Origin: an uncultured Desulfovibrio sp.
Lineage (GTDB): Bacteria > Desulfobacterota > Desulfovibrionia > Desulfovibrionales > Desulfovibrionaceae
Length of the DNA stretch: 64,000 nt
Assembly: GCF_944324935.1 (NCBI RefSeq)
Contig: NZ_CALUYG010000003.1
Coordinates: 28,340-92,339 of the forward strand
Direction: 5' to 3'
Below the pieces are notes generated by a model. The model made no database searches, was not told the DNA's origin, and was given only the letters and a program-made list of their open reading frames with translations. This document shows, one piece after another, positions 1-64,000 of this stretch (the first letter of the stretch is position 1; every line of letters begins with the position of its first letter). The translations under genes were made by a program, and so were the position numbers.

Positions 1-1
1 C

Positions 2-691
2 GCCTCCAGCCTGACGGACGTCTTTTTGCAGGAATTCAGCCAGTGGCCCAGCGAATCAGCCGCCTGGGGCCAGGCGGACACCGCCACCATGCGGCAGATC
101 CTGAGCCTGCACAGCGCCGTTTTCAATGCCGTCCAGCGCACGCCTTCCGTGGCGGGCGCGCAGGGCAGCACCCTGCTCCACGAACTGCTGGCCGCCCTGC
201 AAGGACAGTTGCCGGACAGCCGGGCCAATCGATCGCCCATCGTCGTCTTCGTGGGCTCGGACGTGAACATCGCCAATGTGGCCGCCCTGCTGGACGTGCA
301 CTGGCAGGCCTCGGGCTATCCCGCCGACATCATCCCCCCCGCCGCGACGCTGGCCTTCGAGCTCTGGCAGCAGGGCGAAACGCGGGTCGTGCGCATCAAG
401 TTCTTTGCCCACGCGCTGGAGACCCTGCACAGCAGCACGCCCTTTGAAGATGAGGAAAGCCTTGCCGCCTTCACCGTCCGGCTGGGCAAAAACGGCGACT
501 CCACCCTGCCGTATGCGGCCTTTGCCGCACGGGCGCGTGAGGCCGTCCGCAAGGACTGCGTCTTTACGGGGCTCGTCCTGCCGCATGTCGTGGCCGCAGC
601 GTCCGAAGGGCCTCTGGAAACGCCATCCGCGAAAAAGGATGCCGGTGCGGAGACTGAGACGGACGATCCTCAGGGGCAACCGCCCCGCTAG
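2..691 (+). CDS. Histidine acid phosphatase, C-terminal part (cut by window edge)
   Basis: The reading frame is open to the left edge, so only the last 230 or so residues are visible. They align by eye with the end of AppA/Agp-type periplasmic histidine acid phosphatases (phytase, glucose-1-phosphatase): the LSLHSAVF...QRTP segment, the strand before the proton-donor motif, and the PPAATLAFELW segment that matches PPGGELVFERW in AppA. The family uses an N-terminal RHGxRxP histidine, which lies outside the window, and a downstream HD dipeptide. Here that site reads GSDVN, so the Asp proton donor is kept but the preceding His is Ser. The last 30 residues are a charged tail beyond the usual end. 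The substrate cannot be told. It may have altered activity or be an annotation-trap homologue; the fold call is fairly secure. Confidence 0.8.
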   Translation, partial: ASSLTDVFLQEFSQWPSESAAWGQADTATMRQILSLHSAVFNAVQRTPSVAGAQGSTLLHELLAALQGQLPDSRANRSPIVVFVGSDVNIANVAALLDVHWQASGYPADIIPPAATLAFELWQQGETRVVRIKFFAHALETLHSSTPFEDEESLAAFTVRLGKNGDSTLPYAAFAARAREAVRKDCVFTGLVLPHVVAAASEGPLETPSAKKDAGAETETDDPQGQPPR

Positions 692-1150
692 GGCGTATTG
701 GCATAGATATTACAAATAATTTCGATAGATAAAATAAACGACCCGTACACGCTCCGCTTTTCGTTGAGGGCGGGGCGTCTCGTGTCTCCGACGTTTCCCC
801 GGGAAAAGCGCGCTGAGGAAGGGATGGTTTGGGGGAAGGATGCCGAGGAGCCTTTTCCCGCTCCGCTGCGAAAAGGCGGGTCCCCCGCGCAGACGGTACG
901 CGCAGACGGTAACCGAAAGGCGTCCCGCAGGGACGTGCCCGTCAGGCGACGCGGGGCCTTGCGGACATCGCCAGCAGGGCAAAGGGGTTTCTTCTCCCGC
1001 AAAAAAACGTAATGAGTCCTGAGCCTGGGACCTGGGCACGCTTTCCGCATGTGGGGGAGGTGTGATATATTTTGCCGGGCTCAGCATGCCCTATGGGTCG
1101 CGCTCTCTGGCGGCAGACCGCCCGGGAGCGTTGCCCGCCTTCCCTGAGCG
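692..1150. repeat. Gene-free stretch with copy A of a dispersed intergenic repeat
   Basis: No convincing gene is present. From about 715 to 880 the sequence closely resembles the intergenic stretch near 20,722-20,900: both have GATAAAATAAA, then CCGTACACGCTCC, then AAAAGCGCGCTG followed by a GGAAGGGATGG block and GGGGGAAGG. Copy A lacks the full long hairpin that ends copies B and C. The remainder to 1150 shows nothing I can name. Confidence 0.6.
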
Positions 1151-1186
1151 ATAAAACGGCGGCAGCCTTTTTCGGGCTGCCGCCGT
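1151..1186 (-). terminator. Intrinsic terminator after uraA
   Basis: A perfect GC-rich stem (AACGGCGGCAGCC paired with GGCTGCCGCCGTT) with a short pyrimidine loop is followed on the minus strand by TTTTAT. It sits 60 bases past the uraA stop and should end the upp-uraA transcript. Confidence 0.85.
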
Positions 1187-1245
1187 TGGCGTCTCGCGTG
1201 CGTGTCCGTCCCTGTGGACGGCAGATGAGGGACCGTCCGTCCGGC

Positions 1246-2508
1246 TCAGTCGCGCGGGTTGTCGCGCGGCAGCACCAGATTGAGCAGAACGCCGGTGACC
1301 GCCGCAAGGCCGATGCCCGCCAGCGTGAAGGAGCCGAAATCGAACTGCATGCCCCCCACGCCGAAAATGATGATCAGGGCCACGATGACCATGTTGCGGG
1401 GCTGGAGCAGGTCATGCCCCGCCCGCACCAGCGTGTTCAGGCCCACCACCATGATGGCCCCGAACAGCAGGATCATAATCCCTCCCATGACCGGCGCGGG
1501 GATGCAGTTCAGGAACGCGCCCACCTTGGCCACGAAGGACAGCAGGATGGAGCAGATGGCCGCCCAGGTCATAACGGCGGGATTGAAGGCCCGCGTCAGC
1601 GTCACGGCCCCGGTCACTTCGGAATATGTGGTATTGGGCGGTCCCCCCAGCGCGCAGGCGGCCATAGTGGCCAGCCCGTCGCCCAGCATGGTGTTCTTGA
1701 TGCCCGGATCCCGCAGGAAGTCCTTGCCCGTTACCGAGCTGATGGCGATGATGTCGCCGAAATGCTCGATGGCCGGCGCCACGGTAATGGGGATGATGAA
1801 GAGCATGGGCTCCCAGGAGAATTGCGGCAGCACGAAGTCAGGCAGGCCGAACCACGGTGCGACATGCACGGCCTCCCAGTTGCCGACCCCGAGGCCGAGC
1901 GCCACCAGCAGCCCCACGGCGATGCCGCAGAGAATGGGGACCAGCCGCAGCAGGCCGCGCCCCAGCAGAGACACCACCACCGTCGTCAGCAGGGCCGACA
2001 TGGACAGCGCCAGCGCCGTGCTCCGGGGAATGAGCTGCTGTGTGCCGTCACCGGAGAGCCCCAGCGCCATCTTGACGGCCACCGGCGCCAGCACGAGCCC
2101 GATGACCATGATGACCGGGCCGGTCACTATGGGCGGCAGGATGCGCAGGATGACGGCCGTGCCCCGAAAGCGGATGAGCGTGCTCAGGGCCACATAGAGC
2201 AGACCGGAAAAGATGAGCGCCCCCATCGTCTGCGGGACGCCCCAGGTTTTCACGCCATACATGATGGGCGCGATGAAGGCAAAGGAGGAGGCCAGGAAAA
2301 TGGGAACCTTGCCGCGCGTCACCAGCTGAAAGATCAGCGTGCCGACACCCGCGGTGAAGAAGGCCACATTGCTGTCCAGACCGGTCAGCAGCGGCACCAG
2401 CACCAGCGCGCCGAAGGCCACAAAGAGCATCTGTGCGCCGAGCAGCGCTTCCCGCAGGCGAAAGACATAGCGGCAGGGATCGTCATGGGCGGTCGTGGCG
2501 TGCATCAC
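1246..2508 (-). CDS. uraA: Uracil/xanthine permease (NCS2 family)
   Basis: Predicted inner-membrane nucleobase:proton symporter that brings uracil in for the neighbouring phosphoribosyltransferase. The 420-residue protein is nearly all hydrophobic helices, typical of the 12-14 TM NCS2 fold. It carries the family stretch from LEALLGAQ-like LREALLGAQM through PLLTGLDSNVAFFTAGVGT near the N-terminus, plus the PPNTTYSEVTGAV segment near residue 260 that belongs to the substrate-binding half. It starts 11 bases after the upp stop on the same strand, so the two form an upp-uraA operon and share the promoter upstream of upp. Uracil rather than xanthine is inferred from that linkage. Confidence 0.93.
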   Translation of the reverse strand: MMHATTAHDDPCRYVFRLREALLGAQMLFVAFGALVLVPLLTGLDSNVAFFTAGVGTLIFQLVTRGKVPIFLASSFAFIAPIMYGVKTWGVPQTMGALIFSGLLYVALSTLIRFRGTAVILRILPPIVTGPVIMVIGLVLAPVAVKMALGLSGDGTQQLIPRSTALALSMSALLTTVVVSLLGRGLLRLVPILCGIAVGLLVALGLGVGNWEAVHVAPWFGLPDFVLPQFSWEPMLFIIPITVAPAIEHFGDIIAISSVTGKDFLRDPGIKNTMLGDGLATMAACALGGPPNTTYSEVTGAVTLTRAFNPAVMTWAAICSILLSFVAKVGAFLNCIPAPVMGGIMILLFGAIMVVGLNTLVRAGHDLLQPRNMVIVALIIIFGVGGMQFDFGSFTLAGIGLAAVTGVLLNLVLPRDNPRD

Positions 2509-2519
2509 GTCTCCCGTTG

Positions 2520-3146
2520 CTATTTCGTGCCGAAGATGCGATCGCCCGCGTCGCCCAGCCCGGGGATGATGTAGCCGTGCTCATTCAGGTGACTGTCCAC
2601 GGCGGCGGTATAGATGTCCACGTCGGGATGCGCCTGCTGCAGGCGGGCGATGCCTTCCGGGGCGCAGACGAGGTTGATGCTGCACATCTGACGGCAGCCC
2701 CGCTTCTTCAGCAGGTCGATGGTGGCGATGAGCGAGCCGCCCGTGGCCAGCATGGGGTCGAGGATGATGGCATAGCGGTGTTCCAGATTGCCCGCCAGCT
2801 TGACATAGTACTCCACCGGCTCCAGCGTCTCCTCGTTGCGGTACAGGCCCACCACGCTGATCTTCGCTCCCGGCACCATGTCCAGCACGCCGTCCATGAG
2901 GCCGAGTCCCGCCCGCAGGATGGGCACGACCGTCACCTTCTTGCCGGAGATGGCCTCGACCTCCACCGGCCCGGCCCAGCCCTGTACCGTCAGTTTTTCG
3001 GTCGTGAAGGACTTGGTGGCCTCATAGCTCAACAGCCTGGCCAGCTCATTGGCGATAGTGCGGAATTCGCCGGTTCCCGTGGATTCCCGGCGCAGCAGCC
3101 CGAGCTTGTGCCGCACCAGCGGATGATCGACCACATGCACAGCCAT
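2520..3146 (-). CDS. upp: Uracil phosphoribosyltransferase
   Basis: Makes UMP from uracil and PRPP in the cytoplasm (pyrimidine salvage). The length of 208 residues is standard. Visible landmarks are [12 protein letters not shown] near the N-terminus, [12 protein letters not shown] in the middle, the PRPP-binding loop DPMLATGGS around residue 131, and the C-terminal uracil-binding [14 protein letters not shown] strong ribosome-binding site (GAGGAGG) lies 6-8 bases before the ATG. It is the first gene of the upp-uraA operon. Confidence 0.97.
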
Positions 3147-3192
3147 ATCGGCCTCCTCAACGTCGTAAAATAGTTATACATAAATTCTTTTT

Positions 3193-3222
3193 ATTTTAGC
3201 TTTCCCTTCTTTTGCCTGTCAA
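3193..3222 (-). promoter_or_regulatory. Sigma-70 promoter for upp-uraA
   Basis: On the minus strand there is a perfect TTGACA (3217-3222), an 18-base spacer, and TAAAAT (3193-3198). The leader to the upp ATG is about 40 bases and AT-rich. I see no attenuator-like hairpin, so it may be constitutive. Confidence 0.75.
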
Positions 3223-3465
3223 GGGCCAGTGTGTCCGCATCTTTACACACGGCCCTTTTTGGCGTAGCATGGCCGCAGGGCAAGGGGATGCGACGGCCCG
3301 CCGCCCGCCGCAACGACGGGGAGCCATGCCGCCCCGCTGCGGGACGCCGAAACCGACGCCTTACGGGAAAACTCTCCCGCATATTCGCGGTGCAGACAAT
3401 GCGTCCCTGTCTGCACCCCGTCCGCACGGGAGCCTTTTCCCGCGCTCTGTCCCGGGAAGACCGTC

Positions 3466-4668
3466 ATGCCAGTGCTGCACCCTGTCGAAAATTTCCTGCG
3501 TCTGCGCGATGCCGGCCTGCCCCTGCTGGACGTCCGCTCCCCTGCTGAATTCCAGACGGCCCATATGGCGGGCGCGCAGAACCTTCCGCTCTTTTCCGAT
3601 GAGGAACGTGCACGGGTGGGCACGGCCTATGCCCGTGAGGGGCAGGAGGCAGCCTCCCTGCTTGCTCTGCGGCTGGTGGGCGGCAAGCTGGCCGATATGG
3701 TGGAGACGGCCCGGCGTCTCTGCCCCCCGCGGCCGCTGACGCCGGAGGCAGCGGATCTGCTGCGGAGCCGCTCCGCCCCGCCGGACGACGCCCCTCCGCA
3801 CGGGAGCGCCGCTCCTGAGCAGGCGGGACCGGCGTCGGCCCGCCGCCATGTGCTGCTCCACTGCTGGCGGGGCGGCCTGCGCAGCCGCAGCGTGGGCTGG
3901 CTGCTGGAAAGCTGCGGCTTCACGGTACATCTGCTGCACGGCGGCTACCGCGCTTTTCGCGCTCATGTGCGCAAGGTGCTGGCCAGTCCCCGCCCTGTCC
4001 TTGTGCTGGGCGGTATGACCGGCTGCGGCAAGACGGACATCCTGCACGCGCTCGCGGCCAGGGGAGAGCAGATCATCGATCTGGAAGGTCTGGCCCGTCA
4101 TCGGGGCTCCGCCTTCGGGGCCGTGGGCCTGAGCGATCCCCAGCCCGGCAATGAAGCTTTTGAAAACAGCCTGTTCGAGCAATGGCGCGCGCTCGATCCC
4201 CGACGCCCCGTCTGGCTGGAAGACGAAAGCCGCCGCATCGGCCACGTTACGCTGTGCGACGAGTTTTTCCGCCATATCGACAGCGCGCCGCTGCTTGTGG
4301 TGGAACTGCCCCTGCCCCTGCGCATCCGCCGCCTGACGGCCATCTACGGCAGCGCCGCCCCAGGATCCCCGCCGCCTCCGGCCATCGCCGATGCGCTCTG
4401 CGCGGGCCTGCAGAAACTGCACCGCCGTCTGGGCAGCGAGGCGAGTGCGCGTTGCTGCGAGCTGGTGCGCGCGGGACGACTTGACGAAGCCGCCGGCCGT
4501 GTGCTCCACTATTACGACAAATGCTACGCGCATCAGCAGGCGCAGCGCGGCGGCCGCCTGCTGGGACGGCTGACCTGCGATGCGGATGCGCCCCAGGAAA
4601 CCGCCCGGCGGCTGACGGCGCTGGTTGCGGAAGCTGCCGCCCCACGCTCCGCCGAGGAACTGCCATGA
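3466..4668 (+). CDS. mnmH: tRNA 2-selenouridine synthase
   Basis: Converts 2-thiouridine at wobble position 34 of tRNAs (Glu, Gln, Lys) to 2-selenouridine through a geranylated intermediate, using selenophosphate. The N-terminal rhodanese domain has the active-site loop HCWRGGLRSRS with Cys133. The C-terminal P-loop domain has GGMTGCGKT at 182-190 followed by IIDLEGLARHRGSAFG, a MnmH hallmark. At 400 residues it is somewhat longer than the family because of a Pro/Ala-rich insert (about residues 88-126) just before the catalytic strand. The next gene starts inside its stop codon (ATGA). The gene implies that the organism makes selenophosphate; a second selenium-linked gene lies at 40,087. Confidence 0.93.
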   Translation: MPVLHPVENFLRLRDAGLPLLDVRSPAEFQTAHMAGAQNLPLFSDEERARVGTAYAREGQEAASLLALRLVGGKLADMVETARRLCPPRPLTPEAADLLRSRSAPPDDAPPHGSAAPEQAGPASARRHVLLHCWRGGLRSRSVGWLLESCGFTVHLLHGGYRAFRAHVRKVLASPRPVLVLGGMTGCGKTDILHALAARGEQIIDLEGLARHRGSAFGAVGLSDPQPGNEAFENSLFEQWRALDPRRPVWLEDESRRIGHVTLCDEFFRHIDSAPLLVVELPLPLRIRRLTAIYGSAAPGSPPPPAIADALCAGLQKLHRRLGSEASARCCELVRAGRLDEAAGRVLHYYDKCYAHQQAQRGGRLLGRLTCDADAPQETARRLTALVAEAAAPRSAEELP

Positions 4669-5855
4669 CCCTGTCCCCTTGCCTGCCCGACGGCTGTCTG
4701 CCGGATGATCCGGCCCTGACCACCCCCTGCCTTCTGCTTGACGAAGCACGCATGGCGGGCAATATCGCCCGCTTCAATCGCCATCTGGCGCGGCAGGGGC
4801 TGTCCGCCCGACCGCATCTCAAAACCTGCAAGAGCATGGCCGCGGCACAGCGCCTTCTTCGGACGCCTTCCGGCCCGGCCGCGGTCTCCACGCTGGCTGA
4901 GGCGGAATATTTCGCGGCCCGGGGCGTGACCGACATCTGCTATGCCGTGGGGATCGTGCCCGACAAGCTGGAACGGGTGCTTGCCCTGCGCCGGCAGGGA
5001 GCGGATCTTTCCGTCGTGCTGGACGATCCTGTGACGGCCGGCCTGCTGGATGCGGCGGCCAAACGCCTGTTTGCCGGCACGGACACGCCGCTCCCCGTCC
5101 TGCTGGAGCTGGATTGCGACGGACACCGCAGCGGCCTTGACCCGGCGGGCGACGAACTTCTTGCCGTGGCCGCGGCGGTGCAGGCCTCACCCTTTCTGAC
5201 GCTGCGGGGCGTGATGACCCATGCCGGCGCCGCCTATGCCCGCGCGGATACGGCCCATATCGCCGCGCTGGCCCGCCAGGAAGGAGAAGCCGTGCTGACC
5301 GCCGCCGAAAGGCTGCGCGCGGCAGGCCTGGAGTGCCCCGTACGCAGCGTCGGTTCCACACCCACGGCCCTGCTGGGCGAATACCCCCAGGGCGTCACCG
5401 AGGTACGCGCCGGCGTCTATCCCTTCATGGATCTGACCATGTGCGGCCTTGGCGTCTGCACGACGGACGAGGTGGCGCTCAGCGTCCTTGCCACGGTCAT
5501 CGGCCACCGCCGTCAGGACGGGGCGCTGGTGACGGACGCCGGCTGGATGGCCCTTGCCCAGGACCGCGGTCTGGACGAATGCTTCGCCCGCTGGGGTTTT
5601 GGTCTGCCCTGCACTCTGGGCGGCACGACCCTGCCGGGCCTGCGGGTCAGCGAATGCAATCAGGAACACGGCATCATCAGCTTCCGCCCCGGGGAGGCCG
5701 TCCCCGTTCCGGCCCTGCATGAGCGATTCCCCCCGGGAAGCCGCCTGCGCATCCTGCCCAACCATGCCTGCGCCACCGCCGCGCAGTACGACGCGTATCA
5801 TGTGCTGCGACAGGGGCGGATCACGGCCCGCTGGGAGCGCATCCGCGGCTGGTAG
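4665..5855 (+). CDS. DSD1-family PLP enzyme (D-threonine aldolase / D-serine dehydratase-like)
   Basis: This 396-residue protein has the fold-type III alanine-racemase barrel followed by the D-serine dehydratase-like C-terminal domain. The PLP lysine is expected at Lys53 in RPHLKTCKS. A His-x-Cys metal-binding pair is seen in LPNHAC near the C-terminus, where these enzymes hold a divalent metal next to PLP. The family cleaves or dehydrates D-beta-hydroxy amino acids; the true substrate here is not known. The start is the ATG that overlaps the mnmH stop codon, preceded by GAGGAA, so the two genes are translationally coupled. That linkage has no obvious metabolic logic and may be only local. 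Confidence 0.8.
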   Translation: MTLSPCLPDGCLPDDPALTTPCLLLDEARMAGNIARFNRHLARQGLSARPHLKTCKSMAAAQRLLRTPSGPAAVSTLAEAEYFAARGVTDICYAVGIVPDKLERVLALRRQGADLSVVLDDPVTAGLLDAAAKRLFAGTDTPLPVLLELDCDGHRSGLDPAGDELLAVAAAVQASPFLTLRGVMTHAGAAYARADTAHIAALARQEGEAVLTAAERLRAAGLECPVRSVGSTPTALLGEYPQGVTEVRAGVYPFMDLTMCGLGVCTTDEVALSVLATVIGHRRQDGALVTDAGWMALAQDRGLDECFARWGFGLPCTLGGTTLPGLRVSECNQEHGIISFRPGEAVPVPALHERFPPGSRLRILPNHACATAAQYDAYHVLRQGRITARWERIRGW

Positions 5856-5976
5856 GGGCCGTCTCCGTCCCCCCACTCTTGCCACCGCCGCGACGACACG
5901 ATACACGCATCTTGCCGGCTGGGCATGTCCCGCTCCGGGAACCGTCCCGCCGGCCTGTCTAACCAAGGAGGATATC

Positions 5977-7071
5977 ATGCCTGCAACTGTCTACTACACG
6001 GACATGCACACCCGCTCGCACGAGGACAGCAAGATCGCCAAGCTGGCCCGGCTGTGCGACGCGGTGGGACTCAAACGGGTCGTCCGCAAGAATGATCTCA
6101 CCGCCATCAAGCTGCACTTCGGCGAATACGGCAACGACACCCACCTGAACCCTGCCCTGGTGCGTCAGGTGGTGGACAAGGTGCGCGGTGCGGGCGGCAA
6201 ACCCTTCCTGACGGACACCACCACACTGTATTCCGGCACGCGGCACAATGCCGTCGACCACCTGCAGACCGCCTACAGCCACGGCTTCGCCCCCTCGGTG
6301 GTACAGGCGCCCGTGGTCATCGCCGATGGCCTTTACGGCGAGAACGACGTGCCCGTGTGCATCAACTGCAAACACTTCAAGGATGTGCACATCGCCACGG
6401 AAATCCGCCGCGCTCCGAGCATGGTGGTGCTCTCGCACTTCAAGGGGCATGAGATGGCGGGCTTCGGCGGGGCCATCAAGAACCTGGCCATGGGCGGCGC
6501 TTCGGTGCGCGGCAAGCGCGACCAGCACGGCACTCATGTGTCCGTGGACGCCGCCACCTGTATCGGCTGCGGGAAGTGCGTGAAGAACTGCCCGCAAAAG
6601 GCCCTGAGCCTGAAGGACAAGAAAAGCAGCGTGGACACCAGCCGCTGCATCGGCTGCTTTGAATGCATCACCGTCTGTCCCACCAAGGCCATCAGTATCG
6701 ACTGGGCGACGGAAATGACCCCCTTTGTGGAACGCATGACCGAATACGCTTACGGCGTCGTCAAGGGCAAGAAGAACGTCTGCTACATCAACTTCGTCAT
6801 GAACGTCACCCCGGACTGCGACTGCGTGGGCTGGAGCGACATGCCGCTCGTGCCGGACATCGGCCTGCTGGCTTCCACCGACCCCGTGGCCCTGGATCAG
6901 GCCTGCTTCGATCTGGTCAATCAGGCCCCCTGTCTTGATCCCACCCTCAAGGTCGCGCCCGGCGACGACAAGTTCACGGCGCGCTGGCCCAACACCCGCG
7001 GCCCCCTGCAGCTCAGCTATGGCGAAGAGATAGGGCTCGGCAGCCGCAGCTACACGCTGGAAAAAATCTAG
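5977..7071 (+). CDS. DUF362 protein with two [4Fe-4S] clusters
   Basis: A 364-residue cytoplasmic protein. The N-terminal and C-terminal parts belong to DUF362; between them (about residues 190-235) is a 2x[4Fe-4S] ferredoxin domain with CIGCGKCVKNCP and CIGCFECITVCP. DUF362 ferredoxins are common in strict anaerobes and their reaction is generally not established; an electron-transfer or maturation role is inferred from the clusters. The start is set by a strong site, AAGGAGG ending 7 bases before the ATG; upstream in-frame codons lack one. It appears to be a single-gene unit: 121 bases separate it from the previous gene and an intrinsic terminator follows. Confidence 0.88.
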   Translation: MPATVYYTDMHTRSHEDSKIAKLARLCDAVGLKRVVRKNDLTAIKLHFGEYGNDTHLNPALVRQVVDKVRGAGGKPFLTDTTTLYSGTRHNAVDHLQTAYSHGFAPSVVQAPVVIADGLYGENDVPVCINCKHFKDVHIATEIRRAPSMVVLSHFKGHEMAGFGGAIKNLAMGGASVRGKRDQHGTHVSVDAATCIGCGKCVKNCPQKALSLKDKKSSVDTSRCIGCFECITVCPTKAISIDWATEMTPFVERMTEYAYGVVKGKKNVCYINFVMNVTPDCDCVGWSDMPLVPDIGLLASTDPVALDQACFDLVNQAPCLDPTLKVAPGDDKFTARWPNTRGPLQLSYGEEIGLGSRSYTLEKI

Positions 7072-7120
7072 TTCCGGCGGTGAAGCGGCGCTGACGCTCC
7101 GCCCGCTCTCCTGATCCAGC

Positions 7121-7150
7121 CTCCGGCGACGATGTCGCCGGAGTTTTTTT
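7121..7150 (+). terminator. Intrinsic terminator after the DUF362 gene
   Basis: A perfect 10-bp stem (CTCCGGCGAC / GTCGCCGGAG) with a 3-base loop is followed by seven T residues, about 50 bases after the stop codon. Confidence 0.92.
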
Positions 7151-7373
7151 GTCCAACATATGTGAAAAAGAAAACGATCTTGCGATACGGCGGGTGGATG
7201 ATAGACGGCAATAATTTGAAATATATCCATTTTAGACAGATCCCCGCCGCGGTTCAGGAGTCTCCCGACCGGCAATCCCGCTCAAAAACCCGCAAGGTTG
7301 TTGCCTTTTTTCCTCCCTCATGGCAGGATGCGCCATCGACTCTGCATACTGTCGGCAAATGGGGAGGTTCGTT

Positions 7374-8216
7374 TTGCCAAGCCATATCTTGCTGCTGGTT
7401 CTTGGAGCCGCCCTTCTGCACGCGACGTGGAACATCATCGTCAAAGGAGGGGACAACAAGCTCTTCGAGTCAGCCCTCAACGCTCTGGGAGGAGGTCTCG
7501 GCACGCTCTTCATCCTGCCGTTCCTCCCACCGCTTCCTGCCGCCTGCTGGCCGTTCCTGGCCCTTTCCTGCTGCTGTCACCTCACCTATTACATCTGCAT
7601 CTCCGCCGCCTACAAGGAAGTCGATCTTTCGATCGGCTACACCATCATGCGCGGCTGCGCCCCCCTCATCACTTCCATCGTCATGCTCTGCCTCGGTCAG
7701 GGACTCAGCCTGACGAGCTGGAGCGGGGTCGCCATCCTCTGCCTCGGCATCTTGGCGCTTTCCCTGGACAATCTGAAACGGCACGCCAACCTGCGGGGCA
7801 TCCTCATCTCCCTGCGCACCTCCTTCGTCATCGCCGGCTATACGCTGGCGGACGGTTTCGGCGCGTCGGCCGGCGGCGACGGCTACGGCGTGGCCTACGC
7901 CTGCTGGATATTCTTCCTCAACATCTTCCCGCTGCATATCTACGTCTTCCTGCGGCATGGTCGTGAATATTTGCCCTATCTCCGGCAGCGCGGGGGGATA
8001 GGCATCTTCGGCGGGCTGTGCGGCCTGGGTTCCTACGGCATAGCCATCTGGGCCATGACCAAGGCGCCCATCGCCATGGTGGCGGCCCTGCGCGAGACAT
8101 CCGTCATTTTCGGCATGCTCATGGCCGTCATCTTTTTGGGCGAAAAGCTTACGCCCAGCCGCATCCTGGCCGTCCTGCTCGTGTGTTGCGGCACAATGGT
8201 ACTCAAGTACGGTTAG
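7374..8216 (+). CDS. EamA/DMT-family transporter
   Basis: A 280-residue inner-membrane protein with about ten hydrophobic helices arranged as two EamA repeats. The first starts LLLVLGAALLHATWN and the second ends with VIFGMLMAVIFLGEKLTPS, the usual DMT signature. The family exports or imports small metabolites; nothing here identifies the substrate. I chose the TTG at 7374 because GGGGAGG ends six bases before it and translation then begins directly with the first helix; the ATG at 7359 has no such site. The gene is followed after about 110 bases by an amino-acid permease, but with its own presumed regulatory region between. Confidence 0.82.
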   Translation: MPSHILLLVLGAALLHATWNIIVKGGDNKLFESALNALGGGLGTLFILPFLPPLPAACWPFLALSCCCHLTYYICISAAYKEVDLSIGYTIMRGCAPLITSIVMLCLGQGLSLTSWSGVAILCLGILALSLDNLKRHANLRGILISLRTSFVIAGYTLADGFGASAGGDGYGVAYACWIFFLNIFPLHIYVFLRHGREYLPYLRQRGGIGIFGGLCGLGSYGIAIWAMTKAPIAMVAALRETSVIFGMLMAVIFLGEKLTPSRILAVLLVCCGTMVLKYG

Positions 8217-8283
8217 CCAAAAGGCCGGCCGCTGCGTATAGTCGGTTGCCTGCCCTTGACGGGCGAGGCTTCTGCCTTTAGTG

Positions 8284-8306
8284 TGTCCAATGTTCTTTTT
8301 TGGACA
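8284..8306. promoter_or_regulatory. Inverted repeat before the APC permease gene
   Basis: TGTCCAA (8284-8290) and TTGGACA (8300-8306) form a perfect 7-bp inverted repeat with a 9-base AT-rich spacer, 22 bases before the permease ATG. Size and place suit an operator; a lone TGTCCAA also occurs at 7150. No regulator gene is adjacent. Confidence 0.4.
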
Positions 8307-8327
8307 AATCATATTTTGGAGGATCAC

Positions 8328-9827
8328 ATGGGGGATTTACCAGAAAAGCATGAGCTGATGGAGGAAGCACGCGAGGCTCTTGCCAAAACTCTCGGCCCCA
8401 CCGAAGTGCTGGCGCTCGCCCTGGGCGCCATCGTGGGCTGGGGGTGTTTCATGCTGCCCGGCATCACCTTTCTGCCCAATGCCGGCCCGCTGGGTACCAT
8501 CATCGCTTTTTTTATCGGCGCATTCTTTCAGTGCATCGTGGCGCTGGGCTACAGTTTTCTCATCAAGCCCTATCCGGTGGCGGGCGGGGCTTTTGTGTAC
8601 GCCTACGCGGGATTCGGCTCCAAGGGAGCCTTCATCTGCGGCTGGGCGCTGGTGCTCAGCTATGTCTGTGTCATTGCCGCCAACGCCACGGCCATCATTC
8701 TGCTGGTACGCTTCCTGCTAGGGGAAAGCATCCAGTTCGGCCATCTCTATACCGTTCTGGACTGGGATATCTACCTCAGCGAAGTGGGCTACATTACGGT
8801 CATCCTGCTCGTTTTCGGATATATGAACTTCCGTGGAGTTGATGCGGCCAGTGCCGTTCAGGTCTTCCTGGCCTTTGCCCTGACCATCGGCGTGCTGGTA
8901 CTCACCATCGGCACGGCCACCGCCGAGACCGCGAGCCTCGACAACCTTCAGCCCCTCTTTGCGGAAAACCGCTCGGCCATTGCCTGCATCATGATGGTGC
9001 TGGCTTTGACGCCATGGCTATATGTGGGCTTTGACACCATCCCGCAGATGGCGGAGGAGTTCTCCTTCTCTCCCGGCAAAGCCCGTGATCTCATGCTGCT
9101 TTCCATCATCTGCGGCGCCGTCATCTACGCCCTCGTCACGCTGTGCGTCGCCGGCCTCATCCCCTACAAGGAACTGCTGGCCGCCAACCATGACTGGGCC
9201 ACGGGCTGGGTCGCCAATCAAATCTTCGGCCGCTGGGGCGGGGTAGCCCTTGCCGTTCCCGTGTTGGCGGCCATTCTGACAGGCATGAACGGCTTCTTCA
9301 TGGCCACCACGCGCCTGCTGTTCAGCATGGGCCGCAGCAAATTCCTGCCCGGCTTCTTCTCCGAAGTGCATCCCAAATACAATACCGCCTGGAAGAGCGT
9401 CGTCTTCATTACGGCGCTGACCTTGATTGTGCCGTGGTTCGGGAGACCGGCTCTTGACTGGATCGTGGCCACATCGTCCATCGGCACGGCGCTTGCCTAC
9501 CTTTTCGCCTGCCTGACGGCACGCAAGTATCTGCTTGCGCACCCTGAGCTGCGCGAATCCTCCTGGGGTAAGCCCGTCTGCACTCTGGGCGCCATTACAT
9601 CGCTTATCTGCATCGGCCTGCTCATGATCCCCAGCTCTCCCGTAGCCATCAACGTGCCCAACTGGGCCATGCTCTTTGCCTGGGTCGCCCTCGGGGCCAT
9701 TTTCTTCCTGGGCAAGCAGCAGGAACTGCTTTCCATTCCGCACTCGACCATGCGCTACCTGCTGTTCGGCAAAGCCGATCAGGAAGTGCTGTTCGACACC
9801 ATGGAAGACGACGAGGACATCGTTTAG
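8328..9827 (+). CDS. APC-superfamily amino acid permease
   Basis: A 499-residue inner-membrane transporter with about 12-14 TM helices. The first helix carries GAIVGWGCFMLPG, the unwound substrate-binding segment of APC transporters (GxxIGxG-like), and later helices contain the PWLYVGFDTIPQMAEE segment equivalent to the FAFxGFE region of the family. A hydrophilic C-terminal tail ends in an acidic EDDEDIV. The substrate is not predictable. The ATG at 8328 follows GGAGGATCAC. The next gene encodes a membrane-tethered binding-protein-like protein 178 bases on, which could sense or deliver the same compound, but that is only a suggestion. Confidence 0.88.
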   Translation: MGDLPEKHELMEEAREALAKTLGPTEVLALALGAIVGWGCFMLPGITFLPNAGPLGTIIAFFIGAFFQCIVALGYSFLIKPYPVAGGAFVYAYAGFGSKGAFICGWALVLSYVCVIAANATAIILLVRFLLGESIQFGHLYTVLDWDIYLSEVGYITVILLVFGYMNFRGVDAASAVQVFLAFALTIGVLVLTIGTATAETASLDNLQPLFAENRSAIACIMMVLALTPWLYVGFDTIPQMAEEFSFSPGKARDLMLLSIICGAVIYALVTLCVAGLIPYKELLAANHDWATGWVANQIFGRWGGVALAVPVLAAILTGMNGFFMATTRLLFSMGRSKFLPGFFSEVHPKYNTAWKSVVFITALTLIVPWFGRPALDWIVATSSIGTALAYLFACLTARKYLLAHPELRESSWGKPVCTLGAITSLICIGLLMIPSSPVAINVPNWAMLFAWVALGAIFFLGKQQELLSIPHSTMRYLLFGKADQEVLFDTMEDDEDIV

Positions 9828-10005
9828 CGGTTTTGGTGCCGGGGTGGCGGCTGCCGGAGCGACACGCACGCCGGCGCCGCCCCTCCCGCCGGCAGTGTAC
9901 GACCGTTCATCATGTCATGCGCCGCCCTCTGTCGGGCCGCGGACGTCCCGAACAAGCCAGTCATCTTCGACCCCGAAGGTGTCGAAGCCATAGCGGAGTA
10001 TCACC

Positions 10006-11049
10006 ATGCGTTTATTGCTTTCCATTCTCCTTGCCCTGCTCCTGACCGTCGTTCAGGTGTACATCGGCCTGGAAACCTTCTTCCCCAGCGTGTTCCAGCA
10101 GAAGACGCACATCGTGGACGAGCTGATCCAGGACAAGAAACCCATCATCAGCAAGCTCACCCCCGAAGAACAGGCCTGGATCACCAACCACGGCAAGGTC
10201 ACCGTAGGTGTGGACCCCTACTTCTACCCCATTGAAACCTTTGACGGCCGCGGTCAGTATTCCGGCCTTGGCGGCGACTACATGAAGCTTCTGAGCCACC
10301 TGACCGGCATCCAGTTCCTGCCGCTGCGCCTCAATGACTGGGCCGCCACCGAGCACAGCGCGCAGGCCCGCGAAGTGGACATGTACATGGCCGCCGCCCA
10401 GACGGCGCGCCGCAGCGAGTATATGCTCTTTACCGAGCCCTACATCAACGAACCCGGCGTCATCAGGGCGCCCCGCACCTCCGGCCTGCACAACATCACC
10501 GTGGCCGATCTGCACGGCAAGAAGGTGGCTGTGGTGGCCGCCTACTCCTGGCATGACTTCCTCCTGGAACACCATCCCGAAGTGGAAGTGGTGCCCTGCG
10601 CCACCACTGTGGACGCGCTCAAGGCCGTGGTCAACGGCGATGCCGACGCCATCATTGATTATGAGTTCAACCTGAAGGAAAAGATCCACACGGCCGGCAT
10701 CATGCAGATGGAGAAGGTTGGCAGCGTGGAGTCCAGCTACGGCCACGCCATTGCCGTGCGCAAGGACTGGCCCATCCTGTTCAGCATCCTCAAGAAGGGG
10801 ATGGACAGCATCACCCCTGAAGAAAAGACTGAGCTGGCCGAATACTGGCTGGCCCAGGAAAGCGCCCCCGAACCGGCCGACCGCCATCTGCAGTGGCTGT
10901 TCTTCTTCTTCACCGAGATCGTCATGCTCGGCTTCGGCTTCCATACCTGGTGGCAGATCTCCGTCACCAGGGCGACCCGCGCCCGCATCCGGGATATCCG
11001 CGAAACCAACCGTGCCAAGGCGGCTGCCGCCGCGACCACGAAAGCCTGA
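10006..11049 (+). CDS. Membrane-tethered periplasmic binding-like (SBP_bac_3) protein
   Basis: The protein has 347 residues: an N-terminal TM/signal anchor (about 4-26), a linker with LTPEEQAWITNHGKVTVGV that typically opens EvgS-like sensor domains, a family-3 solute-binding domain (about 65-280), and a second TM near 300-320 followed by a basic tail. Two anchors with no kinase, GGDEF or permease attached is unusual: it resembles a sensor half. The 978-residue EAL protein at 37,121 uses the same kind of domain, so the organism clearly employs it for periplasmic sensing. It could partner with the upstream permease. A strong hairpin follows the gene. Confidence 0.75.
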   Translation: MRLLLSILLALLLTVVQVYIGLETFFPSVFQQKTHIVDELIQDKKPIISKLTPEEQAWITNHGKVTVGVDPYFYPIETFDGRGQYSGLGGDYMKLLSHLTGIQFLPLRLNDWAATEHSAQAREVDMYMAAAQTARRSEYMLFTEPYINEPGVIRAPRTSGLHNITVADLHGKKVAVVAAYSWHDFLLEHHPEVEVVPCATTVDALKAVVNGDADAIIDYEFNLKEKIHTAGIMQMEKVGSVESSYGHAIAVRKDWPILFSILKKGMDSITPEEKTELAEYWLAQESAPEPADRHLQWLFFFFTEIVMLGFGFHTWWQISVTRATRARIRDIRETNRAKAAAAATTKA

Positions 11050-11070
11050 TCCCGTCCGCCAGCACACGTC

Positions 11071-11104
11071 AACAAGAAAGCCGCCGCAAGGCGGCTTTCT
11101 TGTT
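11071..11104. terminator. Hairpin between converging genes
   Basis: A perfect 15-bp stem with a GCAA tetraloop; both strands carry TTTCTTGTT at the 3' side. It lies between the binding-like gene (plus) and the polyphosphate kinase gene (minus), so it probably terminates both. Confidence 0.8.
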
Positions 11105-11187
11105 GCCTGCCTGACGGCGGAAACACAGGAGGGGCGGGAAAGCCCTGCCTTTCCGCCCTCCGCACAGCGTCTCAAGCCGGCGCCACG

Positions 11188-12762
11188 CTATTTCTTCTTG
11201 CGCTTCGGCCTGCCGTCATCGGGACGGTCGGCATTGTGCGCCCGTTCGTCCTTGCGCTGTGCCGGCTTCCTGACCAGCGCGGCTCTCAGGGCGTCCCGGT
11301 AGCAGCGCAGGACGGCCAGACGCGCATATTTCTTGTTTTCGGCCGGGATGATGTGCCACGGCGCATAGGCCGTGCTCGTCCGCAAAAACATCTCGTCGGC
11401 CGCCACACTGTAGGCATCGCGCTTTTCCCGGTTGCGCCAGTCCTCATCCGTTATCTTGTACTGCTTCCACGGTGTCTGCTGCCGTTCCTCAAAGCGGCGC
11501 AGCTGTTCGTCAGGGGAGATGTGCAGCCAGAATTTCAGCAGGATGTTGCCGTCTTCGGTGAGCTGCTCCTCGAAATGGTTGATCTCGGCATAGGCCCGGC
11601 TCCAGTCTTCCCGCGGGGTGAGGTTTTCCACCCGTTCCACGAGGACACGGCCGTACCAGGAGCGGTCATAGATGGTGATGAAGCCCGCGCGCGGTATGTG
11701 CCGCCAGAATCGCCAGAGATAATGGTGCGCCAGCTCCTCGTCCGAGGGGGCGCTGATGGGGATGACCTGGGTGATGCGTACATCCGCGCCGCTGATGACG
11801 CGCCGTATGGCCCCGCCCTTGCCGGCCGCGTCCCAGCCCTCGAAGATCAGGGTGCTGGAAATGCCGCGCCGGTAGGCATGATAGGTCAGGGCAAAAATCT
11901 CTTCCTGGAGCTTTTTCAATTCCTTGCGGTAGTGCTCCGGCTCCCGGGACAGACTGAGATCGATGGCCTCCAGGCTGGAGACCAGCCCTTCCTGTACGCT
12001 GCCGCCGTCCTTGTCCTGCTCCCTTTCCAGGGCCACGCGTCCGGCCTTGGCGTCCTGCGCGCGCATGGCGCGCTCCATGCCGGCAATGATGGCCTGCGCC
12101 ACGGAGAGATTGCGGTAGTTGGCGTCGGCGGCATCCACGATGGTCCAGGGCGCTTCCGGGCGATCCGTCAGCCGGATGGCGGTGGAGATGCCCTCCACCA
12201 GACCGTCGTAGTTGCCCGAGGTCTTTTTGTCATACGGCGTGAAGTGGAAGACTTCCTGATGGGCAAGCCGGTGCTTGAGACGCTGCGTAAAGGTCTTCTT
12301 GTCCAGATGCAGCCAGAGCTTGATGATGGCCATGCCCGACGCGGCCAGACTGTTCTCCAGCCCGCGCAGCCGGTGCAGACGGCTCGTGAAGGCCTCCTCC
12401 GTGATGTCGCGGCAGGCCCGCAGGCGCACGGCTGGCCCGTACCAGCCGCCCAGGAAGACGCCCACCTCGCCTGCCGCCGGCAGCTGACGCCAGTAGCGCC
12501 AGAAGGGGGGACGCTCGCGCTCCTCGTCCGTTTCGAACCAGAAGGCATGGTGGTGCAGGTGCTTGCCGTCCATCCACTCCGAAAGCAGGTTGGCCACGGC
12601 CCCCCGCCCTGCCCCGTTGAGTCCGGCAATGGTGATGAGCACGGGGATCCTGCGGGCCAGGCACTGGCGCTGCGCCTCGAACAGGCGCAGGCGCAACTGC
12701 TGCATGGCGACTTCGTATTCCTTGTCTGCGCATTTTCGCCCAAGCGCGGCGGATTCAAACAT
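11188..12762 (-). CDS. pap: Polyphosphate:AMP phosphotransferase (tandem PPK2)
   Basis: Transfers phosphate from polyphosphate to AMP to make ADP (class II PPK2). The 524-residue protein has two PPK2 modules. The first has a degenerate P-loop (GLNGAGRG) and GGWYGPA; the second has the intact EGWDAAGKGG Walker A and DRSWYGRVLVERV lid/Walker B region. Known tandem enzymes likewise rely on the second module. The start at 12762 gives MFESAALG, the usual beginning of this family, and is preceded by AAGGAGG at good spacing; an in-frame start 27 codons upstream lacks a site. The C-terminus is a lysine-rich tail (PKRKKK). It stands alone between two converging or diverging neighbours and could buffer ADP/ATP under stress. 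Confidence 0.92.
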   Translation of the reverse strand: MFESAALGRKCADKEYEVAMQQLRLRLFEAQRQCLARRIPVLITIAGLNGAGRGAVANLLSEWMDGKHLHHHAFWFETDEERERPPFWRYWRQLPAAGEVGVFLGGWYGPAVRLRACRDITEEAFTSRLHRLRGLENSLAASGMAIIKLWLHLDKKTFTQRLKHRLAHQEVFHFTPYDKKTSGNYDGLVEGISTAIRLTDRPEAPWTIVDAADANYRNLSVAQAIIAGMERAMRAQDAKAGRVALEREQDKDGGSVQEGLVSSLEAIDLSLSREPEHYRKELKKLQEEIFALTYHAYRRGISSTLIFEGWDAAGKGGAIRRVISGADVRITQVIPISAPSDEELAHHYLWRFWRHIPRAGFITIYDRSWYGRVLVERVENLTPREDWSRAYAEINHFEEQLTEDGNILLKFWLHISPDEQLRRFEERQQTPWKQYKITDEDWRNREKRDAYSVAADEMFLRTSTAYAPWHIIPAENKKYARLAVLRCYRDALRAALVRKPAQRKDERAHNADRPDDGRPKRKKK

Positions 12763-12957
12763 GTGACCTCCTTGGCGTGAAAACACGCGCCGTAAGGGTT
12801 CGGGGATGACGAGCATCAATATACGCCAGTCTATCTCCGGCACGGTCAGACCACAAGAAAAAAGGCTGCCGACACCTCCACGTCCCGCTGGAGCCGCGCC
12901 TTGACCGCTCCCGGAGAACAGGCTATCGTTTCCGACACCTTATGCGGGAGTCCGAAC

Positions 12958-14010
12958 ATGTTTCCTACCATAACCGGCAGAAAGATCAGAAACGCCATCA
13001 TCGGTTGCGGCCGTATCTCCAAAAATCATTTTGGCTCCATTGAAAAGCACCAGGAAAACATGGAGCTGGCCGCCGTCTGCGACAGCGATCCCGCTGTCCT
13101 GCGCGCTCATATGGAGCAGTATGGCGTCCCCGGCTTTGCTTCGCTTACCGAGCTGCTGGATGCCTGCGACTGCGATCTTGTGACCATCTGCACGCCGAGC
13201 GGGCTGCATCCGCAAATGGTCATCGAAGCCGCCCGTGCCGGACGGCATGTCATGACGGAAAAGCCCATGGCCACCCGCTGGAAAGACGGCCTGGCCATGA
13301 TCCAGGCCTGCGACGAAGCCAGACGCCGTCTCTTCGTGGTCAAGCAGAACCGGCGTAACGCCACGCTCCAGATGCTCAAGCGCGCCATCGACGAGCAGCG
13401 CTTCGGCCGCATCTATATGGTGCATCTGAATGTCTTCTGGACGCGTCCGCAATCCTATTACGACTCGGCCAAATGGCGCGGCACATGGGAAATGGACGGC
13501 GGGGCCTTCATGAATCAGGCCAGTCACTATGTGGATCTGCTGGAATGGCTCATCGGGCCCGTGGCCGACGTGCAGGCCATGACCGGCACGCTGGCGCGGC
13601 ATATCGAGGTGGAAGATTCGGGCGTGCTCAATGTGCGCTGGCGCAACGGCGCACTGGGCTCCATGGCCGTCACCATGCTCACCTATGACAAGAACCTGGA
13701 AGGCTCCATCACCATCCTCGGCGAAAAGGGCACGGCCCGCGTCGGCGGCGTGGCCGTCAACGAGATCCAGATCTGGAAGTTCGACGAACCGCGCGACTAC
13801 GATGCCACGGTGGCGGAATCGAGCTATGCCACGACTTCCGTCTACGGTTTCGGCCACCCGCTCTATTACAAGAATGTCATCGATGTGCTGCGCGGCGAAG
13901 CGGAACCGGAAACGGACGGACGCGAGGGGCTCAAGTCCCTTGAGATCCTCATTGCCGCGTATTGCAGCGCCCGCGACAACAAGACGGTCTCGCTGCCGCT
14001 GGAATACTAG
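12958..14010 (+). CDS. Gfo/Idh-family sugar-nucleotide 3-dehydrogenase (WbpB/WlbA-like)
   Basis: Probable NAD-dependent oxidation at C3 of UDP-N-acetylglucosaminuronate. The 350-residue protein has an N-terminal Rossmann motif (IIGCGRIS), the catalytic lysine motif TEKPMA of the Gfo/Idh family near residue 100, and the NQASHYVDLLEWL histidine segment near residue 190. Specific assignment rests on context: the next three genes encode the UDP-HexNAc 6-dehydrogenase, a DegT aminotransferase and a hexapeptide N-acetyltransferase, the same set as wbpA-wbpE-wbpD. The start at 12958 gives the natural N-terminus. There is no strong ribosome site. Another Gfo/Idh sugar oxidoreductase role is possible. 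Confidence 0.8.
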   Translation: MFPTITGRKIRNAIIGCGRISKNHFGSIEKHQENMELAAVCDSDPAVLRAHMEQYGVPGFASLTELLDACDCDLVTICTPSGLHPQMVIEAARAGRHVMTEKPMATRWKDGLAMIQACDEARRRLFVVKQNRRNATLQMLKRAIDEQRFGRIYMVHLNVFWTRPQSYYDSAKWRGTWEMDGGAFMNQASHYVDLLEWLIGPVADVQAMTGTLARHIEVEDSGVLNVRWRNGALGSMAVTMLTYDKNLEGSITILGEKGTARVGGVAVNEIQIWKFDEPRDYDATVAESSYATTSVYGFGHPLYYKNVIDVLRGEAEPETDGREGLKSLEILIAAYCSARDNKTVSLPLEY

Positions 14011-14180
14011 GCATTTTCGCTGTGGCGCTGCCCCGGCGGCACGAGCGGCGCGCAAGGGCGCACTGATGCCGCGATCCGACGGCAGGCGATGCGGCGTCGG
14101 GCTGCGCGCCCGCAGCACGGCTGAAGGGCCGGCCACGATCACGTGCCGGCAGACGTAACGAATGGGAAAGAGGAGAGGGC

Positions 14181-15491
14181 ATGGTTTCTCTCGATGCACT
14201 GCGGCAGGGGACGTCCGCTGTCGCCGTTGTGGGGCTCGGCTATGTGGGCCTGCCCCTTGCCGTGGCGCTGGCCCGGCATTTCGACGTCATCGGCTTTGAC
14301 GTCAACAGCTCCCGTGTGGACGCCCTGCGCCGGGGCCATGACGCCACCCGGGAAGTGGACGGCGAGGAGCTTGCCGGCTGCAAGGCCCTTTTTACCGATG
14401 ACCCGGAACAGTTGCGCCGGGCAGCGGTCATCATCGTCGCCGTCCCCACCCCGGTGGACGACCACCGCCGGCCGGATCTGACGCCGGTGCGCGCGGCCAG
14501 CCGCACTGTGGGCCGCCACATGGCGCGAGGCTGTGTTGTCTGCTACGAATCCACGGTCTATCCCGGCGTGACCGAAGAGGAATGCCGCCCCATCCTTGAG
14601 GCGGAATCCGGCCTGCGCTTCCCGCAGGATTTCACCCTCGGCTACTCGCCGGAGCGCATCAATCCCGGCGACAAGGTGCACCGGCTGGAGACCATCCGCA
14701 AGATCGTTTCCGGCTCGGATGCGGCCACGGCCGATCTGCTGGCGCAGATATACGGCAGCGTGGTGAGCGCGGGCATCCACCGCGCCTCGTCCATCAAGGT
14801 CGCCGAAGCCGCCAAGGTCATCGAGAATACCCAGCGCGACATCAACATCGCGCTTATGAACGAGCTGGCCATCATCTTCAACAAGCTGGACATCGATACG
14901 CTGGAAGTGCTGGAAGCCGCGGGCAGTAAATGGAACTTCCTGCCCTTCCGCCCCGGGCTCGTCGGGGGCCACTGCATCGGCGTCGATCCCTACTACCTCA
15001 CCTACAAGGCGGAGGAGATCGGCTGCCATCCCGAAGTCATCCTTGCCGGCCGGCGCATCAATGACGGCATGGGCAAATTCGTGGCCGAGACCTGCGTCAA
15101 GCGGCTCATCGAGGCCGACAGGCGCGTCAAGGGCGCACGCGTAGGCATCCTGGGCTTCACCTTCAAGGAAAATGTGCCGGATATCCGCAACACGCGCGTG
15201 GTGGACATCGTGACGGAACTGAAGGAGTACGGCATCACCCCCCTTGTGCATGACCCGGAAGCCGACCCCGCCGAGGCCCTGCTCGAGTACGGACAGGAAC
15301 TGCTGCCCCTTTCGGCCCTGACCCGGCTCGACGCGCTCATCCTGGCTGTAGCGCACGAACGTTTCCGCACCCTGACGCCCGATGTCATCACGGGCATGTT
15401 CGGCGACGCTCCCGTCAGCCTCATGGACATCAAGGGCTTCTGGGACAAGCATGCCCTGCGCGAAGCCGGCTTCGACCTCTGGCGGCTGTAA
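14181..15491 (+). CDS. UDP-N-acetylhexosamine 6-dehydrogenase (WbpA/WbpO-like)
   Basis: Oxidises C6 of a UDP-HexNAc to the uronate in two NAD-dependent steps. The protein has 436 residues, with the NAD motif VVGLGYVGLPLA at 16-27, the central domain with KVAEAAKVIENTQRDINIALMNE-type helix (visible around 206-227) and the catalytic Cys265 in GGHCIGVDPYYL. The C-terminal UDP-binding domain contains GFTFKENVPDIRNT, the form typical of the UDP-GlcNAc/GalNAc dehydrogenases rather than UDP-glucose dehydrogenase. A good ribosome site (AGGAGAGG) precedes the ATG. It would be step 1 of the diacetamido-uronate pathway formed with its neighbours. Confidence 0.9.
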   Translation: MVSLDALRQGTSAVAVVGLGYVGLPLAVALARHFDVIGFDVNSSRVDALRRGHDATREVDGEELAGCKALFTDDPEQLRRAAVIIVAVPTPVDDHRRPDLTPVRAASRTVGRHMARGCVVCYESTVYPGVTEEECRPILEAESGLRFPQDFTLGYSPERINPGDKVHRLETIRKIVSGSDAATADLLAQIYGSVVSAGIHRASSIKVAEAAKVIENTQRDINIALMNELAIIFNKLDIDTLEVLEAAGSKWNFLPFRPGLVGGHCIGVDPYYLTYKAEEIGCHPEVILAGRRINDGMGKFVAETCVKRLIEADRRVKGARVGILGFTFKENVPDIRNTRVVDIVTELKEYGITPLVHDPEADPAEALLEYGQELLPLSALTRLDALILAVAHERFRTLTPDVITGMFGDAPVSLMDIKGFWDKHALREAGFDLWRL

Positions 15492-15513
15492 GCACCTACG
15501 GAGAGGAAAATCC

Positions 15514-16683
15514 ATGCAGTTCATCGACCTTGCCGCGCAACAGACACGCATCCGCTCCCGTATCGAGGCCCGCATGACGGCCGTGCTGGATCACGGGAAA
15601 TACATCATGGGCCCGGAAGTGGCCGAGCTGGAGGCCGCCCTCTGCGCCTTTACCGGCGCGCGGCACTGCATCACCTGCGCCTCCGGCACGGATGCCCTGC
15701 TCATGCCGCTCATGGCCTGGGACATCGGCCCGGGCGACGCCGTCTTCGTACCGCCCTTCACCTTCTTCTCCACGGCGGAAGAGCCCGCCTTCCTGGGCGC
15801 AACGCCCATTTTTGTGGACATTGATCCCCAGACCTTCAATATGCGGCCCGACCTGCTGGCCCGTGCCGTGGAAGCCGTCCTTCGGCAGGATGCGAGCCTC
15901 TATCCGCTTCCCGAGGCGGCGCGCGCAAGCAAGCTGACCCCTCGGGCGGTCATCCCCGTCGATCTGTTCGGGCAGGCCCCGCCGTATGCGGAGCTGCTGG
16001 AAGTGGCCCGGGCCCACGATCTGCTGGTACTGGAAGACGCGGCCCAGAGCTTCGGCGGCACGCATCACGGGCGACGTCATGGCGCTGTGGGCTGCCATGC
16101 GGCCGCCACGAGCTTCTTTCCCGCCAAGCCGCTGGGCTGTTACGGCGACGGCGGCGCCGTCTTCACCGATGACGACGATCTGGCCGCCCTGCTGCGCTCC
16201 ATCCGGGTACACGGCAAGGGCAGCGACAAATACGACAATGTGCGTCTTGGCCTGAACGGACGCCTGGATACCCTTCAGGCCGCCATCCTGCTGGCCAAGC
16301 TGGAGATATTCCCCGAGGAGCTGGACGCGCGGCAGAAGGTGGCCGCATGCTATGCCCGGCATCTTTCCGGCATCGAGGGGCTGACGCCTCCCCATGTGGC
16401 GGAGGGCAACCGCAGCGCCTGGGCCCAGTTCTGCGTGCTGCTGCCCGACGGCAGGCGCCCCGCCGTCATGGAGCGTCTCAAGGCGCAGGACATCCCCACC
16501 AACATCTATTACCCCAAGCCCCAGCACTGCCTTGCCGTCTTTGCCCGGCTGGGCTACGCGCCGGAAGATCTGCCGGCGGCGCTCCAGGCCTCACGCAACA
16601 TCCTTGCCCTGCCCTTCCACCCCTATCTGACGGAAGAAGAGGTCCGCACCGTCGCCTCAGCCCTCCGCGAGGCTCTGGCATGA
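15514..16683 (+). CDS. DegT/DnrJ/EryC1 sugar aminotransferase (WbpE-like)
   Basis: PLP-dependent transaminase that would place an amino group at C3 of the 3-keto UDP-sugar made by the WbpB-like enzyme, with glutamate as donor. The 389-residue protein starts with MQFIDLAAQQ, has the phosphate-binding CASGTDAL near 55, DAAQSFGG near 177 and the Schiff-base lysine at 205 in FFPAKPLG. The interval VRVHGKGSDKYDNVRLG-like region (IRVHGKGSDKYDN) matches WbpE-type enzymes. It sits 22 bases after the dehydrogenase with an AGAGGAAAA site and overlaps the start of the acetyltransferase by 4 bases, so it is tightly coupled within the operon. Confidence 0.88.
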   Translation: MQFIDLAAQQTRIRSRIEARMTAVLDHGKYIMGPEVAELEAALCAFTGARHCITCASGTDALLMPLMAWDIGPGDAVFVPPFTFFSTAEEPAFLGATPIFVDIDPQTFNMRPDLLARAVEAVLRQDASLYPLPEAARASKLTPRAVIPVDLFGQAPPYAELLEVARAHDLLVLEDAAQSFGGTHHGRRHGAVGCHAAATSFFPAKPLGCYGDGGAVFTDDDDLAALLRSIRVHGKGSDKYDNVRLGLNGRLDTLQAAILLAKLEIFPEELDARQKVAACYARHLSGIEGLTPPHVAEGNRSAWAQFCVLLPDGRRPAVMERLKAQDIPTNIYYPKPQHCLAVFARLGYAPEDLPAALQASRNILALPFHPYLTEEEVRTVASALREALA

Positions 16684-17252
16684 GCGGCTCCGGCGCCTTC
16701 GTGCACGAAACGGCCTGCATCGACGATGCGGTCAGCCTCGGCGACGGCACAAAAATCTGGCATTTCACCCATGTTCTGTCCGGCTCTGTGGTGGGAGAAA
16801 ACTGCAATATAGGCCAGAACGTCGTCATCGGCCCGGACGTTCGCATCGGCAGGGGCTGCAAGATCCAGAACAACGTCAGCGTCTACAAGGGCGTGACGCT
16901 GGAAGATGACGTCTTTTGCGGCCCGAGCATGGTCTTTACCAATGTCTTCAACCCGCGCGCCCATATCCGCCGCATGGATGAAGCCCGCCCGACGCTTGTC
17001 CGGCGGGGGGCCAGCATCGGCGCCAATGCCACCGTCGTCTGCGGCATCACCATAGGACGGTTCGCCCTCGTGGGGGCAGGAGCCGTCGTCACCCGTGACG
17101 TGCCCGATTTTGCCCTGATCTACGGCAATCCGGCCCGCCAGCACGGCTGGGTATGCGCCTGCGGCGAAAAACTGCCGAAGGATCTGCGCTGCCCTGCCTG
17201 CGGCCAGCGCTATCAGCTGCGGGACGGACGCCTGGCCGAGGCGGACGCCTGA
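16680..17252 (+). CDS. UDP-sugar N-acetyltransferase, left-handed beta-helix (WbpD-like)
   Basis: The predicted role is acetyl-CoA dependent 3-N-acetylation to give UDP-2,3-diacetamido-2,3-dideoxy-glucuronate. The 190-residue protein has hexapeptide repeats from about 12 to 150 (for example VVGENCNIGQNVVIGPDVRIG). The C-terminus carries a small zinc-ribbon-like CACGEKL...CPACGQRY segment, a feature seen in some WbpD homologues. It begins in the ATGA that ends the aminotransferase gene. The remaining pathway gene, a WbpI-type C2 epimerase, is not in the window, so the product may stay in the gluco form or the epimerase lies elsewhere. Confidence 0.87.
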   Translation: MSGSGAFVHETACIDDAVSLGDGTKIWHFTHVLSGSVVGENCNIGQNVVIGPDVRIGRGCKIQNNVSVYKGVTLEDDVFCGPSMVFTNVFNPRAHIRRMDEARPTLVRRGASIGANATVVCGITIGRFALVGAGAVVTRDVPDFALIYGNPARQHGWVCACGEKLPKDLRCPACGQRYQLRDGRLAEADA

Positions 17253-17402
17253 CGCATTTCCCGGCACGGTTCGCGCGTGCCGGAGGGGTCGGTGCGACGA
17301 CAGATTCGCCGTTCCGCCTCCTGTCCGGTCGTGCCCGGCGGCATGCCCCCTGTTCCCTTCGCGCCATCAGATCAGCGTCCACGCCGGCCGCAGAGGACAA
17401 AC

Positions 17403-19136
17403 ATGAAATATCTCCCCTCCCAGCTCATGTCCTTCCTGCACGAACGCGGGGCGCGCCACAATATCACCATATTGCGGCGCTTCAGCCTGACGCTCTTCCT
17501 TATGATCGCCGTGTACAGCGTGCTCTTTCACCTCATCATGGAGTACGAGGGGCAATACCATTCCTGGATCACCGGCGTCTACTGGACGCTTACCGTCATG
17601 TCCACGCTGGGTTTCGGGGACATCACCTTCACTTCGGACCTCGGCCGCGTCTTCTCCATCATCGTGCTCATGTCCGGGGTGATCTTCTTCCTCATCATGC
17701 TGCCGTTCACCTTCATCCAGCATTTCTACATGCCCTGGCTGGAAAGCCAGAAAAAGGACATGGTCCCCCGACAGCTCCCCCCCGCCACGCACGGGCACGT
17801 CATCATCGCGGGCAGCGGTCCCATCACGCTCAACCTTGCCGACGATCTCACCCGCTACGGCGTGCGTAACGTCCTGCTGTGCCATGATCCCCAAAGCGGC
17901 CTCGAGCTGCTGGAACAAGGCTATGAGGTGGTGGCCGGCGACCACGACGACGTCAAGACCTACGCCAAGCTGCGGGCGGACGCCGCCGCCATGCTGGTTG
18001 TACTGGATACGGACATCCGCTGCACCAACATCGTCTTTTCCGCGCGTGAAGCTGCACCGCGCGTGCCCATCGCCGCCGGCGTGGAAAATCCCGACGCCAG
18101 CGACATCCTGCGGCTGGCCGGGTGCACGCGGGTCTTCCAGTTCCACAGCGTGCTCGGCAAGGCGCTGGCCCGCCGGGTGCTCAATACGGCCCAGCGGGTG
18201 AGCATCATGGGCCGCTTCGGCAATCTGGTGGTGGCCGAAGCGCCTGTCATGCGCAGCCATCTTTCGGGTAAGACCCTGCTGGAATGCGGCCTGCGCGAAA
18301 ATACCGGCGTCAACGTGGTAGGGATCTGGGATCGGGGTGTGTTCCAATTGCCGCAACTGTCCACGGTCTTCACCGAGAGCTGCGTGCTCGTGGTGGCCGG
18401 GACGGAAGCGCAGATACGCGCGCTGGACAAGCTCATCAGCACGCCCCGCGAGAATGCCGTGCAGCCGCCGGCCGTCATCCTCGGCGGCGGCCGTGTGGGA
18501 CTTTCCGTGGCGGCCCATCTGGCGCGGCGGCGCATCCCGGCGGTCATCGTGGATCGTCAGGCGCACATCAATTCCGGCGAAACGCCCCATATCCGCGGGG
18601 ACGCCTCGGATCTGGCCGTGCTGGAAAAGGCGGGCATACGCACCACGCCCTCCATCATCATCACCACGCACGATGACGACGCCAACATCTATCTGAGCAT
18701 CTACTGTCGCCGCCTGCGCCCGGATGCCCAGATCCTCTGCCGCGCCTCGCTGGACCGCAACGTCTCCGGCCTGCACAGCGCCGGCGCGGATCAGGTGCTT
18801 TCGCTGGCCTCGCTGGTCAGCAGCAGCATCTTCAACATGCTCTCGCCGGACAAGCTGCTTATGATCAACGAGCGCCTGTCCATCTTCCGCTACACCATAC
18901 GCGGCGCACTGGCCGGAAAAAGCCTGAAGGACTGCGGCATCCGCAACAAGACGCAATGCAGCGTGCTGGCCATTCGCGGCGCTGACGGCTCCATGCACGT
19001 CAACCCGCCGCCGACCCACATCTTTGCACTCCGGGACGCCCTCTACCTCATCGGCGACTCGGAAGCGGAGGACAAATTCCGTGCCCACTATGGCATTGAC
19101 GAAGACATGGGGACGCATGACGTGGATCTGAGCTGA
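17403..19136 (+). CDS. Potassium channel with two RCK/TrkA domains
   Basis: A 577-residue membrane protein. Two TM helices (about 28-50 and 85-110) bracket a pore loop TLTVMSTLGFGDITF; the selectivity filter is TLGFGD rather than the common TVGYGD, a change tolerated in several prokaryotic channels. Two cytoplasmic RCK units follow, the first from about residue 127 (HVIIAGSGPITLNLADDL) and the second from about 355 (AVILGGGRVGLSVAAHLARR), each with a TrkA-C-like lobe. This Kch/MthK-type layout forms a gating ring that responds to nucleotide or ions. The ATG at 17403 follows GAGGACAAAC. It follows the polysaccharide genes but is separated by 150 bases and is probably unrelated to them. Confidence 0.87.
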   Translation: MKYLPSQLMSFLHERGARHNITILRRFSLTLFLMIAVYSVLFHLIMEYEGQYHSWITGVYWTLTVMSTLGFGDITFTSDLGRVFSIIVLMSGVIFFLIMLPFTFIQHFYMPWLESQKKDMVPRQLPPATHGHVIIAGSGPITLNLADDLTRYGVRNVLLCHDPQSGLELLEQGYEVVAGDHDDVKTYAKLRADAAAMLVVLDTDIRCTNIVFSAREAAPRVPIAAGVENPDASDILRLAGCTRVFQFHSVLGKALARRVLNTAQRVSIMGRFGNLVVAEAPVMRSHLSGKTLLECGLRENTGVNVVGIWDRGVFQLPQLSTVFTESCVLVVAGTEAQIRALDKLISTPRENAVQPPAVILGGGRVGLSVAAHLARRRIPAVIVDRQAHINSGETPHIRGDASDLAVLEKAGIRTTPSIIITTHDDDANIYLSIYCRRLRPDAQILCRASLDRNVSGLHSAGADQVLSLASLVSSSIFNMLSPDKLLMINERLSIFRYTIRGALAGKSLKDCGIRNKTQCSVLAIRGADGSMHVNPPPTHIFALRDALYLIGDSEAEDKFRAHYGIDEDMGTHDVDLS

Positions 19137-19555
19137 GGACTGCTCACACTATCTGCTTCTTGTTGGGGGGAAGGAGAACCCCTCGCCGCGCGCGGAAGGG
19201 GTCCCCTTCCCCCCAAGCCCCCCATCTCTTCCCCAGCGCGCTTTAAGAGCTTTTGCCTTTGAAAAAGGCAAAATGCGAGGCGGCGGCACAGCACTGCCCA
19301 GCCGAAACCACGCGAAAAAAAACGCGTTTTTTCCGCGAAACGCCAGAGGCCGTATGGTTTGAAACGCGAAGCGCTTCAAACTGAAAATGCTCTATCTGGG
19401 AGGAGGCAGAGCGCATGGTATGGCATGCACTCTTCAAACATGCGGAGCGGATGGTCTTACAAAGCTTATCCTCCTGGATCCGTCATAAAACTTATAGCAG
19501 CAGGCTCTTGGGCAGCTCCCCCCTGCCGTCCCATCGTCCCTTTACGAGGTTCGCC
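19137..19555. repeat. Gene-free stretch with copy C (inverted) of the dispersed repeat
   Basis: A long hairpin (arms about 19165-19183 and 19196-19214, GGGGGGAAGG against CCTTCCCCCC) is followed by CCCCAGCGCGCTTT, which is the reverse complement of the corresponding part of the repeat near 20,820. The hairpin lies just after the channel gene and may terminate it. From 19,330 to 19,555 I see only short inverted pieces and no clear gene. Confidence 0.6.
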
Positions 19556-20692
19556 ATGACGACCGCCTTTCAGAAACGCCTGGAAGAAGGCATACAGCAG
19601 CGCCTGTCCTCCCGCAGATACCACTATGTGGACAACAGCTACGCCTATTATGTCCATCCCTGTGAGGAAAACATGCGGGAGGACAAGGACTGGTTCGCCC
19701 GCTATCCGCATATCGACCCCACCGCCTTCATGGCGGCCCATGCGCGGGAGATCGCCCGGCAGGTGCTGACCAAGGGCACGCTGTATGGCCTGCTGGCCGA
19801 CCGGCACTCACGGGACACGCTGCTGCTGGTCGCCCTGTACGCCCTGCTGGGACACCGTTTCGTCCGCTTCCCCTACCATACGCCGGGCGCGACGGCACGC
19901 CGGCAGGCCCTGCACGAGCGCTGCCGCGTGGCGGAGGAGGATCCCGCCATACGCGAGGCCCTTGCCCGCGACGCCTTCGGCGTGGGCTGCCGCCTGGAGC
20001 GCTACCGGGCGCGCATGGCCGGCGAAGCGGTCGATTTTTACGGTACGAGCGAGTTCCTGTACCAGCTTGCCGCCTTCCCGCCCTACCGCTATGCCGCAGG
20101 TCCGGTCAGCGTGGCCGTACGGCCGGGGGATCATGTCATCGACTGCGGGGCCTGCTACGGCGATACGGCCCTGTTTTTCGCCGCCTGCGCGGGCGAAGAT
20201 GGCAAAGTGCTCTCCTTTGAGCCGCATCCGGGCATCGGACAGCTCTTTCGGCACAACAGGGATCTGAATCCCCGCCTTGCCCGGCGTATGACGCTGTTGC
20301 CCGCGGCCACCGGCGAAACGGCGGGAGGGACGGTCGCCTTTTCCCTCTGCGGGCCGGGCAGCCATCTTGAGCACAGCAATCCCCGCCTGCAACGGGCGGA
20401 CATCCCGCTGACGAGCATCGATGCCGAAGCGGATCGCCTGGACTGGCCGCGAGTGGATTTCATCAAAATGGATGTGGAAGGCGCGGAACTCGCCACCCTC
20501 AAGGGCGCGGAACGCACCCTGCGCCGCTTTCGTCCCCGGCTGGCCGTCTGCCTCTATCACAGCCCGGAAGACTTCTTCCGCATCCCGCGCTTTCTGGTGG
20601 AATGCGATCTGGGCTACCGCTTCTATCTGGAACACCACTTCATGAACGGCTGGGAGACCGTCCTCTACGCCCTGCCTGCTGCGGCATGCTGA
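19556..20692 (+). CDS. FkbM-family methyltransferase
   Basis: A 378-residue protein whose C-terminal half is an SAM-dependent FkbM methyltransferase: VIDCGACYGDTALFFA is the SAM-binding loop near residue 198, LSFEPHPG supplies the acidic residue after strand 2, and VDFIKMDVEGAELATLKGA is the family hallmark near 302. The N-terminal 180 residues match nothing I recognise and may bind the acceptor. FkbM enzymes O-methylate sugars or small molecules, so a link to the sugar-nucleotide cluster 2.3 kb upstream is plausible but not shown. The ATG at 19556 lies after ACGAGG. Confidence 0.85.
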   Translation: MTTAFQKRLEEGIQQRLSSRRYHYVDNSYAYYVHPCEENMREDKDWFARYPHIDPTAFMAAHAREIARQVLTKGTLYGLLADRHSRDTLLLVALYALLGHRFVRFPYHTPGATARRQALHERCRVAEEDPAIREALARDAFGVGCRLERYRARMAGEAVDFYGTSEFLYQLAAFPPYRYAAGPVSVAVRPGDHVIDCGACYGDTALFFAACAGEDGKVLSFEPHPGIGQLFRHNRDLNPRLARRMTLLPAATGETAGGTVAFSLCGPGSHLEHSNPRLQRADIPLTSIDAEADRLDWPRVDFIKMDVEGAELATLKGAERTLRRFRPRLAVCLYHSPEDFFRIPRFLVECDLGYRFYLEHHFMNGWETVLYALPAAAC

Positions 20693-20721
20693 CGCAATAC
20701 CGTAGGACCTGCTAATACAAA

Positions 20722-20900
20722 TTTTATAACTAATTGCAATAGATAAAATAAATAAGCCGTACACGCTCCACTTGCCTTTGGAGGCGGGGCCGCCTCGTAT
20801 CCCTGACTCTTCCCCGGTAAAAGCGCGCTGGGGAAGGGATGGGGGCTTGGGGGAAGGGGAACACCTCCCGCGCAGGCGGAGGGGTTCCCCTTCCCCCAAA
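20722..20900. repeat. Copy B of the dispersed repeat, ending in a long hairpin/terminator
   Basis: This shares blocks with 715-880 and, inverted, with 19160-19260. It ends in a near-perfect hairpin: GGGGGAAGGGGAAC (20849-20862) pairs with GTTCCCCTTCCCCC (20884-20897), extended by CCTCC/GGAGG inside. It sits between converging genes (FkbM plus, thioesterase minus) and should work as a terminator in both directions. Confidence 0.75.
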
Positions 20901-20926
20901 CAAGTAGCGAATCGTGTTAACAACAC

Positions 20927-21397
20927 CTAGGCGGCCACAGCCGCCCGCAGGAAGGCCCGGACCTCTTCCTCGTCCGTCACCACGGCAAAATCATGCCGCA
21001 GATCGTCGGGAACGCGGATGGCCCGGCCCGTGCTCATATCGACATACATCCAGGCCGTTTCCGCCTCGGCCAGCACGGCCCCGTCCGCCCGCCGCAGGAA
21101 TGCGTAGCGCCGCAGGCACTGGCGCGAGGCGTATTCGGACACCCAGGTGGCCGCCAGCAGCACATCCCCGGCCACGGCCGGCCGCTTGTAGGTGATGGTA
21201 TGGCGATGCACCACCCAGCCCTGTCCGGCGGCGGCATAACGCTCCATGCTCCAGCCCTGCGCGGCGGAATGGGCCACGGCGAGATCCTGCATCCACTCCA
21301 CATAGCGCACGTTGCTCACCCGCCGCTGCATGTCCATATCCCGCTCCGCGACCTCTATGCGGCAGGTGAAGATACGGCATCCGCCAGTTTCAGTCAT
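20927..21397 (-). CDS. Acyl-CoA thioesterase (hot-dog fold, 4HBT/FadM-like)
   Basis: A 156-residue cytoplasmic protein with the hot-dog fold signature: an AERDMDMQRRVSNVRYVEWMQ segment near residues 18-37 that contains the catalytic Asp and the VxNxxYxxW pattern of 4-hydroxybenzoyl-CoA and FadM/YbgC-type thioesterases. It hydrolyses an acyl-CoA or acyl-ACP thioester of unknown chain. The start overlaps the end of the upstream glycosyltransferase gene by 8 bases, so the two are co-translated; the pairing suggests a lipid or cell-surface role but does not prove it. Confidence 0.83.
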   Translation of the reverse strand: MTETGGCRIFTCRIEVAERDMDMQRRVSNVRYVEWMQDLAVAHSAAQGWSMERYAAAGQGWVVHRHTITYKRPAVAGDVLLAATWVSEYASRQCLRRYAFLRRADGAVLAEAETAWMYVDMSTGRAIRVPDDLRHDFAVVTDEEEVRAFLRAAVAA

Positions 21398-22502
21398 GTT
21401 CCCTCCCCCCTGCGCCGCCTTCTTCGCTGACGACGGGCGCTCCGCTCAGGGGCAGACGCCCCGTGCGGATGAAGGCGTCCACCAGACCGAACACCAGTTC
21501 ATTGCCGCAGAAGCGCCCGCGGGCGATGTTCTCCCGGAAGCGGGGCAGGTCCGCTTCGAACCGCCGCAGCAGCTCCGGCGAGAGGCGCAACATGTCGGCC
21601 TGCATGCCGTAGCCCAGCCGTTCGATATAGAGCGCATTGAACCGCTGCTCCACCATAGCCTTGAGCGGCAGGGTCAAAATGGGCTTGCCCAGATGCAGCG
21701 CCTCGGTCATAAGCGTGTGTCCGCCTCCCTGGATGACGTAGGAACAGCCTTCCAGCAGACGCAAAAAACCCTCTTCGCTTTTCTGCATGAAGATGACGTT
21801 GCCTTCCCGCCCTTCCGTGCGGTCATAGCCGTAGACGTAACAGGTGCGCGTGGTGGACTGCCGCAAAAAGTCGATGAGCGCGCGGTGGGTGGAATTGCTC
21901 TGGTAGACCAGCACATGGCCGTCATCACGCGGCGCAAGCCGCAGCACCCGGTCGCGCAGGATGGGCGGAACCACCCGCGCCCGGTAGCGCGGCAGCACCG
22001 GCGGCTGATAAAAGGAGACGATGAGATTGTCCCCCGTGGGACGGAAGAGATAACGCGGCGTCAAGCCCTGCAAAAAGGCATCCCACCACATGTCCGGCGG
22101 CAGATCGTGCCGGCAGCAGGTGATGACGTGCTGGTGGTCCAGCGTCAGACAGGGCAGCCCGGCCCGCTCCGCCGCCCGCGGCACGAAATATTCCAGATCG
22201 GTCATGCAGACGTCAGGCCGGAATTCGTCCATGATGCGCAGCACGGCGTCCACATGACGCCGGCGATGCAGCAGCAGGGGGACGGCGCGGCGGATGGTGG
22301 CCGCCAGATCCACCTGATAGTTGCGGAACACCGTCCCCAGATTGGGGATGCGGCGGACGGGGAACTCCGGCTCCAGAACGCGCGGGGCATCATCATTGGC
22401 GACAAAGAGGAATTCATGCCCGTCGAGCCGCCGTGCGATGGTCAGCCCCCGCATGGCGTGCCCATGCCCCGTGCCGTGGATACCGTACAAAATGCGCGCC
22501 AT
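21390..22502 (-). CDS. MurG/UGT-like glycosyltransferase (GT-B)
   Basis: A 370-residue GT-B enzyme. The N-terminus MARILYGIHGTGHGHAMRG resembles the Gly/His-rich acceptor loop of MurG and MGDG-synthase-like enzymes, and the C-terminal half contains VIQGGGHTLMTEALHLGKPILTLPL-type donor loop (around 270-295), with QGGGHTLMTEAL the clear core. It could add a sugar to a lipid or polysaccharide carrier; donor and acceptor are unknown. A GAAAGGGAGG site precedes the ATG. It leads a two-gene operon with the thioesterase and diverges from the TPR gene at 22,664. Confidence 0.82.
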   Translation of the reverse strand: MARILYGIHGTGHGHAMRGLTIARRLDGHEFLFVANDDAPRVLEPEFPVRRIPNLGTVFRNYQVDLAATIRRAVPLLLHRRRHVDAVLRIMDEFRPDVCMTDLEYFVPRAAERAGLPCLTLDHQHVITCCRHDLPPDMWWDAFLQGLTPRYLFRPTGDNLIVSFYQPPVLPRYRARVVPPILRDRVLRLAPRDDGHVLVYQSNSTHRALIDFLRQSTTRTCYVYGYDRTEGREGNVIFMQKSEEGFLRLLEGCSYVIQGGGHTLMTEALHLGKPILTLPLKAMVEQRFNALYIERLGYGMQADMLRLSPELLRRFEADLPRFRENIARGRFCGNELVFGLVDAFIRTGRLPLSGAPVVSEEGGAGGREHD

Positions 22503-22663
22503 GCCGCCTCCCTTTCTCCCTCGCGCCCCAGCGGCAGACGTCAGACACGGCTGTACGCTGGCGGAATACTGCTTTCTGAGCCTAACAGCGGGGCGCGGCC
22601 GCCGTCAACATGCCCTTGCTCTCGGCACGCGAATTGGGCATACTCCCCGGCAGGAGCCAGCTT

Positions 22664-23251
22664 ATGAACGTCCGCAAGATTCGTGAAGACCTCGGCCGGG
22701 CCCGCGCCTGCCTCAAACGCAACGAGACGCCGCGCGCCCTTTATCTCATCGTCACCGCCTTCAAGGAGACCGGCGCCAATCCGCCCATGGATCTGCGCGG
22801 CGATTTCCGGGAGACCATCACGGCCCTGTCCAGGGATGAGGACTTCCGCCGGGAACATCCCGCGCCCATCTCCTACCAGCCCGGCAATGAACGCGAACTC
22901 TGCAACCTGCTCATCAAACTCTACAAGTCCGTGCAGGGGCAGGAAAAGCAGGAAGATTACGAAACCACCCTGCAACGCAAGCTGGGACTGGATCGCTGCC
23001 TCAAGGAGGGCCGCGCCCTGCTCGCCCAGGGCAAGGCCTCGGAGGCCGATGCCGTATTCATGGAGGGGCTCAAGAACTTCCGCAATGAGCAGGCCGTGTT
23101 CAGCCTCATGGCCAAGGCGCACATGGAAGCCGGCGAATATGTGCGGGCCCTCGGCTACATCAAGAAGGGCCTGAGCTATGTGAAAGACGACCCCACCCTG
23201 CGGGAACTCGGCCAGATCTGTCTGCAAAAGCGCGAAGAAATGAAGCGCTGA
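22664..23251 (+). CDS. Tetratricopeptide-type conserved protein
   Basis: A 195-residue soluble, charged protein. The C-terminal part (about 115-190) reads as TPR-like helices (GRALLAQGKASEADAVF, then AKAHMEAGEYVRALGYI). No catalytic motif is visible, and it has no signal peptide. I do not recognise a named family; similar small TPR proteins are common in sulfate reducers. The start is set by CAGGAG 8 bases before the ATG. It precedes the nuclease-ATPase pair but a separate promoter lies between. Confidence 0.72.
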   Translation: MNVRKIREDLGRARACLKRNETPRALYLIVTAFKETGANPPMDLRGDFRETITALSRDEDFRREHPAPISYQPGNERELCNLLIKLYKSVQGQEKQEDYETTLQRKLGLDRCLKEGRALLAQGKASEADAVFMEGLKNFRNEQAVFSLMAKAHMEAGEYVRALGYIKKGLSYVKDDPTLRELGQICLQKREEMKR

Positions 23252-23283
23252 CGCCCGTCCCCTGCCCGGATGCCGCCGGCCGC

Positions 23284-23312
23284 TTGTCAGTCGTCTGGAA
23301 AAAGTCTAAAGT
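23284..23312 (+). promoter_or_regulatory. Sigma-70 promoter for the nuclease-ATPase operon
   Basis: TTGTCA (23284-23289), a 17-base spacer and TAAAGT (23307-23312) are followed by a leader of about 33 bases to the ATG at 23352. Confidence 0.6.
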
Positions 23313-23351
23313 TTTGCCTCTTTCTTCCCTTCACCGTCAACGAGGCAAAGC

Positions 23352-24632
23352 ATGGACATCGTGCGGTACATACATGCGGCCGATCTGCACCTGGATACTC
23401 CCTTTCAGGGACTTGCCCGGGAGGCCGCCCAGAGCGGCCATCTTTCCCGGCTCATGCAGGATGCCACCTTCACCGCCCTGGAGCGCCTTTTCCGCTTCTG
23501 TGAAGAAAAGCGCCCGGACTTCCTCGTCCTGGCCGGCGACATCTACAATCAGGAAAACTACAGCGCCAAGGCTCAGCTTGCCCTGCGGGACGGCTGTCGC
23601 CGGCTCGATGCGCTCGGCATCCGGGTCTTCATGGCCCACGGCAACCATGATCCGCTCTCTTCCCGGCTCACGGCCATCCACTGGCCGGACAACGTCACCG
23701 TTTTCGGGCCGGATGTGGAAAGCCATCTCCTGGAAAGGGACGGCCAGCCGCTGGCGCTCGTCCACGGCATAAGCCATGCCGGTTCCCGCGAGAACCGCAA
23801 CCTTGCCCAGCTCTTCCGCAGGGATGATACGCGGGACGTCTTCCAGCTCGGCGTGCTCCACTGCACCGTGGAAGGCGAGGCCAAGGGCGACCGCTACGCC
23901 CCCTGCTCGCTGGAGGACCTGCGCCGCAGCCGTCTCGACGCCTGGGCGCTGGGGCACATCCACCAGCGTCGCCAGTGGGAGGAAGAGAGCTTCATCGCCT
24001 ACAGCGGCAACGCGCAGGGACTGCACATCAACGAAACGGGCCCCCGCGGCTGCCTGCTGGTCACGGCCTGCCCCCGTGAGGGCGGCTGGCGCTGCGACAG
24101 CGAGTTCCTGCGCCTCGGCCCGGTGGAATGGCGGAAGCTCGTTCTGCCGCTCGACGCGGTGGACACGCTGGACGCGCTGGAGGACAGGCTCACCCGCCTC
24201 CTGGAAGAAAGCGCCGGCGCCCTTGACGGCAGTTGTGAAGCGCTCATCGCCCGTGTGACGCTCACCGGCCGCACGCCGCTGGACGATCCGCTGCGCAAGG
24301 CCGAGGTGTGCGCCGATCTTCAGGAACGCCTGCTGCACCTGGCCGCCAACTCCCCGCGCATCTGGCTCAAGGATCTGCTGGTGGAGACCCGCCCCCTGCT
24401 CGATGAGGCCGAATACCGCCGCCGGGAGGATCTGCTGGGCGAGACCATGCGCCTCATCGACGAGATGCGCCGCCACCCCGAGCAGCTTGCCGAACTTGAC
24501 GCGGCGGCCCTTGCCCCCCTCTTTTCGCATACCCGCATGCGCAAGGCCCTTGCGCCGCCGGACCCGGAAGAAAGCCGCCGCCTGCTGGACGAGGCCCAGC
24601 GCCTGTGCATCGATCTGCTGGAGGTCCGCTGA
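23352..24632 (+). CDS. YhaO-like metallophosphoesterase, DNA exonuclease (SbcD/Mre11 type)
   Basis: A 426-residue cytoplasmic phosphoesterase with all Mre11-type metal motifs: HAADLHLD (8-15), LAGDIYN (about 60), HGNHDP (about 97), HGISH (about 137) and LGHIHQ (about 200). The C-terminal 150 residues are the helical region that contacts the partner ATPase. With the next gene it would form a nuclease-ATPase complex for trimming DNA ends, like SbcCD or B. subtilis YhaO-YhaN. Its stop codon overlaps the start of the partner gene (TGATG). The pair is a general repair system; I see nothing that marks it as defence-specific. Confidence 0.9.
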   Translation: MDIVRYIHAADLHLDTPFQGLAREAAQSGHLSRLMQDATFTALERLFRFCEEKRPDFLVLAGDIYNQENYSAKAQLALRDGCRRLDALGIRVFMAHGNHDPLSSRLTAIHWPDNVTVFGPDVESHLLERDGQPLALVHGISHAGSRENRNLAQLFRRDDTRDVFQLGVLHCTVEGEAKGDRYAPCSLEDLRRSRLDAWALGHIHQRRQWEEESFIAYSGNAQGLHINETGPRGCLLVTACPREGGWRCDSEFLRLGPVEWRKLVLPLDAVDTLDALEDRLTRLLEESAGALDGSCEALIARVTLTGRTPLDDPLRKAEVCADLQERLLHLAANSPRIWLKDLLVETRPLLDEAEYRRREDLLGETMRLIDEMRRHPEQLAELDAAALAPLFSHTRMRKALAPPDPEESRRLLDEAQRLCIDLLEVR

Positions 24633-27600
24633 TGTATATCCAATCCTTCCATATCGACGGCTTCGGCATCTTTGCGGACGTGCAGGTGGATAATCTGCCC
24701 CCGGGCCTGACAGTCTTCCTGGGCGAGAACGAGGCCGGCAAGTCCACCTGTCTGGAATTCCTGCGTACCATGCTGGTGGGCTATCCCCATGCCCGCAGCC
24801 GCGAGGCGCGCCGCATCCCCCCGCCCCTGCGCGGCGGCCAGCCCGGCGGCAGCCTGCATCTCGTCAGCGAGGAACAGGGCGACATCCATCTGATCCGGCG
24901 CCCCGGACAGGACGGCGGCGTGCTGACCCTCTGCAATGCCGACGGCGCCCCGCTGGAAAACAGCCTGCTCCAGCAGCTGCTTTTCGGCATCAACCGGGAT
25001 GTCTACCGCAACGTCTTCGGCTTCAGCCTCACTGAATTGCAGACATTCGAGAGCCTTTCCGGCGACGGCGTGCGCAACGCCCTCTACGGGGCCAGCTTCG
25101 GCGCGGGCCTGCGCTCGCCCGTGGAGGCCCTGCGGGAACTGGACAGCCGCAAGGACGCTCTTTTCCGCTCCAGCGCCAGCAAGCCCCGCCTCAATGAGGA
25201 ACTGACGGCGCTGGAGAAGCTGCGCGGCGAGATCCAGGCCGTCAGCGAGGAATCAGCCGGCTATGACCAGCTGGCCACCAGCCTCAACGAAAAAAAACAG
25301 ACGCTCGCCGCCCTGCGGGAACGCCGTGCGGTGGTGGACGACGAACGCCGCCGGGTGGAACGCCGCCTCAACGTCTGGCAGCAGTGGGACGAATGGCGCA
25401 AATGCGGCCTGCGCCTGGCGGCCTTTCCCGCCGTCAGCGCCGCGTTCCCCGAAGACGGCCCCGCCCGTCTGGCCCGCGCGCAGGAAGCCCGGGAAACCTG
25501 CGAGCGCGCCCTGGCCGCCCAGCAGGAAAAATCCTCCCGCCTGCGGGAGCGACGCGAGGCCCTGGAAGAAGATGCCGCCCTCCTGGACGCCCTGCCCCGT
25601 CTGCGGGCCCTGGCGGAACGCAAGAGCGGCTTTCGGCAGGCTCAGCTGGCCCTGCCCCGCCTGTGCGGCGAAAAGGAGCGGGCGGATGCCGACCTGGCCC
25701 GCGAGCTGGAACGCCTCGGCCCCGACTGGGATTGCGAACGCATCCGGCAGACGGATCGCGGCATCTTCGCCGACAAGGATCTGGAACGACAGGCCCGGGA
25801 GCTGAATGCCGCGGATTCCAGCCATCAGGCGGCTGTCGACTCGCTTGATCGCCTCAACCGCGACGTGGAACTCTGCCGGCGCGACATCGCCTCCGCCACG
25901 GCCGCCCTGGAGATGCTGCCCCAGCCTGTGGCCGCCCTCGGCGAGGCTGACCGCGACCGCCTGCGGCAGACGCTCGTCCTGCTGGAAGAGGGCCGCCAGC
26001 GCCTGCCCGCGCGGGAACGGGCGGTACAGCAGGCGCGCCATACCTTTGAACGCGCCCAGGAACGGCTCAGGCTGGCGGCGGACGAACCGCGCGCCGCGCT
26101 GGATGCTCTGCTGAGCAAACGCGAAGAGGCGCTGGGGCTGGCCCGCGAAGTACAGGCCAGCATCGACAGCGCCGGCGAGGCGGCCCGGGCCGTGCAGCAG
26201 GCCGAGGAACAGGCCGATATGCTGCGTGCCCGGCTGGAACAGCTCCGCGAGGAGCAGCGCGGCAGCAACGGCCCCAGCCGGGAAGCCCTCGACAACCGCA
26301 GCAGCGCCCTCCGCTCGCTGCGAGCCCTGTCCGCTTCGCTGGAAACGGAACAGGAACGCCTCAAGGAATTGAGCGAACGCCTCAGCGCCGAAAAGGAACC
26401 CGCCGCCGTCAAGAATCTTGCCCTGCTCGTGCTGGGCGGCATCATCATGCTGCTGGGCATCGGCATCCTCGTGGGGCACTGGCAATTCGGGCTGGAAAGT
26501 CTCGCCATCACCGAGACCCTGCATCTGCCCATGACGCTCTGGTCCGGCTATCTCGTGCTGGTCTGCGGCGCTATGGCTGTGGGCGGCGGCCTGCCGCGCC
26601 GCAACGGCCCGGAGGCAAAGCGCCTCCGACAGGAACGCCTCCAGCTGGAGAGCCGCCGCGAGACCTGCGCCCTGCATGTCGCCGAACTGGGCGACAAGGC
26701 CCGCAAGCTCTGTCAGGAGGCAGGGGTGGACAGCATGGATCCCGAAACGCTGGAAGCCGTGGAGGTCATGCTGGAACGCAAGCGGGAACAGTGCTTCAAT
26801 CAGGAACGCAGCCACAAGGAAGCCGAGGAACTGCAACGCGAGATCAGCCTTGCCCGCACACGCATCGCCGAATTGCAGACCAGATCCCAGGAGATGCAGG
26901 CCGTCGTCCAGCGCATCCGCCGTCGCTGGCAGGATTTTATGAGCATGCTGCGGGTGGTCAACGTGCCCGCGCCGGAAAGCGCCGAAAGCTTCTTTGCCCG
27001 TGCCGAGTCGGCCCGTGCCGCCTGGGATGCCGTGGAGAATGCACAGGCCGAGCTGGAAGGCCAGCGTGCCGATCTCGCCCAGTACGAAAACACCCTGCGG
27101 GCCTTTGCGCCCGTTCAGGAATGCCTGCGCGAGCCCGGCGACCTGCCCGCCCTGCTGGAAGCCGTGCGTCAGGTGCTGGAGTCCTGCCGCGAGGCCGACG
27201 CCGCGCGCGAGCAGCGCATCAAGGCGACCGCCACATTGCAGCACCACAAGGATGAGCTGGAACGCATCCAGGAACGTCAGGCCGAGGCCTCCGAAGCGCT
27301 GGCCCGGGCGCAGGCCCGCCTTGAAGCGGCCCGCAGCGACTGGGGCGACTGTCTTTCCGGTCTGGGGCTGGGCGAGGATCTTGATCCCGAGACAGTGCGT
27401 AAGGCCCTGCAATGTATGGACACCTGCCTGTCCCTTGATGCCGGCTGCCAGCGGCTGGCGGCGGAACTGGCCCAGAACGAACAGGAGATGGCGGCCCTGC
27501 GCCAGCCGCTGGAACAGCTGCTGACCACGCTCGCGCGCCCCCTGCCCCGGGACGAGGAAGGGGCCATCGACTGGCTCGGCGCGCTGGACAGCACGCTGGA

Positions 27601-28594
27601 AGCCGCCGAACGGGCGGCCGAAGTGGACGCTGAAGCCCGCCGCCTCGACAGTCTGCTGGCCGAACAGGACGCCGAACTGCGCGCCGCCTCCGCCGCGCTC
27701 GAAGAGGCCCGGCATGGCGAAGCCACTCTGCTGCACATGGCCGAAGCCTCTGATGCCGACGAGTTCCTGCGGCTGGCCGCCATCCTGGCCCAGAGCCGGG
27801 AAACGCAACGCCTGCGGGACAGCCTTCAGGAAAGTTTGCGCATCGCCGCCGGCAATCAGCCGTTCGAGGCCTTCCTTGCCTCGTTCGAGGCGGAAGATCA
27901 CGACGCGCAGGAGAGCCGCTGCGCCGCGCTGAATGCGGAGCTTCAGGACATCCGCGAGCAGGAGGAACGCCTTTCCGATGAAGTGGGCAGCCTCACGGCC
28001 CGCGTCAACGGCCTTACCGGCACGGACACGCTGGCCCGGCTGCGGCAGCAGGAGGCCCTTGCCCTGGAAAGCATGCGCCGCCTGGCCCTGCAATGGAGCG
28101 CCCTCGCCCTGGCCCGTGAACTCCTGCTGCGCGCCAAGGATACCTTTGAACGCGAACGGCAGCCGCAGGTCATCCGGCTGGCATCCAGCATCTTTGCTTC
28201 CATCACCGGCGGCAACTGGCGCGGCATCAATGCCTCGCTGGATGACACCAGCCTGCACATCCTGCCCCATCATGGCGAGGCCATCAGTCCCGAGGCGCTC
28301 AGCCGCGGCACGCAGGAACAGGCCTATCTGGCCCTGCGGCTGGCCTATATCCAGAATCATGCCGAGCGGGCCACGCCCCTGCCGGTCATCATGGACGACG
28401 TACTGGTCAACTTCGATCCGCAGCGGGCCGCCCGGGCCGCCCGCACCTTCATCGAGCTCTCCGAAGGCCGTCACGGCCGCCCGCATCAGCTCCTCTACTT
28501 CACCTGCCATCCGCACATGGCGGACATGCTGCGGGAGGCACAGCCGCATTGCGCCATCTTCCGGGTGGAAAACGGCGGCATCGCCCGCCAGTAG
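24632..28594 (+). CDS. YhaN-like AAA ATPase with long coiled coil and two membrane helices
   Basis: A 1320-residue SMC/Rad50-type protein. The N-terminus has Walker A GENEAGKST (about 35-43); the C-terminus has the ABC signature region SRGTQEQAYLALRLA and Walker B PVIMDDVLVNFD. Between are about 1,000 residues of Glu/Arg/Leu/Ala-rich coiled coil. Around residues 592-665 two hydrophobic segments (NLALLVLGGIIMLLGIGILV and LWSGYLVLVCGAMAVGGGL) sit where Rad50 has its zinc hook. This matches the YhaN branch, which has a membrane-associated hinge in place of CxxC. It forms the ATPase half of the complex with the upstream phosphoesterase. Confidence 0.88.
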   Translation: MYIQSFHIDGFGIFADVQVDNLPPGLTVFLGENEAGKSTCLEFLRTMLVGYPHARSREARRIPPPLRGGQPGGSLHLVSEEQGDIHLIRRPGQDGGVLTLCNADGAPLENSLLQQLLFGINRDVYRNVFGFSLTELQTFESLSGDGVRNALYGASFGAGLRSPVEALRELDSRKDALFRSSASKPRLNEELTALEKLRGEIQAVSEESAGYDQLATSLNEKKQTLAALRERRAVVDDERRRVERRLNVWQQWDEWRKCGLRLAAFPAVSAAFPEDGPARLARAQEARETCERALAAQQEKSSRLRERREALEEDAALLDALPRLRALAERKSGFRQAQLALPRLCGEKERADADLARELERLGPDWDCERIRQTDRGIFADKDLERQARELNAADSSHQAAVDSLDRLNRDVELCRRDIASATAALEMLPQPVAALGEADRDRLRQTLVLLEEGRQRLPARERAVQQARHTFERAQERLRLAADEPRAALDALLSKREEALGLAREVQASIDSAGEAARAVQQAEEQADMLRARLEQLREEQRGSNGPSREALDNRSSALRSLRALSASLETEQERLKELSERLSAEKEPAAVKNLALLVLGGIIMLLGIGILVGHWQFGLESLAITETLHLPMTLWSGYLVLVCGAMAVGGGLPRRNGPEAKRLRQERLQLESRRETCALHVAELGDKARKLCQEAGVDSMDPETLEAVEVMLERKREQCFNQERSHKEAEELQREISLARTRIAELQTRSQEMQAVVQRIRRRWQDFMSMLRVVNVPAPESAESFFARAESARAAWDAVENAQAELEGQRADLAQYENTLRAFAPVQECLREPGDLPALLEAVRQVLESCREADAAREQRIKATATLQHHKDELERIQERQAEASEALARAQARLEAARSDWGDCLSGLGLGEDLDPETVRKALQCMDTCLSLDAGCQRLAAELAQNEQEMAALRQPLEQLLTTLARPLPRDEEGAIDWLGALDSTLEAAERAAEVDAEARRLDSLLAEQDAELRAASAALEEARHGEATLLHMAEASDADEFLRLAAILAQSRETQRLRDSLQESLRIAAGNQPFEAFLASFEAEDHDAQESRCAALNAELQDIREQEERLSDEVGSLTARVNGLTGTDTLARLRQQEALALESMRRLALQWSALALARELLLRAKDTFERERQPQVIRLASSIFASITGGNWRGINASLDDTSLHILPHHGEAISPEALSRGTQEQAYLALRLAYIQNHAERATPLPVIMDDVLVNFDPQRAARAARTFIELSEGRHGRPHQLLYFTCHPHMADMLREAQPHCAIFRVENGGIARQ

Positions 28595-28617
28595 GTCATC
28601 CTCCCCCAAAACACAGA

Positions 28618-28652
28618 CAGCCCGGACGGTCTTGCGCCGTCCGGGCTGTTTT
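28618..28652 (+). terminator. Intrinsic terminator after the ATPase gene
   Basis: A perfect 12-bp stem (CAGCCCGGACGG / CCGTCCGGGCTG) with a 7-base loop is followed by TTTT. The convergent osmC-like gene ends 53 bases on, and the hairpin probably serves both. Confidence 0.88.
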
Positions 28653-28704
28653 GCGTCCTGGCCGCGCCGGCTGCATCGCAGCCACTGCGCCGGGCATGCC
28701 GAAG

Positions 28705-29115
28705 CTATTCCTGCCAGACGAAGGTGAACACCTGTTCCGTATCGGGGTGCAGGCTCAGATGTACGGGGCAGGTGCGGGCCGCCCGTTCGATGGAGATCTT
28801 TTCCTTGTCCGAATAGGCGCGCGGCGGCATGATGAAGGTCACTTCCAGCTTGCCGATGCGGCGCGGATCGGCGCTCATGGTCTTGGTCACTTCCATTTTC
28901 ATGCCGCGCACGTCCACATCATGCGCCTGGGCATAGATGCCGATGATGGTCATGGCGCATGCGCCCAGCGCCGCCCCCACCATATCCGTGGGAGAGAAGG
29001 CCTCGCCCTTGCCGTGATTGTCCACCGGCGCATCGGTGACGATGGTCGCGCCGCTCTGTTCGTGCCGCAGCTCCACCCGCAGATCGCCGAGATAGGTCCC
29101 CGTTGCCGTTGCCAT
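28705..29115 (-). CDS. OsmC/Ohr-family peroxiredoxin-like protein
   Basis: A 136-residue cytoplasmic protein that would reduce organic hydroperoxides. The two catalytic cysteines are present, Cys53 in GACAMTIIG and Cys116 in ARTCPVHLS, at typical spacing for OsmC (59 and 125 in E. coli). The start at 29115 is fixed by GGGAGGA eight bases upstream; the open frame extends much further upstream but only as low-complexity Arg/Ser. In an anaerobe it would protect against oxygen exposure. It is a single gene. Confidence 0.9.
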   Translation of the reverse strand: MATATGTYLGDLRVELRHEQSGATIVTDAPVDNHGKGEAFSPTDMVGAALGACAMTIIGIYAQAHDVDVRGMKMEVTKTMSADPRRIGKLEVTFIMPPRAYSDKEKISIERAARTCPVHLSLHPDTEQVFTFVWQE

Positions 29116-29245
29116 ACTGTGTCCTCCCGGAAAAGATGTAGACGATGCCGCCCGTCGGGACGGCCTCCCTGTTCTTCTACGGGAAAAATCCCGGCGGGGA
29201 AAGAGGACGCGGCGGACATACCGCCGTCCGGGGGAACGGACGGAC

Positions 29246-29845
29246 TTAACCGAACCCCCCGTCCTGCCAGAGCACGCGCAGGCCGATGGCCAGCAGGACG
29301 AGACCGCCGATGAGGCCCGCCCAGCGCTGGAGGGCGGCCATGCCGGCCAGCACCCGCCCAAGATGCAGCCCGGCGGCGGAGATGGCCGCGCAGGTCAGGC
29401 CGATGATGACGGCAGGTCGCCAGATGGGCGTCCCGGTCATGGCAAAGGTCAGCCCCACGGCCAGCGCGTCGATGCTGGTGGCCACGGCCAGCACGAGGAG
29501 CGTCCCCCAGCGCAGCCCGTTACCAGTGTTTCCCGTTGCGGACTCGGGCGCTTCACCGCCGTGCTGGTGAAAATCCTTCCACGCGCCGCGTAGCATGTTG
29601 CCGCCCACCCAGGCCAGCAGGACAAAGGCGATCCAGTGATCCCAGGCCTCGATATAGCGATGGACGGACTGCCCCAGCAGCCAGCCCAGAACGGGCATGA
29701 AGAACTGGAAAAAGCCGAACGCGCCGCCGATACGGCAGTAGTGTTCCCAGCGAACGGGCCGCAACGCGCAGCCGGAGGCCACGGCCACGGCAAAGGCGTC
29801 CAGCGAGAGGGCGACGGCCAGCAGGATAACGGCGATGAGGGACAT
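29246..29845 (-). CDS. mntP: Manganese efflux pump
   Basis: Exports Mn2+ across the inner membrane. At 199 residues it has six hydrophobic helices and the two Asp-bearing repeats of the family, LSLDAFAVAVASG near the N-terminus and TSIDALAVGLTFAM near residue 125. I looked for a yybP-ykoY manganese riboswitch in the 70-base gap upstream and did not find one. The ATG follows TTGGAG. It lies in the same direction as the MmcQ-like gene but the gap may hold its own promoter. Confidence 0.93.
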   Translation of the reverse strand: MSLIAVILLAVALSLDAFAVAVASGCALRPVRWEHYCRIGGAFGFFQFFMPVLGWLLGQSVHRYIEAWDHWIAFVLLAWVGGNMLRGAWKDFHQHGGEAPESATGNTGNGLRWGTLLVLAVATSIDALAVGLTFAMTGTPIWRPAVIIGLTCAAISAAGLHLGRVLAGMAALQRWAGLIGGLVLLAIGLRVLWQDGGFG

Positions 29846-29914
29846 GGGCGCTCCAAAAAAATAACCGCAAAAACGTGTTCCGCTGTCAGGGACGCTGGGA
29901 GGGGGCCGCCGCTT

Positions 29915-30271
29915 TCAGCGGGTCAGCCGGAAACTTTCCTCCACGAGCCTGTACAGCTCCGCCTCAGGGAAAGAACCGTCAAGGGCAAGGGTGATCCAGT
30001 GACGCTTGTTCATGTGATAGGCCGGAAAGGCCCCCGGAACGCCGCTGAGCAGCATATCCGGCACGCTGGCGCTCTTCAGGTTGACGACATCCAGCTCGCC
30101 CGTCCCCGGCAGATGCAGACGCTGCCGGGGCAGATCCATGATCAGGCCAAACCACTTGCCGTTCCCGGCATGGCGCAGGACCGCGTAGCGCGGAGAGCGC
30201 AGCCAGGGAAAGTCCGGCGTGACGCCATACGTCTCTCTTACATGCGCCAGCAGGCTTTCCCGGTTCGTCAT
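29915..30271 (-). CDS. MmcQ/YjbR-family protein
   Basis: A 118-residue cytoplasmic protein of the MmcQ/YjbR (DUF419) family, whose structure resembles the CyaY fold and which is suspected to bind DNA or nucleotides. Landmarks are PDFPW at about residue 19, RHAGNGKWFGLI near 33-44 and the C-terminal MNKRHWITLALDGSFPEAELYRLVEESF. Biochemical function is not established. It is 30 bases downstream of ruvC on the same strand and probably shares its transcript. Confidence 0.87.
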   Translation of the reverse strand: MTNRESLLAHVRETYGVTPDFPWLRSPRYAVLRHAGNGKWFGLIMDLPRQRLHLPGTGELDVVNLKSASVPDMLLSGVPGAFPAYHMNKRHWITLALDGSFPEAELYRLVEESFRLTR

Positions 30272-30301
30272 CAGCCATTCCTCCCTGGTGTTTTTCGGCC
30301 A

Positions 30302-30820
30302 TCAGCGCTCCGCCAGCGCCGCAAAGCGCCGCATGGTCAGATGGCAGATGCCCACGGCCAGCGCGTCGGAGGTATCCAGCGCCCAGTCTTCGCCGCGTGC
30401 GTTGAGCAGACGGCGCACCATGAAGGCCACCTGCTCCTTTTCGGCGCGGCCTGTCCCCACCAGCGCCTTTTTCACGAGGGTCGGCGCGTAGTCGCTGACC
30501 GGCACGCCGCAGGCGGCGCAGGCGGCCACGGCCACGCCGCGGGCCTGCCCCAGCTTGAGGGCGCTGGTGGCATTTTGCGCGGTGAAGACCTGTTCGATGG
30601 CGGCTTCGGCAGGGGCATGCCGCCGGAGGATGGCGGCCAGCTCGGAAAAGATGCGGGCAAGGCGCGCGGAAAAGGCGGCGTTGCCGCCGGAAGCGGTGCG
30701 GATGACGCCGCAGTTCACCAGTGTCAGGACGCCCGACGCTTCGCGGATGATGCCCCAGCCGGTGCGCTGCGAACCGGGGTCGATGCCGATGACGGTCAGG
30801 GGATGGCGGGGCTGCTGCAT
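30302..30820 (-). CDS. ruvC: Holliday junction resolvase RuvC
   Basis: Cuts Holliday junctions with RuvAB during recombination. With the start at 30820 the protein has 172 residues, as usual. The acidic catalytic set is visible: Asp14 in GIDPGSQRTG, Glu76 in IEQVF, and Asp149 and Asp152 in DTSDALAVG. The frame extends 11 codons upstream to another ATG; neither start has a strong ribosome site, so I chose the one that gives the family's normal N-terminus. It lies just downstream of yebC, the classical order; ruvA and ruvB are not in the window. Confidence 0.95.
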   Translation of the reverse strand: MQQPRHPLTVIGIDPGSQRTGWGIIREASGVLTLVNCGVIRTASGGNAAFSARLARIFSELAAILRRHAPAEAAIEQVFTAQNATSALKLGQARGVAVAACAACGVPVSDYAPTLVKKALVGTGRAEKEQVAFMVRRLLNARGEDWALDTSDALAVGICHLTMRRFAALAER

Positions 30821-30922
30821 GCGTGCGGGGGCTGCTGCGCCACAGGGAGGCATACGGGAAAGGCCGCCGCCGGGAGAAGGCGTCGCGCGATCTCCCGGGG
30901 CGGTCCGTCGTCGTTCGAAGCC

Positions 30923-31660
30923 CTAGTCCGTGGCCATGTCGTCGGGGAAGTCCACGTTGGCGAAGACGTTCTGCACGTCGTCGTTGTCGTCCAGCGCGTC
31001 CATGAGGCGCAGCACCTTCTGGCCCATGTCGGCGTCCACGGCTATGAGATTCTGCGGCACCATGGCGAGCTCGGCGCTCTGCATGGCGATGCCGGCGGCT
31101 TCCAGCGCATCGCGCACGGCGGCGAAATCGGCCATGGCGGTCTGGATGGTCCAGACGTCGTCATCGTCCACCACATCGTCGGCGCCGGCTTCCACGGCGG
31201 CTTCCATGATCTTGTCCTCGGCGTAGGCGTTCTTGTCCACGGTGATGACGCCCTTGCGGTCGAACATCCAGCTCACGCTGCCGTTTTCCCCCATGTTGCC
31301 GCCGTGCTTGGTGAAGAGGTGACGCACTTCGGCCACGGTGCGGTTCTTGTTGTCGGTGGCCACTTCCACCATGATGGCGATGCCGCCGGGGCCGTAGCCT
31401 TCGTAAAAGCCTTCGGTCAGGTCGCCGCCCGCATCTTCGCCCGTGCCCTTGCGGATGGCGGCCTCGATCTTGTCCTTGGGCAGGTTCACGGCCTTGGCCG
31501 CGGCAATGGCCGCACGCAAACGGGGATTGCCCGCCGGATCGCCGCCGTTCTTGGCGGCGATGATGATTTCCTTGGCGGCCTTGGTGAAGACCTTGCCGCG
31601 CTTGGCGTCCTGACGGCCCTTGCGGTGCTGGATATTGGCCCATTTGCTATGCCCAGACAT
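30923..31660 (-). CDS. yebC: YebC/TACO1-family translation factor
   Basis: A 245-residue protein starting [15 protein letters not shown], the invariant N-terminus of the family, with [25 protein letters not shown]-type core (GNPRLRAAI visible at 45-53) and [13 protein letters not shown] near 88. Family members act at the ribosome to relieve stalling at proline-rich stretches and were long annotated as transcriptional regulators. It heads the yebC-ruvC-mmcQ group on the minus strand. Confidence 0.96.
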
Positions 31661-31781
31661 ACAACCTCCGAAACTGTGTGACTTGCGACCGCCTTGCGGT
31701 CAGGTGAAATGGACGAAAAAGACGGCACACCGGCAGCGGTGCGCCCACATGCCGGAGCCTTCCCCGCGCGGGGAGCGGGCC

Positions 31782-32447
31782 CTATGCCTCTCCGGGATCG
31801 GGAGCCGCCGGAACGGCGCTCGCCACGGCGTCCGCGGCCGTACCGGCCGCCGGCGGGACGGCCCTGAAGCCCATGCCCACAAAAAACGTTTCCTTGCTTT
31901 CGGCACGGGAGCTTTTGGGCTTGAAGGACTTGACCGACCGAAAGGCCTTGCGCATGGGTTGCAGCAGTTCCTGTACGTCCGGTCCCATGAATATCTTGAC
32001 GACGAAGCTGCCCCCCGCCTTGAGATGCAGGCAGGCCACGTTCAACGCCTCGCAAGCCAGCTCCAGCGAGCGGGCCTGATCCGTGAACTTCGTCCCCGTG
32101 GTGCGCGGGGCCATATCGCTCATAACCACATCGAACGGCCCCTTTTCCGCCAGCAGGGCCTCGAATTCGGCCGAACGCCGGAAGACATCCTCCTGCAGGA
32201 AGGTCACCTGCGGTGGAAAGGCCGTCTCCGTCGTCTGGATATCGCAGCCCAGCACAAGACCGCGCGGCCCGATGCGCTCGGCCGCGCCCAGCGACCAGGA
32301 GCCGGGGGCCGCGCCCAGATCGAGCACGCGCATGCCCTGACGAAAGAGCTTGAATTTGCCGTCCAATTCCTTCAATTTGTAGACGGAACGGGCGGGGTAG
32401 TTCTCCCGCTTGGCCTTGAGGAAATAGTGATCGCGATATTCTTTCAT
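31782..32447 (-). CDS. rlmE: 23S rRNA 2'-O-ribose methyltransferase
   Basis: Methylates the ribose of U2552 in the A-loop of 23S rRNA (RrmJ/FtsJ family). The 221-residue protein has ARSVYKLKELD, the SAM motif VLDLGAAPGSWS, DVVMSDMAPRTTG and FVVKIFMG, giving the K-D-K-E tetrad with the final Glu in SSRAESKE. The C-terminus has an extra Ala/Pro-rich tail. The start at 32447 gives MKEYRDHYF, which matches homologues; the longer open frame upstream is low-complexity and overlaps the divergent gene's promoter region. Confidence 0.94.
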   Translation of the reverse strand: MKEYRDHYFLKAKRENYPARSVYKLKELDGKFKLFRQGMRVLDLGAAPGSWSLGAAERIGPRGLVLGCDIQTTETAFPPQVTFLQEDVFRRSAEFEALLAEKGPFDVVMSDMAPRTTGTKFTDQARSLELACEALNVACLHLKAGGSFVVKIFMGPDVQELLQPMRKAFRSVKSFKPKSSRAESKETFFVGMGFRAVPPAAGTAADAVASAVPAAPDPGEA

Positions 32448-32542
32448 AGGATTTGTCGGCAGGAAGGTTACGCTTTTTTTCGGCCGTCGCCAAGTCCTGA
32501 TTTTTCCCTCCCTGTGCCCCCCCGGGCCATAAGCGCGCCGCC

Positions 32543-34138
32543 ATGCCCCAGAGTCCTCCACCTTCTCCTGTCGCCCTCCGCCCCGCACGGCCGCAACGCC
32601 CGCGCCTGCCGGACTGGAACGGCAGCCCCGTCAGTCTGCCCTCCGGGAAAGAGGCCTGGCAGGAGATCGCTCCCGCGCCGCACCCCGCCGCGCCGACCCT
32701 GCTGCTCGGGCTGGGGCCCGAGGTCGTGCCCGCCCCTCTTGCCGCCGGGCCCGGAACCGGGCCCTTTTTCTGGCTGGACGCGACGCAGATGCTGCACGGG
32801 CGGCAGGAACACGCGCGGCCCCTGCCGTCCGCCGTCTGCGCCCGCCCCGGCTCGGCGGCGGCGGCACGGGCGCTGGCGGCTGGCTGCCGCCTGCTTTTTT
32901 ATGCGCCGGGCATGCGCCTCTTCCCCCGCTTCTGGGGCCCCCTGCTGGGCGATCTGGATGCCGCGCGGCTGCGTACCGGCAACAGCGCTCCCCCGCCGAA
33001 CCCGGCCGGGCCGCCGGCCGTCATCCTGCCCGGCGATGCGCGTACCCTGCTGCATCAGGAGCTCTGCGGCGCGGCCGGCCGCCTGGGCCTGCCCGTCGTC
33101 CCCTGGCCCGCCCGCATCCCGCCGGCGCAGCAGCTCGCTCCCTTCCTGCGCCGTCTGGCGGAGCTGCCCGGCGGCCGGCCGCCGCTCTTCCTCTCCGTCA
33201 ATCTGCGCGGACTTGACCCTCAGGGACGCATCGCCCACGTCTGCCGGGCGCTGGGCATCCGGCTGGCCATCTGGTTCGTGGACATGCCGTGGCATGTGCT
33301 GTCCTGCCTGCGCCTGCCCTGGTGGCGGGAATTCCCCCTGTATGTGACCGACCCGAGCTTTCTGACCCCGCTGCGGGAAGCCGGCGCGCGGCGGGCGTCG
33401 TTCCTGCCCCTGGCGGCGGCGCCCCATATGTGGCTGCCGTCATCCGGCATGCCGCCCACCCTGCCGCCCATCTTTGTAGGACGGGCCTCCTTTCCTGACC
33501 ATGCGCGCTTTTTCGCCGCGGCGCATCCGGCCCGGGAAGACCTTGCCCAGGCGGAACGCCTGCTCGAGCAGGCGCATGACGCACGGTCCCCGCTGCCGCA
33601 TATCCACTGGTGGCAACACCTGCTCCACGCGCAGGGCTGGCCGGGCATGACCATCCGTCGGGCAGGCGCGGGGGCCGACGCCTGTTCCCGCCGCCGGCGG
33701 GCGGACTGGCTTGCGGTCGCCGTGCGGGCGGGCTTCGAGCTGTGCGGCGATCCGGCCTGGGCCGGGCTCCTGCCCGGCGCGACCGTTCTGCCGCCCGTGG
33801 ATTATTACGGCAGCCTTCCCGCGCTCTATGCCCGCTCCGAAGCCGTGCTCAATGTGACGAGCCTGCTGCTGCCGCACAGCCTGAGCCAGCGCCATTTCGA
33901 CGTCTGGGCCGCCGGCGGCGTCCTGTTCAGCGACCCGACGCCGGGCCTTGCTCTTTTCCCGCCGGAACTGGTCGGCCCCATGCGCCTGTCGTCGCCTGAC
34001 GATCTGCCCGCACGGCTGGCGGCCCTGCGTGCCCGCCCGGACGGGCGCGCCGACCTTGCCGCCGCCTGGCGCAGGGAGATCCGCAGCCGCCACACCTACG
34101 CCCATCGCCTGCGGCAGATCCTGGACACCATCGACTGA
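32543..34138 (+). CDS. CgeB-like glycosyltransferase
   Basis: A 531-residue Pro/Ala-rich protein. The N-terminal part resembles the DUF3880 segment seen before CgeB-type glycosyltransferases (a WFVDMPWHVL segment near 245 fits the family's WxxDxP motif). The C-terminal part (about 395-520) has the CgeB/GT1_2 donor domain: YYGSLPALYARSEAVLN, SLSQRHFDVWAAGGVLFSD. Such proteins modify surface glycans or flagellin-type proteins. Substrates are unknown. It diverges from rlmE; no good ribosome site precedes the ATG, so the start is uncertain. Confidence 0.75.
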   Translation: MPQSPPPSPVALRPARPQRPRLPDWNGSPVSLPSGKEAWQEIAPAPHPAAPTLLLGLGPEVVPAPLAAGPGTGPFFWLDATQMLHGRQEHARPLPSAVCARPGSAAAARALAAGCRLLFYAPGMRLFPRFWGPLLGDLDAARLRTGNSAPPPNPAGPPAVILPGDARTLLHQELCGAAGRLGLPVVPWPARIPPAQQLAPFLRRLAELPGGRPPLFLSVNLRGLDPQGRIAHVCRALGIRLAIWFVDMPWHVLSCLRLPWWREFPLYVTDPSFLTPLREAGARRASFLPLAAAPHMWLPSSGMPPTLPPIFVGRASFPDHARFFAAAHPAREDLAQAERLLEQAHDARSPLPHIHWWQHLLHAQGWPGMTIRRAGAGADACSRRRRADWLAVAVRAGFELCGDPAWAGLLPGATVLPPVDYYGSLPALYARSEAVLNVTSLLLPHSLSQRHFDVWAAGGVLFSDPTPGLALFPPELVGPMRLSSPDDLPARLAALRARPDGRADLAAAWRREIRSRHTYAHRLRQILDTID

Positions 34139-34184
34139 TGCGGCCGCTCCTTCCGGCCGCCGCATCCCTTCATCATTTTCGCGC

Positions 34185-34213
34185 TTGGCAGGGGGCTGTC
34201 CCTTTGCTATACT
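34185..34213 (+). promoter_or_regulatory. Sigma-70 promoter for the AI-2E/carboxypeptidase operon
   Basis: TTGGCA (34185-34190), a 17-base spacer and TATACT (34208-34213) lie 35 bases before the ATG at 34248. This is one of the best promoter matches in the window. Confidence 0.75.
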
Positions 34214-34247
34214 TCCCTGATACACTTGCCATGTTTTGTATCTTGCC

Positions 34248-35357
34248 ATGACACGACACGCCTTTTTCCCCCGCATACTCTATCTGCTGGCCGTCCTGGC
34301 CTGCTATCTGCTGCTGCGGCCCAATCCCGTCACCCTGTTCATGGCTGCCTGTTTCGCCTGCCTGAGCCTGCCGGTCTACCGCCGTCTTGCCCGCCGGGCC
34401 TGCCGGCTGCGCCGGCGCGTGCTGCGCCGCCCGCCGGGACTGGCGCGGCGTCTCCTTCTGAAGCTGGTGCGACAGATCCCGCTGTTCGGCTACGCCCTGC
34501 TCATCATCTCCGTCATCATCATTCCGGTCGCCACCCTCATCCTGCTGGTTTCCCCGCAGGTCGCCGGCGGCCTGGCCCGCCTGCGCGAGCTCCAGGAGAA
34601 CAATTTCCAGCTGCCGCCCGAATGGGTGAAATATTTCCAGACCTTTGAAAAAAAACTTGCCGACTACCCCGGCCTCGAGTCCGCCTATAACGAGCTGATC
34701 CACAATATCGACAGCACGCTCAGCGACGCCATGGGCATCCTCATCAACCGGAGTTTCGACGTGCTGGGCGGCACCATGAACGTCCTCTGGAGCCTTGTGC
34801 TCTTCGTCATCCTCACGGTCATCTTTGCGGTCTATGCCCGGCGCATCGCCCAGGTCTGCTCCCGGCTGGCGCAGATCCCGCCCGCCATGCTGCGCCGCTT
34901 CGTTTCCGCCATCCGCCGGGCCCTGCGCGGCATCATGCTCGGCATCCTGCTGGTGGCCGCCGCCCAGGGCTTCCTCTGCGGCATCGGCTTTTCCGTGGCC
35001 GGCATCAACCAGCCCGCCTTCTGGGGTCTGCTTGCCACGGTGGTGGCGCCCATCCCCTTCGTGGGCACGGCGCTGGTCTGGGTGCCGCTCTGCCTGTCGC
35101 TCTGGTTCACGGGCAATACCATGGCTGCCGTGGGGCTCGCCCTCTGGGGCACGCTGGCCGTCGCCGGCGTGGACAACGTCCTGCGCCCGCTCTTCCTGCA
35201 ACAAGGGATCAAGGCTCCCTTTTTTGTCCTCATCATCGCCATCATCTGCGGACTGGCCAGCTTCGGCGCCGTGGGCCTCATCGTCGGCCCGGTGCTGCTG
35301 GCCTTTGCCCTGCAAGCCCTGGAAGAAGCACGCACCCTCTATGAAAAGCAGGTCTGA
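34248..35357 (+). CDS. AI-2E family (PerM/UPF0118) transporter
   Basis: A 369-residue inner-membrane protein with about eight TM helices, a large extracytoplasmic-type loop (about 105-165) and the conserved family stretch near the C-terminus: PIPFVGTALVWVP and GLIVGPVLLAFAL. Family members include the AI-2 exporter TqsA and several antiporters; substrate is not predictable. The ATG at 34248 is used; a TTG four codons earlier is also possible. Its end overlaps the next gene by 17 bases, so the D,D-carboxypeptidase is in the same operon. Confidence 0.83.
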   Translation: MTRHAFFPRILYLLAVLACYLLLRPNPVTLFMAACFACLSLPVYRRLARRACRLRRRVLRRPPGLARRLLLKLVRQIPLFGYALLIISVIIIPVATLILLVSPQVAGGLARLRELQENNFQLPPEWVKYFQTFEKKLADYPGLESAYNELIHNIDSTLSDAMGILINRSFDVLGGTMNVLWSLVLFVILTVIFAVYARRIAQVCSRLAQIPPAMLRRFVSAIRRALRGIMLGILLVAAAQGFLCGIGFSVAGINQPAFWGLLATVVAPIPFVGTALVWVPLCLSLWFTGNTMAAVGLALWGTLAVAGVDNVLRPLFLQQGIKAPFFVLIIAIICGLASFGAVGLIVGPVLLAFALQALEEARTLYEKQV

Positions 35358-36222
35358 CATCTTTCCCCTCGGGCTCCTCCGCCGGCTTCTCCCGGCGCTG
35401 GCGCTGGCGCTGCCCCTCCTCTGCGGCCTGAACGTGCAGGCCGTCCAGGCCGGCGTCAAGGCCATGCTGCTCATCAACCTCAATACCGGCAAGACCCTGT
35501 ACGAACGCAATGCCAATATGAGCATCCCCCCCGCCTCGCTGACAAAGCTTATGACCATGTACCTGGCCATGGACGCCGTGTCGTCCCGCAAGCTCTCGCT
35601 CATGGGCAAGGTGCGCGTCACGCGCGAGGCCGCGCGCACGGGCGGATCCTCCATGCATCTGCGCACGGGGGAACGCCTCCCCCTCTCGCGCCTCATGCTC
35701 GGCATGGCCGTCGCCTCGGGGAACGACGCCGCCATGACCGTCGCCCACGCCATCTCCGGCAGCACCCGCAACTTCGTACGCCTTATGAACCGCAAGGCCC
35801 GCAATATAGGGCTGCGGCATACCGTCTTCAAGAATCCCAGCGGCCTGCCCGCCCCGGGACAGAAAACCACGGCCCGGGACATGGCCAAGCTGGCCCGCGC
35901 CTATCTGAAGGCCTATCCCTCGGTGCGCACCTTCCACGCCACCCGCCGCCTGGTGCATCGCGGACGCGCCATCAACAACACCAATCAGCTGCTGGGCCGG
36001 GTACGCGGGGTGGACGGGCTCAAGACAGGCTTCACCGTCGCCAGCGGCTACAATGTCATCATCACGGCGGAACGGAACGGGGTGCGCCTCATGGCCGTCG
36101 TCATGGGCGGCAGCAGCCGTGCCACACGCGACAATACGGCCCGCCGGCTCGTGGAAGCGGGCTTTGCCGCTCCCGGATCTCCCGCCCGGGTGAAACGTCT
36201 CATGGCCGGGAGGCGGCGCTGA
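35341..36222 (+). CDS. D-alanyl-D-alanine carboxypeptidase, short PBP5 type
   Basis: Trims the terminal D-Ala from peptidoglycan stem peptides in the periplasm. The 293-residue protein has an N-terminal signal (about 13-37) and all three penicillin-binding motifs: Ser66-x-x-Lys69 in ASLTK, Ser126-Gly-Asn in ASGND and Lys228-Thr-Gly in LKTGF. It lacks the C-terminal PBP5 beta domain and amphipathic membrane anchor that make DacA about 400 residues, so it is probably soluble in the periplasm. It overlaps the end of the AI-2E gene. The promoter of tatA follows. Confidence 0.92.
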   Translation: MKSRSDIFPLGLLRRLLPALALALPLLCGLNVQAVQAGVKAMLLINLNTGKTLYERNANMSIPPASLTKLMTMYLAMDAVSSRKLSLMGKVRVTREAARTGGSSMHLRTGERLPLSRLMLGMAVASGNDAAMTVAHAISGSTRNFVRLMNRKARNIGLRHTVFKNPSGLPAPGQKTTARDMAKLARAYLKAYPSVRTFHATRRLVHRGRAINNTNQLLGRVRGVDGLKTGFTVASGYNVIITAERNGVRLMAVVMGGSSRATRDNTARRLVEAGFAAPGSPARVKRLMAGRRR

Positions 36223-36235
36223 CGGCCGCCTCCGC

Positions 36236-36264
36236 TTGACCTTAATCCCTCCGGCCCGTATGCT
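36236..36264 (+). promoter_or_regulatory. Sigma-70 promoter for tatA
   Basis: TTGACC (36236-36241), a 17-base spacer and TATGCT (36259-36264) lie 45 bases before the tatA ATG. Confidence 0.65.
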
Positions 36265-36309
36265 GGAGCTGTTTGGCCTGCGGGCCCCACTTTACGGGAG
36301 GCTTTTTCC

Positions 36310-36525
36310 ATGCTTGGTGGTATTGGTACTCAAGAAATCCTCGTCATTCTGGTCATCGTCCTGCTCCTTTTCGGCGCCAAGAAGCTGCCGGAGATCGGCG
36401 GCGGACTGGGCCGCGCCATCCGCAACTTCAAACGCGCTTCCTCGGAACCGGATGAAATCGACATCACCCCCGGCAGAGACAAACAGCAGGCTTCCTCTTC
36501 CGACGATGAATCCCGCAAGGCCTAG
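36310..36525 (+). CDS. tatA: Twin-arginine translocase subunit TatA
   Basis: Forms the size-adaptable pore for export of folded proteins across the inner membrane. The 71-residue protein has one N-terminal TM helix (about 8-22) and then [17 protein letters not shown], the TatA hinge and amphipathic helix, and a short acidic tail. TatB and TatC are not adjacent. It is followed after 17 bases by the ACT-domain gene, so they are co-transcribed. Confidence 0.95.
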
Positions 36526-36542
36526 CTCCGAAGGATACTGCC

Positions 36543-36974
36543 ATGAAAGCTGAACAACTTTCCGTTTTTCTTGAAAATCGTGCCGGGAGACTGGCCGAGG
36601 TAACCCACACCCTGGCCGAGGCCGGCGTCAACATCCGGGCGCTTTCGCTGGCGGATACCTCGGATTTCGGCATCCTGCGCCTCATCGTCTGCGACCCGGA
36701 GCTTGCCAAACAGGCTCTCAAGGAAAAGGGCTTCACCCTCGGCCGGACCTCCGTGGTGGCCGTGGAAGTGCCGGATCGCCCCGGCGGTCTGGACAGCGTG
36801 CTGCAACTGGTCTCCACGCATGACATCAACGTGGAGTACATGTACGCTTTCCTGCAACGGGAAAAGGGCGGAGCCATCCTCATCTTCCGTTTCGACAAGG
36901 TGGATCAGGCCATTGAACTGCTCAAGGAGCACAAGTTCACCATCCTGCCGCCGGACGAGATCTGCGCTTTCTGA
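36543..36974 (+). CDS. Tandem ACT-domain protein
   Basis: A 143-residue protein made of two ACT domains: LSVFLENRAGRLAEVTHTLAEAG (residues 6-28, shown as the glycine-turn RAGRLAEV) and VEVPDRPGGLDSVLQLVSTHDINV-type (core DRPGGLDSVL near 78). ACT domains bind amino acids. Stand-alone tandem ACT proteins of this size often sit beside phenylacetate-CoA ligases, but none is here. The likely role is allosteric or regulatory; ligand unknown. GAAGGATACTGCC precedes the ATG. Confidence 0.88.
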   Translation: MKAEQLSVFLENRAGRLAEVTHTLAEAGVNIRALSLADTSDFGILRLIVCDPELAKQALKEKGFTLGRTSVVAVEVPDRPGGLDSVLQLVSTHDINVEYMYAFLQREKGGAILIFRFDKVDQAIELLKEHKFTILPPDEICAF

Positions 36975-37120
36975 CAGCGGGCGGCATTTTCCTTTCTTTC
37001 TGTGACGTACAGGGGGGGAAGGCCTTCCCGCGGGTCATTCCCTCCCCCGTGCGTGCCTGACGTCCGGCGATCCCGCTTTCCGCCGACGCTGTCCGACGGC
37101 AGGCGAACAAGGGCGAGCCC

Positions 37121-40054
37121 ATGCTTCGGAACATCCTTTCTGCGCTGCTGCTTCTGTGCCTGCTTGCCGCCGCAGGCTCCCCCCGCGCCGCCGCTCCCGA
37201 TCTGCCGCCTCAGGCCTACATGGCCACGAAAGATCGGACATTCTATTACTTCTCGCCGGAGATCCTCGCCCGCAATCAGAAGGAAAGGAAGACCATCCGC
37301 GTCGGCTGGTTCGATCTTTCCGGCATCTTCCAGCAACGCCACGGCACTATCGTGGGCTATGCCGCCGACCTCCTCCAGGCCGTTTCGGCCTATACCGGCT
37401 GGCAATACGAATGGGTGCACACCACGCTTGCCGAGCTGCCGGACAAACTGGAGCGCGGCGAGGTGGACATGGCCTGCGGCATCTCCTATATGCCGGAGCG
37501 GGAAGCCGTCTTTGACTACACGAGCCTTCCTGCCGGCTACGAGTGCATCACCCTCCATATCGCCGAAAACAGCCCCATCCGCTACATGGATTTCCGGGAT
37601 TTCGACCATATGCGCGTCGGCATCGTCAAGGGAGCCTACGGGGGCAAGGTCATCGAGGAATTCACCCGGCAGTACGGCTTCACCTTCCGCACCCACCCCT
37701 TTACCGCCAAACAGGCCATGCGGGAGGCCCTGCAACGCGGCGAGATAGACGCCTACATCGACGGATCCCTGCATGGCGCCGGGACGAAGATCGCCGCCAT
37801 CATCGCCATGGAGCCCTTTTTCTTCGTGACGGCCAGGAACAGCGAACTGATGCCGCCGCTCAACGAAGCGCTGAATCAGCTTCACCTGTACTCGCCCTGG
37901 CTGCTGGCCGGCCTGTTCGACAGCTACATGCACGGCATACAGGTGGTCTCTTTCAGCCAGACGCGCGCCGAGGAAGAATGGCTTGCCGGCAAGCCCCGCC
38001 TTCGCGTCGCCTACAGTGCACAGCAGACCATGATGAACGACCGCATGCCGGGCTCCAACTTCCTCATCCGCTTCATGGAGGAGATCTCCCGGCGCAGCGG
38101 CATCGCCTTCGACTATGTTCCCGCGCCCAGCTACCCCGAGGCGCTGGCTCTGCTCAAGGAAGGCAAGGCGGACGTCGTCAGCAACATCTTTGCCGGCATG
38201 AACAAGTACGCTGAGCACCCCTTGCTGGTGAGCCGCCCCTTTTATGACATGCCGGTGCTCCTCATAGGGGAGGAAAAGGCCGTGCCGGGCCGGGGTATCC
38301 GCGTGGGCGTCACCCACGAGCTCCTCTCGTTCGGGCGGGCCTATGCGGCCGCCTATCCCGGCGATACCATCACCTATTACGATTCCATGCAGCAATGCGT
38401 CGACGCCTTCCAGCGACAGATCATCGACGCCTATATCCCCGGCTATACCAACGCGGGCGCCCTCCCGGACGACCTGCCCCACGCCTCCATGCTGACCACG
38501 CGCGCCCGCTACCCCATGTCGCTGGGCTTTCGTTACGACATTTCCCCCTATGCCATATCGGTGCTCAACCGCTCCATTATGACCATGAGCTCCGCGGACG
38601 TGGACGCCCTGCTCCTGGCGCGCACCTCGCCGAGCCCGGGCATCATCCTGCTGGATATGCTGCGCAAGTACAGTCTTGAGCTGATCATCGGCGGCATCCT
38701 CCTCTTTGCGGCCATCATCCTGCGCGTCCTGCACGTCAACCGCCGCCATATGCGCGAGCTGGAGGAAGTCGCCTACCGCGATCCCCTCACCGGCGGCAAC
38801 AATCGCGCCCGCTTCATCCACGACGCGCACAGGCTCCTCCGCAACAGACAGGCGCCCTACTATCTCCTTCTCGTCAACGTACGCCGCCTCAAGCTCATCA
38901 ACCGCACGCGCGGCCATCGTGGCGGCGATCTGCTCATCAAACTCTGCTACCGGACCCTGCGCCGGCAGCTCCGCGGCAATGAGCTCATCGCCCACGCCAC
39001 GGCGGGCAAATTCCTGCTGCTCTGGCAGTGCCAGGACGTGGCGGAATTGCGGCAGCGTATCGACGCCTTTTTTGACAGCGCCATCTCCCTGCGGCAGAAG
39101 CTCGGCACGACCGTGCTCTTCTCCTGCGGCGTCACCTCCACCATGCCCTACGACGGCAATATGGCCAACTGCCTGCTGCGGGCCGAGACCGCGGAAAGCA
39201 GCGTTGCCGACGACAGTTATCGCTCAAGCTATGCCCTCTATGATGCCCGGCTGGAGGCCGTCCTCCTCAAACAGAACGAGCTGGAAGACCGCATGACCGG
39301 TGCGCTGCGCAACGGGGAATTCCAGGTCTACATGCAGCCGCAGCACAACCTTGCCGACAACAGCCTGCACGGGGCAGAAGCCCTCATCCGCTGGATTCCG
39401 CCCAATGGGAAGCCCATTTATCCAGATGAATTCATTCCGCTTTTTGAGCGAAACGGCTTTATCCGCGAGCTGGATCTCTTTGTACTGCGGACCGTCTGCG
39501 CCTGGCTGCGCCAGCGCATGGATGCCGGCCTGCCCGTCTCCGCCGTCAGCATCAATCAGTCCAAGGCGCTTTTCTTCTCCACGGACTACGTCAAGGTCTT
39601 TCTCAGCATCCTGGCCGCCTACAACGTGCCGACCTCGCTCATCGTGGTGGAGATCACCGAAAGCATGGCCTGGCTGGATGAGGAGCTGTTCAAGAGCAGC
39701 CTTGCCGAACTCAAGGCCTGCGGCGTCCGCCTGGCGCTGGACGACTTCGGCAAGGGCTATGCCTCCCTGGCGGCCCTGCAATCCTTCGAGCTGGACATCA
39801 TCAAGCTGGACAAGGCCTTTCTGGACAATGCCGCCAGTGGTGAAGCCGCCGCCGACGTCATCATCGGCTCGGTGATCAGCATGGGCAAGCGCCTGCATCT
39901 CTTTATGCTCTGTGAAGGCGTAGAAACGGCGGAACAGCGGGACTATCTCACCCGCGTGGGCTGCGACTGCGGTCAGGGCTATTTCTTTGCCCGCCCCATG
40001 CCGCTGGCCGAATATTCCCACTATGTGGACAGCCACGGCGTCTCCGCCAGCTGA
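37121..40054 (+). CDS. Periplasmic-sensor c-di-GMP phosphodiesterase (SBP_bac_3 x2, degenerate GGDEF, EAL)
   Basis: The protein has 977 residues: signal/TM (1-25), two family-3 solute-binding domains (about 55-290 and 295-515), a TM helix (about 525-545), a GGDEF-like domain (about 555-700) and an EAL domain (about 720-970). The GGDEF site reads HATAGKF, so cyclase activity is unlikely. The EAL domain keeps its key residues: EAL in GAEALIRW, Asn in VSINQSKA, Glu in EITES, the Asp pair in DDFGKGYAS, Lys in IKLDKAF and Glu in CEGVET. It should therefore hydrolyse c-di-GMP in response to a periplasmic ligand. It is followed after 32 bases by the yedF-like gene. Confidence 0.9.
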   Translation: MLRNILSALLLLCLLAAAGSPRAAAPDLPPQAYMATKDRTFYYFSPEILARNQKERKTIRVGWFDLSGIFQQRHGTIVGYAADLLQAVSAYTGWQYEWVHTTLAELPDKLERGEVDMACGISYMPEREAVFDYTSLPAGYECITLHIAENSPIRYMDFRDFDHMRVGIVKGAYGGKVIEEFTRQYGFTFRTHPFTAKQAMREALQRGEIDAYIDGSLHGAGTKIAAIIAMEPFFFVTARNSELMPPLNEALNQLHLYSPWLLAGLFDSYMHGIQVVSFSQTRAEEEWLAGKPRLRVAYSAQQTMMNDRMPGSNFLIRFMEEISRRSGIAFDYVPAPSYPEALALLKEGKADVVSNIFAGMNKYAEHPLLVSRPFYDMPVLLIGEEKAVPGRGIRVGVTHELLSFGRAYAAAYPGDTITYYDSMQQCVDAFQRQIIDAYIPGYTNAGALPDDLPHASMLTTRARYPMSLGFRYDISPYAISVLNRSIMTMSSADVDALLLARTSPSPGIILLDMLRKYSLELIIGGILLFAAIILRVLHVNRRHMRELEEVAYRDPLTGGNNRARFIHDAHRLLRNRQAPYYLLLVNVRRLKLINRTRGHRGGDLLIKLCYRTLRRQLRGNELIAHATAGKFLLLWQCQDVAELRQRIDAFFDSAISLRQKLGTTVLFSCGVTSTMPYDGNMANCLLRAETAESSVADDSYRSSYALYDARLEAVLLKQNELEDRMTGALRNGEFQVYMQPQHNLADNSLHGAEALIRWIPPNGKPIYPDEFIPLFERNGFIRELDLFVLRTVCAWLRQRMDAGLPVSAVSINQSKALFFSTDYVKVFLSILAAYNVPTSLIVVEITESMAWLDEELFKSSLAELKACGVRLALDDFGKGYASLAALQSFELDIIKLDKAFLDNAASGEAAADVIIGSVISMGKRLHLFMLCEGVETAEQRDYLTRVGCDCGQGYFFARPMPLAEYSHYVDSHGVSAS

Positions 40055-40086
40055 CCATATCGCCGACAACCCCAGGAAGGTGGATC

Positions 40087-40698
40087 ATGCCCATAAAGGA
40101 AATGGATTGCCGCGGCCTTGCCTGCCCCGGCCCCGTCGTTGCCTGCGGCCGCATCGTCAAGCAGGAGGCCCCCGCCGCCCTGCGCGTGCTCGTGGATAAT
40201 CTGGCCGCTGTGGAGAATGTCAGCCGCTTTCTGCGGACCAGCGGCTATACCGTCAGCAGCGAGCGCAAGGAAGACGCGCTCTGGCAGGTGGACGCCACAC
40301 GCGACGCCGGCAGCACGCCCGATGAAGCCGCAGCGCCGCAGCCGGCCGCCGCAGCCGCGCGCGGGAAGACCCTGGTACTCATCACCACGGAGACCCTCGG
40401 TCGCGGCGACGACACGCTCGGCGCAAAGCTCATGGATAATTTTCTCGCCACCCTGCCGGAACTGGGAGACGCCCTCTGGCGTATCGTCCTGCTCAATGGC
40501 GGCGTCCGCCTCGCCGCCCATCCCGGCAAGGCGCTCGACAGCCTCAAGGCCCTGGAAGCGACCGGGGTGTCCATCCTCGTCTGCGGTACCTGCCTCGACT
40601 TTTACCAGCTGCTGGAAAAACGCGCCGTCGGCCAGACGACCAATATGCTCGATGTGGTCAGCAGTCTTGCCCTGGCCGACAAGGTCATCCGCCCCTGA
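40087..40698 (+). CDS. yedF: YedF-like selenium-metabolism sulfurtransferase-type protein
   Basis: A 203-residue protein with an N-terminal TusA-like domain (DCRGLACPGPVV, Cys13 in the CPxP motif), a short Ala/Pro linker and a C-terminal DsrE/YrkE-like domain with LLNGGVRLA and a CGTCLDFY segment near 165-172. Proteins of this architecture are tied to selenium metabolism (YedF) by genome co-occurrence; their reaction is not settled. The second selenium-linked gene in the window is mnmH at 3,466. It sits just downstream of the EAL gene and may share its transcript. Confidence 0.85.
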   Translation: MPIKEMDCRGLACPGPVVACGRIVKQEAPAALRVLVDNLAAVENVSRFLRTSGYTVSSERKEDALWQVDATRDAGSTPDEAAAPQPAAAAARGKTLVLITTETLGRGDDTLGAKLMDNFLATLPELGDALWRIVLLNGGVRLAAHPGKALDSLKALEATGVSILVCGTCLDFYQLLEKRAVGQTTNMLDVVSSLALADKVIRP

Positions 40699-40840
40699 GG
40701 CTGTATGATGTTTTTTTGTGGGGGAAGGGGGCGTTTTGCAGGCAGATTGTCAATTGAAAGGTAACAGAGGGCTTGCCGGGGCACGACGGGCATCGCCGTC
40801 TGACAGTCCCCCGGCAAGACATCATAGTGCGGACATGGCG

Positions 40841-42292
40841 TCAGTCATCGGTACGCCTGCGCCAGGGCAGAACGTTTCTGGCCGTCTTGCCCAGCGCGGA
40901 GACGGCATGCCGTGTCTGCCGGTTCAGCTTCCCCGCCGCCGCGCAGACCCCGTCGCTCACACTGCCCGCCGCGCTGCGGACGCCGCCGCCGACGGCCGAA
41001 GCCGCCGCGCCCACCGCGCCCACCGTGGCGCTGGAGGCTGTCCCGGCCGCCTTGAGCGTGGCCGTGATGCCGCTATCCACCGCATCCACCACCGCTTCGC
41101 TGCCCCGCGCCACCGCCGAGGCCGCCGCCGATCCCGCCGCGCAGACCCCGTCGCTCACACTGCCCGCCGCGCTGCGGACGCCGCCGCCGACGGCCGAAGC
41201 CGCCGCGCCCACCGCGCCCACCGTGGCGCTGGTGGCTGTCCCGGCCGCCTTGAGCGTGGCCGTGATGCCGCTGTCCACCGCATCCACCACCGCTTCACTG
41301 CCCCGTGCCACCGCCGAGGCCGCCGCCGATCCCGCCGCGCAGACCCCGTCGCTCACGCTGCCCGCCGCGCTGCGGAGCGAGCCGCCTGCCGACTTCCCCA
41401 TCTGCCACAGCTGACCGCGCAGGGCGGTGACGACCTCATTCAGGCACTCGCCGGATACGGCCAGCAGCATGGCGGCGCTGTCCCGGATGCCGGCCTGGCG
41501 CGTGTCTTCATCACCCAGTGCCGCATGGCGGAAGGCGAGCTTCGTGCTCATGCCCGCCCGGATGGCGAGCAGGCTGTTCGCCGCGCCGTCGATGGCCGCC
41601 GTCGTGAAAAACTGCACCGAGGCACCCACCAGCGGCACGGATGCCGTGGCCAGCGACGGCGCGGCTGCCGGCACGAGCGCACTCATGCTTTCCGTCACCG
41701 TACGGGGGATGTCCAGCGCCTCGATGGAAAAGGCCAGGAACGTGGCCGTGGAGACCGCATGGTAGACGCTCCACACCTCTTGCAGGGACGGTCGCTGATT
41801 GTAGATGCCCGAAACCTTCCAGACCATGCGACAAAGCGCCACAAAGACGATGAGCGCATCCAGCCGCCCGTTCTGGGAGAGTGCCGTACCGAGAAAAACT
41901 TTCTTGGCGTCGCTGCGGATGACGGCATCCGCCCGCTCGTCCAGCAGGGCCAGTGCCTGCGGCAGGAAGTCGGGCGCATCAGGATCGAGCCCGGCCTGAC
42001 GCACGAGACGGTTTGTCCGCAGACGCTGCGTCAGTTCGGCGGCAAAGGCCTGCCGCTCCGCTTCGCTGGGATCTTCGCGCAGCAGCAGGCGGGACGGCCG
42101 GGCAAAGCAGGCCAGTCCCAGCCAGACGAGGGCCACAAGCTCCAGGCCGCCGCAAACCAGCCAGGCGATCCTGCCCCAGCCCGGCGCGAACAGTTCCGTC
42201 AGATCGCGGGCCAGCCCGTTGCACTGGACCAGCAGAACCAGCACCGCCAGCATGACGCATGCGGCCACTATCTTCACAAGGTGCTGCAACAT
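40841..42292 (-). CDS. DUF697/YcjF-like membrane protein with C-terminal Ala/Gly-rich repeats
   Basis: A 483-residue protein. Two TM helices near the N-terminus (about 6-25 and 40-60) are followed by a cytoplasmic region with SDAKKVFLGTALSQNGRLDAL and the downstream helices of the YcjF/DUF697 family. The last 150 residues are two copies of a 66-residue Ala/Gly/Ser/Val repeat plus part of a third (SAAGSVSDGVCAAGSA and so on), then a basic tail. I chose the start at 42292 because GGAGG lies 6 bases before it; the longer frame lacks a site. YcjF homologues are poorly understood. The repeat looks like a flexible amphipathic or surface-packing segment. Confidence 0.72.
   Translation of the reverse strand: MLQHLVKIVAACVMLAVLVLLVQCNGLARDLTELFAPGWGRIAWLVCGGLELVALVWLGLACFARPSRLLLREDPSEAERQAFAAELTQRLRTNRLVRQAGLDPDAPDFLPQALALLDERADAVIRSDAKKVFLGTALSQNGRLDALIVFVALCRMVWKVSGIYNQRPSLQEVWSVYHAVSTATFLAFSIEALDIPRTVTESMSALVPAAAPSLATASVPLVGASVQFFTTAAIDGAANSLLAIRAGMSTKLAFRHAALGDEDTRQAGIRDSAAMLLAVSGECLNEVVTALRGQLWQMGKSAGGSLRSAAGSVSDGVCAAGSAAASAVARGSEAVVDAVDSGITATLKAAGTATSATVGAVGAAASAVGGGVRSAAGSVSDGVCAAGSAAASAVARGSEAVVDAVDSGITATLKAAGTASSATVGAVGAAASAVGGGVRSAAGSVSDGVCAAAGKLNRQTRHAVSALGKTARNVLPWRRRTDD
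40943..41376. repeat. 198-bp tandem repeat inside the DUF697-like gene
   Basis: The unit beginning GCAGACCCCGTCGCTCAC starts at 40943, 41141 and 41339, exactly 198 bases apart, and encodes 66 residues per unit. The two full copies differ at only a few bases, so the duplication is recent or maintained by recombination. The third copy is partial. Confidence 0.93.
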
Positions 42293-42562
42293 CGGCAACC
42301 TCCGGTAGCAAGACGAAAGGCGGGCCGACACGGCATGTGACCGCACCGGCATCATCTGATACTATCAGCATGAAAGCGCCTCTTGGCAAGACATGCTGAC
42401 ACTGCGCCGGTCAGCAAGGCGTCAGTGTCCTCCTGCCGCCTGCGCCTGGGGCATACGGCTGCCGTCCGCGAAAAAATGGGGGCGCTCGCGGGGCACGACG
42501 CCCGGCAAACGGCTGTTCCACGGCAGGCCGGGATGACGGGGCCCGCCCCTGGGGACGAGAAA

Positions 42563-42599
42563 GAGCCTCCCCGAAGGGAGGCTCGTGGTGTTTTTTTTT
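42563..42599. terminator. Hairpin beyond the CoA-ligase operon
   Basis: GAGCCTCCC and GGGAGGCTC form a 9-bp stem with a CGAA loop. The plus-strand side is followed by GTGGTG and nine T; the minus-strand side by TTTCTC. It lies 100 bases past the end of the minus-strand acyl-CoA ligase operon and most likely ends it. Between 42,293 and 42,700 I see no gene. Confidence 0.65.
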
Positions 42600-42699
42600 G
42601 CCTGGATCAGGAGGAGGGCCGCTGCCCGTGACGGCGATCCCGCGGCCGGGCTCCCGCCGCAAGCCGGGGGGGACGGCAGCGACGCCCGCCCCTTTGCTG

Positions 42700-43581
42700 C
42701 TATCCCAGGAAGGATTGCAGCAGCGGACCGACTTCGCTGGGCCGCTTGGCGACCTTGGCGCCCGCCTGGATGAGGGCCGCCGTCTTGCCCTTGACCGTGC
42801 CGCGCCCGCCGGTGACGATGGCGCCCGCATGGCCCATGCGCTTGCCTTCCGGGGCGGTGCGCCCGCCCATGAAGGCCACGAGGGGCTTGGTGAAGATGCC
42901 GGCTTCCTTGGCTTCGGCCACTTCCTCTTCCATAGTGCCGCCCAGCTCGCCGATGATGACCACGGCATGCGTATCGTCGTCGGCCTCGTACATGGGCAGC
43001 AGTTCGGCAAAACGGGTACCGGGCACAGGGTCCCCGCCCACGCCGATGAGCGTGGTGATGCCGAAGCCGCCCTTGACGATCTCGGCCGTGACCTCATTGG
43101 TCAGGGAGCCGCTGCGGGTCATAACGCCCACATGCCCCTTGCGGTACACGCGCTCGATCCAGTAGGGGATCGTGCCGAGCATGGCCTCGCCGGCGGAGAT
43201 GATGCCGGACGTGTTGCCGCCGATGACCATCGCCCCGCAGGACAGGGCGGCACGGCGTATCTCGATGGCGTCATGCAGGGGGATGCCGTCGGCAATGGTG
43301 CATATCTTGCGGATGCCGGCGTCCAGAGCCTCGAATACCGCATCCTTGGTGAACTTGGGCGGCACAAAGAGCATGGAGACATCCGCCGGATGTTCCGCCG
43401 TGGCGCGCCGTACCGAATGGTAGACCGGTATGCCGTCCACCTCCTGGCCTTCCTTGCCGGGGGTGACGCCCGCCACCACCTGCGTGCCCATATCCTTCAT
43501 GTGTTTTGCCCAGAAGGCCCCTTCCTTGCCGGTAACGCCCTGCACGATGACGCGCGACTGCTTGTTGACGAAAATGCTCAT
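42700..43581 (-). CDS. ADP-forming acyl-CoA ligase, alpha subunit (possible sulfoacetate-CoA ligase)
   Basis: A 293-residue homologue of succinyl-CoA synthetase alpha (SucD), with the CoA-binding Rossmann region near VQGVTGKEG (13-21) and the phosphorylated histidine at 251 in KRMGHAGAIV. It would pair with the beta subunit encoded just upstream (1-base ATGA overlap). The canonical TCA role is possible, but here the pair follows a CoA-acylating aldehyde dehydrogenase and a DASS transporter in one operon under a sigma-54 promoter. That points to activation of an imported acid, with sulfoacetate the best candidate and malate or succinate the alternatives. Confidence 0.85.
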   Translation of the reverse strand: MSIFVNKQSRVIVQGVTGKEGAFWAKHMKDMGTQVVAGVTPGKEGQEVDGIPVYHSVRRATAEHPADVSMLFVPPKFTKDAVFEALDAGIRKICTIADGIPLHDAIEIRRAALSCGAMVIGGNTSGIISAGEAMLGTIPYWIERVYRKGHVGVMTRSGSLTNEVTAEIVKGGFGITTLIGVGGDPVPGTRFAELLPMYEADDDTHAVVIIGELGGTMEEEVAEAKEAGIFTKPLVAFMGGRTAPEGKRMGHAGAIVTGGRGTVKGKTAALIQAGAKVAKRPSEVGPLLQSFLG

Positions 43582-44702
43582 CAGGCCCTCCCCGCGGCGA
43601 TGTCCACCGCACGCTGCACAGCTTCTTCAGTATTGGTCAACGGTTCAAGTCCGGCTTCGCGCAGGATCTTGAAGGCCTCTTCTTCATTGGTGCCGCGGAT
43701 GCAGGTCACTATAGGCTGCTGCGGCTTGTGCGTCCTGATGGCCTCCACCAGCCCCTGGGCCATGACGTCCGCACGGGCGATGGTGCCGAAGGTCACCACC
43801 AGGATGACCTTGCTGGGGGTCTTCAGGCAAAGTTCCATGGTCCGCACGGCCTTGGTGTAGTTGGCCCCGCCGAATTCCACATAGGTGGCCACCTTGCCGC
43901 CCGCATCGTTGATGAGGTCAAAGACCGTGGTCGTCAGCCCCGCCCCGGCGCACATGAGGGCCACGTCCCCGTCAAAAACGAGGTAGGGGATGCCCTCCTG
44001 AGCGGCCTCGAATTCCACCTGCGAATCGAACTGCTCGCGGCACAGCGGGTAGTCGGGATGCCGCCATTCGGAGTTGTCGTCGATGATCAGCTTGCCGTCG
44101 CCGGCAATGGGCGTGCCGTCCGTGGTGATGAACAGGGGGTTGATCTCCGCCAGCTGGGCATCGTAGGCCGTAAAGGTCTTGTAGAGATTGCGGACGACGG
44201 CGCTGACGGGCTTGATCAGCTCCGTGGGCAGCCCCATGCCGTACACAAGATTGTTGACGTGGAAGCCGCCGAGCCCGTGCGACATATCCACCTTGACGGT
44301 CACGATCTTTTCCGGGGCGGTGGCGGCCAGCTTTTCGATCTCCACCCCACCCTCGGCGCAGCCGATGAGCATGGCGGTGGAGGTCACGGCGTCCACGGTG
44401 ACGGCCAGATAAATCTCGCTGGCGATGCTGACCGCCTCTTCCACCAGGATCATATGGACGTTATGCTCGGAGGCAAAAAGCTCCTGCGCCTCATTGCGGG
44501 CGCTTTCGGCGTCCTTCACCAGCCGGATGAGCCCGGCCTTGCCGCGTCCGCCGCGCAGCACCTGCGACTTGAGCACGCAGGGCAGGCCGATGTCGGCAAC
44601 GGCGGCATCCAGTTCCTCCATATTGCGGATAAGTATGCCTCTGGGGGTGGTGATGCCCTTTTCCCGGAAAATATTTTTCGCCTGATATTCAAACAGCTTC
44701 AT
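43581..44702 (-). CDS. ADP-forming acyl-CoA ligase, beta subunit (possible sulfoacetate-CoA ligase)
   Basis: A 373-residue SucC-like protein: MKLFEYQAKNIFREKGI start, ATP-grasp domain with LKSQVLRGGRGKAG (44-57) and AEINPLFI (near 205), and the C-terminal CoA-ligase domain with MCAGAGLTTTVFDLI. With the alpha subunit it would use ATP and CoA to activate a carboxylate. A notable detail is that SucC normally has LNFGGA/GGGAS-like nucleotide and CoA segments where this protein has CAGAGLTTTV and EFGGANYTK, suggesting a different acid substrate, though I cannot align it fully by eye. It lies 73 bases after the aldehyde dehydrogenase gene. Confidence 0.85.
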   Translation of the reverse strand: MKLFEYQAKNIFREKGITTPRGILIRNMEELDAAVADIGLPCVLKSQVLRGGRGKAGLIRLVKDAESARNEAQELFASEHNVHMILVEEAVSIASEIYLAVTVDAVTSTAMLIGCAEGGVEIEKLAATAPEKIVTVKVDMSHGLGGFHVNNLVYGMGLPTELIKPVSAVVRNLYKTFTAYDAQLAEINPLFITTDGTPIAGDGKLIIDDNSEWRHPDYPLCREQFDSQVEFEAAQEGIPYLVFDGDVALMCAGAGLTTTVFDLINDAGGKVATYVEFGGANYTKAVRTMELCLKTPSKVILVVTFGTIARADVMAQGLVEAIRTHKPQQPIVTCIRGTNEEEAFKILREAGLEPLTNTEEAVQRAVDIAAGRA

Positions 44703-44775
44703 GGTCAATCCTTTTGCGCGCTTTTGCGCGCCGTCTTGGCAGGGGGGTGGCGGCCCCTGCGGGCCGCCGGTCAAC

Positions 44776-46170
44776 CTACTTGCCGTGCTTCTTCCAGAAT
44801 TCTCCCCACATTTCCTCGTCGCTGAAGCTCCACGGTTCCACGGGCTCATTGACCCAGGTCACGTTCATAAAATGCTTCCAGTGCACATTTTCCGTCGTGA
44901 TGTTGCCGCCCCAGGTCCCGCAGCCCAACGTCGCCGTGGACGGCATGCGGTTGAAGGGATGACCGCCGTTGCCCGCGCTCATGGCCTGCCGCACCGTCAC
45001 GCGGGAGGACTTCATATGCTCGCCGAGGTACTCGATGTATTCCCGCTTGTAGGTGTGGATGCCGCAGGAATGGCCGCGCCCCACGAGACTGGTCAGCTCG
45101 GTAAGGATGCGGTAGGCGTCCATGAAATCCCTGGCCTTGTAGACGGTCAGCACCGGCGAGATCTTCTCGTCATGGAACTTGTCCTCGCGGATGGGCTGCG
45201 TGCCTTCCACGAGCAGGATCTCCGTGCCGTCCGGGATGCTGATGCCGGCGGCCTCGGCGATGACGCGGGCCGACTTGGCGATGACGTTCTGATTGAGGGC
45301 CAGCTTGCCCTTGGCATTGACCTGCCACATATAGTTCTTGAGCTTTTCCCGGTCCTCGCCTGCCACGAGCCAGCAGCCGTTCTTCTTCATTTCGGCCATG
45401 AACTGGTCGTAGATGGCCTCCACCGGCACCACGGCGTTTTCGGACGAGCAGGAGGTGGCGTAGTCGAAGAGCTTGCTGCCGCAAATGAGCCTGGCCGCCT
45501 CGGCCACATCGGCATCCTCGGCCACGATGGGCACGGCATTGCCCTGCCCCACGCCATAGGCCGGCGTGCCGCTGGAATAGGCCGCGCGCACCACCGCCCC
45601 GCTGCCGGTGGCCACCACAAGGTCGCTGGCCTTCATAAGTTCGGCCACGCCCTCACGGCTGTTGTCCTCCACCACCTGGATGAGGTCTTCGGGCGCGCCC
45701 ACGCGGCGAAGCCCCTTACGCATCATGTTGATGGTCTCGGTGGTGCACTTGAGGGCGCGCGAGCTGGGCTTGAAGATGACCGCATTGCGGCACTTGAGCA
45801 TGCCCACGGCCTTGCCGCCGCAGGTGGAGGTAGGATTGGTGGCCGGGAGGATGGCGCAGATGACGCCTACCGGCTTGGCATACTTGGAGATGCCGCTCTT
45901 TTCGTCACGCTCTATGCAACCCACGCTCTTTGCGCCGCGGATGTCGTGCAGCACGCCGCCCACCTTGCGCTTGTGCTTGACGATCTTGCTCTCCACGTTG
46001 CCGAAGCCCGTTTCTTCCACCGCCATGCGGGCCAGCCTGGCGATATTTTCATCTTCATAGACTTCCCAGCCCACGGAAAGGCACATCTCATCGACCTGCT
46101 CCTGAGTATAGTCATTGATGGCTTCCTGCGCCTTGCGGGCCAGTTCCAGTTGTTCACTGATGGTCTTCAT
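44776..46170 (-). CDS. CoA-acylating aldehyde dehydrogenase (sulfoacetaldehyde dehydrogenase-like)
   Basis: A 464-residue ALDH-superfamily protein of the AdhE/EutE/SauS kind. The catalytic cysteine is Cys241 in YATSCSSENAVV, and the cofactor region has ATNPTSTCGGKAVG near 101-114. It would interconvert an acyl-CoA and an aldehyde with NAD(P)H. Placed between a transporter and an acyl-CoA ligase, it most simply reduces the newly made acyl-CoA to an aldehyde: sulfoacetyl-CoA to sulfoacetaldehyde, or succinyl-CoA to succinate semialdehyde. GGGAGG lies at good distance from the start at 46170. The long GTWGGN C-terminal segment is also typical of SauS/EutE relatives. Confidence 0.86.
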   Translation of the reverse strand: MKTISEQLELARKAQEAINDYTQEQVDEMCLSVGWEVYEDENIARLARMAVEETGFGNVESKIVKHKRKVGGVLHDIRGAKSVGCIERDEKSGISKYAKPVGVICAILPATNPTSTCGGKAVGMLKCRNAVIFKPSSRALKCTTETINMMRKGLRRVGAPEDLIQVVEDNSREGVAELMKASDLVVATGSGAVVRAAYSSGTPAYGVGQGNAVPIVAEDADVAEAARLICGSKLFDYATSCSSENAVVPVEAIYDQFMAEMKKNGCWLVAGEDREKLKNYMWQVNAKGKLALNQNVIAKSARVIAEAAGISIPDGTEILLVEGTQPIREDKFHDEKISPVLTVYKARDFMDAYRILTELTSLVGRGHSCGIHTYKREYIEYLGEHMKSSRVTVRQAMSAGNGGHPFNRMPSTATLGCGTWGGNITTENVHWKHFMNVTWVNEPVEPWSFSDEEMWGEFWKKHGK

Positions 46171-46227
46171 GGATTTTCCTCCCGGAAAGTTAGGTATGTG
46201 CAAGATTGCGGACGCGCCGGGCGTTCC

Positions 46228-47736
46228 TTAGTGCCAGATGTCCATTCCGGCGAAACTTCCGAAGACGGACACCGAGAGGGTGACGCAGCAGATGGCGATG
46301 ATGGTCATCACCACACCGGACTTCGCGAACTCGGCAATGGTGAAATAGCCGGATGAATAAGGGATGACGTTGGTGGGGCTGGAGGTCACCATGATGAAGG
46401 CCATGCTGGAGGCGATGCCTGCAGGACCGGCCAGCACCCAGGGGTTCATGCCGATATCCATGGCCAGGGCGATGATGAGCGGCATGATCACCGCGCCGGT
46501 GACGCTGTTGCTGGAGAAGAAGATCTTGAGCAGCTCCACGAGGGTGATGACCGCGAGGACCCGCAACACGGGATGCAGGCTGCCCACTTCGGACAGGGCC
46601 CCCCAGGCGATCCAGCGGGCCGCGCCGGTGCTGGCCAGCAGCATGCCGGCCGAAATGCCGCCCGCGATCAGGATGAGGCCGCCCCAGTCGATGCTGCGGG
46701 AAGCGTCCTTCCAGTCTTCGAACACGCGCAGGCCGGGCATGAAGAGGAGCACGAAGCCCAGCAGGGCCACGAAGGCTTCCGGAGCCTTGAAGCCCAGGAT
46801 GGGAGCGACATGCGATCCGCCGAGCCACAGGGCCACCATCACCACGAACACCACGAGCGTACGGATCTCCTTGGCCTTGAGACCGCCGAGAGCCCGCAGT
46901 TCATCACGGATGCTGTCGAGGGACATGGGGATTTCCTTCAGTTCCGGCGGAAAGATCTTCATAAGGCAGAACCAGCCAAGCGGGACCATGAGCAGCGCGC
47001 CGGGCACGCCCACGGCCATCCACTCGGCAAAGGAGACGTCCAGCTTGGCGATGTCGCGCACATATTGCATGGCCAGCACGTTGGCGCCGCAGCCGGCGGG
47101 CGTGGCCGTGCCGCCGATGAGGCTGCCCCAGACGATGCCGATCATGAGGGCTCGACCGAAATTGCTTTCCAGCGGCTTGCAGCCGCTGCCCTGCAGGATG
47201 CTCATGCCCAGCGGCAGCAGCATGGCGGCCACGGCCATATCCGTCACCCACATGGATACCAGCGTACCCACCAGCATGAAAGCCAGCACGATGCGATCCG
47301 TGCGGCGGCCGACCCTGGTCAGCATCCAGAGCATGAAACGCCGGGCAAGGCCGGATTCCGTCATGGCGGCGGAAAGCCCCATGGCCCCCATGAGAAAGAG
47401 AATGGACTGATTGCCCAGGCCCGCCTTGACGAGGTTGCCGAAGGAATCGACGTTCATGATGTGCAGCAGCACGATGAGACTCAGGGACGTGGCGGGAAAG
47501 GGGATGGCTTCCGTCATCCACATGATGACGGCGAAACACAAAACGCCCATGACGATTTTGGCATTTTGCGTCAGGGGGATGACCTCTTCCCCCTTATAGA
47601 AGGGCGGAGGTGTGGGCAGGGCTATGACCAGCAGCATGATGCCGATGCCCAGGAGAAAGAAAAAGGTCTTGCGCGCTGTTTCCAGCGGCACTCTGTCGCC
47701 ACATATGGCTGTCAGGCAGTTGTTCAGACGACTCAT
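46228..47736 (-). CDS. DASS-family (SLC13/INDY) anion transporter
   Basis: A 502-residue inner-membrane sodium-coupled carrier with about 11-12 TM helices. The DASS repeats are visible as SLIGGTATPAGCGANVLA near residue 207 and SSPTNVIPYSSGYF near 460, where related carriers have their SNT substrate motifs; the first motif here is unusual (ATPAGCGAN in place of GTPPN). DASS proteins import dicarboxylates, sulfate and some sulfonates. It is the first gene of the operon with the aldehyde dehydrogenase and CoA ligase, 64 bases downstream of a sigma-54 type promoter, so it is the likely uptake system for the pathway's substrate. Confidence 0.87.
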   Translation of the reverse strand: MSRLNNCLTAICGDRVPLETARKTFFFLLGIGIMLLVIALPTPPPFYKGEEVIPLTQNAKIVMGVLCFAVIMWMTEAIPFPATSLSLIVLLHIMNVDSFGNLVKAGLGNQSILFLMGAMGLSAAMTESGLARRFMLWMLTRVGRRTDRIVLAFMLVGTLVSMWVTDMAVAAMLLPLGMSILQGSGCKPLESNFGRALMIGIVWGSLIGGTATPAGCGANVLAMQYVRDIAKLDVSFAEWMAVGVPGALLMVPLGWFCLMKIFPPELKEIPMSLDSIRDELRALGGLKAKEIRTLVVFVVMVALWLGGSHVAPILGFKAPEAFVALLGFVLLFMPGLRVFEDWKDASRSIDWGGLILIAGGISAGMLLASTGAARWIAWGALSEVGSLHPVLRVLAVITLVELLKIFFSSNSVTGAVIMPLIIALAMDIGMNPWVLAGPAGIASSMAFIMVTSSPTNVIPYSSGYFTIAEFAKSGVVMTIIAICCVTLSVSVFGSFAGMDIWH

Positions 47737-47799
47737 AACACTGTCTCCATGCTGATAATGACGAGGTATGCTAACGCGCGTTTATTTGTGCTATTTAGT

Positions 47800-47814
47800 A
47801 CAAGATGCGTGCCA
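47800..47814 (-). promoter_or_regulatory. Sigma-54 (-24/-12) promoter of the transporter/CoA-ligase operon
   Basis: On the minus strand TGGCAC (47814-47809), five bases and TTGT (47803-47800) match the sigma-54 consensus TGGCAC-N5-TTGC except the last C. The flanking G after TGGCAC also matches. The transporter ATG is 64 bases downstream, and a sigma-54 activator is encoded 1.7 kb away. Confidence 0.72.
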
Positions 47815-47872
47815 GCATATGAAAACGTGTCACATATGAAAAAATATCTATAAATATAACTAGTTATGCAAT

Positions 47873-47928
47873 ATTTCGCTAAGTTTCACAGCGAAATTGT
47901 CCGAGATGTTGTCTTTGAAAAAAGACAG
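47873..47928. promoter_or_regulatory. Candidate activator-binding sites upstream of the sigma-54 promoter
   Basis: Two perfect inverted repeats lie 60-115 bases upstream of the -24 box: ATTTCGCT/AGCGAAAT (47873-47897, 9-base gap) and TGTCTTT/AAAGACA (47910-47927, 4-base gap), with TTGTCCG at 47897-47903. The region is AT-rich unlike its surroundings. Position and symmetry suit enhancer sites of an NtrC-type protein. The rest of the stretch from 47,737 to 48,202 holds this control region and the hairpin at 48,018; I see no gene. Confidence 0.5.
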
Positions 47929-48017
47929 AATGACAGTATGTCTTAAAAATCATACAATTTGTGAAAATAATATTTGATAGGGAAAAACTGTACGCCGCTT
48001 CAGACGGCCGATACGAA

Positions 48018-48047
48018 ACGACCCCGACGAACTGTCGTCGGGGTCGT
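48018..48047 (-). terminator. Hairpin after the binding-protein gene
   Basis: A perfect 13-bp stem (ACGACCCCGACGA / TCGTCGGGGTCGT) with an ACTG loop is followed on the minus strand by TTTCGTAT. It lies 155 bases past the stop of the SsuA-like gene and separates it from the operon's control region. Confidence 0.65.
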
Positions 48048-48202
48048 CGTACTGCCTGCCGGCGGGAGAGCGGCAGACCGTGTGGAGGAGCCGGACAAAC
48101 GGCAACGCGGAGGCGAAATGGGCCGCGCCCGGCCAGAGGGACTGGTGGAGAAAAACGGGCGGCTCCGTCCGGCAGGCCGTCAGGCCGACCTGCCGGACGG
48201 AC

Positions 48203-49240
48203 CTACTTCTGCGCAGGCTGCGCTTCGCCGGCAAGCGCACGCAAATACTGATCCGTCACATCTCCAAGACGGGTTGCGCCGCCGGCAAAATCGGTCAGGG
48301 AGCGCAGCCAGCCCTGTAGCCGCTGATCCTTTCCGGCAAAGAGGGCAAGCTGTCCGTCAAGCCCGAATATCGGGTGGCGCGCCAGTTCCCAGGCGGCATC
48401 CTGCGGCGGCAGGTGCTTGCCCGTCCATTGCTTCTGGAAGTCGGCATAAGCCGCGAGGAGCTTTTCGCGCGGGGTCTCCTGCAGGGCGGCGATTCCCCGG
48501 AAGTACATGCTCAGGAAGGCCCGGACGCGCTCGGGATGCTGGTGGGCAAACGCCTTGTCCGCCAGGATGAGCGTCGGCTGACTGGCGGCGCACTGACTGG
48601 AAAGCGTCACCGGCTGGAGATCGTTGCGTTCCGCCTCCAGCGTGTAGGGAGCCCAGAGCGCCACGGCATCCCCCTCCCCGGCAAGAAAGGCGCGCAACGC
48701 CTCTTCCTGCGACATATCCTTGAGGATGACGTCCTTTTCCGTCAGCCCGAGCGCCGCAAGCCACTTGTGCACCGTATAATGGGCGGAAGAGCCCAGCGTG
48801 CAGAGGATGGTCCTGCCGCGTACCGTCCCGGTCGTGCCGGCCATTTCGGGATAGAGCGCATTATAGCCGGTATGGCCCAGCATGGGGCTGTCCTTGCGGA
48901 CATAGATGCCGGTCGCCAGGGACTCGTCATTGCCGATGGCGATGATCTCCGCCGCATTTTCCAGGGAGGCCGTCAGGGCGGGCAAGGCGCCGCAAGCGGC
49001 GATCTGCCAGGGCGCGCGCTGCATGTCGGCCATCAGTTCCCGGCCCGACGCATAGAATTTCATGTCGAGCCGGAAACCCGCCTCCACATCCCAGCCGTTC
49101 TGGCGGGCGTACCACGCGGCAAAGGCCTCATGCTCCACCAGCCATGCGGTGTTGAGCGTATATGGCGCTTCGCAGTAGGCGGACTGCGGCAGGCTTGCCA
49201 GCAGCAAAAAGGCCAGAAGCGTAGAAAGCACAGTTCGCAT
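48203..49240 (-). CDS. SsuA/TauA/NMT1-like periplasmic binding protein
   Basis: A 345-residue exported protein with a signal peptide (about 1-24, ending near QSAYCEA). The mature part has the NMT1/SsuA layout, including SSAHYTVHKWLAALGL near 165-180 and a second lobe with VALWAPY. This family feeds ABC importers for taurine, sulfonates and related compounds, yet no permease or ATPase is nearby. It may serve a distant ABC system, or present ligand to a sensor. CAGGAGG fixes the start at 49240, and a sigma-54 promoter lies 33 bases upstream, so it shares control with the transporter operon. Confidence 0.82.
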   Translation of the reverse strand: MRTVLSTLLAFLLLASLPQSAYCEAPYTLNTAWLVEHEAFAAWYARQNGWDVEAGFRLDMKFYASGRELMADMQRAPWQIAACGALPALTASLENAAEIIAIGNDESLATGIYVRKDSPMLGHTGYNALYPEMAGTTGTVRGRTILCTLGSSAHYTVHKWLAALGLTEKDVILKDMSQEEALRAFLAGEGDAVALWAPYTLEAERNDLQPVTLSSQCAASQPTLILADKAFAHQHPERVRAFLSMYFRGIAALQETPREKLLAAYADFQKQWTGKHLPPQDAAWELARHPIFGLDGQLALFAGKDQRLQGWLRSLTDFAGGATRLGDVTDQYLRALAGEAQPAQK

Positions 49241-49272
49241 AACGACCTCCTGAAGGGTTTTCCACGCGCTGA

Positions 49273-49287
49273 GCAAGTTACATGCCA
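49273..49287 (-). promoter_or_regulatory. Sigma-54 (-24/-12) promoter of the binding-protein gene
   Basis: On the minus strand TGGCAT (49287-49282), five bases and TTGC (49276-49273) match the consensus with one change in the -24 box. The start codon is 33 bases downstream of the -12 element. AAGACAG and TTGTCCG, also found before the transporter operon, lie 125-140 bases upstream. Confidence 0.72.
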
Positions 49288-49408
49288 GCATCACCCGCCT
49301 CCAGGCCGCCGCGGCGGCATCTTCCGCCCGCGGCAATGCTGACGGGAAGCGTGCCCCGCAGCGGCGGACGGCGCTTTCCCCTGCTCTCTTGTCTGCCGGG
49401 GCGGACAC

Positions 49409-50884
49409 TCAAGACAGCTTGTCCGTATATCCAGACATATCTCCGCCGGCTGTCCCGCGCGACGGACGTCCGGCGCCCTCCGCATGCCGCCTGATGCCGA
49501 ATTTGCGCATCTTCTCATACATATTGGCCCGTGAGATGCCGAGTGCCTGGGCCGTGCGCGAGACGTTCCAGCGATTTTCCCGCAGGGCGACCAGGATGGC
49601 GTTGCGCTCGCTGCTCTCCCGTATGGCGCCAAGGCGCTGTTCGCCGCCGGCCGGCTGCCCTTCTTCGGGCAGGGAGGCCCCCATGAGCAGCGAGGGAGGC
49701 AGATCGTCCAGCGTGATCGTCTCCCCTTCCGCAAGGCTGAGCGCATGGGAAAGCACATTCTTGAGCTCGCGCACATTGCCCGGCCAGTTGTAGCGCTGAA
49801 AAACGGCCATGACGTCCGCGCTGCAACGGACATTGCCCCGCCGTTCCAGCATATGTTCCACCAGAGCGGGGATGTCCTCCCGCCGGTCCCGCAGCGGCGG
49901 CAGGTTCAGCAGCAAGGAATTGATGCGGTAGTAAAGGTCTTCCCGAAAGGTTCCGTTGGCCACCATCTTGCCCAGATCGCGGTTGGTGGCCGTCACCAGC
50001 CGGAAGTTGACGGGATGCGGCGTACTGTCCCCCACACGGCGGACGGCCCTCTCCTCGATGACGCGCAGCAGCTTGACCTGAGCCCCGGGCGGCAGATCCC
50101 CCACTTCATCCAGGAAGAGCGTCCCCTCATCCGCCAGCTCGATCTGGCCTTCCTTGCCTTCCTTGCGTGCGCCGGAAAACGAGCCCGGCGCGTAGCCGAA
50201 GAGCTCGCTTTCAAACAGATCCTGCGGGATGGCCGCGCAGTTGAGGCTGACGAAAGGGCCGCCGCTGCGGCTGCTGGCGTTGTGGATGGCGCTGGCCGCC
50301 AGCTCCTTGCCGGTCCCCGTCTGGCCGCTGATGAGCACCGTGCCGTCGGTCCGGGCAAAGCGAAGCAGCAGCTGCTTGAAGGCCAGCATGGCGGGCGAGG
50401 AGCCCACGAGGGAATCCAGCGTGTAGCGGGCTTCCAGCGCTGTCCTGATGCGGCGGGCATAGCGGTTGACCTTGCGCCCGAGGGAATCTACCTGCCGCTG
50501 GAGAATGTGGATCTGCTCCGGCTTGTCCAGCACCACCATGGACATGGCCCCCATAAGCTGCCCCTGGGCGTTGTAGAGGGGGTAGCGGTTGGTCAGGATG
50601 CGGCTTGACGTTTCGCTGATGAGCCGGATGGCCCCGATGTCCGGCTCCCCGTTCCGCAGCACATGGAGGATGCGCGAGTCCGGGATGAGTTCCGTGATGT
50701 GCCGCCCGACGGCCTGTTCCGGCTCGATGTTCAGATACCCCGCATAGGCCTTGTTGATGAAGATGATGATGCCGTTCCTGTCGCAGATGAACAGGCCGGT
50801 CGGCAGATTCATGATGGCGATGTTGAGCATGGAGCAGACATCGGGAGATCCGTTGTCTGCCTGAGGGGAAAGAGGTTCGTTCAT
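49409..50884 (-). CDS. Sigma-54-dependent enhancer-binding regulator (PAS-AAA-Fis)
   Basis: A 491-residue NtrC-type activator. Residues about 20-135 form a PAS sensor domain (TGLFICDRNGIIIFINKAY), then a coiled linker and an AAA domain with Walker A SGQTGTGKE, the sigma-54 contact loop FGYAPGSFSGA (GSFSGA in place of GAFTGA) and Walker B GTLFLDEVGD. The C-terminus has a Fis-type HTH (NVSRTAQALGISRANMYEKM). It should bind upstream of the two nearby sigma-54 promoters and open them when its PAS domain senses the substrate or a pathway intermediate. The start at 50884 has a weak ribosome site; an alternative lies 18 codons later. It is directly upstream of the binding-protein gene. Confidence 0.92.
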   Translation of the reverse strand: MNEPLSPQADNGSPDVCSMLNIAIMNLPTGLFICDRNGIIIFINKAYAGYLNIEPEQAVGRHITELIPDSRILHVLRNGEPDIGAIRLISETSSRILTNRYPLYNAQGQLMGAMSMVVLDKPEQIHILQRQVDSLGRKVNRYARRIRTALEARYTLDSLVGSSPAMLAFKQLLLRFARTDGTVLISGQTGTGKELAASAIHNASSRSGGPFVSLNCAAIPQDLFESELFGYAPGSFSGARKEGKEGQIELADEGTLFLDEVGDLPPGAQVKLLRVIEERAVRRVGDSTPHPVNFRLVTATNRDLGKMVANGTFREDLYYRINSLLLNLPPLRDRREDIPALVEHMLERRGNVRCSADVMAVFQRYNWPGNVRELKNVLSHALSLAEGETITLDDLPPSLLMGASLPEEGQPAGGEQRLGAIRESSERNAILVALRENRWNVSRTAQALGISRANMYEKMRKFGIRRHAEGAGRPSRGTAGGDMSGYTDKLS

Positions 50885-51245
50885 GGGATGCACCGAAAGG
50901 GAAGTTGCTCCACGATCCCGGGCCGAAACAGCGAGACGGTCCGGCCGGGGGAGGCGCCGCACCCGACCTGCCGCGGCAGCGCCGGAACGCTCTCCGGCGC
51001 CCGGGCAACACGACGTCCGTCCCCGGAACCAGCGGCAGGCCCGCACTCGCAAAAAACGCATGCCGCCTGCCGCGTTCCTTCCTTTTACAGAAGATGACGC
51101 CCGGAATAAAGGGGAAATGCCGCTTCTGGCGCCGTTCGAATCGCATTATGCCGTATGGACCACCTGAAATGGCCGTTGCCGTGCCCGGTCGCCCGGCAGG
51201 ACAATCCATGCTGTGAAGGCATGGAAACCCATTCAACATAAGTAT

Positions 51246-51274
51246 TTGCTCTTACCTGTCCGCCCCTCTATCCT
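51246..51274 (+). promoter_or_regulatory. Possible sigma-70 promoter for the exported hydrolase
   Basis: TTGCTC (51246-51251), a 17-base spacer and TATCCT (51269-51274) lie 67 bases before the ATG at 51342. The rest of 50,885-51,245 is gene-free and shows nothing else I can support. Confidence 0.45.
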
Positions 51275-51341
51275 GAGGACAGAAGCCGGACGGGATCACT
51301 GCGCTGGTCCCACCCGGCCCAAAGCACTCAGGAGGCAGTCC

Positions 51342-52430
51342 ATGCGCTTACGAAACACAGGCAGTCGGCTGGCGATCGGCATCATGCTAGGAGCCCTGCT
51401 CATGGCGTCCGCCCGGATCGCGGCGGCCGCTCCCGCGGCTGCCGGCAACCCCGCAAAGGAGGGGGCCCCCATGCATCTGGCACAGGAATGGGACAAGACA
51501 TTTCCCCAAAGCGACAAGGTGACGCATCAGAAAGTGACCTTTCAGAACCGTTACGGCATCACGCTGGCGGCGGACCTCTACCTGCCCCGGCAGCGGACAG
51601 GGAAGCTGGCGGCCCTGGCCGTCAGCGGACCTTTCGGCGCGGTGAAGGAGCAGGCTTCGGGACTCTACGCCCAGACCATGGCCGAGCGCGGCTTCATCAC
51701 CCTGGCCTTTGACCCGTCCTATACCGGCGAAAGCGGCGGTCAGCCACGCCACGTCGCCTCGCCCGACATCAATACCGAAGACTTCAGCGCCGCGGTGGAT
51801 TATCTCACCACCCGCGAGGATGTGGACGCCGGACGCATCGGCATCATCGGCATCTGCGGCTTCGGCGGCATGGGCATCAATGCCGCCGCTATGGATACCC
51901 GCATCAAGGCCACCGTGGCCTCCACCATGTACGACATGAGCCGCGTCACCGCCAACGGCTACTTCGACGCCATGAACGCCGACGCGCGCCATGCCCTGCG
52001 AGCCCGCCTGAACGAACAGCGCACCGCGGACGCCCGCTCCGGCCATATCGCCTCCGCCGGCGGTCTTCCCGACAGACTGACCGGTGACGAGCCCGCCTTC
52101 GTCAAGGACTATTACGACTACTACAAGACAAAGCGCGGCTATCATCCCCGCTCCCTCAACGGCGGCAACGGCTGGAACGCCACCTCGGCCCTTTCCTTTA
52201 TGACCATGCCTCTGCTGGCCTATGCCGGAGAGATCCGCTCCGCCGTCCTGCTCATCCACGGCGAAAAGGCACATTCCCGCTACTTCAGCGAGGACACCTT
52301 CAAGAAGCTTGCGGGCGACAACAAGGAGCTGCTGATCATCCCCCACGCCAGCCATGTGGACTTGTACGACCGGATGGACATCATCCCCTGGGATACGATG
52401 GAACGCTTTTTCAGGACCTATCTGCGCTGA
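51342..52430 (+). CDS. Exported alpha/beta hydrolase (dienelactone hydrolase/YcjY-like)
   Basis: A 362-residue protein with a signal peptide (about 1-27, LGALLMASARIAAAAPA) and an alpha/beta-hydrolase fold. The nucleophile elbow reads GIICGF-type: GIIGICGFGGMG, placing Cys where most relatives have Ser, as in dienelactone hydrolases. Other landmarks are AFDPSYTGESGGQPR near 125-140, and PHASHVDLYDR near 340 that supplies the catalytic His. Relatives (YcjY/YhjE-like) are of unknown function or act on small esters and lactones. CAGGAGG precedes the ATG. The next gene follows after 78 bases. Confidence 0.83.
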   Translation: MRLRNTGSRLAIGIMLGALLMASARIAAAAPAAAGNPAKEGAPMHLAQEWDKTFPQSDKVTHQKVTFQNRYGITLAADLYLPRQRTGKLAALAVSGPFGAVKEQASGLYAQTMAERGFITLAFDPSYTGESGGQPRHVASPDINTEDFSAAVDYLTTREDVDAGRIGIIGICGFGGMGINAAAMDTRIKATVASTMYDMSRVTANGYFDAMNADARHALRARLNEQRTADARSGHIASAGGLPDRLTGDEPAFVKDYYDYYKTKRGYHPRSLNGGNGWNATSALSFMTMPLLAYAGEIRSAVLLIHGEKAHSRYFSEDTFKKLAGDNKELLIIPHASHVDLYDRMDIIPWDTMERFFRTYLR

Positions 52431-52508
52431 CGTGCGCCATGCCGGCCGGCAAGGGACCGCCCCGCTTCCTGTCGGTCGTGCAACGGCGTGATCTCATAAG
52501 GAGCTGCC

Positions 52509-53111
52509 ATGAATACGGAAGAACTCGTCGCCCATTTCCGTGCGGGAAAAAGCGTGACGCCCGGCACCGCGGAATATGAGGCACTGTTGCGGTGCAGTCA
52601 CGAAGCCATGCGCATCACGGCGGAACTGAACACGGCCTATCGTTCGCCTGAGCGCATACGCGAACTCATGTCGCAACTCACGGGAACACCTCTTGATGCG
52701 GGCTTTGCCCTGTTCCCGCCCTTCTACAGCGATTTCGGCAAGAACATCCGCATCGGGAAGAATGTCTTCATCAATGCCTGCTGCTGCTTCCAGGATCAGG
52801 GGGGCATCACCATCGGGGACGGCAGCCTCATCGGGCACAGGGTCGTGCTGGCCACCATCAATCACGGTTTTTTGCCCGAGGAACGGTCGAGCTGCCGCCC
52901 TGCTCCCATCGTCATCGGCCGGAATGTCTGGATCGGGTCCGGCGTCATCGTGCTGCCCGGCATCAGCATCGGGGACAATGCCATCGTGGCCGCCGGGGCC
53001 GTGGTCACGCGGGACGTGGCGGCGGACAGCGTCGTGGCCGGAACGCCTGCCAGGTTCATCCGAAGCATCACCGACATGACGGCGCAGGAAAAGCAGGCCT
53101 GCACCGCCTGA
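52509..53111 (+). CDS. Maltose/galactoside O-acetyltransferase-like enzyme
   Basis: A 200-residue CoA-dependent acetyltransferase of the LacA/NodL/Maa group. The N-terminal Mac domain (about 15-70) with ELNTAYRSPERIRELMSQL is followed by left-handed beta-helix repeats (NIRIGKNVFINACCCF, ITIGDGSLIGHRV, IGDNAIVAAGAVVTRDV). The catalytic His is expected in INHGF near residue 117. It likely acetylates a sugar, either for detoxification or envelope modification. ATAAGGAGC precedes the ATG. It is the last gene before the mobile element's left boundary. Confidence 0.9.
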   Translation: MNTEELVAHFRAGKSVTPGTAEYEALLRCSHEAMRITAELNTAYRSPERIRELMSQLTGTPLDAGFALFPPFYSDFGKNIRIGKNVFINACCCFQDQGGITIGDGSLIGHRVVLATINHGFLPEERSSCRPAPIVIGRNVWIGSGVIVLPGISIGDNAIVAAGAVVTRDVAADSVVAGTPARFIRSITDMTAQEKQACTA

Positions 53112-53261
53112 GCCGCTCCCCCGGCAACCACCCCGGACGGATGCGCGGCGGCAGCCGCCGCTTCTTGGACAGGCAGCACGCGACATGAGGGGGCGGACGG
53201 CCCCGGCCAGCGCACGGGCACGCCCGATGTACCCGCGCGCCCCTTTCCGCCGGATACGAAA

Positions 53262-53347
53262 AAAGGGGTACGGCATTACCCGTAACCCCTTGTTTTCTCT
53301 GGAGCCAGCTAAGAGACTTGAACTCTTGGCCTGCTGATTACGAATCA
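53262..53347 (-). other. Left boundary of the mobile element: terminator hairpin plus tRNA-Thr 3' half
   Basis: Read on the minus strand, 53347-53300 is the 3' part of a threonine tRNA: anticodon loop with CGT, T-loop GTTCAAGTC, acceptor and CCA. The 5' half is missing because the sequence diverges inside the anticodon stem. A hairpin (GGGGTTACGGG arm, then a T-run) follows the CCA. The same layout recurs at 63,834-63,922. The surrounding 53,112-53,555 has no gene. Confidence 0.75.
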
Positions 53348-53363
53348 GTTGGTAGCAGTTTTT

Positions 53364-53472
53364 TTGAGTTACTTCAAATTATACGGAGTAACTTTTTCAA
53401 TGGGTTAGACTTCCGTTGAGTTACCCCCAATTACCTGTTATTCCCGTTCTGGTGGAACCCCGGTGGAACCCC
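53364..53472. repeat. Candidate integrase arm sites
   Basis: TTGAGTTAC occurs at 53364-53372 and 53416-53424, with an inverted AGTAACT at 53387-53393. The 11-mer GGTGGAACCCC occurs twice in tandem at 53451-53461 and 53462-53472, and once more at 63817-63827 near the right end. Such short repeats between the att core and the integrase gene fit arm-type binding sites. Confidence 0.5.
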
Positions 53473-53555
53473 GAGAATAAAAATCAGCAGTCCACGCGGG
53501 CATAATCAGCAGGTCTGGAACGGGGCTGGAATGGTCTCGAATGGGGGGACAAGAC

Positions 53556-54749
53556 ATGCGCCTGACGAAAAGAAGCGTTGAGGGGCTGGAAGCGGCGGAC
53601 AAGCGGTACGAGGTGCGGGACGATGACTTGCCCGGCTTTCTTGTGCGTGTCGGTGTGACCGGCGAAAAGTCTTTCTACCTCATGTACCGAGCCGGAAAGG
53701 GGAGAGGGGCGGCAAAGCGGCGGCTTGCCCTCGGTTCTTTCCCCGCCGTTACCGTGGAGCAGGCGCGGAAGCTGGCGCGGGAAAAGCTCGCGCTTGTCAC
53801 AATGGGGGCGGACCCTGCCGAAGTATTGCGCGAGGAGAAGGCGACGCGCTCCGTATCCTCGGTGCTGGAGCAGTTCCTTGCCGAACATGTGCGGGCAAAG
53901 CTCAAGCCCGGAACGGTGCGCTGCTATGAGCAGCAGGCGGCGGCCCATATCCTGCCCGCTCTGGGCGCGCTCAAGATAACCGAGGTGTCCGCCCGGCAGG
54001 TGAGCGGCCTGCATCATTCCTTGCGGGAGACGCCCTATCAGGCGAACAGGGTACTTGCCACGCTCTCGAAGTTCTTCAACTGGTGCGAGGTGGCAGGCTT
54101 CCGCGACAGGGGGACAAACCCCGTTTTGGGCGTGGAACGGTTCAAGGAAAGCAAGCGCATGGTCTTCATGGGAAAGGCCGAAGTGGAGGCCATAGGCGCC
54201 AGCATTGCCAGGCTGGAATCATGCGGGAAGCTTTCCCCGGTGGCGGCGGCCGCCTTCAAGGTGCTGCTCTTCACAGGGGCGCGTTGTGGTGAAGTGACCA
54301 CGCTCAAGTGGAGCTACCTTGACCTTGAGCGCGGCCTTGCCCATCTGCCGGACAGCAAGACCGGCGCAAAGACCATCCACCTGCCCGCCGCCGCTCGCGC
54401 CGTGCTGCTCTCCCTGCCGCGCATCAATGAATACTGTTTCCCCGGGCGATACGAACGGGGGCATATCGTAGGCGTATCCAAAATGTGGAAGCGGGTTCTT
54501 GACGATGCGGGGCTTTCCGGCTGGCGCATCCATGACTTGCGGCACGCCTTCGCATCCTATGCCGTGAATAGCGGCAAATCCCTGCCCATCGTCGGCAAGA
54601 TGCTGGGGCACACGCAGGCGGCCACCACCGCACGATATGCCCATCTGGCGGAAAACCCCGTTGCCGCCGCCGCTGAAAGCACAGCTCAGGAAATCCAGAA
54701 AGATTTGACCGGCGGCAAGGTGATACCGTTCCGCAAGCTGGCGGGCTAA
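53556..54749 (+). CDS. int: Tyrosine integrase (P4-like)
   Basis: A 397-residue site-specific recombinase. It has the N-terminal DUF4102-type domain (RLTKRSVEGLEAADKRYEV...), an SAM-like core-binding domain (about 100-190) and the catalytic domain with the Arg in FTGARCGEV, HDLRHAFAS, LGHTQAATTARYAH with the nucleophile Tyr. P4-type integrases use tRNA 3' ends as targets, which fits the flanking tRNA-Thr half. GGGGGG lies seven bases before the ATG at 53556; an ATG five codons earlier lacks a site. The gene points away from the left boundary into the element. Confidence 0.94.
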   Translation: MRLTKRSVEGLEAADKRYEVRDDDLPGFLVRVGVTGEKSFYLMYRAGKGRGAAKRRLALGSFPAVTVEQARKLAREKLALVTMGADPAEVLREEKATRSVSSVLEQFLAEHVRAKLKPGTVRCYEQQAAAHILPALGALKITEVSARQVSGLHHSLRETPYQANRVLATLSKFFNWCEVAGFRDRGTNPVLGVERFKESKRMVFMGKAEVEAIGASIARLESCGKLSPVAAAAFKVLLFTGARCGEVTTLKWSYLDLERGLAHLPDSKTGAKTIHLPAAARAVLLSLPRINEYCFPGRYERGHIVGVSKMWKRVLDDAGLSGWRIHDLRHAFASYAVNSGKSLPIVGKMLGHTQAATTARYAHLAENPVAAAAESTAQEIQKDLTGGKVIPFRKLAG

Positions 54750-54798
54750 GGCCGTCCTTCTTCCTTGCCGACCTTCCCCCAATTTGTCCGTTTTTTGG

Positions 54799-54846
54799 GT
54801 GTAACTCGTGTAACATGTGTAACTACCCTACAGCCACAAGGGTTTG
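54799..54846. repeat. GTGTAAC iterons and one arm of a 20-bp inverted repeat
   Basis: GTGTAAC occurs three times at an exact 9-base period (54799, 54808, 54817). It is followed at once by CCTACAGCCACAAGGGTTTG (54827-54846), whose exact reverse complement is at 60827-60846, again beside GTTACA-type repeats. Confidence 0.8.
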
Positions 54847-54909
54847 CGAGCCGCCCACCTTGTTTTTTTCGTTTTTTCAAAAGTGGGCAGGTGGGCGGTC
54901 TGTTGCCTT

Positions 54910-54930
54910 GTGTAACTCGATAGGTTACAC
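54910..54930. promoter_or_regulatory. Operator-like palindrome before higB
   Basis: GTGTAAC (54910-54916) and GTTACAC (54924-54930) form a perfect inverted repeat with a 7-base gap, ending 7 bases before the higB start codon. Its position suits autorepression by HigA. The half-site equals the iteron found nearby and after the primase gene. Confidence 0.6.
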
Positions 54931-54937
54931 TTTGGGC

Positions 54938-55216
54938 ATGATCAAGACGTTTGCACACAAGGGCCTTGAAGTCTTTTTCCTGACAGGCAACACAAAGGGG
55001 ATTCAGGCAAAGCATTCCCGCCGTCTGGCGATGATTCTTGACTTGCTCGACAGCGCCCGCGCGCCGTCGGACATGAATTTTCCGGGTTCCCGTCTGCACA
55101 TGCTCAAAGGCAATCTTGCAGGACTTTGGAGTGTGACTATCTCCGGCAACTGGCGGTTGACGTTTCGCTTTCATGAAGGGGATGCCTACATTGTCGATTA
55201 CCAAGACTACCATTGA
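54938..55216 (+). CDS. higB: HigB/RelE-type toxin
   Basis: A 92-residue ribosome-dependent mRNA endonuclease toxin of the HigB branch. The visible core is RRLAMILDLLDSA (helix), then MNFPGSRLHMLKGNLAGLWSVTISGNWRLTFRF, of which GLWSVTISGNWRLTF is the family's most conserved stretch. It lies 14 bases before the antitoxin gene, the toxin-first order typical of HigBA. The start at 54938 sits right after the palindrome. The pair probably stabilises the element in its host. Confidence 0.92.
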   Translation: MIKTFAHKGLEVFFLTGNTKGIQAKHSRRLAMILDLLDSARAPSDMNFPGSRLHMLKGNLAGLWSVTISGNWRLTFRFHEGDAYIVDYQDYH

Positions 55217-55230
55217 AAAGGGGGAAACAT

Positions 55231-55527
55231 ATGGAGCGGACAAGGAAGCCGTCCCTGCCGGGTGACATACTCAAGGAAATGTATCTTGACCCTCTGGGGA
55301 TGACCATTGCCGCCTTTGCGGAACGTATAGGAGTTTCCCGCAAGACGGTTTCGGCCATTGTGAACGGGCGCGCCCCTGTCACTGTGGATATGGCGTTACG
55401 TCTGGCGCGCGCGTTCAATACAACGCCGGACCTTTGGCTAAATCTTCAGCAGGCTGTCGATATTTGGGAGGCGCGGCGAAATCCGGGGAACTGGATGCAG
55501 ATACAGCCCATTGCGTATCCCGTGTAG
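55231..55527 (+). CDS. higA: HigA antitoxin (XRE-type HTH)
   Basis: A 98-residue DNA-binding antitoxin. The HTH is AAFAERIGVSRKTVSAIVNG (about 31-50), followed by the HigA-typical LARAFNTTPDLWLNLQ. It should neutralise the upstream toxin and repress the operon through the palindrome at 54910-54930. GGGGGA precedes the ATG at 55231; a TTG six codons earlier is weaker. Confidence 0.93.
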   Translation: MERTRKPSLPGDILKEMYLDPLGMTIAAFAERIGVSRKTVSAIVNGRAPVTVDMALRLARAFNTTPDLWLNLQQAVDIWEARRNPGNWMQIQPIAYPV

Positions 55528-55546
55528 ACCTTATTTTCCCCGGCTA

Positions 55547-55629
55547 GGCATGGACTAGCTACCCATGCCGAAAAGGCGGATACCCTTGCCGCCCTGCCGG
55601 GGATTCACCAAGGGTAAGCCCGGCAAGGG
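55547..55629 (+). promoter_or_regulatory. Alternative hairpins before the membrane/coiled-coil gene
   Basis: GGCATGG/CCATGCC (55547-55569) is a first hairpin. Then CCCTTGCCG (55583-55591) can pair either with CAAGGGTA at 55609-55616 (using 55581-55588, 8 bp) or with CGGCAAGGG at 55621-55629 (9 bp). The second option hides the ribosome-binding AAGGGG of the gene starting at 55638; the two are mutually exclusive. Confidence 0.5.
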
Positions 55630-55637
55630 GGTAGGGT

Positions 55638-56399
55638 ATGAAGTCTTTGCAGCTGCATCAGACTGGCAAACCGGTAATTCTAGCGTTCTTTTTAGCGTGT
55701 TGTTTCATGTGTCTTTTTTTTTCAGCGCATGTGCTATTTTCCATCCTTGACTGTGCAAATGATGGAGGTGCAACTGGTTTCAAAATATATGCGATTCGGG
55801 GCGCTATTTGCTTATGCTCTTGTATTGCAATTCTTTCTTTTGCAATACAACACGTTAAAAATAATCGGTTAATAGAAGGAATTGCATTCATATTGTTTGT
55901 TTTTGGTAGTTCTCACCTTGCCCATGCGCTGCTGTCTTTTCTTTCGGAAAATTCTTTGGGGATGAAGAGTCTTCTTATTTCTGGCGTTGCTGCACTTGTT
56001 TTTCTTGTACTTGCCGTGTGCGTGAAGCGCGACCTTTCCACGAGCCGCCCCACCTCGGGAAGCGAATATGCCGCCCTTACCGCCAAGGATGAGGAACTGG
56101 AACAGGCCCGGGCTGAGCTGGCCTCCCTGCGGGAAGAGAATGCCGCCCTGAAAGCGGAGCTGGAAAAGGCCCGGCAGGAGAAAGGGCAGGACGCGCCGAA
56201 GTGGTACGGCCTGATTGCCGTTGTTGAGCAATGCCGAAGCGAGGGCAAAACGCCTCAGGAAACAGCGGTGGAGTTGAAAGCACGCGGGGCTTCTTACGCC
56301 ATTATTGGGGGGCTGCTCCACCCAGAAGGGGATATTTCAGACTGGACGCAATACGGGAGTAACATTGTCGAAGGGAACACCAAAAAACTGGCGTGGTAG
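55638..56399 (+). CDS. Membrane protein with coiled coil, unknown function
   Basis: The protein has 253 residues. Four TM helices occupy about residues 12-135; a coiled coil follows (about 150-188, KDEELEQARAELASLREE); and a C-terminal soluble segment (WYGLIAVVEQCRSEGKTPQETAVELKARGAS) ends the protein. The first 380 bases are clearly AT-rich compared with the GC-rich rest, so the gene looks like a fusion of pieces with different origins. I do not recognise a family. By place, between the TA pair and the regulator, it could be an accessory or superinfection-type membrane protein; that is a guess. Confidence 0.68.
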   Translation: MKSLQLHQTGKPVILAFFLACCFMCLFFSAHVLFSILDCANDGGATGFKIYAIRGAICLCSCIAILSFAIQHVKNNRLIEGIAFILFVFGSSHLAHALLSFLSENSLGMKSLLISGVAALVFLVLAVCVKRDLSTSRPTSGSEYAALTAKDEELEQARAELASLREENAALKAELEKARQEKGQDAPKWYGLIAVVEQCRSEGKTPQETAVELKARGASYAIIGGLLHPEGDISDWTQYGSNIVEGNTKKLAW

Positions 56400-56403
56400 T
56401 CCG

Positions 56404-56478
56404 TACCATGCCCCATCCGTCAAAATACCATACCAAGCCGCCAAAATACCACACCTTACCAGACTTGCGTACCACACC
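56404..56478. repeat. TACCAYRCC iterons before the AlpA-like gene
   Basis: Four 9-bp copies of TACCAYRCC start at 56404, 56426, 56447 and 56470, that is 22, 21 and 23 bases apart, about two helical turns. They lie between the membrane-protein gene and the regulator at 56532 and look like binding sites on one face of the helix. Confidence 0.7.
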
Positions 56479-56490
56479 ACACAGCCCGCT

Positions 56491-56530
56491 AACCTCCTTG
56501 CAATTACTTCAAGTCGCAAGGAGGTTTTTT
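56491..56530 (+). terminator. Terminator-like hairpin that contains the next gene's ribosome site
   Basis: AACCTCCTTGC (56491-56501) pairs perfectly with GCAAGGAGGTT (56516-56526), followed by T6 (56525-56530). The AAGGAGG of the 3' arm is the ribosome-binding site for the ATG at 56532. The hairpin could end transcription or block translation of that gene. Confidence 0.7.
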
Positions 56531-56531
56531 C

Positions 56532-56777
56532 ATGTCTGCGACGATACTTGAAAGCACCGCAAATGCCGCCCCCCGCTGGCTGTCCACCAAGGCCGCCGCC
56601 GCGTATCTGGGGCTGGCCGTCTCCACCCTCAACAATGACCGCGTGACCCGTCTGCTGGGGCTGCCCTTTTCCCGGATGGGGCGGCGCATCCTCTATGACC
56701 GGCTGGAGCTGGACGCCTACCTGCTGGCCCGGATGGAGGGCGGCAGCAGGATTCAGGCCCAGGGCAAGGGGGCGTAG
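56532..56777 (+). CDS. Excisionase/AlpA-like helix-turn-helix protein
   Basis: An 81-residue small DNA-binding protein: WLSTKAAAAYLGLAVSTLNNDR is a MerR/excisionase-type winged helix (residues 16-37), then RILYDRLELDAYLLARM as in AlpA and Xis proteins of integrative elements. It could direct excision or activate element genes, as AlpA does for an element's integrase. Four iterons and the hairpin upstream suggest tight control. Confidence 0.8.
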   Translation: MSATILESTANAAPRWLSTKAAAAYLGLAVSTLNNDRVTRLLGLPFSRMGRRILYDRLELDAYLLARMEGGSRIQAQGKGA

Positions 56778-56778
56778 C

Positions 56779-57216
56779 ATGGACGCGAAAAAGCCCCCGA
56801 AGCTTTGGCGGCGGTGGGGGCGGAACGAGGCTGGCAAAGAACCGTTTGCCTGTTCCCATTCTGCCGAATCCGCCCGCGAATCGCAACATCAATCCTGCCG
56901 GGCCTGCTCATTTTTCCGCGCCGTGCCGCTGCCCTCGGGCCGCCTCCGCACGCTGTGCATGCTCCACGGCACAAAGAACCCCGTGGAACCCTGCCACGGC
57001 TTTCAGCCGGGCCGCTGGGAAGAGGTCTGGGCCGCTCCGGCGGACAGGCCGCGCCAGTCGTTTGTCTGCCGGGCCTGCGCTCATGGCGTCGTGCCGCACA
57101 TCCGCGCCGCCCTGCTGGGCCTTGTGGGCTGCATGGCCGGGCATGTGCCGGACGGGGCCGCGTACCCCGTTCCCTGCTGGGACTTCACGGCAAGGGGGGT
57201 GCGCCATGCCGCGTAA
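56779..57216 (+). CDS. Cysteine-rich small protein, possible zinc fold
   Basis: A 145-residue protein that starts right after the regulator's stop codon. It carries several Cys pairs (SCRACSFF, TLCMLH, VEPCHGF, SFVCRACAHG) suggesting one or two zinc-binding sites. Family unknown. The high GC content opens several frames here; I favour this one for its position in the plus-strand gene chain and its spaced CRAC motifs. Confidence 0.55.
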   Translation: MDAKKPPKLWRRWGRNEAGKEPFACSHSAESARESQHQSCRACSFFRAVPLPSGRLRTLCMLHGTKNPVEPCHGFQPGRWEEVWAAPADRPRQSFVCRACAHGVVPHIRAALLGLVGCMAGHVPDGAAYPVPCWDFTARGVRHAA

Positions 57217-57535
57217 CTCGCTTCTCCGGCATGAAATGAGCCGTCCCCTTGCCGGTCACCATCTCTTGACTTTTGCAAGGCCCTGTGGCCTTCTGGGGGT
57301 CCCAAATCAAGTGAGGCGCCACACGCGCCTTTCCTTCCTCCCAAGGGTAGGAAAAAGTCGTGTCGCACATTCTGCTGTCAAAGCCCCTGCCGGACGTATG
57401 CCCGATGGGTCGCTTTCGCATATTGGCAGGGTTGTAACGTCCAGAACCCGTGAGGGCTGGCGGCTTCACTTGAGCCGGGGAGCGTTACGCCCTGCCTTTT
57501 TTGTTTTCCACCATCCCAAATCAAGTGAGGCATTC
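57217..57535 (+). promoter_or_regulatory. Structured leader or small-RNA region
   Basis: No gene is convincing here. TCCCAAATCAAGTGAGGC occurs at 57300-57317 and again at 57514-57531, the second copy containing the ribosome site of the gene at 57536. Between them a long stem (GGCAGGG-tt-GTAACG at 57425-57439 with CGTTAC-g-CCCTGCC at 57483-57496) is followed by T6, an intrinsic terminator. Its apical part holds TCACTTGA (57466-57473), the exact complement of TCAAGTGA in both direct repeats. It looks like a terminated RNA able to pair with the downstream ribosome site. Confidence 0.55.
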
Positions 57536-58036
57536 ATGTATCCTACCTCCCTTGCTTCCGCGTCCCACGGCCCCGAACTAACCCCCGCCACAGCCGCCCG
57601 ATGCCGCCGCGTCTTCCGGCGCAAGAATGCCCTGCGCCTGCCGGGCGATCGGACGGAACAGCCCACCATGCCGGAAGGCTCCGCTTGCCTGGCTGGTACT
57701 GACCGACCCACGGCGGCCCCTGCACCTTCGCTGTATGCCGATGCCCTGGCCGCGCGTGATGCTCTGCAAAGGGCAGCGGCGGGGCTGACCGCTTACCGGC
57801 AGGCCCTGAAAGACCTGCGGCGGGTGGCCGACGCCCTGCTGCCGCGCATATGTGGCCCGGAGGGCTACGCCTCCGCGAACGCGAGGCCATTCCTCTGGGA
57901 TGCCTTGAGCGCCAAGCTGTACGACATTGAACTGCTGTTGTCCGATGCTCACGACACCGCCACGGGGCAGGCGGCGGCGTTCGTGCGGCTGGCCCGCGAG
58001 CTGGAACCGGCAAGGGAGGATGCGGGCCATGAGTAG
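57536..58036 (+). CDS. Small protein of unknown function upstream of the primase
   Basis: The protein has 166 residues. The first 60 are Arg/Ala-rich and probably disordered; the rest (about 65-165) is predicted helical ([22 protein letters not shown]). GTGAGG lies at proper distance from the ATG. It overlaps the primase-helicase start by 8 bases, so the two are co-translated and it may be a replication accessory. I do not recognise the family. Confidence 0.65.
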
Positions 58037-60638
58037 CGCCGACGCCTTGACCCTCTTTGCCGAAACCCTCACCGCCGCCGGTCTGGTGCTGAACGGGCCG
58101 CCCATTGCCGACGGGGCTACGCATCGCTGCGGCGTGGCAGGCAAGCCGCGCGGCAGGGACGGGGCCTACCGCATCCACCTTGACGCCCCGGCCTGCTGCT
58201 GGTGGCGCAACTGGGGCTCGGGCGATACCGGCACGCGGACGCTTGCGCCGGAAAAGGACATGTCCCCCGCCGAACGCCAGACCCTGCGGGAGCGCATCGC
58301 CGCCGCCCGCAAGGCCGCTGAGGAAGAACAGGCAAAGCGCCACGCCGCCGCCGCGAAGCTGGCCCGCATCCTCTGGGAACGGGCCACGCCCGCGCCGGAC
58401 TCGCATCCCTACCTTGTCCGCAAGCGGGTTCCCGCTCTTGGCCTGCGGCGGGACGGGCAAGGGCGGCTTGTGGTTCCCGTGCGGGATGCGGACGGGGGGC
58501 TTGCCAGTCTGCAATTCATCTTGCCGGAAAAGCCGGTCAACGGCCCGGACAAGCTCTTTCTCAAGGGCGGACGGACGGCGGGGGGCTACTGCCCCCTTCC
58601 GGCAAGGGACGGTGGCCACAACGGGCCGCTGCTGATTGCCGAGGGCTACGCCACAGCCGCCAGTCTACATCTTGCCACGGGCCATGCCTGCCTTGTGGCC
58701 TTCAATGCCGGGAACCTCGAAGCCGTGGCCCGCATGGCGCGGAAACGGTATCCCGACCGGGAAATCATCCTGTGCGCGGACAACGACGTGCGCCCCGACG
58801 ACCGGCCCAATACGGGCGTGGAGGCGGCAACGAAGGCGGCGCAAGCCGTGGGCGGCAAGCTGGCCGTCTGCCCGGCGCATGAGGGGCGGCCCACGGATTT
58901 CAACGACCTGCATTGCCTGCGCTCCCTCGAGGCCGTCGCGGAGGCGGTGGAGAAGGCCCGCAAGGAAGGGGCCGCCGTCCATCTGCCGGAGGGCTTTTTC
59001 ATTCGGGAGACCGGCAAGAACCCGGGCCTGTTCAAGGTGGAGGAAAAAGGAGACGTGACCTTTGACCTGCGCCTGGGGCCGCCGCTGCGTATCATCGGCA
59101 AGACTTTTGATGACGTGTCGGAAAACTGGGGAACATTCCTCAGTTGGAAAGACCCCACCGGTACGGAGCACCGCTGGGCGCTTCCTGATGACCTGTTGCA
59201 GGGGCAAGGCAGGGAATATGCGCAGATACTCGCGCGGGGCGGCTACTCCATCGCGCCGGGACAGGCCGCGAAATTCGCAACGTTCATCCAGGGCGTGCGC
59301 ACGGAACGCTTTGTAACGTGCGTCCAGCGCATCGGCTGGCACGCGGCGGCCTATGTCATGCCGGATACGGCTTACGGCGTCCCCGCGGATACCGTCGTAC
59401 TCCAGTCGGCACGGCATGCGAAGATGTTCCGCGCGGGCGGCACGCTGGACGGCTGGCGGGAAATCCCCGGCCTGTGCGCGGGCAACTCCCGCCTTGTCTT
59501 CGCGCTGTGTCTCGCCTTTGCCGGTCCGCTGCTGCGGCTGTCCGGGCTGGAGGGGGGCGGCTTCTCTTTCGAGGGGTGCAGCTCTTCCGGCAAGACGACG
59601 GGGCTGCAGGTGGCGGCGTCCGTCTGGAGCGGGCCGGAGCATGTGCGCTCATGGCGAACCACGGACAACGCGCTTGAAGGCGTGGCGGCGCTCCACAACG
59701 ACAATCTGCTTATCCTTGACGAGGTGGGGCAGGTGGGGGCGGCGGCGCTGTCCGAGGCGGCCTATATGCTGGCAAACGGACAGTCCAAGGGGCGCGCGCT
59801 GCGGGACGGCAGCCCCCGTGCCCCGCTGACGTGGCGGCTGCTCTTCCTCTCCAGTGGGGAGCTGGGGCTTGCCGACAAGCTGGCGGAAAGCGGCCTGAAA
59901 TCCAGAGGGGGGCAGGAGGTGCGCTTTGTGGGGCTGCCCGTGGACAAGGCCATGTTGTCCGACCTTCACGGCCTGCCGGACGCCGGGGCCGTGGCCGACC
60001 GCCTCAAGATGCTGTGTTCCGACCACTACGGCCATGCCGGGCGGGCGTTCCTGCAATGGCTCTGCCCCCGGCAAGATGAGGTGGGGAAGGACATCCGGGA
60101 GAATCTGCCCGCGCTGGTGGACAGGCTGTGCCCGCCTGACGCCACGGAACAGGTGCGACGGGTGGCGAAACGCTTTGCCCTTGTCCTTGCCGGAGGGCTG
60201 GCCGCGCAAAAGGCCGGGCTGCTGCCGGATGATATGGACGTTCGGCAGGCGGTCCAACGCTGTTTCACCGACTGGCTGGAGGCCAGAGGCGGAACCGGGC
60301 CAGCCGAAGACGCGGCCATACTGGCGCAAGTGCGCCTGTTCATTGAGCGGCACGGGGCAAGCCGCTTTCAGGACATGGACACCGAACAGAGCACATGCAT
60401 CAACCGTGTGGGCTTCAGGCAGAGGAGGTCGGACGGCGGGACGGAATACCTCATCCTGCCGGAAAGCTTCGGGGCCGAAGTGGTCAAGGGCCATTCGCCA
60501 CGTCGGGCGGCCGCCGTGCTGCGTGATGCCGGATGGTTGCGGGGGGCGGCGGGCAGGAACACCGTCCTTGAGCGTTTGCCCGGTCTGGGGGTGACTCGAC
60601 TGTATTCTCTTGTCCTGCCGGGGGAACATCCCGCCTGA
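58029..60638 (+). CDS. Primase-helicase with Toprim and DUF927 domains
   Basis: An 869-residue replication protein. The N-terminal region (about 1-120) resembles the zinc/CHC-type or DUF3854-like part; Toprim follows with [12 protein letters not shown] (about 200) and [10 protein letters not shown] (about 251), then DFNDLH. From about 330 to 680 is the DUF927 helicase-type ATPase: Walker [10 protein letters not shown] (about 515) and Walker [11 protein letters not shown] (about 560), then a sensor stretch RLLFLSSGE. Similar proteins replicate phage satellites and integrative plasmids. GGGAGG precedes the ATG at 58029. An iteron array lies directly after it, a likely origin. Confidence 0.9.
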
Positions 60639-60658
60639 AAAAAGTTGACCCCCAAAAA

Positions 60659-60875
60659 GCGGTTACAGCGGTTACAGCGGTTACAAGGCTATAAAATGCT
60701 TATATCACGATATGTTACAGTGTAACCAAATTGTGTAACCGCTTGGTTGTTGAGTGGGCAAACGGTTACAAATCCGCCCTGTTTTGTAACCGCTGTAACC
60801 GAACGGTAAAGAAAGTGGTTACAGCACAAACCCTTGTGGCTGTAGGCTTGTAACCGCTGTAACCGTTGTAACCGC
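60659..60875. repeat. Iteron array, candidate replication origin of the element
   Basis: Three tandem copies of GCGGTTACA (60659-60685) at the left and three tandem inverted copies TGTAACCGC/TGTAACCGT (60849-60875) at the right flank about 160 bases with an AT-rich core and further copies, including the palindrome GTTACA-G-TGTAAC (60714-60726). One arm of the 20-bp inverted repeat lies at 60827-60846. No open frame fits between the primase stop and the gene at 60913. Confidence 0.8.
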
Positions 60876-60912
60876 AAAAAACAGCCAAACTTGCGTGGAA
60901 GGAGAAACAACG

Positions 60913-61284
60913 ATGTGCGACACTCACGAGACCATATATCCGGGGCAGGAATTTTTCCGCATCAGCCATGCCGGGGAACGGGCCGGACTGTACAGGGTGG
61001 AGGTTCTGCCGACGGGCGAGGAAGCGGAAACGCGGCTGGGGGGACCGCTGCGGGCAAGCGTCATCACGGGGGACGGCGGCGGCCTGCTGCTGGAATGGCT
61101 CGACCCTGCCAAGCATCCGCATTCCCACGTCATCCCGGCGGAAAAGATGCGCGGGCGGCTGGTCCTTCCCCTGCGGCGCATGGCAAGGGGCGGCTGGCGC
61201 AATCATATCCACAACGAAGAGCGGCGGCGGATGTTCCGGCGCTTCCTTGTGGCGGTGTGGAACGCGGTATGTCGGGAGGGCTGA
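60913..61284 (+). CDS. Small unknown protein after the iteron array
   Basis: A 123-residue soluble protein of mixed charge (YPGQEFFRISHAGERAG at the N-terminus, MFRRFLVAVWNAVCRE at the C-terminus). No motif or family recognised. AAGGAG precedes the ATG. It heads a run of short, tightly packed genes to 63,118 that are probably one operon. A role in the element's replication or packaging is possible from place alone. Confidence 0.68.
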   Translation: MCDTHETIYPGQEFFRISHAGERAGLYRVEVLPTGEEAETRLGGPLRASVITGDGGGLLLEWLDPAKHPHSHVIPAEKMRGRLVLPLRRMARGGWRNHIHNEERRRMFRRFLVAVWNAVCREG

Positions 61285-61286
61285 AC

Positions 61287-61574
61287 ATGGGCAAGGGCCT
61301 GTTCGACAGGGTGCTTGACGGCTGGCCGGAGGGAACCGGCAAAGAAGGGACTCCGCATCCGTGGCCGGTGTTGCACACCCTGAACCGGGAGTACCATTGC
61401 GCCGCCTGGCCGGAGGATGACGGCGGCGGGCTGGTGCTCTACCCGGATGCCGGATTGCTGGCCTCGGAGAAGACCGCCGCCCTGCGCTTTGCTCAAGACA
61501 ACCTGCCCGCCCTGCTGCGGGACATGTGCCTTGAGCATCTGCCGCGTCGGGTACGCCTTGGGGAGAGAGCATGA
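61287..61574 (+). CDS. Small unknown protein
   Basis: A 95-residue soluble protein (FDRVLDGWPEGTGKEG, then LVLYPDAGLLASEKTAALRFAQ). GGGAGGG lies six bases before the ATG, and the gene ends in an ATGA overlap with the next. Not recognised. Confidence 0.65.
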   Translation: MGKGLFDRVLDGWPEGTGKEGTPHPWPVLHTLNREYHCAAWPEDDGGGLVLYPDAGLLASEKTAALRFAQDNLPALLRDMCLEHLPRRVRLGERA

Positions 61575-61735
61575 GCCAGAAACCCATTGTTTCATTCTGC
61601 CCCTCATGCGGAAAGCGGCATTGCGTCATCTGTTACAAGCGGGAAAAATCTGGTACACGCTATTTCATATGCAGAAGGTGTCATATGAAAATGCGCCTGA
61701 AATATATTCAAACTACAAAATGGAGACTATCATGA
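61571..61735 (+). CDS. 54-residue zinc-ribbon protein
   Basis: A very short gene found by following the overlaps: ATG at 61571 inside the previous stop (ATGA) and TGA at 61733 inside the next start. The product has CPSC...CVIC and later CRRC (FCPSCGKRHCVICY, then YFICRRCHMK), enough for a zinc ribbon like those of small phage transcription or replication factors. GGGAGAGAGC precedes the start. The local sequence is more AT-rich than its neighbours. Confidence 0.7.
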   Translation: MSQKPIVSFCPSCGKRHCVICYKREKSGTRYFICRRCHMKMRLKYIQTTKWRLS

Positions 61736-62436
61736 AAAGTTCGATCGCAACGACTTTGCACGGCTTTGTTTCCGCAATGGACGATCTGGACGGGGGCAAG
61801 GTTCTCTCTCACAACGTGGGCGCGGAAATCCTGTTCAAATCCGCCGAACGGCACGAGGCGCTTGTGGTTCAGGTTCGCGAGGAAGCCGCACGGATCAACA
61901 ACGACAACAACCTTTCCGCGTCGGGAAAAGCCGGGAAGCTCCGGGAGCTTTATGCCGAACGCATGGCGGGGCGGGCACAGATCGCGATCAATCCCGATAT
62001 GCTGGCGGCCCTGCGAAAGGAGCGGGAAACGGCCTTCCAGCGCGTACAGGAGGCCCGCACGCTTCCCGTTGAGGGAGATCCGATCCTGGCCGAACTCCGG
62101 GCGCAGGAAGTGCGGCGCGTGGCGCGGGAACAACCGGAAGCGCAGCGCGTCCAGTTCCATGCCGACGGCGGACCGGAAATCCAACGGGCTTTGGAATCCG
62201 GGCCGCTTCCCCTGCTGCCGGATGAATACCTCTCCCGAGTCCAAGACGCGCGGGCAAAGGCCGTTGTGCCTGCCGCCGTCGAACAACTGAAACGGCTGGA
62301 CGCGCTGCTCTCCGGGCTGGAAGAGCATGAACGCCGCTTCCCGATGGCCCTCGTCTCAGCCTGCGGCCTGCCCCGCTCCCACGCGGATGACTTTTTGCGG
62401 GCGCAGGAAGCCGCACGGCGGCGGGAGGTGGCCTAA
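61732..62436 (+). CDS. Helical protein of unknown function
   Basis: A 234-residue charged, helix-rich protein (LHGFVSAMDDLDGGKVL at the N-terminus; AAVEQLKRLDALLSGLEEHERR near 185-207). No TM helix or catalytic motif. It overlaps both neighbours by 1-4 bases. The composition (Glu/Arg/Ala) and size would fit a scaffold-like or DNA-packaging accessory protein, but I have no direct evidence. Confidence 0.68.
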   Translation: MKSSIATTLHGFVSAMDDLDGGKVLSHNVGAEILFKSAERHEALVVQVREEAARINNDNNLSASGKAGKLRELYAERMAGRAQIAINPDMLAALRKERETAFQRVQEARTLPVEGDPILAELRAQEVRRVAREQPEAQRVQFHADGGPEIQRALESGPLPLLPDEYLSRVQDARAKAVVPAAVEQLKRLDALLSGLEEHERRFPMALVSACGLPRSHADDFLRAQEAARRREVA

Positions 62437-62876
62437 TGACCGATAGGAAAACGGTGGAAAACAGCTCGGGCCGTGACGCTGGCGGGCGCTTTGCCAAAGG
62501 CTGCCCCGCCGGGCCGGGACGCCCGAAGGGGAGCGCAAACGCGGTCTTGACGCAGGCGCGGCAGTGGGTTCAGGAGCGGGGCTTGCCGATGATGATTGAG
62601 GCAGCCGAAGCGGGCGACGCCGACGCCCTGAAATGCCTCGTCACGCTGGCCATGCCGCGCCAGAAGCCCAACACGCCGCCGCTGGATTGCCTCGAGGCCA
62701 TGCCGCTACCGAGAACCGACCGGGAGCTGGGAGAGCTGGCCGCCTTCCTGCTGGAAAAAGTGGGGGCCGGGCAACTGGCCGTCAGTGACGCCGACGCCGT
62801 TATGGCCCTGGCGAAACGGCGCGTCGACTTCGACAAGCTGGGCCGCCCCTTCAGCTTCCCGGAGGTGGAACTGTGA
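62436..62876 (+). CDS. DUF5681 protein
   Basis: A 146-residue protein with the DUF5681 pattern near residues 10-28 (GRDAGGRFAKGCPAGPGRPKG). The domain is frequent in small proteins of phages and integrative elements, often near packaging genes, and its role is not established. It starts in the TAATG overlap with the previous gene. The basic Gly/Pro-rich N-terminus could bind nucleic acid. Confidence 0.83.
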   Translation: MTDRKTVENSSGRDAGGRFAKGCPAGPGRPKGSANAVLTQARQWVQERGLPMMIEAAEAGDADALKCLVTLAMPRQKPNTPPLDCLEAMPLPRTDRELGELAAFLLEKVGAGQLAVSDADAVMALAKRRVDFDKLGRPFSFPEVEL

Positions 62877-63118
62877 TGGAGGTGATCCGCAGCGTCTCCC
62901 CCGACGGTTCCAGCGTGGCGCAGATTGTCATTAACCGCGACTCGGGGCTGTCGGATGACGAACGGCACATAAGGGACATTCGCGAACGGTGGGAACGGCA
63001 GGAGGCGGATGCCCGACGATTGCGGGGGCGGCTCTGCCTTGCCGGGGGTGGCATCCTGCTGACGCTGCTCGCCTTCATGCTTGCCGTGCCGCTTGGTTAC
63101 GCCATAGCGGCGTTCTGA
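62876..63118 (+). CDS. Small membrane protein
   Basis: An 80-residue protein: a charged N-terminal half (DDERHIRDIRERWERQEAD) and one C-terminal TM helix (about 55-78, GILLTLLAFMLAVPLGY). It starts in the TGATG overlap with the DUF5681 gene; a GTG one codon earlier is equally possible. Last gene of the packed run. Not recognised. Confidence 0.68.
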   Translation: MEVIRSVSPDGSSVAQIVINRDSGLSDDERHIRDIRERWERQEADARRLRGRLCLAGGGILLTLLAFMLAVPLGYAIAAF

Positions 63119-63210
63119 GGCGAAAAGGGAAAGGCCGGGGGAAACAGGCGGCGACTGCGGGCCGTTTTGGCGGTGCTGGCGCGGGCGGTGTTGCGACGGG
63201 CAGGGGGGAA

Positions 63211-63694
63211 GGTTGCAGGGGGGTTGCAGGGTGCAACCATAAAAAAAGGCGGCCTCTCAACTGCGCCCAACTTTGGGCTCAGTGAATACAGGGCCGGGGG
63301 GGGTGACAACGGAAGTCATCCCCCTTCCAGCCTGCCGCAGCGGGGAAGGTTAACGCCTTGGTTAACGGTGTTAACCATAAAAAAGGGGGGTTAACCATAC
63401 CTTCACCGCGTCCAACGGTTGACGGCTTGGTTGACGGTGTAAACCACAAAAAAAGGGCGTCAACCGCAGGGGACATATTCGACTTAGGCCCCCCCTCTTG
63501 CCGGGAATCCTCGGGAAAAATCGGGACCCGTGGGGGCAACTCTGGGGGCAACTCTCTGGCGCCCGGAGCCCTCAAATCCGCGAAGGCCGGACAGGCAACG
63601 CGCTCAAGTTTGGGCTGAGCTAAGATTTCAGCTCAGCCGCCAAGGTCAACGGCATGGTCAACACCGTTGACCACAAAAAAAGGAGGCGTTGACC
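63211..63694. repeat. Four modular covarying hairpin repeats
   Basis: Each unit has a heptamer X twice in direct order, a 3-base gap, its reverse complement X', then A(T/C)AAAAAA(A)GG. Units 2-4 have a second X' after 13-15 bases. X is GGTTGCA (unit 1, 63211-63250), GGTTAAC (unit 2, 63348-63396), GGTTGAC (unit 3, 63417-63465; inner X' has one mismatch) and GGTCAAC (unit 4, 63644-63694). Because X changes in all places together, the pairing is conserved rather than the sequence. The units occupy a gene-free stretch (63,119-63,816) that also has a 9-bp hairpin at 63613-63638. Confidence 0.85.
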
Positions 63695-63816
63695 GGCAAA
63701 GGGCAGCAAGAGAACCGCGACCCTTGCCGCCTCACCTGCCGGACGCATCCCGCAGGCTGTCCAGGCTATGGGGAGTGTCCAGACAAGAAGCGTGCCAGTC
63801 TCCCCAATTTTTTTCT

Positions 63817-63922
63817 GGTGGAACCCCGAACGAAAAAAGGACTTACGGCGTTACCCGTAAGTCCTTGTTTTCTCTGGAGCCGGCGAAGGGACTTGAACCC
63901 GCAACCTGCTGATTACAAATCG
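63817..63922 (-). other. Right boundary of the mobile element: arm repeat, terminator hairpin and tRNA-Thr 3' half
   Basis: GGTGGAACCCC (63817-63827) is followed by a hairpin (GGACTTACGG arm) and then, on the minus strand, 63922-63875 is a tRNA-Thr 3' half with anticodon TGT, T-loop GTTCAAGTC and CCA. As at the left end, the 5' half is missing. The last 78 bases of the window after it show nothing I can identify. Confidence 0.72.
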
Positions 63923-64000
63923 GAAAAATGGCTCTTTCCCGGTATTTCCCGCTGCTTCCCAATCGCTCGTTTTTGTCCTGTTTCTTCAAAAGAAACGGAA

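Follow-up and report, generated by a model that had tools for sequence, protein, structure and literature searches.

The right end of an integrated, apparently phage-satellite-like element in an uncultured Desulfovibrio sp. carries four short repeat units, each of which is probably a double-stranded, pac-type recognition site for a terminase small subunit (TerS), and the array would allow packaging by helper phages of different TerS specificity. Direct support comes from a plan and a set of words that the units have in common with terS genes, from constraint on the repeats at the DNA level, from covariation between a TerS helix and the word, from arrays of mixed words and from the fixed strand of the units. 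The units have the look of DNA loading tags, each taken from the packaging genes of a different virus, four viruses in all.

The window, by which we mean the whole 64-kb stretch of DNA that was analysed, was scanned on both strands for the plan together with its A-tract, and this returned four matches that are exactly units 1–4 (Table 1), at the positions and with the plan described in an earlier note on this DNA. The same strict scan (X1 at least 5/6 like X2, a spacer of 5–6 bases, a 3-base gap, X3 at least 4/6 complementary and A6 or longer) gave no match in 1,151,430 strand-bases from 60 unrelated viral loci, which served as a control. The core of each unit is a 6-mer beginning with GT, present as a direct repeat and an inverted copy, and the common register is GTnnnn, 5 or 6 bases, GTnnnn, 3 bases, the inverted copy, a few bases and A6-7. 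The earlier note had seen that the words vary by unit and change together inside a unit, which the unit sequences bear out, and that units 2–4 have a second inverted copy, which we find 14–16 bases beyond the first, past the A-tract. The one mismatch that it reported in unit 3 (GTAAAC) is real and is common to homologous units in other genomes. A comparison with random sequence, also proposed there, agrees with these results: besides the absence of the strict plan from the control, perfect 7-mer matches to X..X..X' number three in the 64 kb, all of which are units (1, 2 and 4), and they are rare in first-order Markov sequences (none in nine of ten and one in the other). With one mismatch allowed and no A-tract required, the window gave 25 rows (7 of them units) against 8, 2, 13, 20 and 12 in five Markov sequences. 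The looser plan by itself is therefore near chance level; it takes the A-tract together with the plan to discriminate, so the A-tract belongs to the signal.

Table 1. Features of the element and of the unit array, with window positions. For the units, the last column gives the TerS class or loci with the same word.
Feature	Positions	Strand	Evidence or sequence	TerS counterpart
Tyrosine integrase	53541..54749	+	Pfam PF00589 9.4e-21; phrog_1 4.6e-60	
HigB-like toxin / HTH antitoxin pair (cargo)	54815..55527	+	PF05015 9.4e-21; PF01381 5.2e-14	
int-alpA RNA RF02996	55537..55614	+	58.2 bits, gathering 35.8; between antitoxin and AlpA-like genes	
AlpA-like excisionase/regulator	56532..56777	+	PF12728 4.3e-6; phrog_66 5.3e-6	
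Toprim-DUF927 primase/helicase, start codon uncertain	57927..60638	+	PF06048 2.1e-73; phrog_1139 3.4e-99	
GGTTACA/TGTAACC iteron cluster, origin-like (putative)	60661..60890	.	Sequence, by eye	
Three small genes	61732..63118	+	61732-62436; 62436-62876 (DUF5681-like, below cutoff); 62873-63118	
Unit 1	63211..63250	+	GTTGCA-N5-GTTGCA-GGG-TGCAAC + A7	xAIQK helix class (GTTGCA); same word in L100, L122, L124, L201, L198
Unit 2	63348..63396	+	GTTAAC-N6-GTTAAC-GGT-GTTAAC + A6 + extra GTTAAC	AAIS[K/Q] class; L103, L105
Unit 3	63417..63465	+	GTTGAC-N6-GTTGAC-GGT-GTAAAC + A7 + extra GTCAAC	QAISK class, single example L132 (GTTGAC-GGTCTG-GTTGAC-GGC-GTCAAC)
Unit 4	63644..63694	+	GTCAAC-N6-GTCAAC-ACC-GTTGAC + A7 + extra GTTGAC	AAISR class; L102, L107, L112 (D. 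piger ATCC 29098), L131

The units occupy a non-coding stretch 3' of the last gene of an integrated element that runs from 53.5 to 63.1 kb, with about 10 kb between the integrase gene and the last unit. This interval holds a satellite gene set, namely an integrase, an AlpA/excision regulator and a replication gene. The three small genes before the array gave no structural or terminase matches, and their homologues adjoin a unit array in another genome (G103:C5). Pfam and PHROGs matched no capsid, portal, tail or large terminase protein among the ten element proteins scanned, a set that leaves aside short reading frames such as one ending at 61574; there was one weak spanin-like match (phrog_89, 7e-4). 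No TerS match was found in the window's genome, which thus shows no sign of a helper residing alongside the element. The int-alpA RNA was the only Rfam match in the element (52500–64000 searched). An ERCC4-type nuclease gene (phrog_3490) lies between the primase gene and the units in most related elements showing a primase (L270–L282), whereas the element in the window gave no match to it.

By eye, partial tRNA-like 3' ends with a terminator-like hairpin flank the element on both sides (53252–53330 and 63830–63915), apparently from different tRNAs, which suggests stacked insertions; ARAGORN called no tRNA in the window, whose end is the contig end, and a related array in G252 lies about 300 bp from an intact tRNA-Thr. 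Two further repeat structures were observed in the element. At about 54795–54840 on the minus strand, three GTTACAC repeats spaced 9 bases apart are followed by CCAAAAAACGG, a unit-like plan missed by the strict scan. Between units 1 and 2 (63302–63325), a small hairpin keeps an AACGGA loop while its stem changes, from GTGAC AACGGAA GTCAT in the window to CAC AACGGAT GTG in relatives (L002, L003 and L069); it is perhaps a site for another terminase type.

The iteron cluster, which has repeats in both orientations 3' of the primase gene and closes with a triple repeat and A6, raises the question of whether the units are themselves replication sites whose words are iterons of the satellite primase, for which the ori/crr of P4 offers a comparison. 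Iterons after the primase gene are indeed present in the window and an origin could well consist of repeats ahead of an A-tract, but the words vary within one element that has one primase, the same sites occur in phage terS genes and the word tracks a TerS helix, and we regard this as the least probable of the alternatives, with hardly any weight.

A covariance model was built from eight units (from the window, G043 and G044). At E up to 0.01 it had matches in 10 of the 79 genomes that represent the genus, and at E up to 0.001 in 18 of the 348 that represent the order. One of the ten, G003 (E 0.0028, L077), lacks the plan and was rejected as a chance match. This search, which the earlier note had suggested, found related sites in other genomes; among relatives the direct repeat is kept and the inverted copy is often degenerate. 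In five genomes (G105, G108, G058, G181 and G243) the match fell inside an open reading frame that is a terS gene, and the site lies directly after the N-terminal HTH. The three of these proteins that were scanned (G105, G108 and G058) belong by their matches to phrog_1206, the terminase small subunit family. The gene next in line behind terS was scanned in two cases (G107 and D. piger), and both match phrog_2, terminase large subunit. Further terS loci were taken from genome and viral contigs in overlapping sets of 22, 6, 14 and the best 80 of 353, with 66 of those best 80 read and the other 14 not entered. All four words of the window (GTTGCA, GTTAAC, GTTGAC and GTCAAC) occur as TerS words, as do two further words from related arrays (GTCGCA and GTAGCA). 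These matches of site and word favour packaging sites with different addresses, one of the three options that the earlier note had put forward.

In terS genes of other bacteria (L108, L174, L191, L201 and others), three copies of the word at 12-base intervals often precede the inverted copy. Some phage-type proteins (L158, L159, L113, L114 and L116) have only the C-terminal part of the TerS family and seemingly no HTH. Searches of phage records with three TerS returned 5, 6 and 0 records, all partial and distant, with no close relative among them, so that with respect to studied phages the site stands as a candidate pac. A sequence search of solved structures gave nothing at E up to 0.1 and Foldseek gave no match at E of 0.001 or better; these TerS are therefore placed no further than an HTH plus a helical domain. 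A scan of viral contigs with GTYRACCAYAAAAAAAGG produced 60 stretches, none with the module plan (no strict-scan match), and these were reused as the negative control; many of them resemble AT-rich promoter or terminator contexts.

Within terS, the repeats are kept at the DNA level, beyond coding need. For 22 distinct terS genes, obtained from 36 records after dropping 5 duplicates and 9 without a KVxxxV motif (L113–L121), codons were redrawn 5000 times from each gene's own usage with the amino acids fixed. Perfect X2/X3 palindromes occur in 15 of the 22 genes, against a null mean of 0.27 (maximum 4 in 5000 draws), with 118 of 132 X2/X3 matches (null 73.7, sd 3.9) and 123 of 132 X1/X2 identities (null 102.5, sd 3.3). 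The encoded peptide varies (VNxxVNxVD, VDxxVDxVN, VAxxVAxCN or VAxxVAxCD) while the DNA symmetry is kept. Of 46 non-redundant TerS, 38 have two identical direct copies where 5.9 would be expected, an observed value that is favoured by the choice of the best GT repeat as register; the null for the 22 genes, whose register is set by the protein motif, is the fairer one. Just 3' of the site, 37 of 59 lysine codons are AAA, compared with 184 of 605 elsewhere in the genes, an excess that fits selection for the A-tract. The satellite units themselves cannot be put down to coding for a V-N-G-x-V-N peptide, an explanation that we rejected, as the spacer puts 19 of 41 out of frame and the symmetry surpasses the need of the peptide even within terS.

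The earlier note had read the units as selected for a fold, either of a plus-strand transcript in a structured RNA family or of single-stranded DNA at an origin. Folding energies lend this some weight, since units 2–4 beat shuffled sequences (z of −4.2 to −4.4; unit 1 is weaker, z −2.2), and so does the covariation of words within a unit. The terS sites point elsewhere: 38 of the 46 have an exact direct repeat, but no more than 22 have a perfect inverted copy and in 10 that copy matches at 3/6 or worse, so selection does not look to be preserving a fold. Units of the GTAGCA class are moreover non-palindromic, no Rfam family matched the units at E up to 1 (52500–64000 searched), and the word covaries with the HTH of a protein. 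Pairing as the sole basis of the covariation does not hold either, because the partner of the word is also an amino acid in the DNA-reading helix of another protein and not just the pairing strand. We consider a selected RNA or single-strand fold very improbable.

That covariation was followed in a set of 102 TerS-family records, of which 79 passed filters and 46 remained after removal of sequences with at least 90% identity. The 23 excluded records comprise 12 without the helix pattern and 11 that have it but show no GT repeat by the filter. Four of these 11 (L185, L187, L118 and L225, the last identical in sequence to L118) carry their word with a different spacing or with a variant in one of the copies, and seven (L116, L120, L222, L223, L224, L226 and L227) are without the word, five of them (L120, L222, L223, L224 and L227) having no such site by eye; the helix-word rule does not cover the whole TerS family. 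The two copies disagree in 7 of the 46 TerS, for which the second served as the word, a choice on which the agreement depends in that the first would reduce it.

Mutual information was calculated for 147 alignment columns of the 46 TerS, with the site-encoding columns set aside and residues numbered as in L100. Base 3 of the word is best informed by residue 31 (0.83 bits; runner-up 0.55), and base 4 and bases 4–6 by residue 34 (1.00 and 1.24 bits); residues 30 and 34 rank highest for base 5, and residues 20, 19 and 34 for base 6. The base-informative residues fall in the HTH, with residues 31 and 34 in the predicted recognition helix, and an AlphaFold model places the two main residues (32 and 35 in L112) near the start of a helix spanning 31–41. 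The sixth-ranked column for base 3 is a C-terminal one (residue 120). Prediction of the word from the nearest neighbour succeeded for 32.2 of 46 with seven helix residues and for 9.3 of 46 with the C-terminal domain (random pairs agree in about 17%), and with pairs of at least 55% identity excluded for 17.2 versus 0.3; the C-terminal domain thus predicts the word no better than chance. As the TerS are related and not independent, these mutual-information and shuffle tests deal with phylogeny through the removal at 90% identity and the C-terminal-domain control only; relatedness is not fully removed, yet it bears equally on both domains.

Six helix signatures have at least two members and together cover 32 TerS, in which the word of the class is exact in 30 and differs at the last base in 2: QAIQK with GTTGCA (10/10), TAIQK with GTTGCA (7/8), AAISR with GTCAAC (4/5), GAIQK with GTAGCA (3/3, Paraburkholderia included), KAIQK with GTCGCA (3/3) and NTIMK with GTGACC (3/3). 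Fourteen signatures represented by a single TerS have the words GTTGCA, GTTAAC (twice), GTTAGC, GTGGCC, GTAACC (twice), GTACGA, GTCGCA, GTTGAC, GTGCGA, GTTTCA, GTTTCC and GTTAGT. Of the residues found before AI or TI, K is paired with GTC, both T and Q with GTT and G with GTA, while A is ambiguous and depends on the following residues. After AI, AV, TI or TV, Q is paired with GCA (GCC and GCG in one case each), S with RAC (AAT in one case), R with CGA, N with TCC and I with TCA, whereas V or L after AV goes with AGC or AGT and M or L after TI or TV with ACC, several of these assignments being based on one TerS each, as is the counterpart of unit 3 (L132). TerS sequence appears to track the word through the HTH helix.

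Fifteen regions around model matches and the window make up 16 loci. In 13 of them at least one cassette gene is present, which may encode a primase, an ERCC4 nuclease or a counterpart of the window's g81/DUF5681/g234 set; none was found in L276, L283 and L284. The units are on the strand of the cassette genes in 13 of 13. Counted separately, at least two units are present in 13 of the 16 loci, 38 units in total, and no word is repeated within any locus under the strict scan, which leaves uncounted a second GTTAAC copy without an A-tract in G043 and single-copy GTCGCA hairpins in G043 and G103. Shuffles expect 5.0–6.2 repeats. For the words as read P is 0.0009, and merging near variants brings it to 0.0001; the two values become 0.014 and 0.002 when four relatives are dropped. 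One unit lies at least 2 kb from the others in two multi-unit loci, the second locus of G252 and that of G008. The words combine differently from element to element, with GTCAAC, GTTAAC, GTAGCA and GTCGCA in G238, and GTAGCA (or GTGGCA), GTTGAC and GTCAAC in G237 and G250, which belong to another genus. GTAGCA-class satellite units are imperfect palindromes. In a falsification test, a GTYGCA palindrome pattern gave 11 matches in 9 of 348 genomes, with 8 in array-bearing loci, 2 in terS and 1 elsewhere, and the pattern read backwards as a control gave none. The one match elsewhere, in G235, without a direct repeat and with no cassette gene match in its 3-kb locus, was set aside as chance.

Satellite units differ from terS sites in two respects. 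Their spacer is 5 bases in 19 of 41, which breaks the terS frame and keeps about one helical turn, and an extra inverted half-site is present in 10 of 41 units compared with 1 of 31 terS sites under the same scan. Both differences speak against the units being functionless terS fragments left by recombination, as do the mixed-word arrays, the retention of mostly the site alone and the spread over several genera. Some sequences do look the part: by eye, the G186 unit (L143/L284) retains about 20 bp of terS-like sequence after its A-tract, which suggests capture from phages, and unit 4 is little different from terS DNA. On balance, mere remnants are a very unlikely explanation.

The main rival to packaging sites is that the units are decoys, which bind helper TerS to titrate it and depress helper packaging without starting that of the satellite. 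This would rely on the same TerS recognition, and satellites that interfere with helper packaging are known, for example through Rpp binding to TerS, as described in PMC6739421 and PMC9026076. A single copy of each word would, however, make a poor sponge, and the strand is fixed relative to the cassette genes, although common descent could also yield that. We judge decoys unlikely, and somewhat less so than the other alternatives.

For the favoured reading as pac-type sites, TerS binding, the initiation of packaging and the use of units by individual helpers are what we infer from these patterns. A site would consist of two direct half-sites 11–12 bp apart, a third, inverted half-site 9 bp further on and then the A-tract. 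In phages, the same putative pac-type site sits within terS itself, and the satellite would bear several, one per TerS specificity class. When a helper phage is induced or infects, an oligomer of its TerS would bind the matching unit through the HTH helices, perhaps aided by a DNA bend at the A-tract; TerS would then recruit TerL, and the head would be filled with satellite concatemer from the matching unit.

P4, with its integrase, AlpA, primase and reliance on helper morphogenesis, is an example of packaging-site sharing with a helper. The window's element resembles P4-like satellites in its integrase, AlpA and primase, but it differs from P4 in the array of several TerS-class sites at its end, in the Toprim-DUF927 type of its primase and in lacking, as far as the ten proteins scanned show, any recognisable capsid-size or helper-control gene of P4. 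Sharing of packaging sites between satellite and helper is also known for the cos sites of PICIs and the pac sites of SaPIs (PMC6739421, PMC9026076 and PMC10803314). Like these cos- and pac-type PICIs (EcCICFT073 and the SaPIs), the element would be a small integrated satellite that uses a helper terminase through a cis packaging site. PICIs redirect packaging with a protein of their own (Rpp, Ppi or their own TerS; PMC6739421), whereas no redirecting protein was recognised among the ten element proteins scanned, and in its place there is a set of as many as four sites that differ in their predicted TerS specificity. The PICMI satellites of Vibrio likewise have int, alpA and a primase, with headful-like packaging of concatemers and no packaging genes of their own; PMC10803314 reports that neither pac nor cos could be identified for their helper, whereas candidate sites and the residues that probably read them can be defined here.

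Among packaging sites, lambda-family cosB offers an HTH TerS whose recognition helix contacts repeated R sites, one of them inverted, with DNA bending (PMC9026076). Its R sites are part of cos, in contrast to repeats within the terS coding sequence that form a graded series of words. The pac sites of SPP1 and SF6, as presented in PMC4737164, have direct repeats close to where the gene for the small terminase begins, and a proposed DNA bend. The same work finds pac-type TerS (SF6/SPP1) to bind weakly and with no preference for sequence, as SF6 TerS does on its own pac, which counts against the favoured reading; in the present family, residue-word covariation argues for sequence reading. Two things appear to be new as far as we have seen, an array in which each TerS class is represented by a single word and the correspondence between helix and word, with no description of either found in the titles and abstracts of the open-access literature, subscription literature being mostly outside this search; at the same level, the remark of the earlier note that it knew of no such element in the literature is consistent with what was found.

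It is likely that such satellites gather packaging addresses, one for each terminase specificity among their helpers, in a 'multi-key' arrangement that would open several helpers to them, and that a recognition code, in which two to three residues of the HTH helix set a 6-bp word within terS, applies to much of one TerS family. PMC6739421 notes that EcCICFT073 has two cos sites and asks why, and the arrangement proposed here is a possible answer to why some satellites have more than one packaging site. If it is correct, the sequence of a helper TerS would predict both the packaging site that is used and the satellites that the helper could carry. Word and helix change together across many phages, and the satellites appear to be an independent record of the same words.
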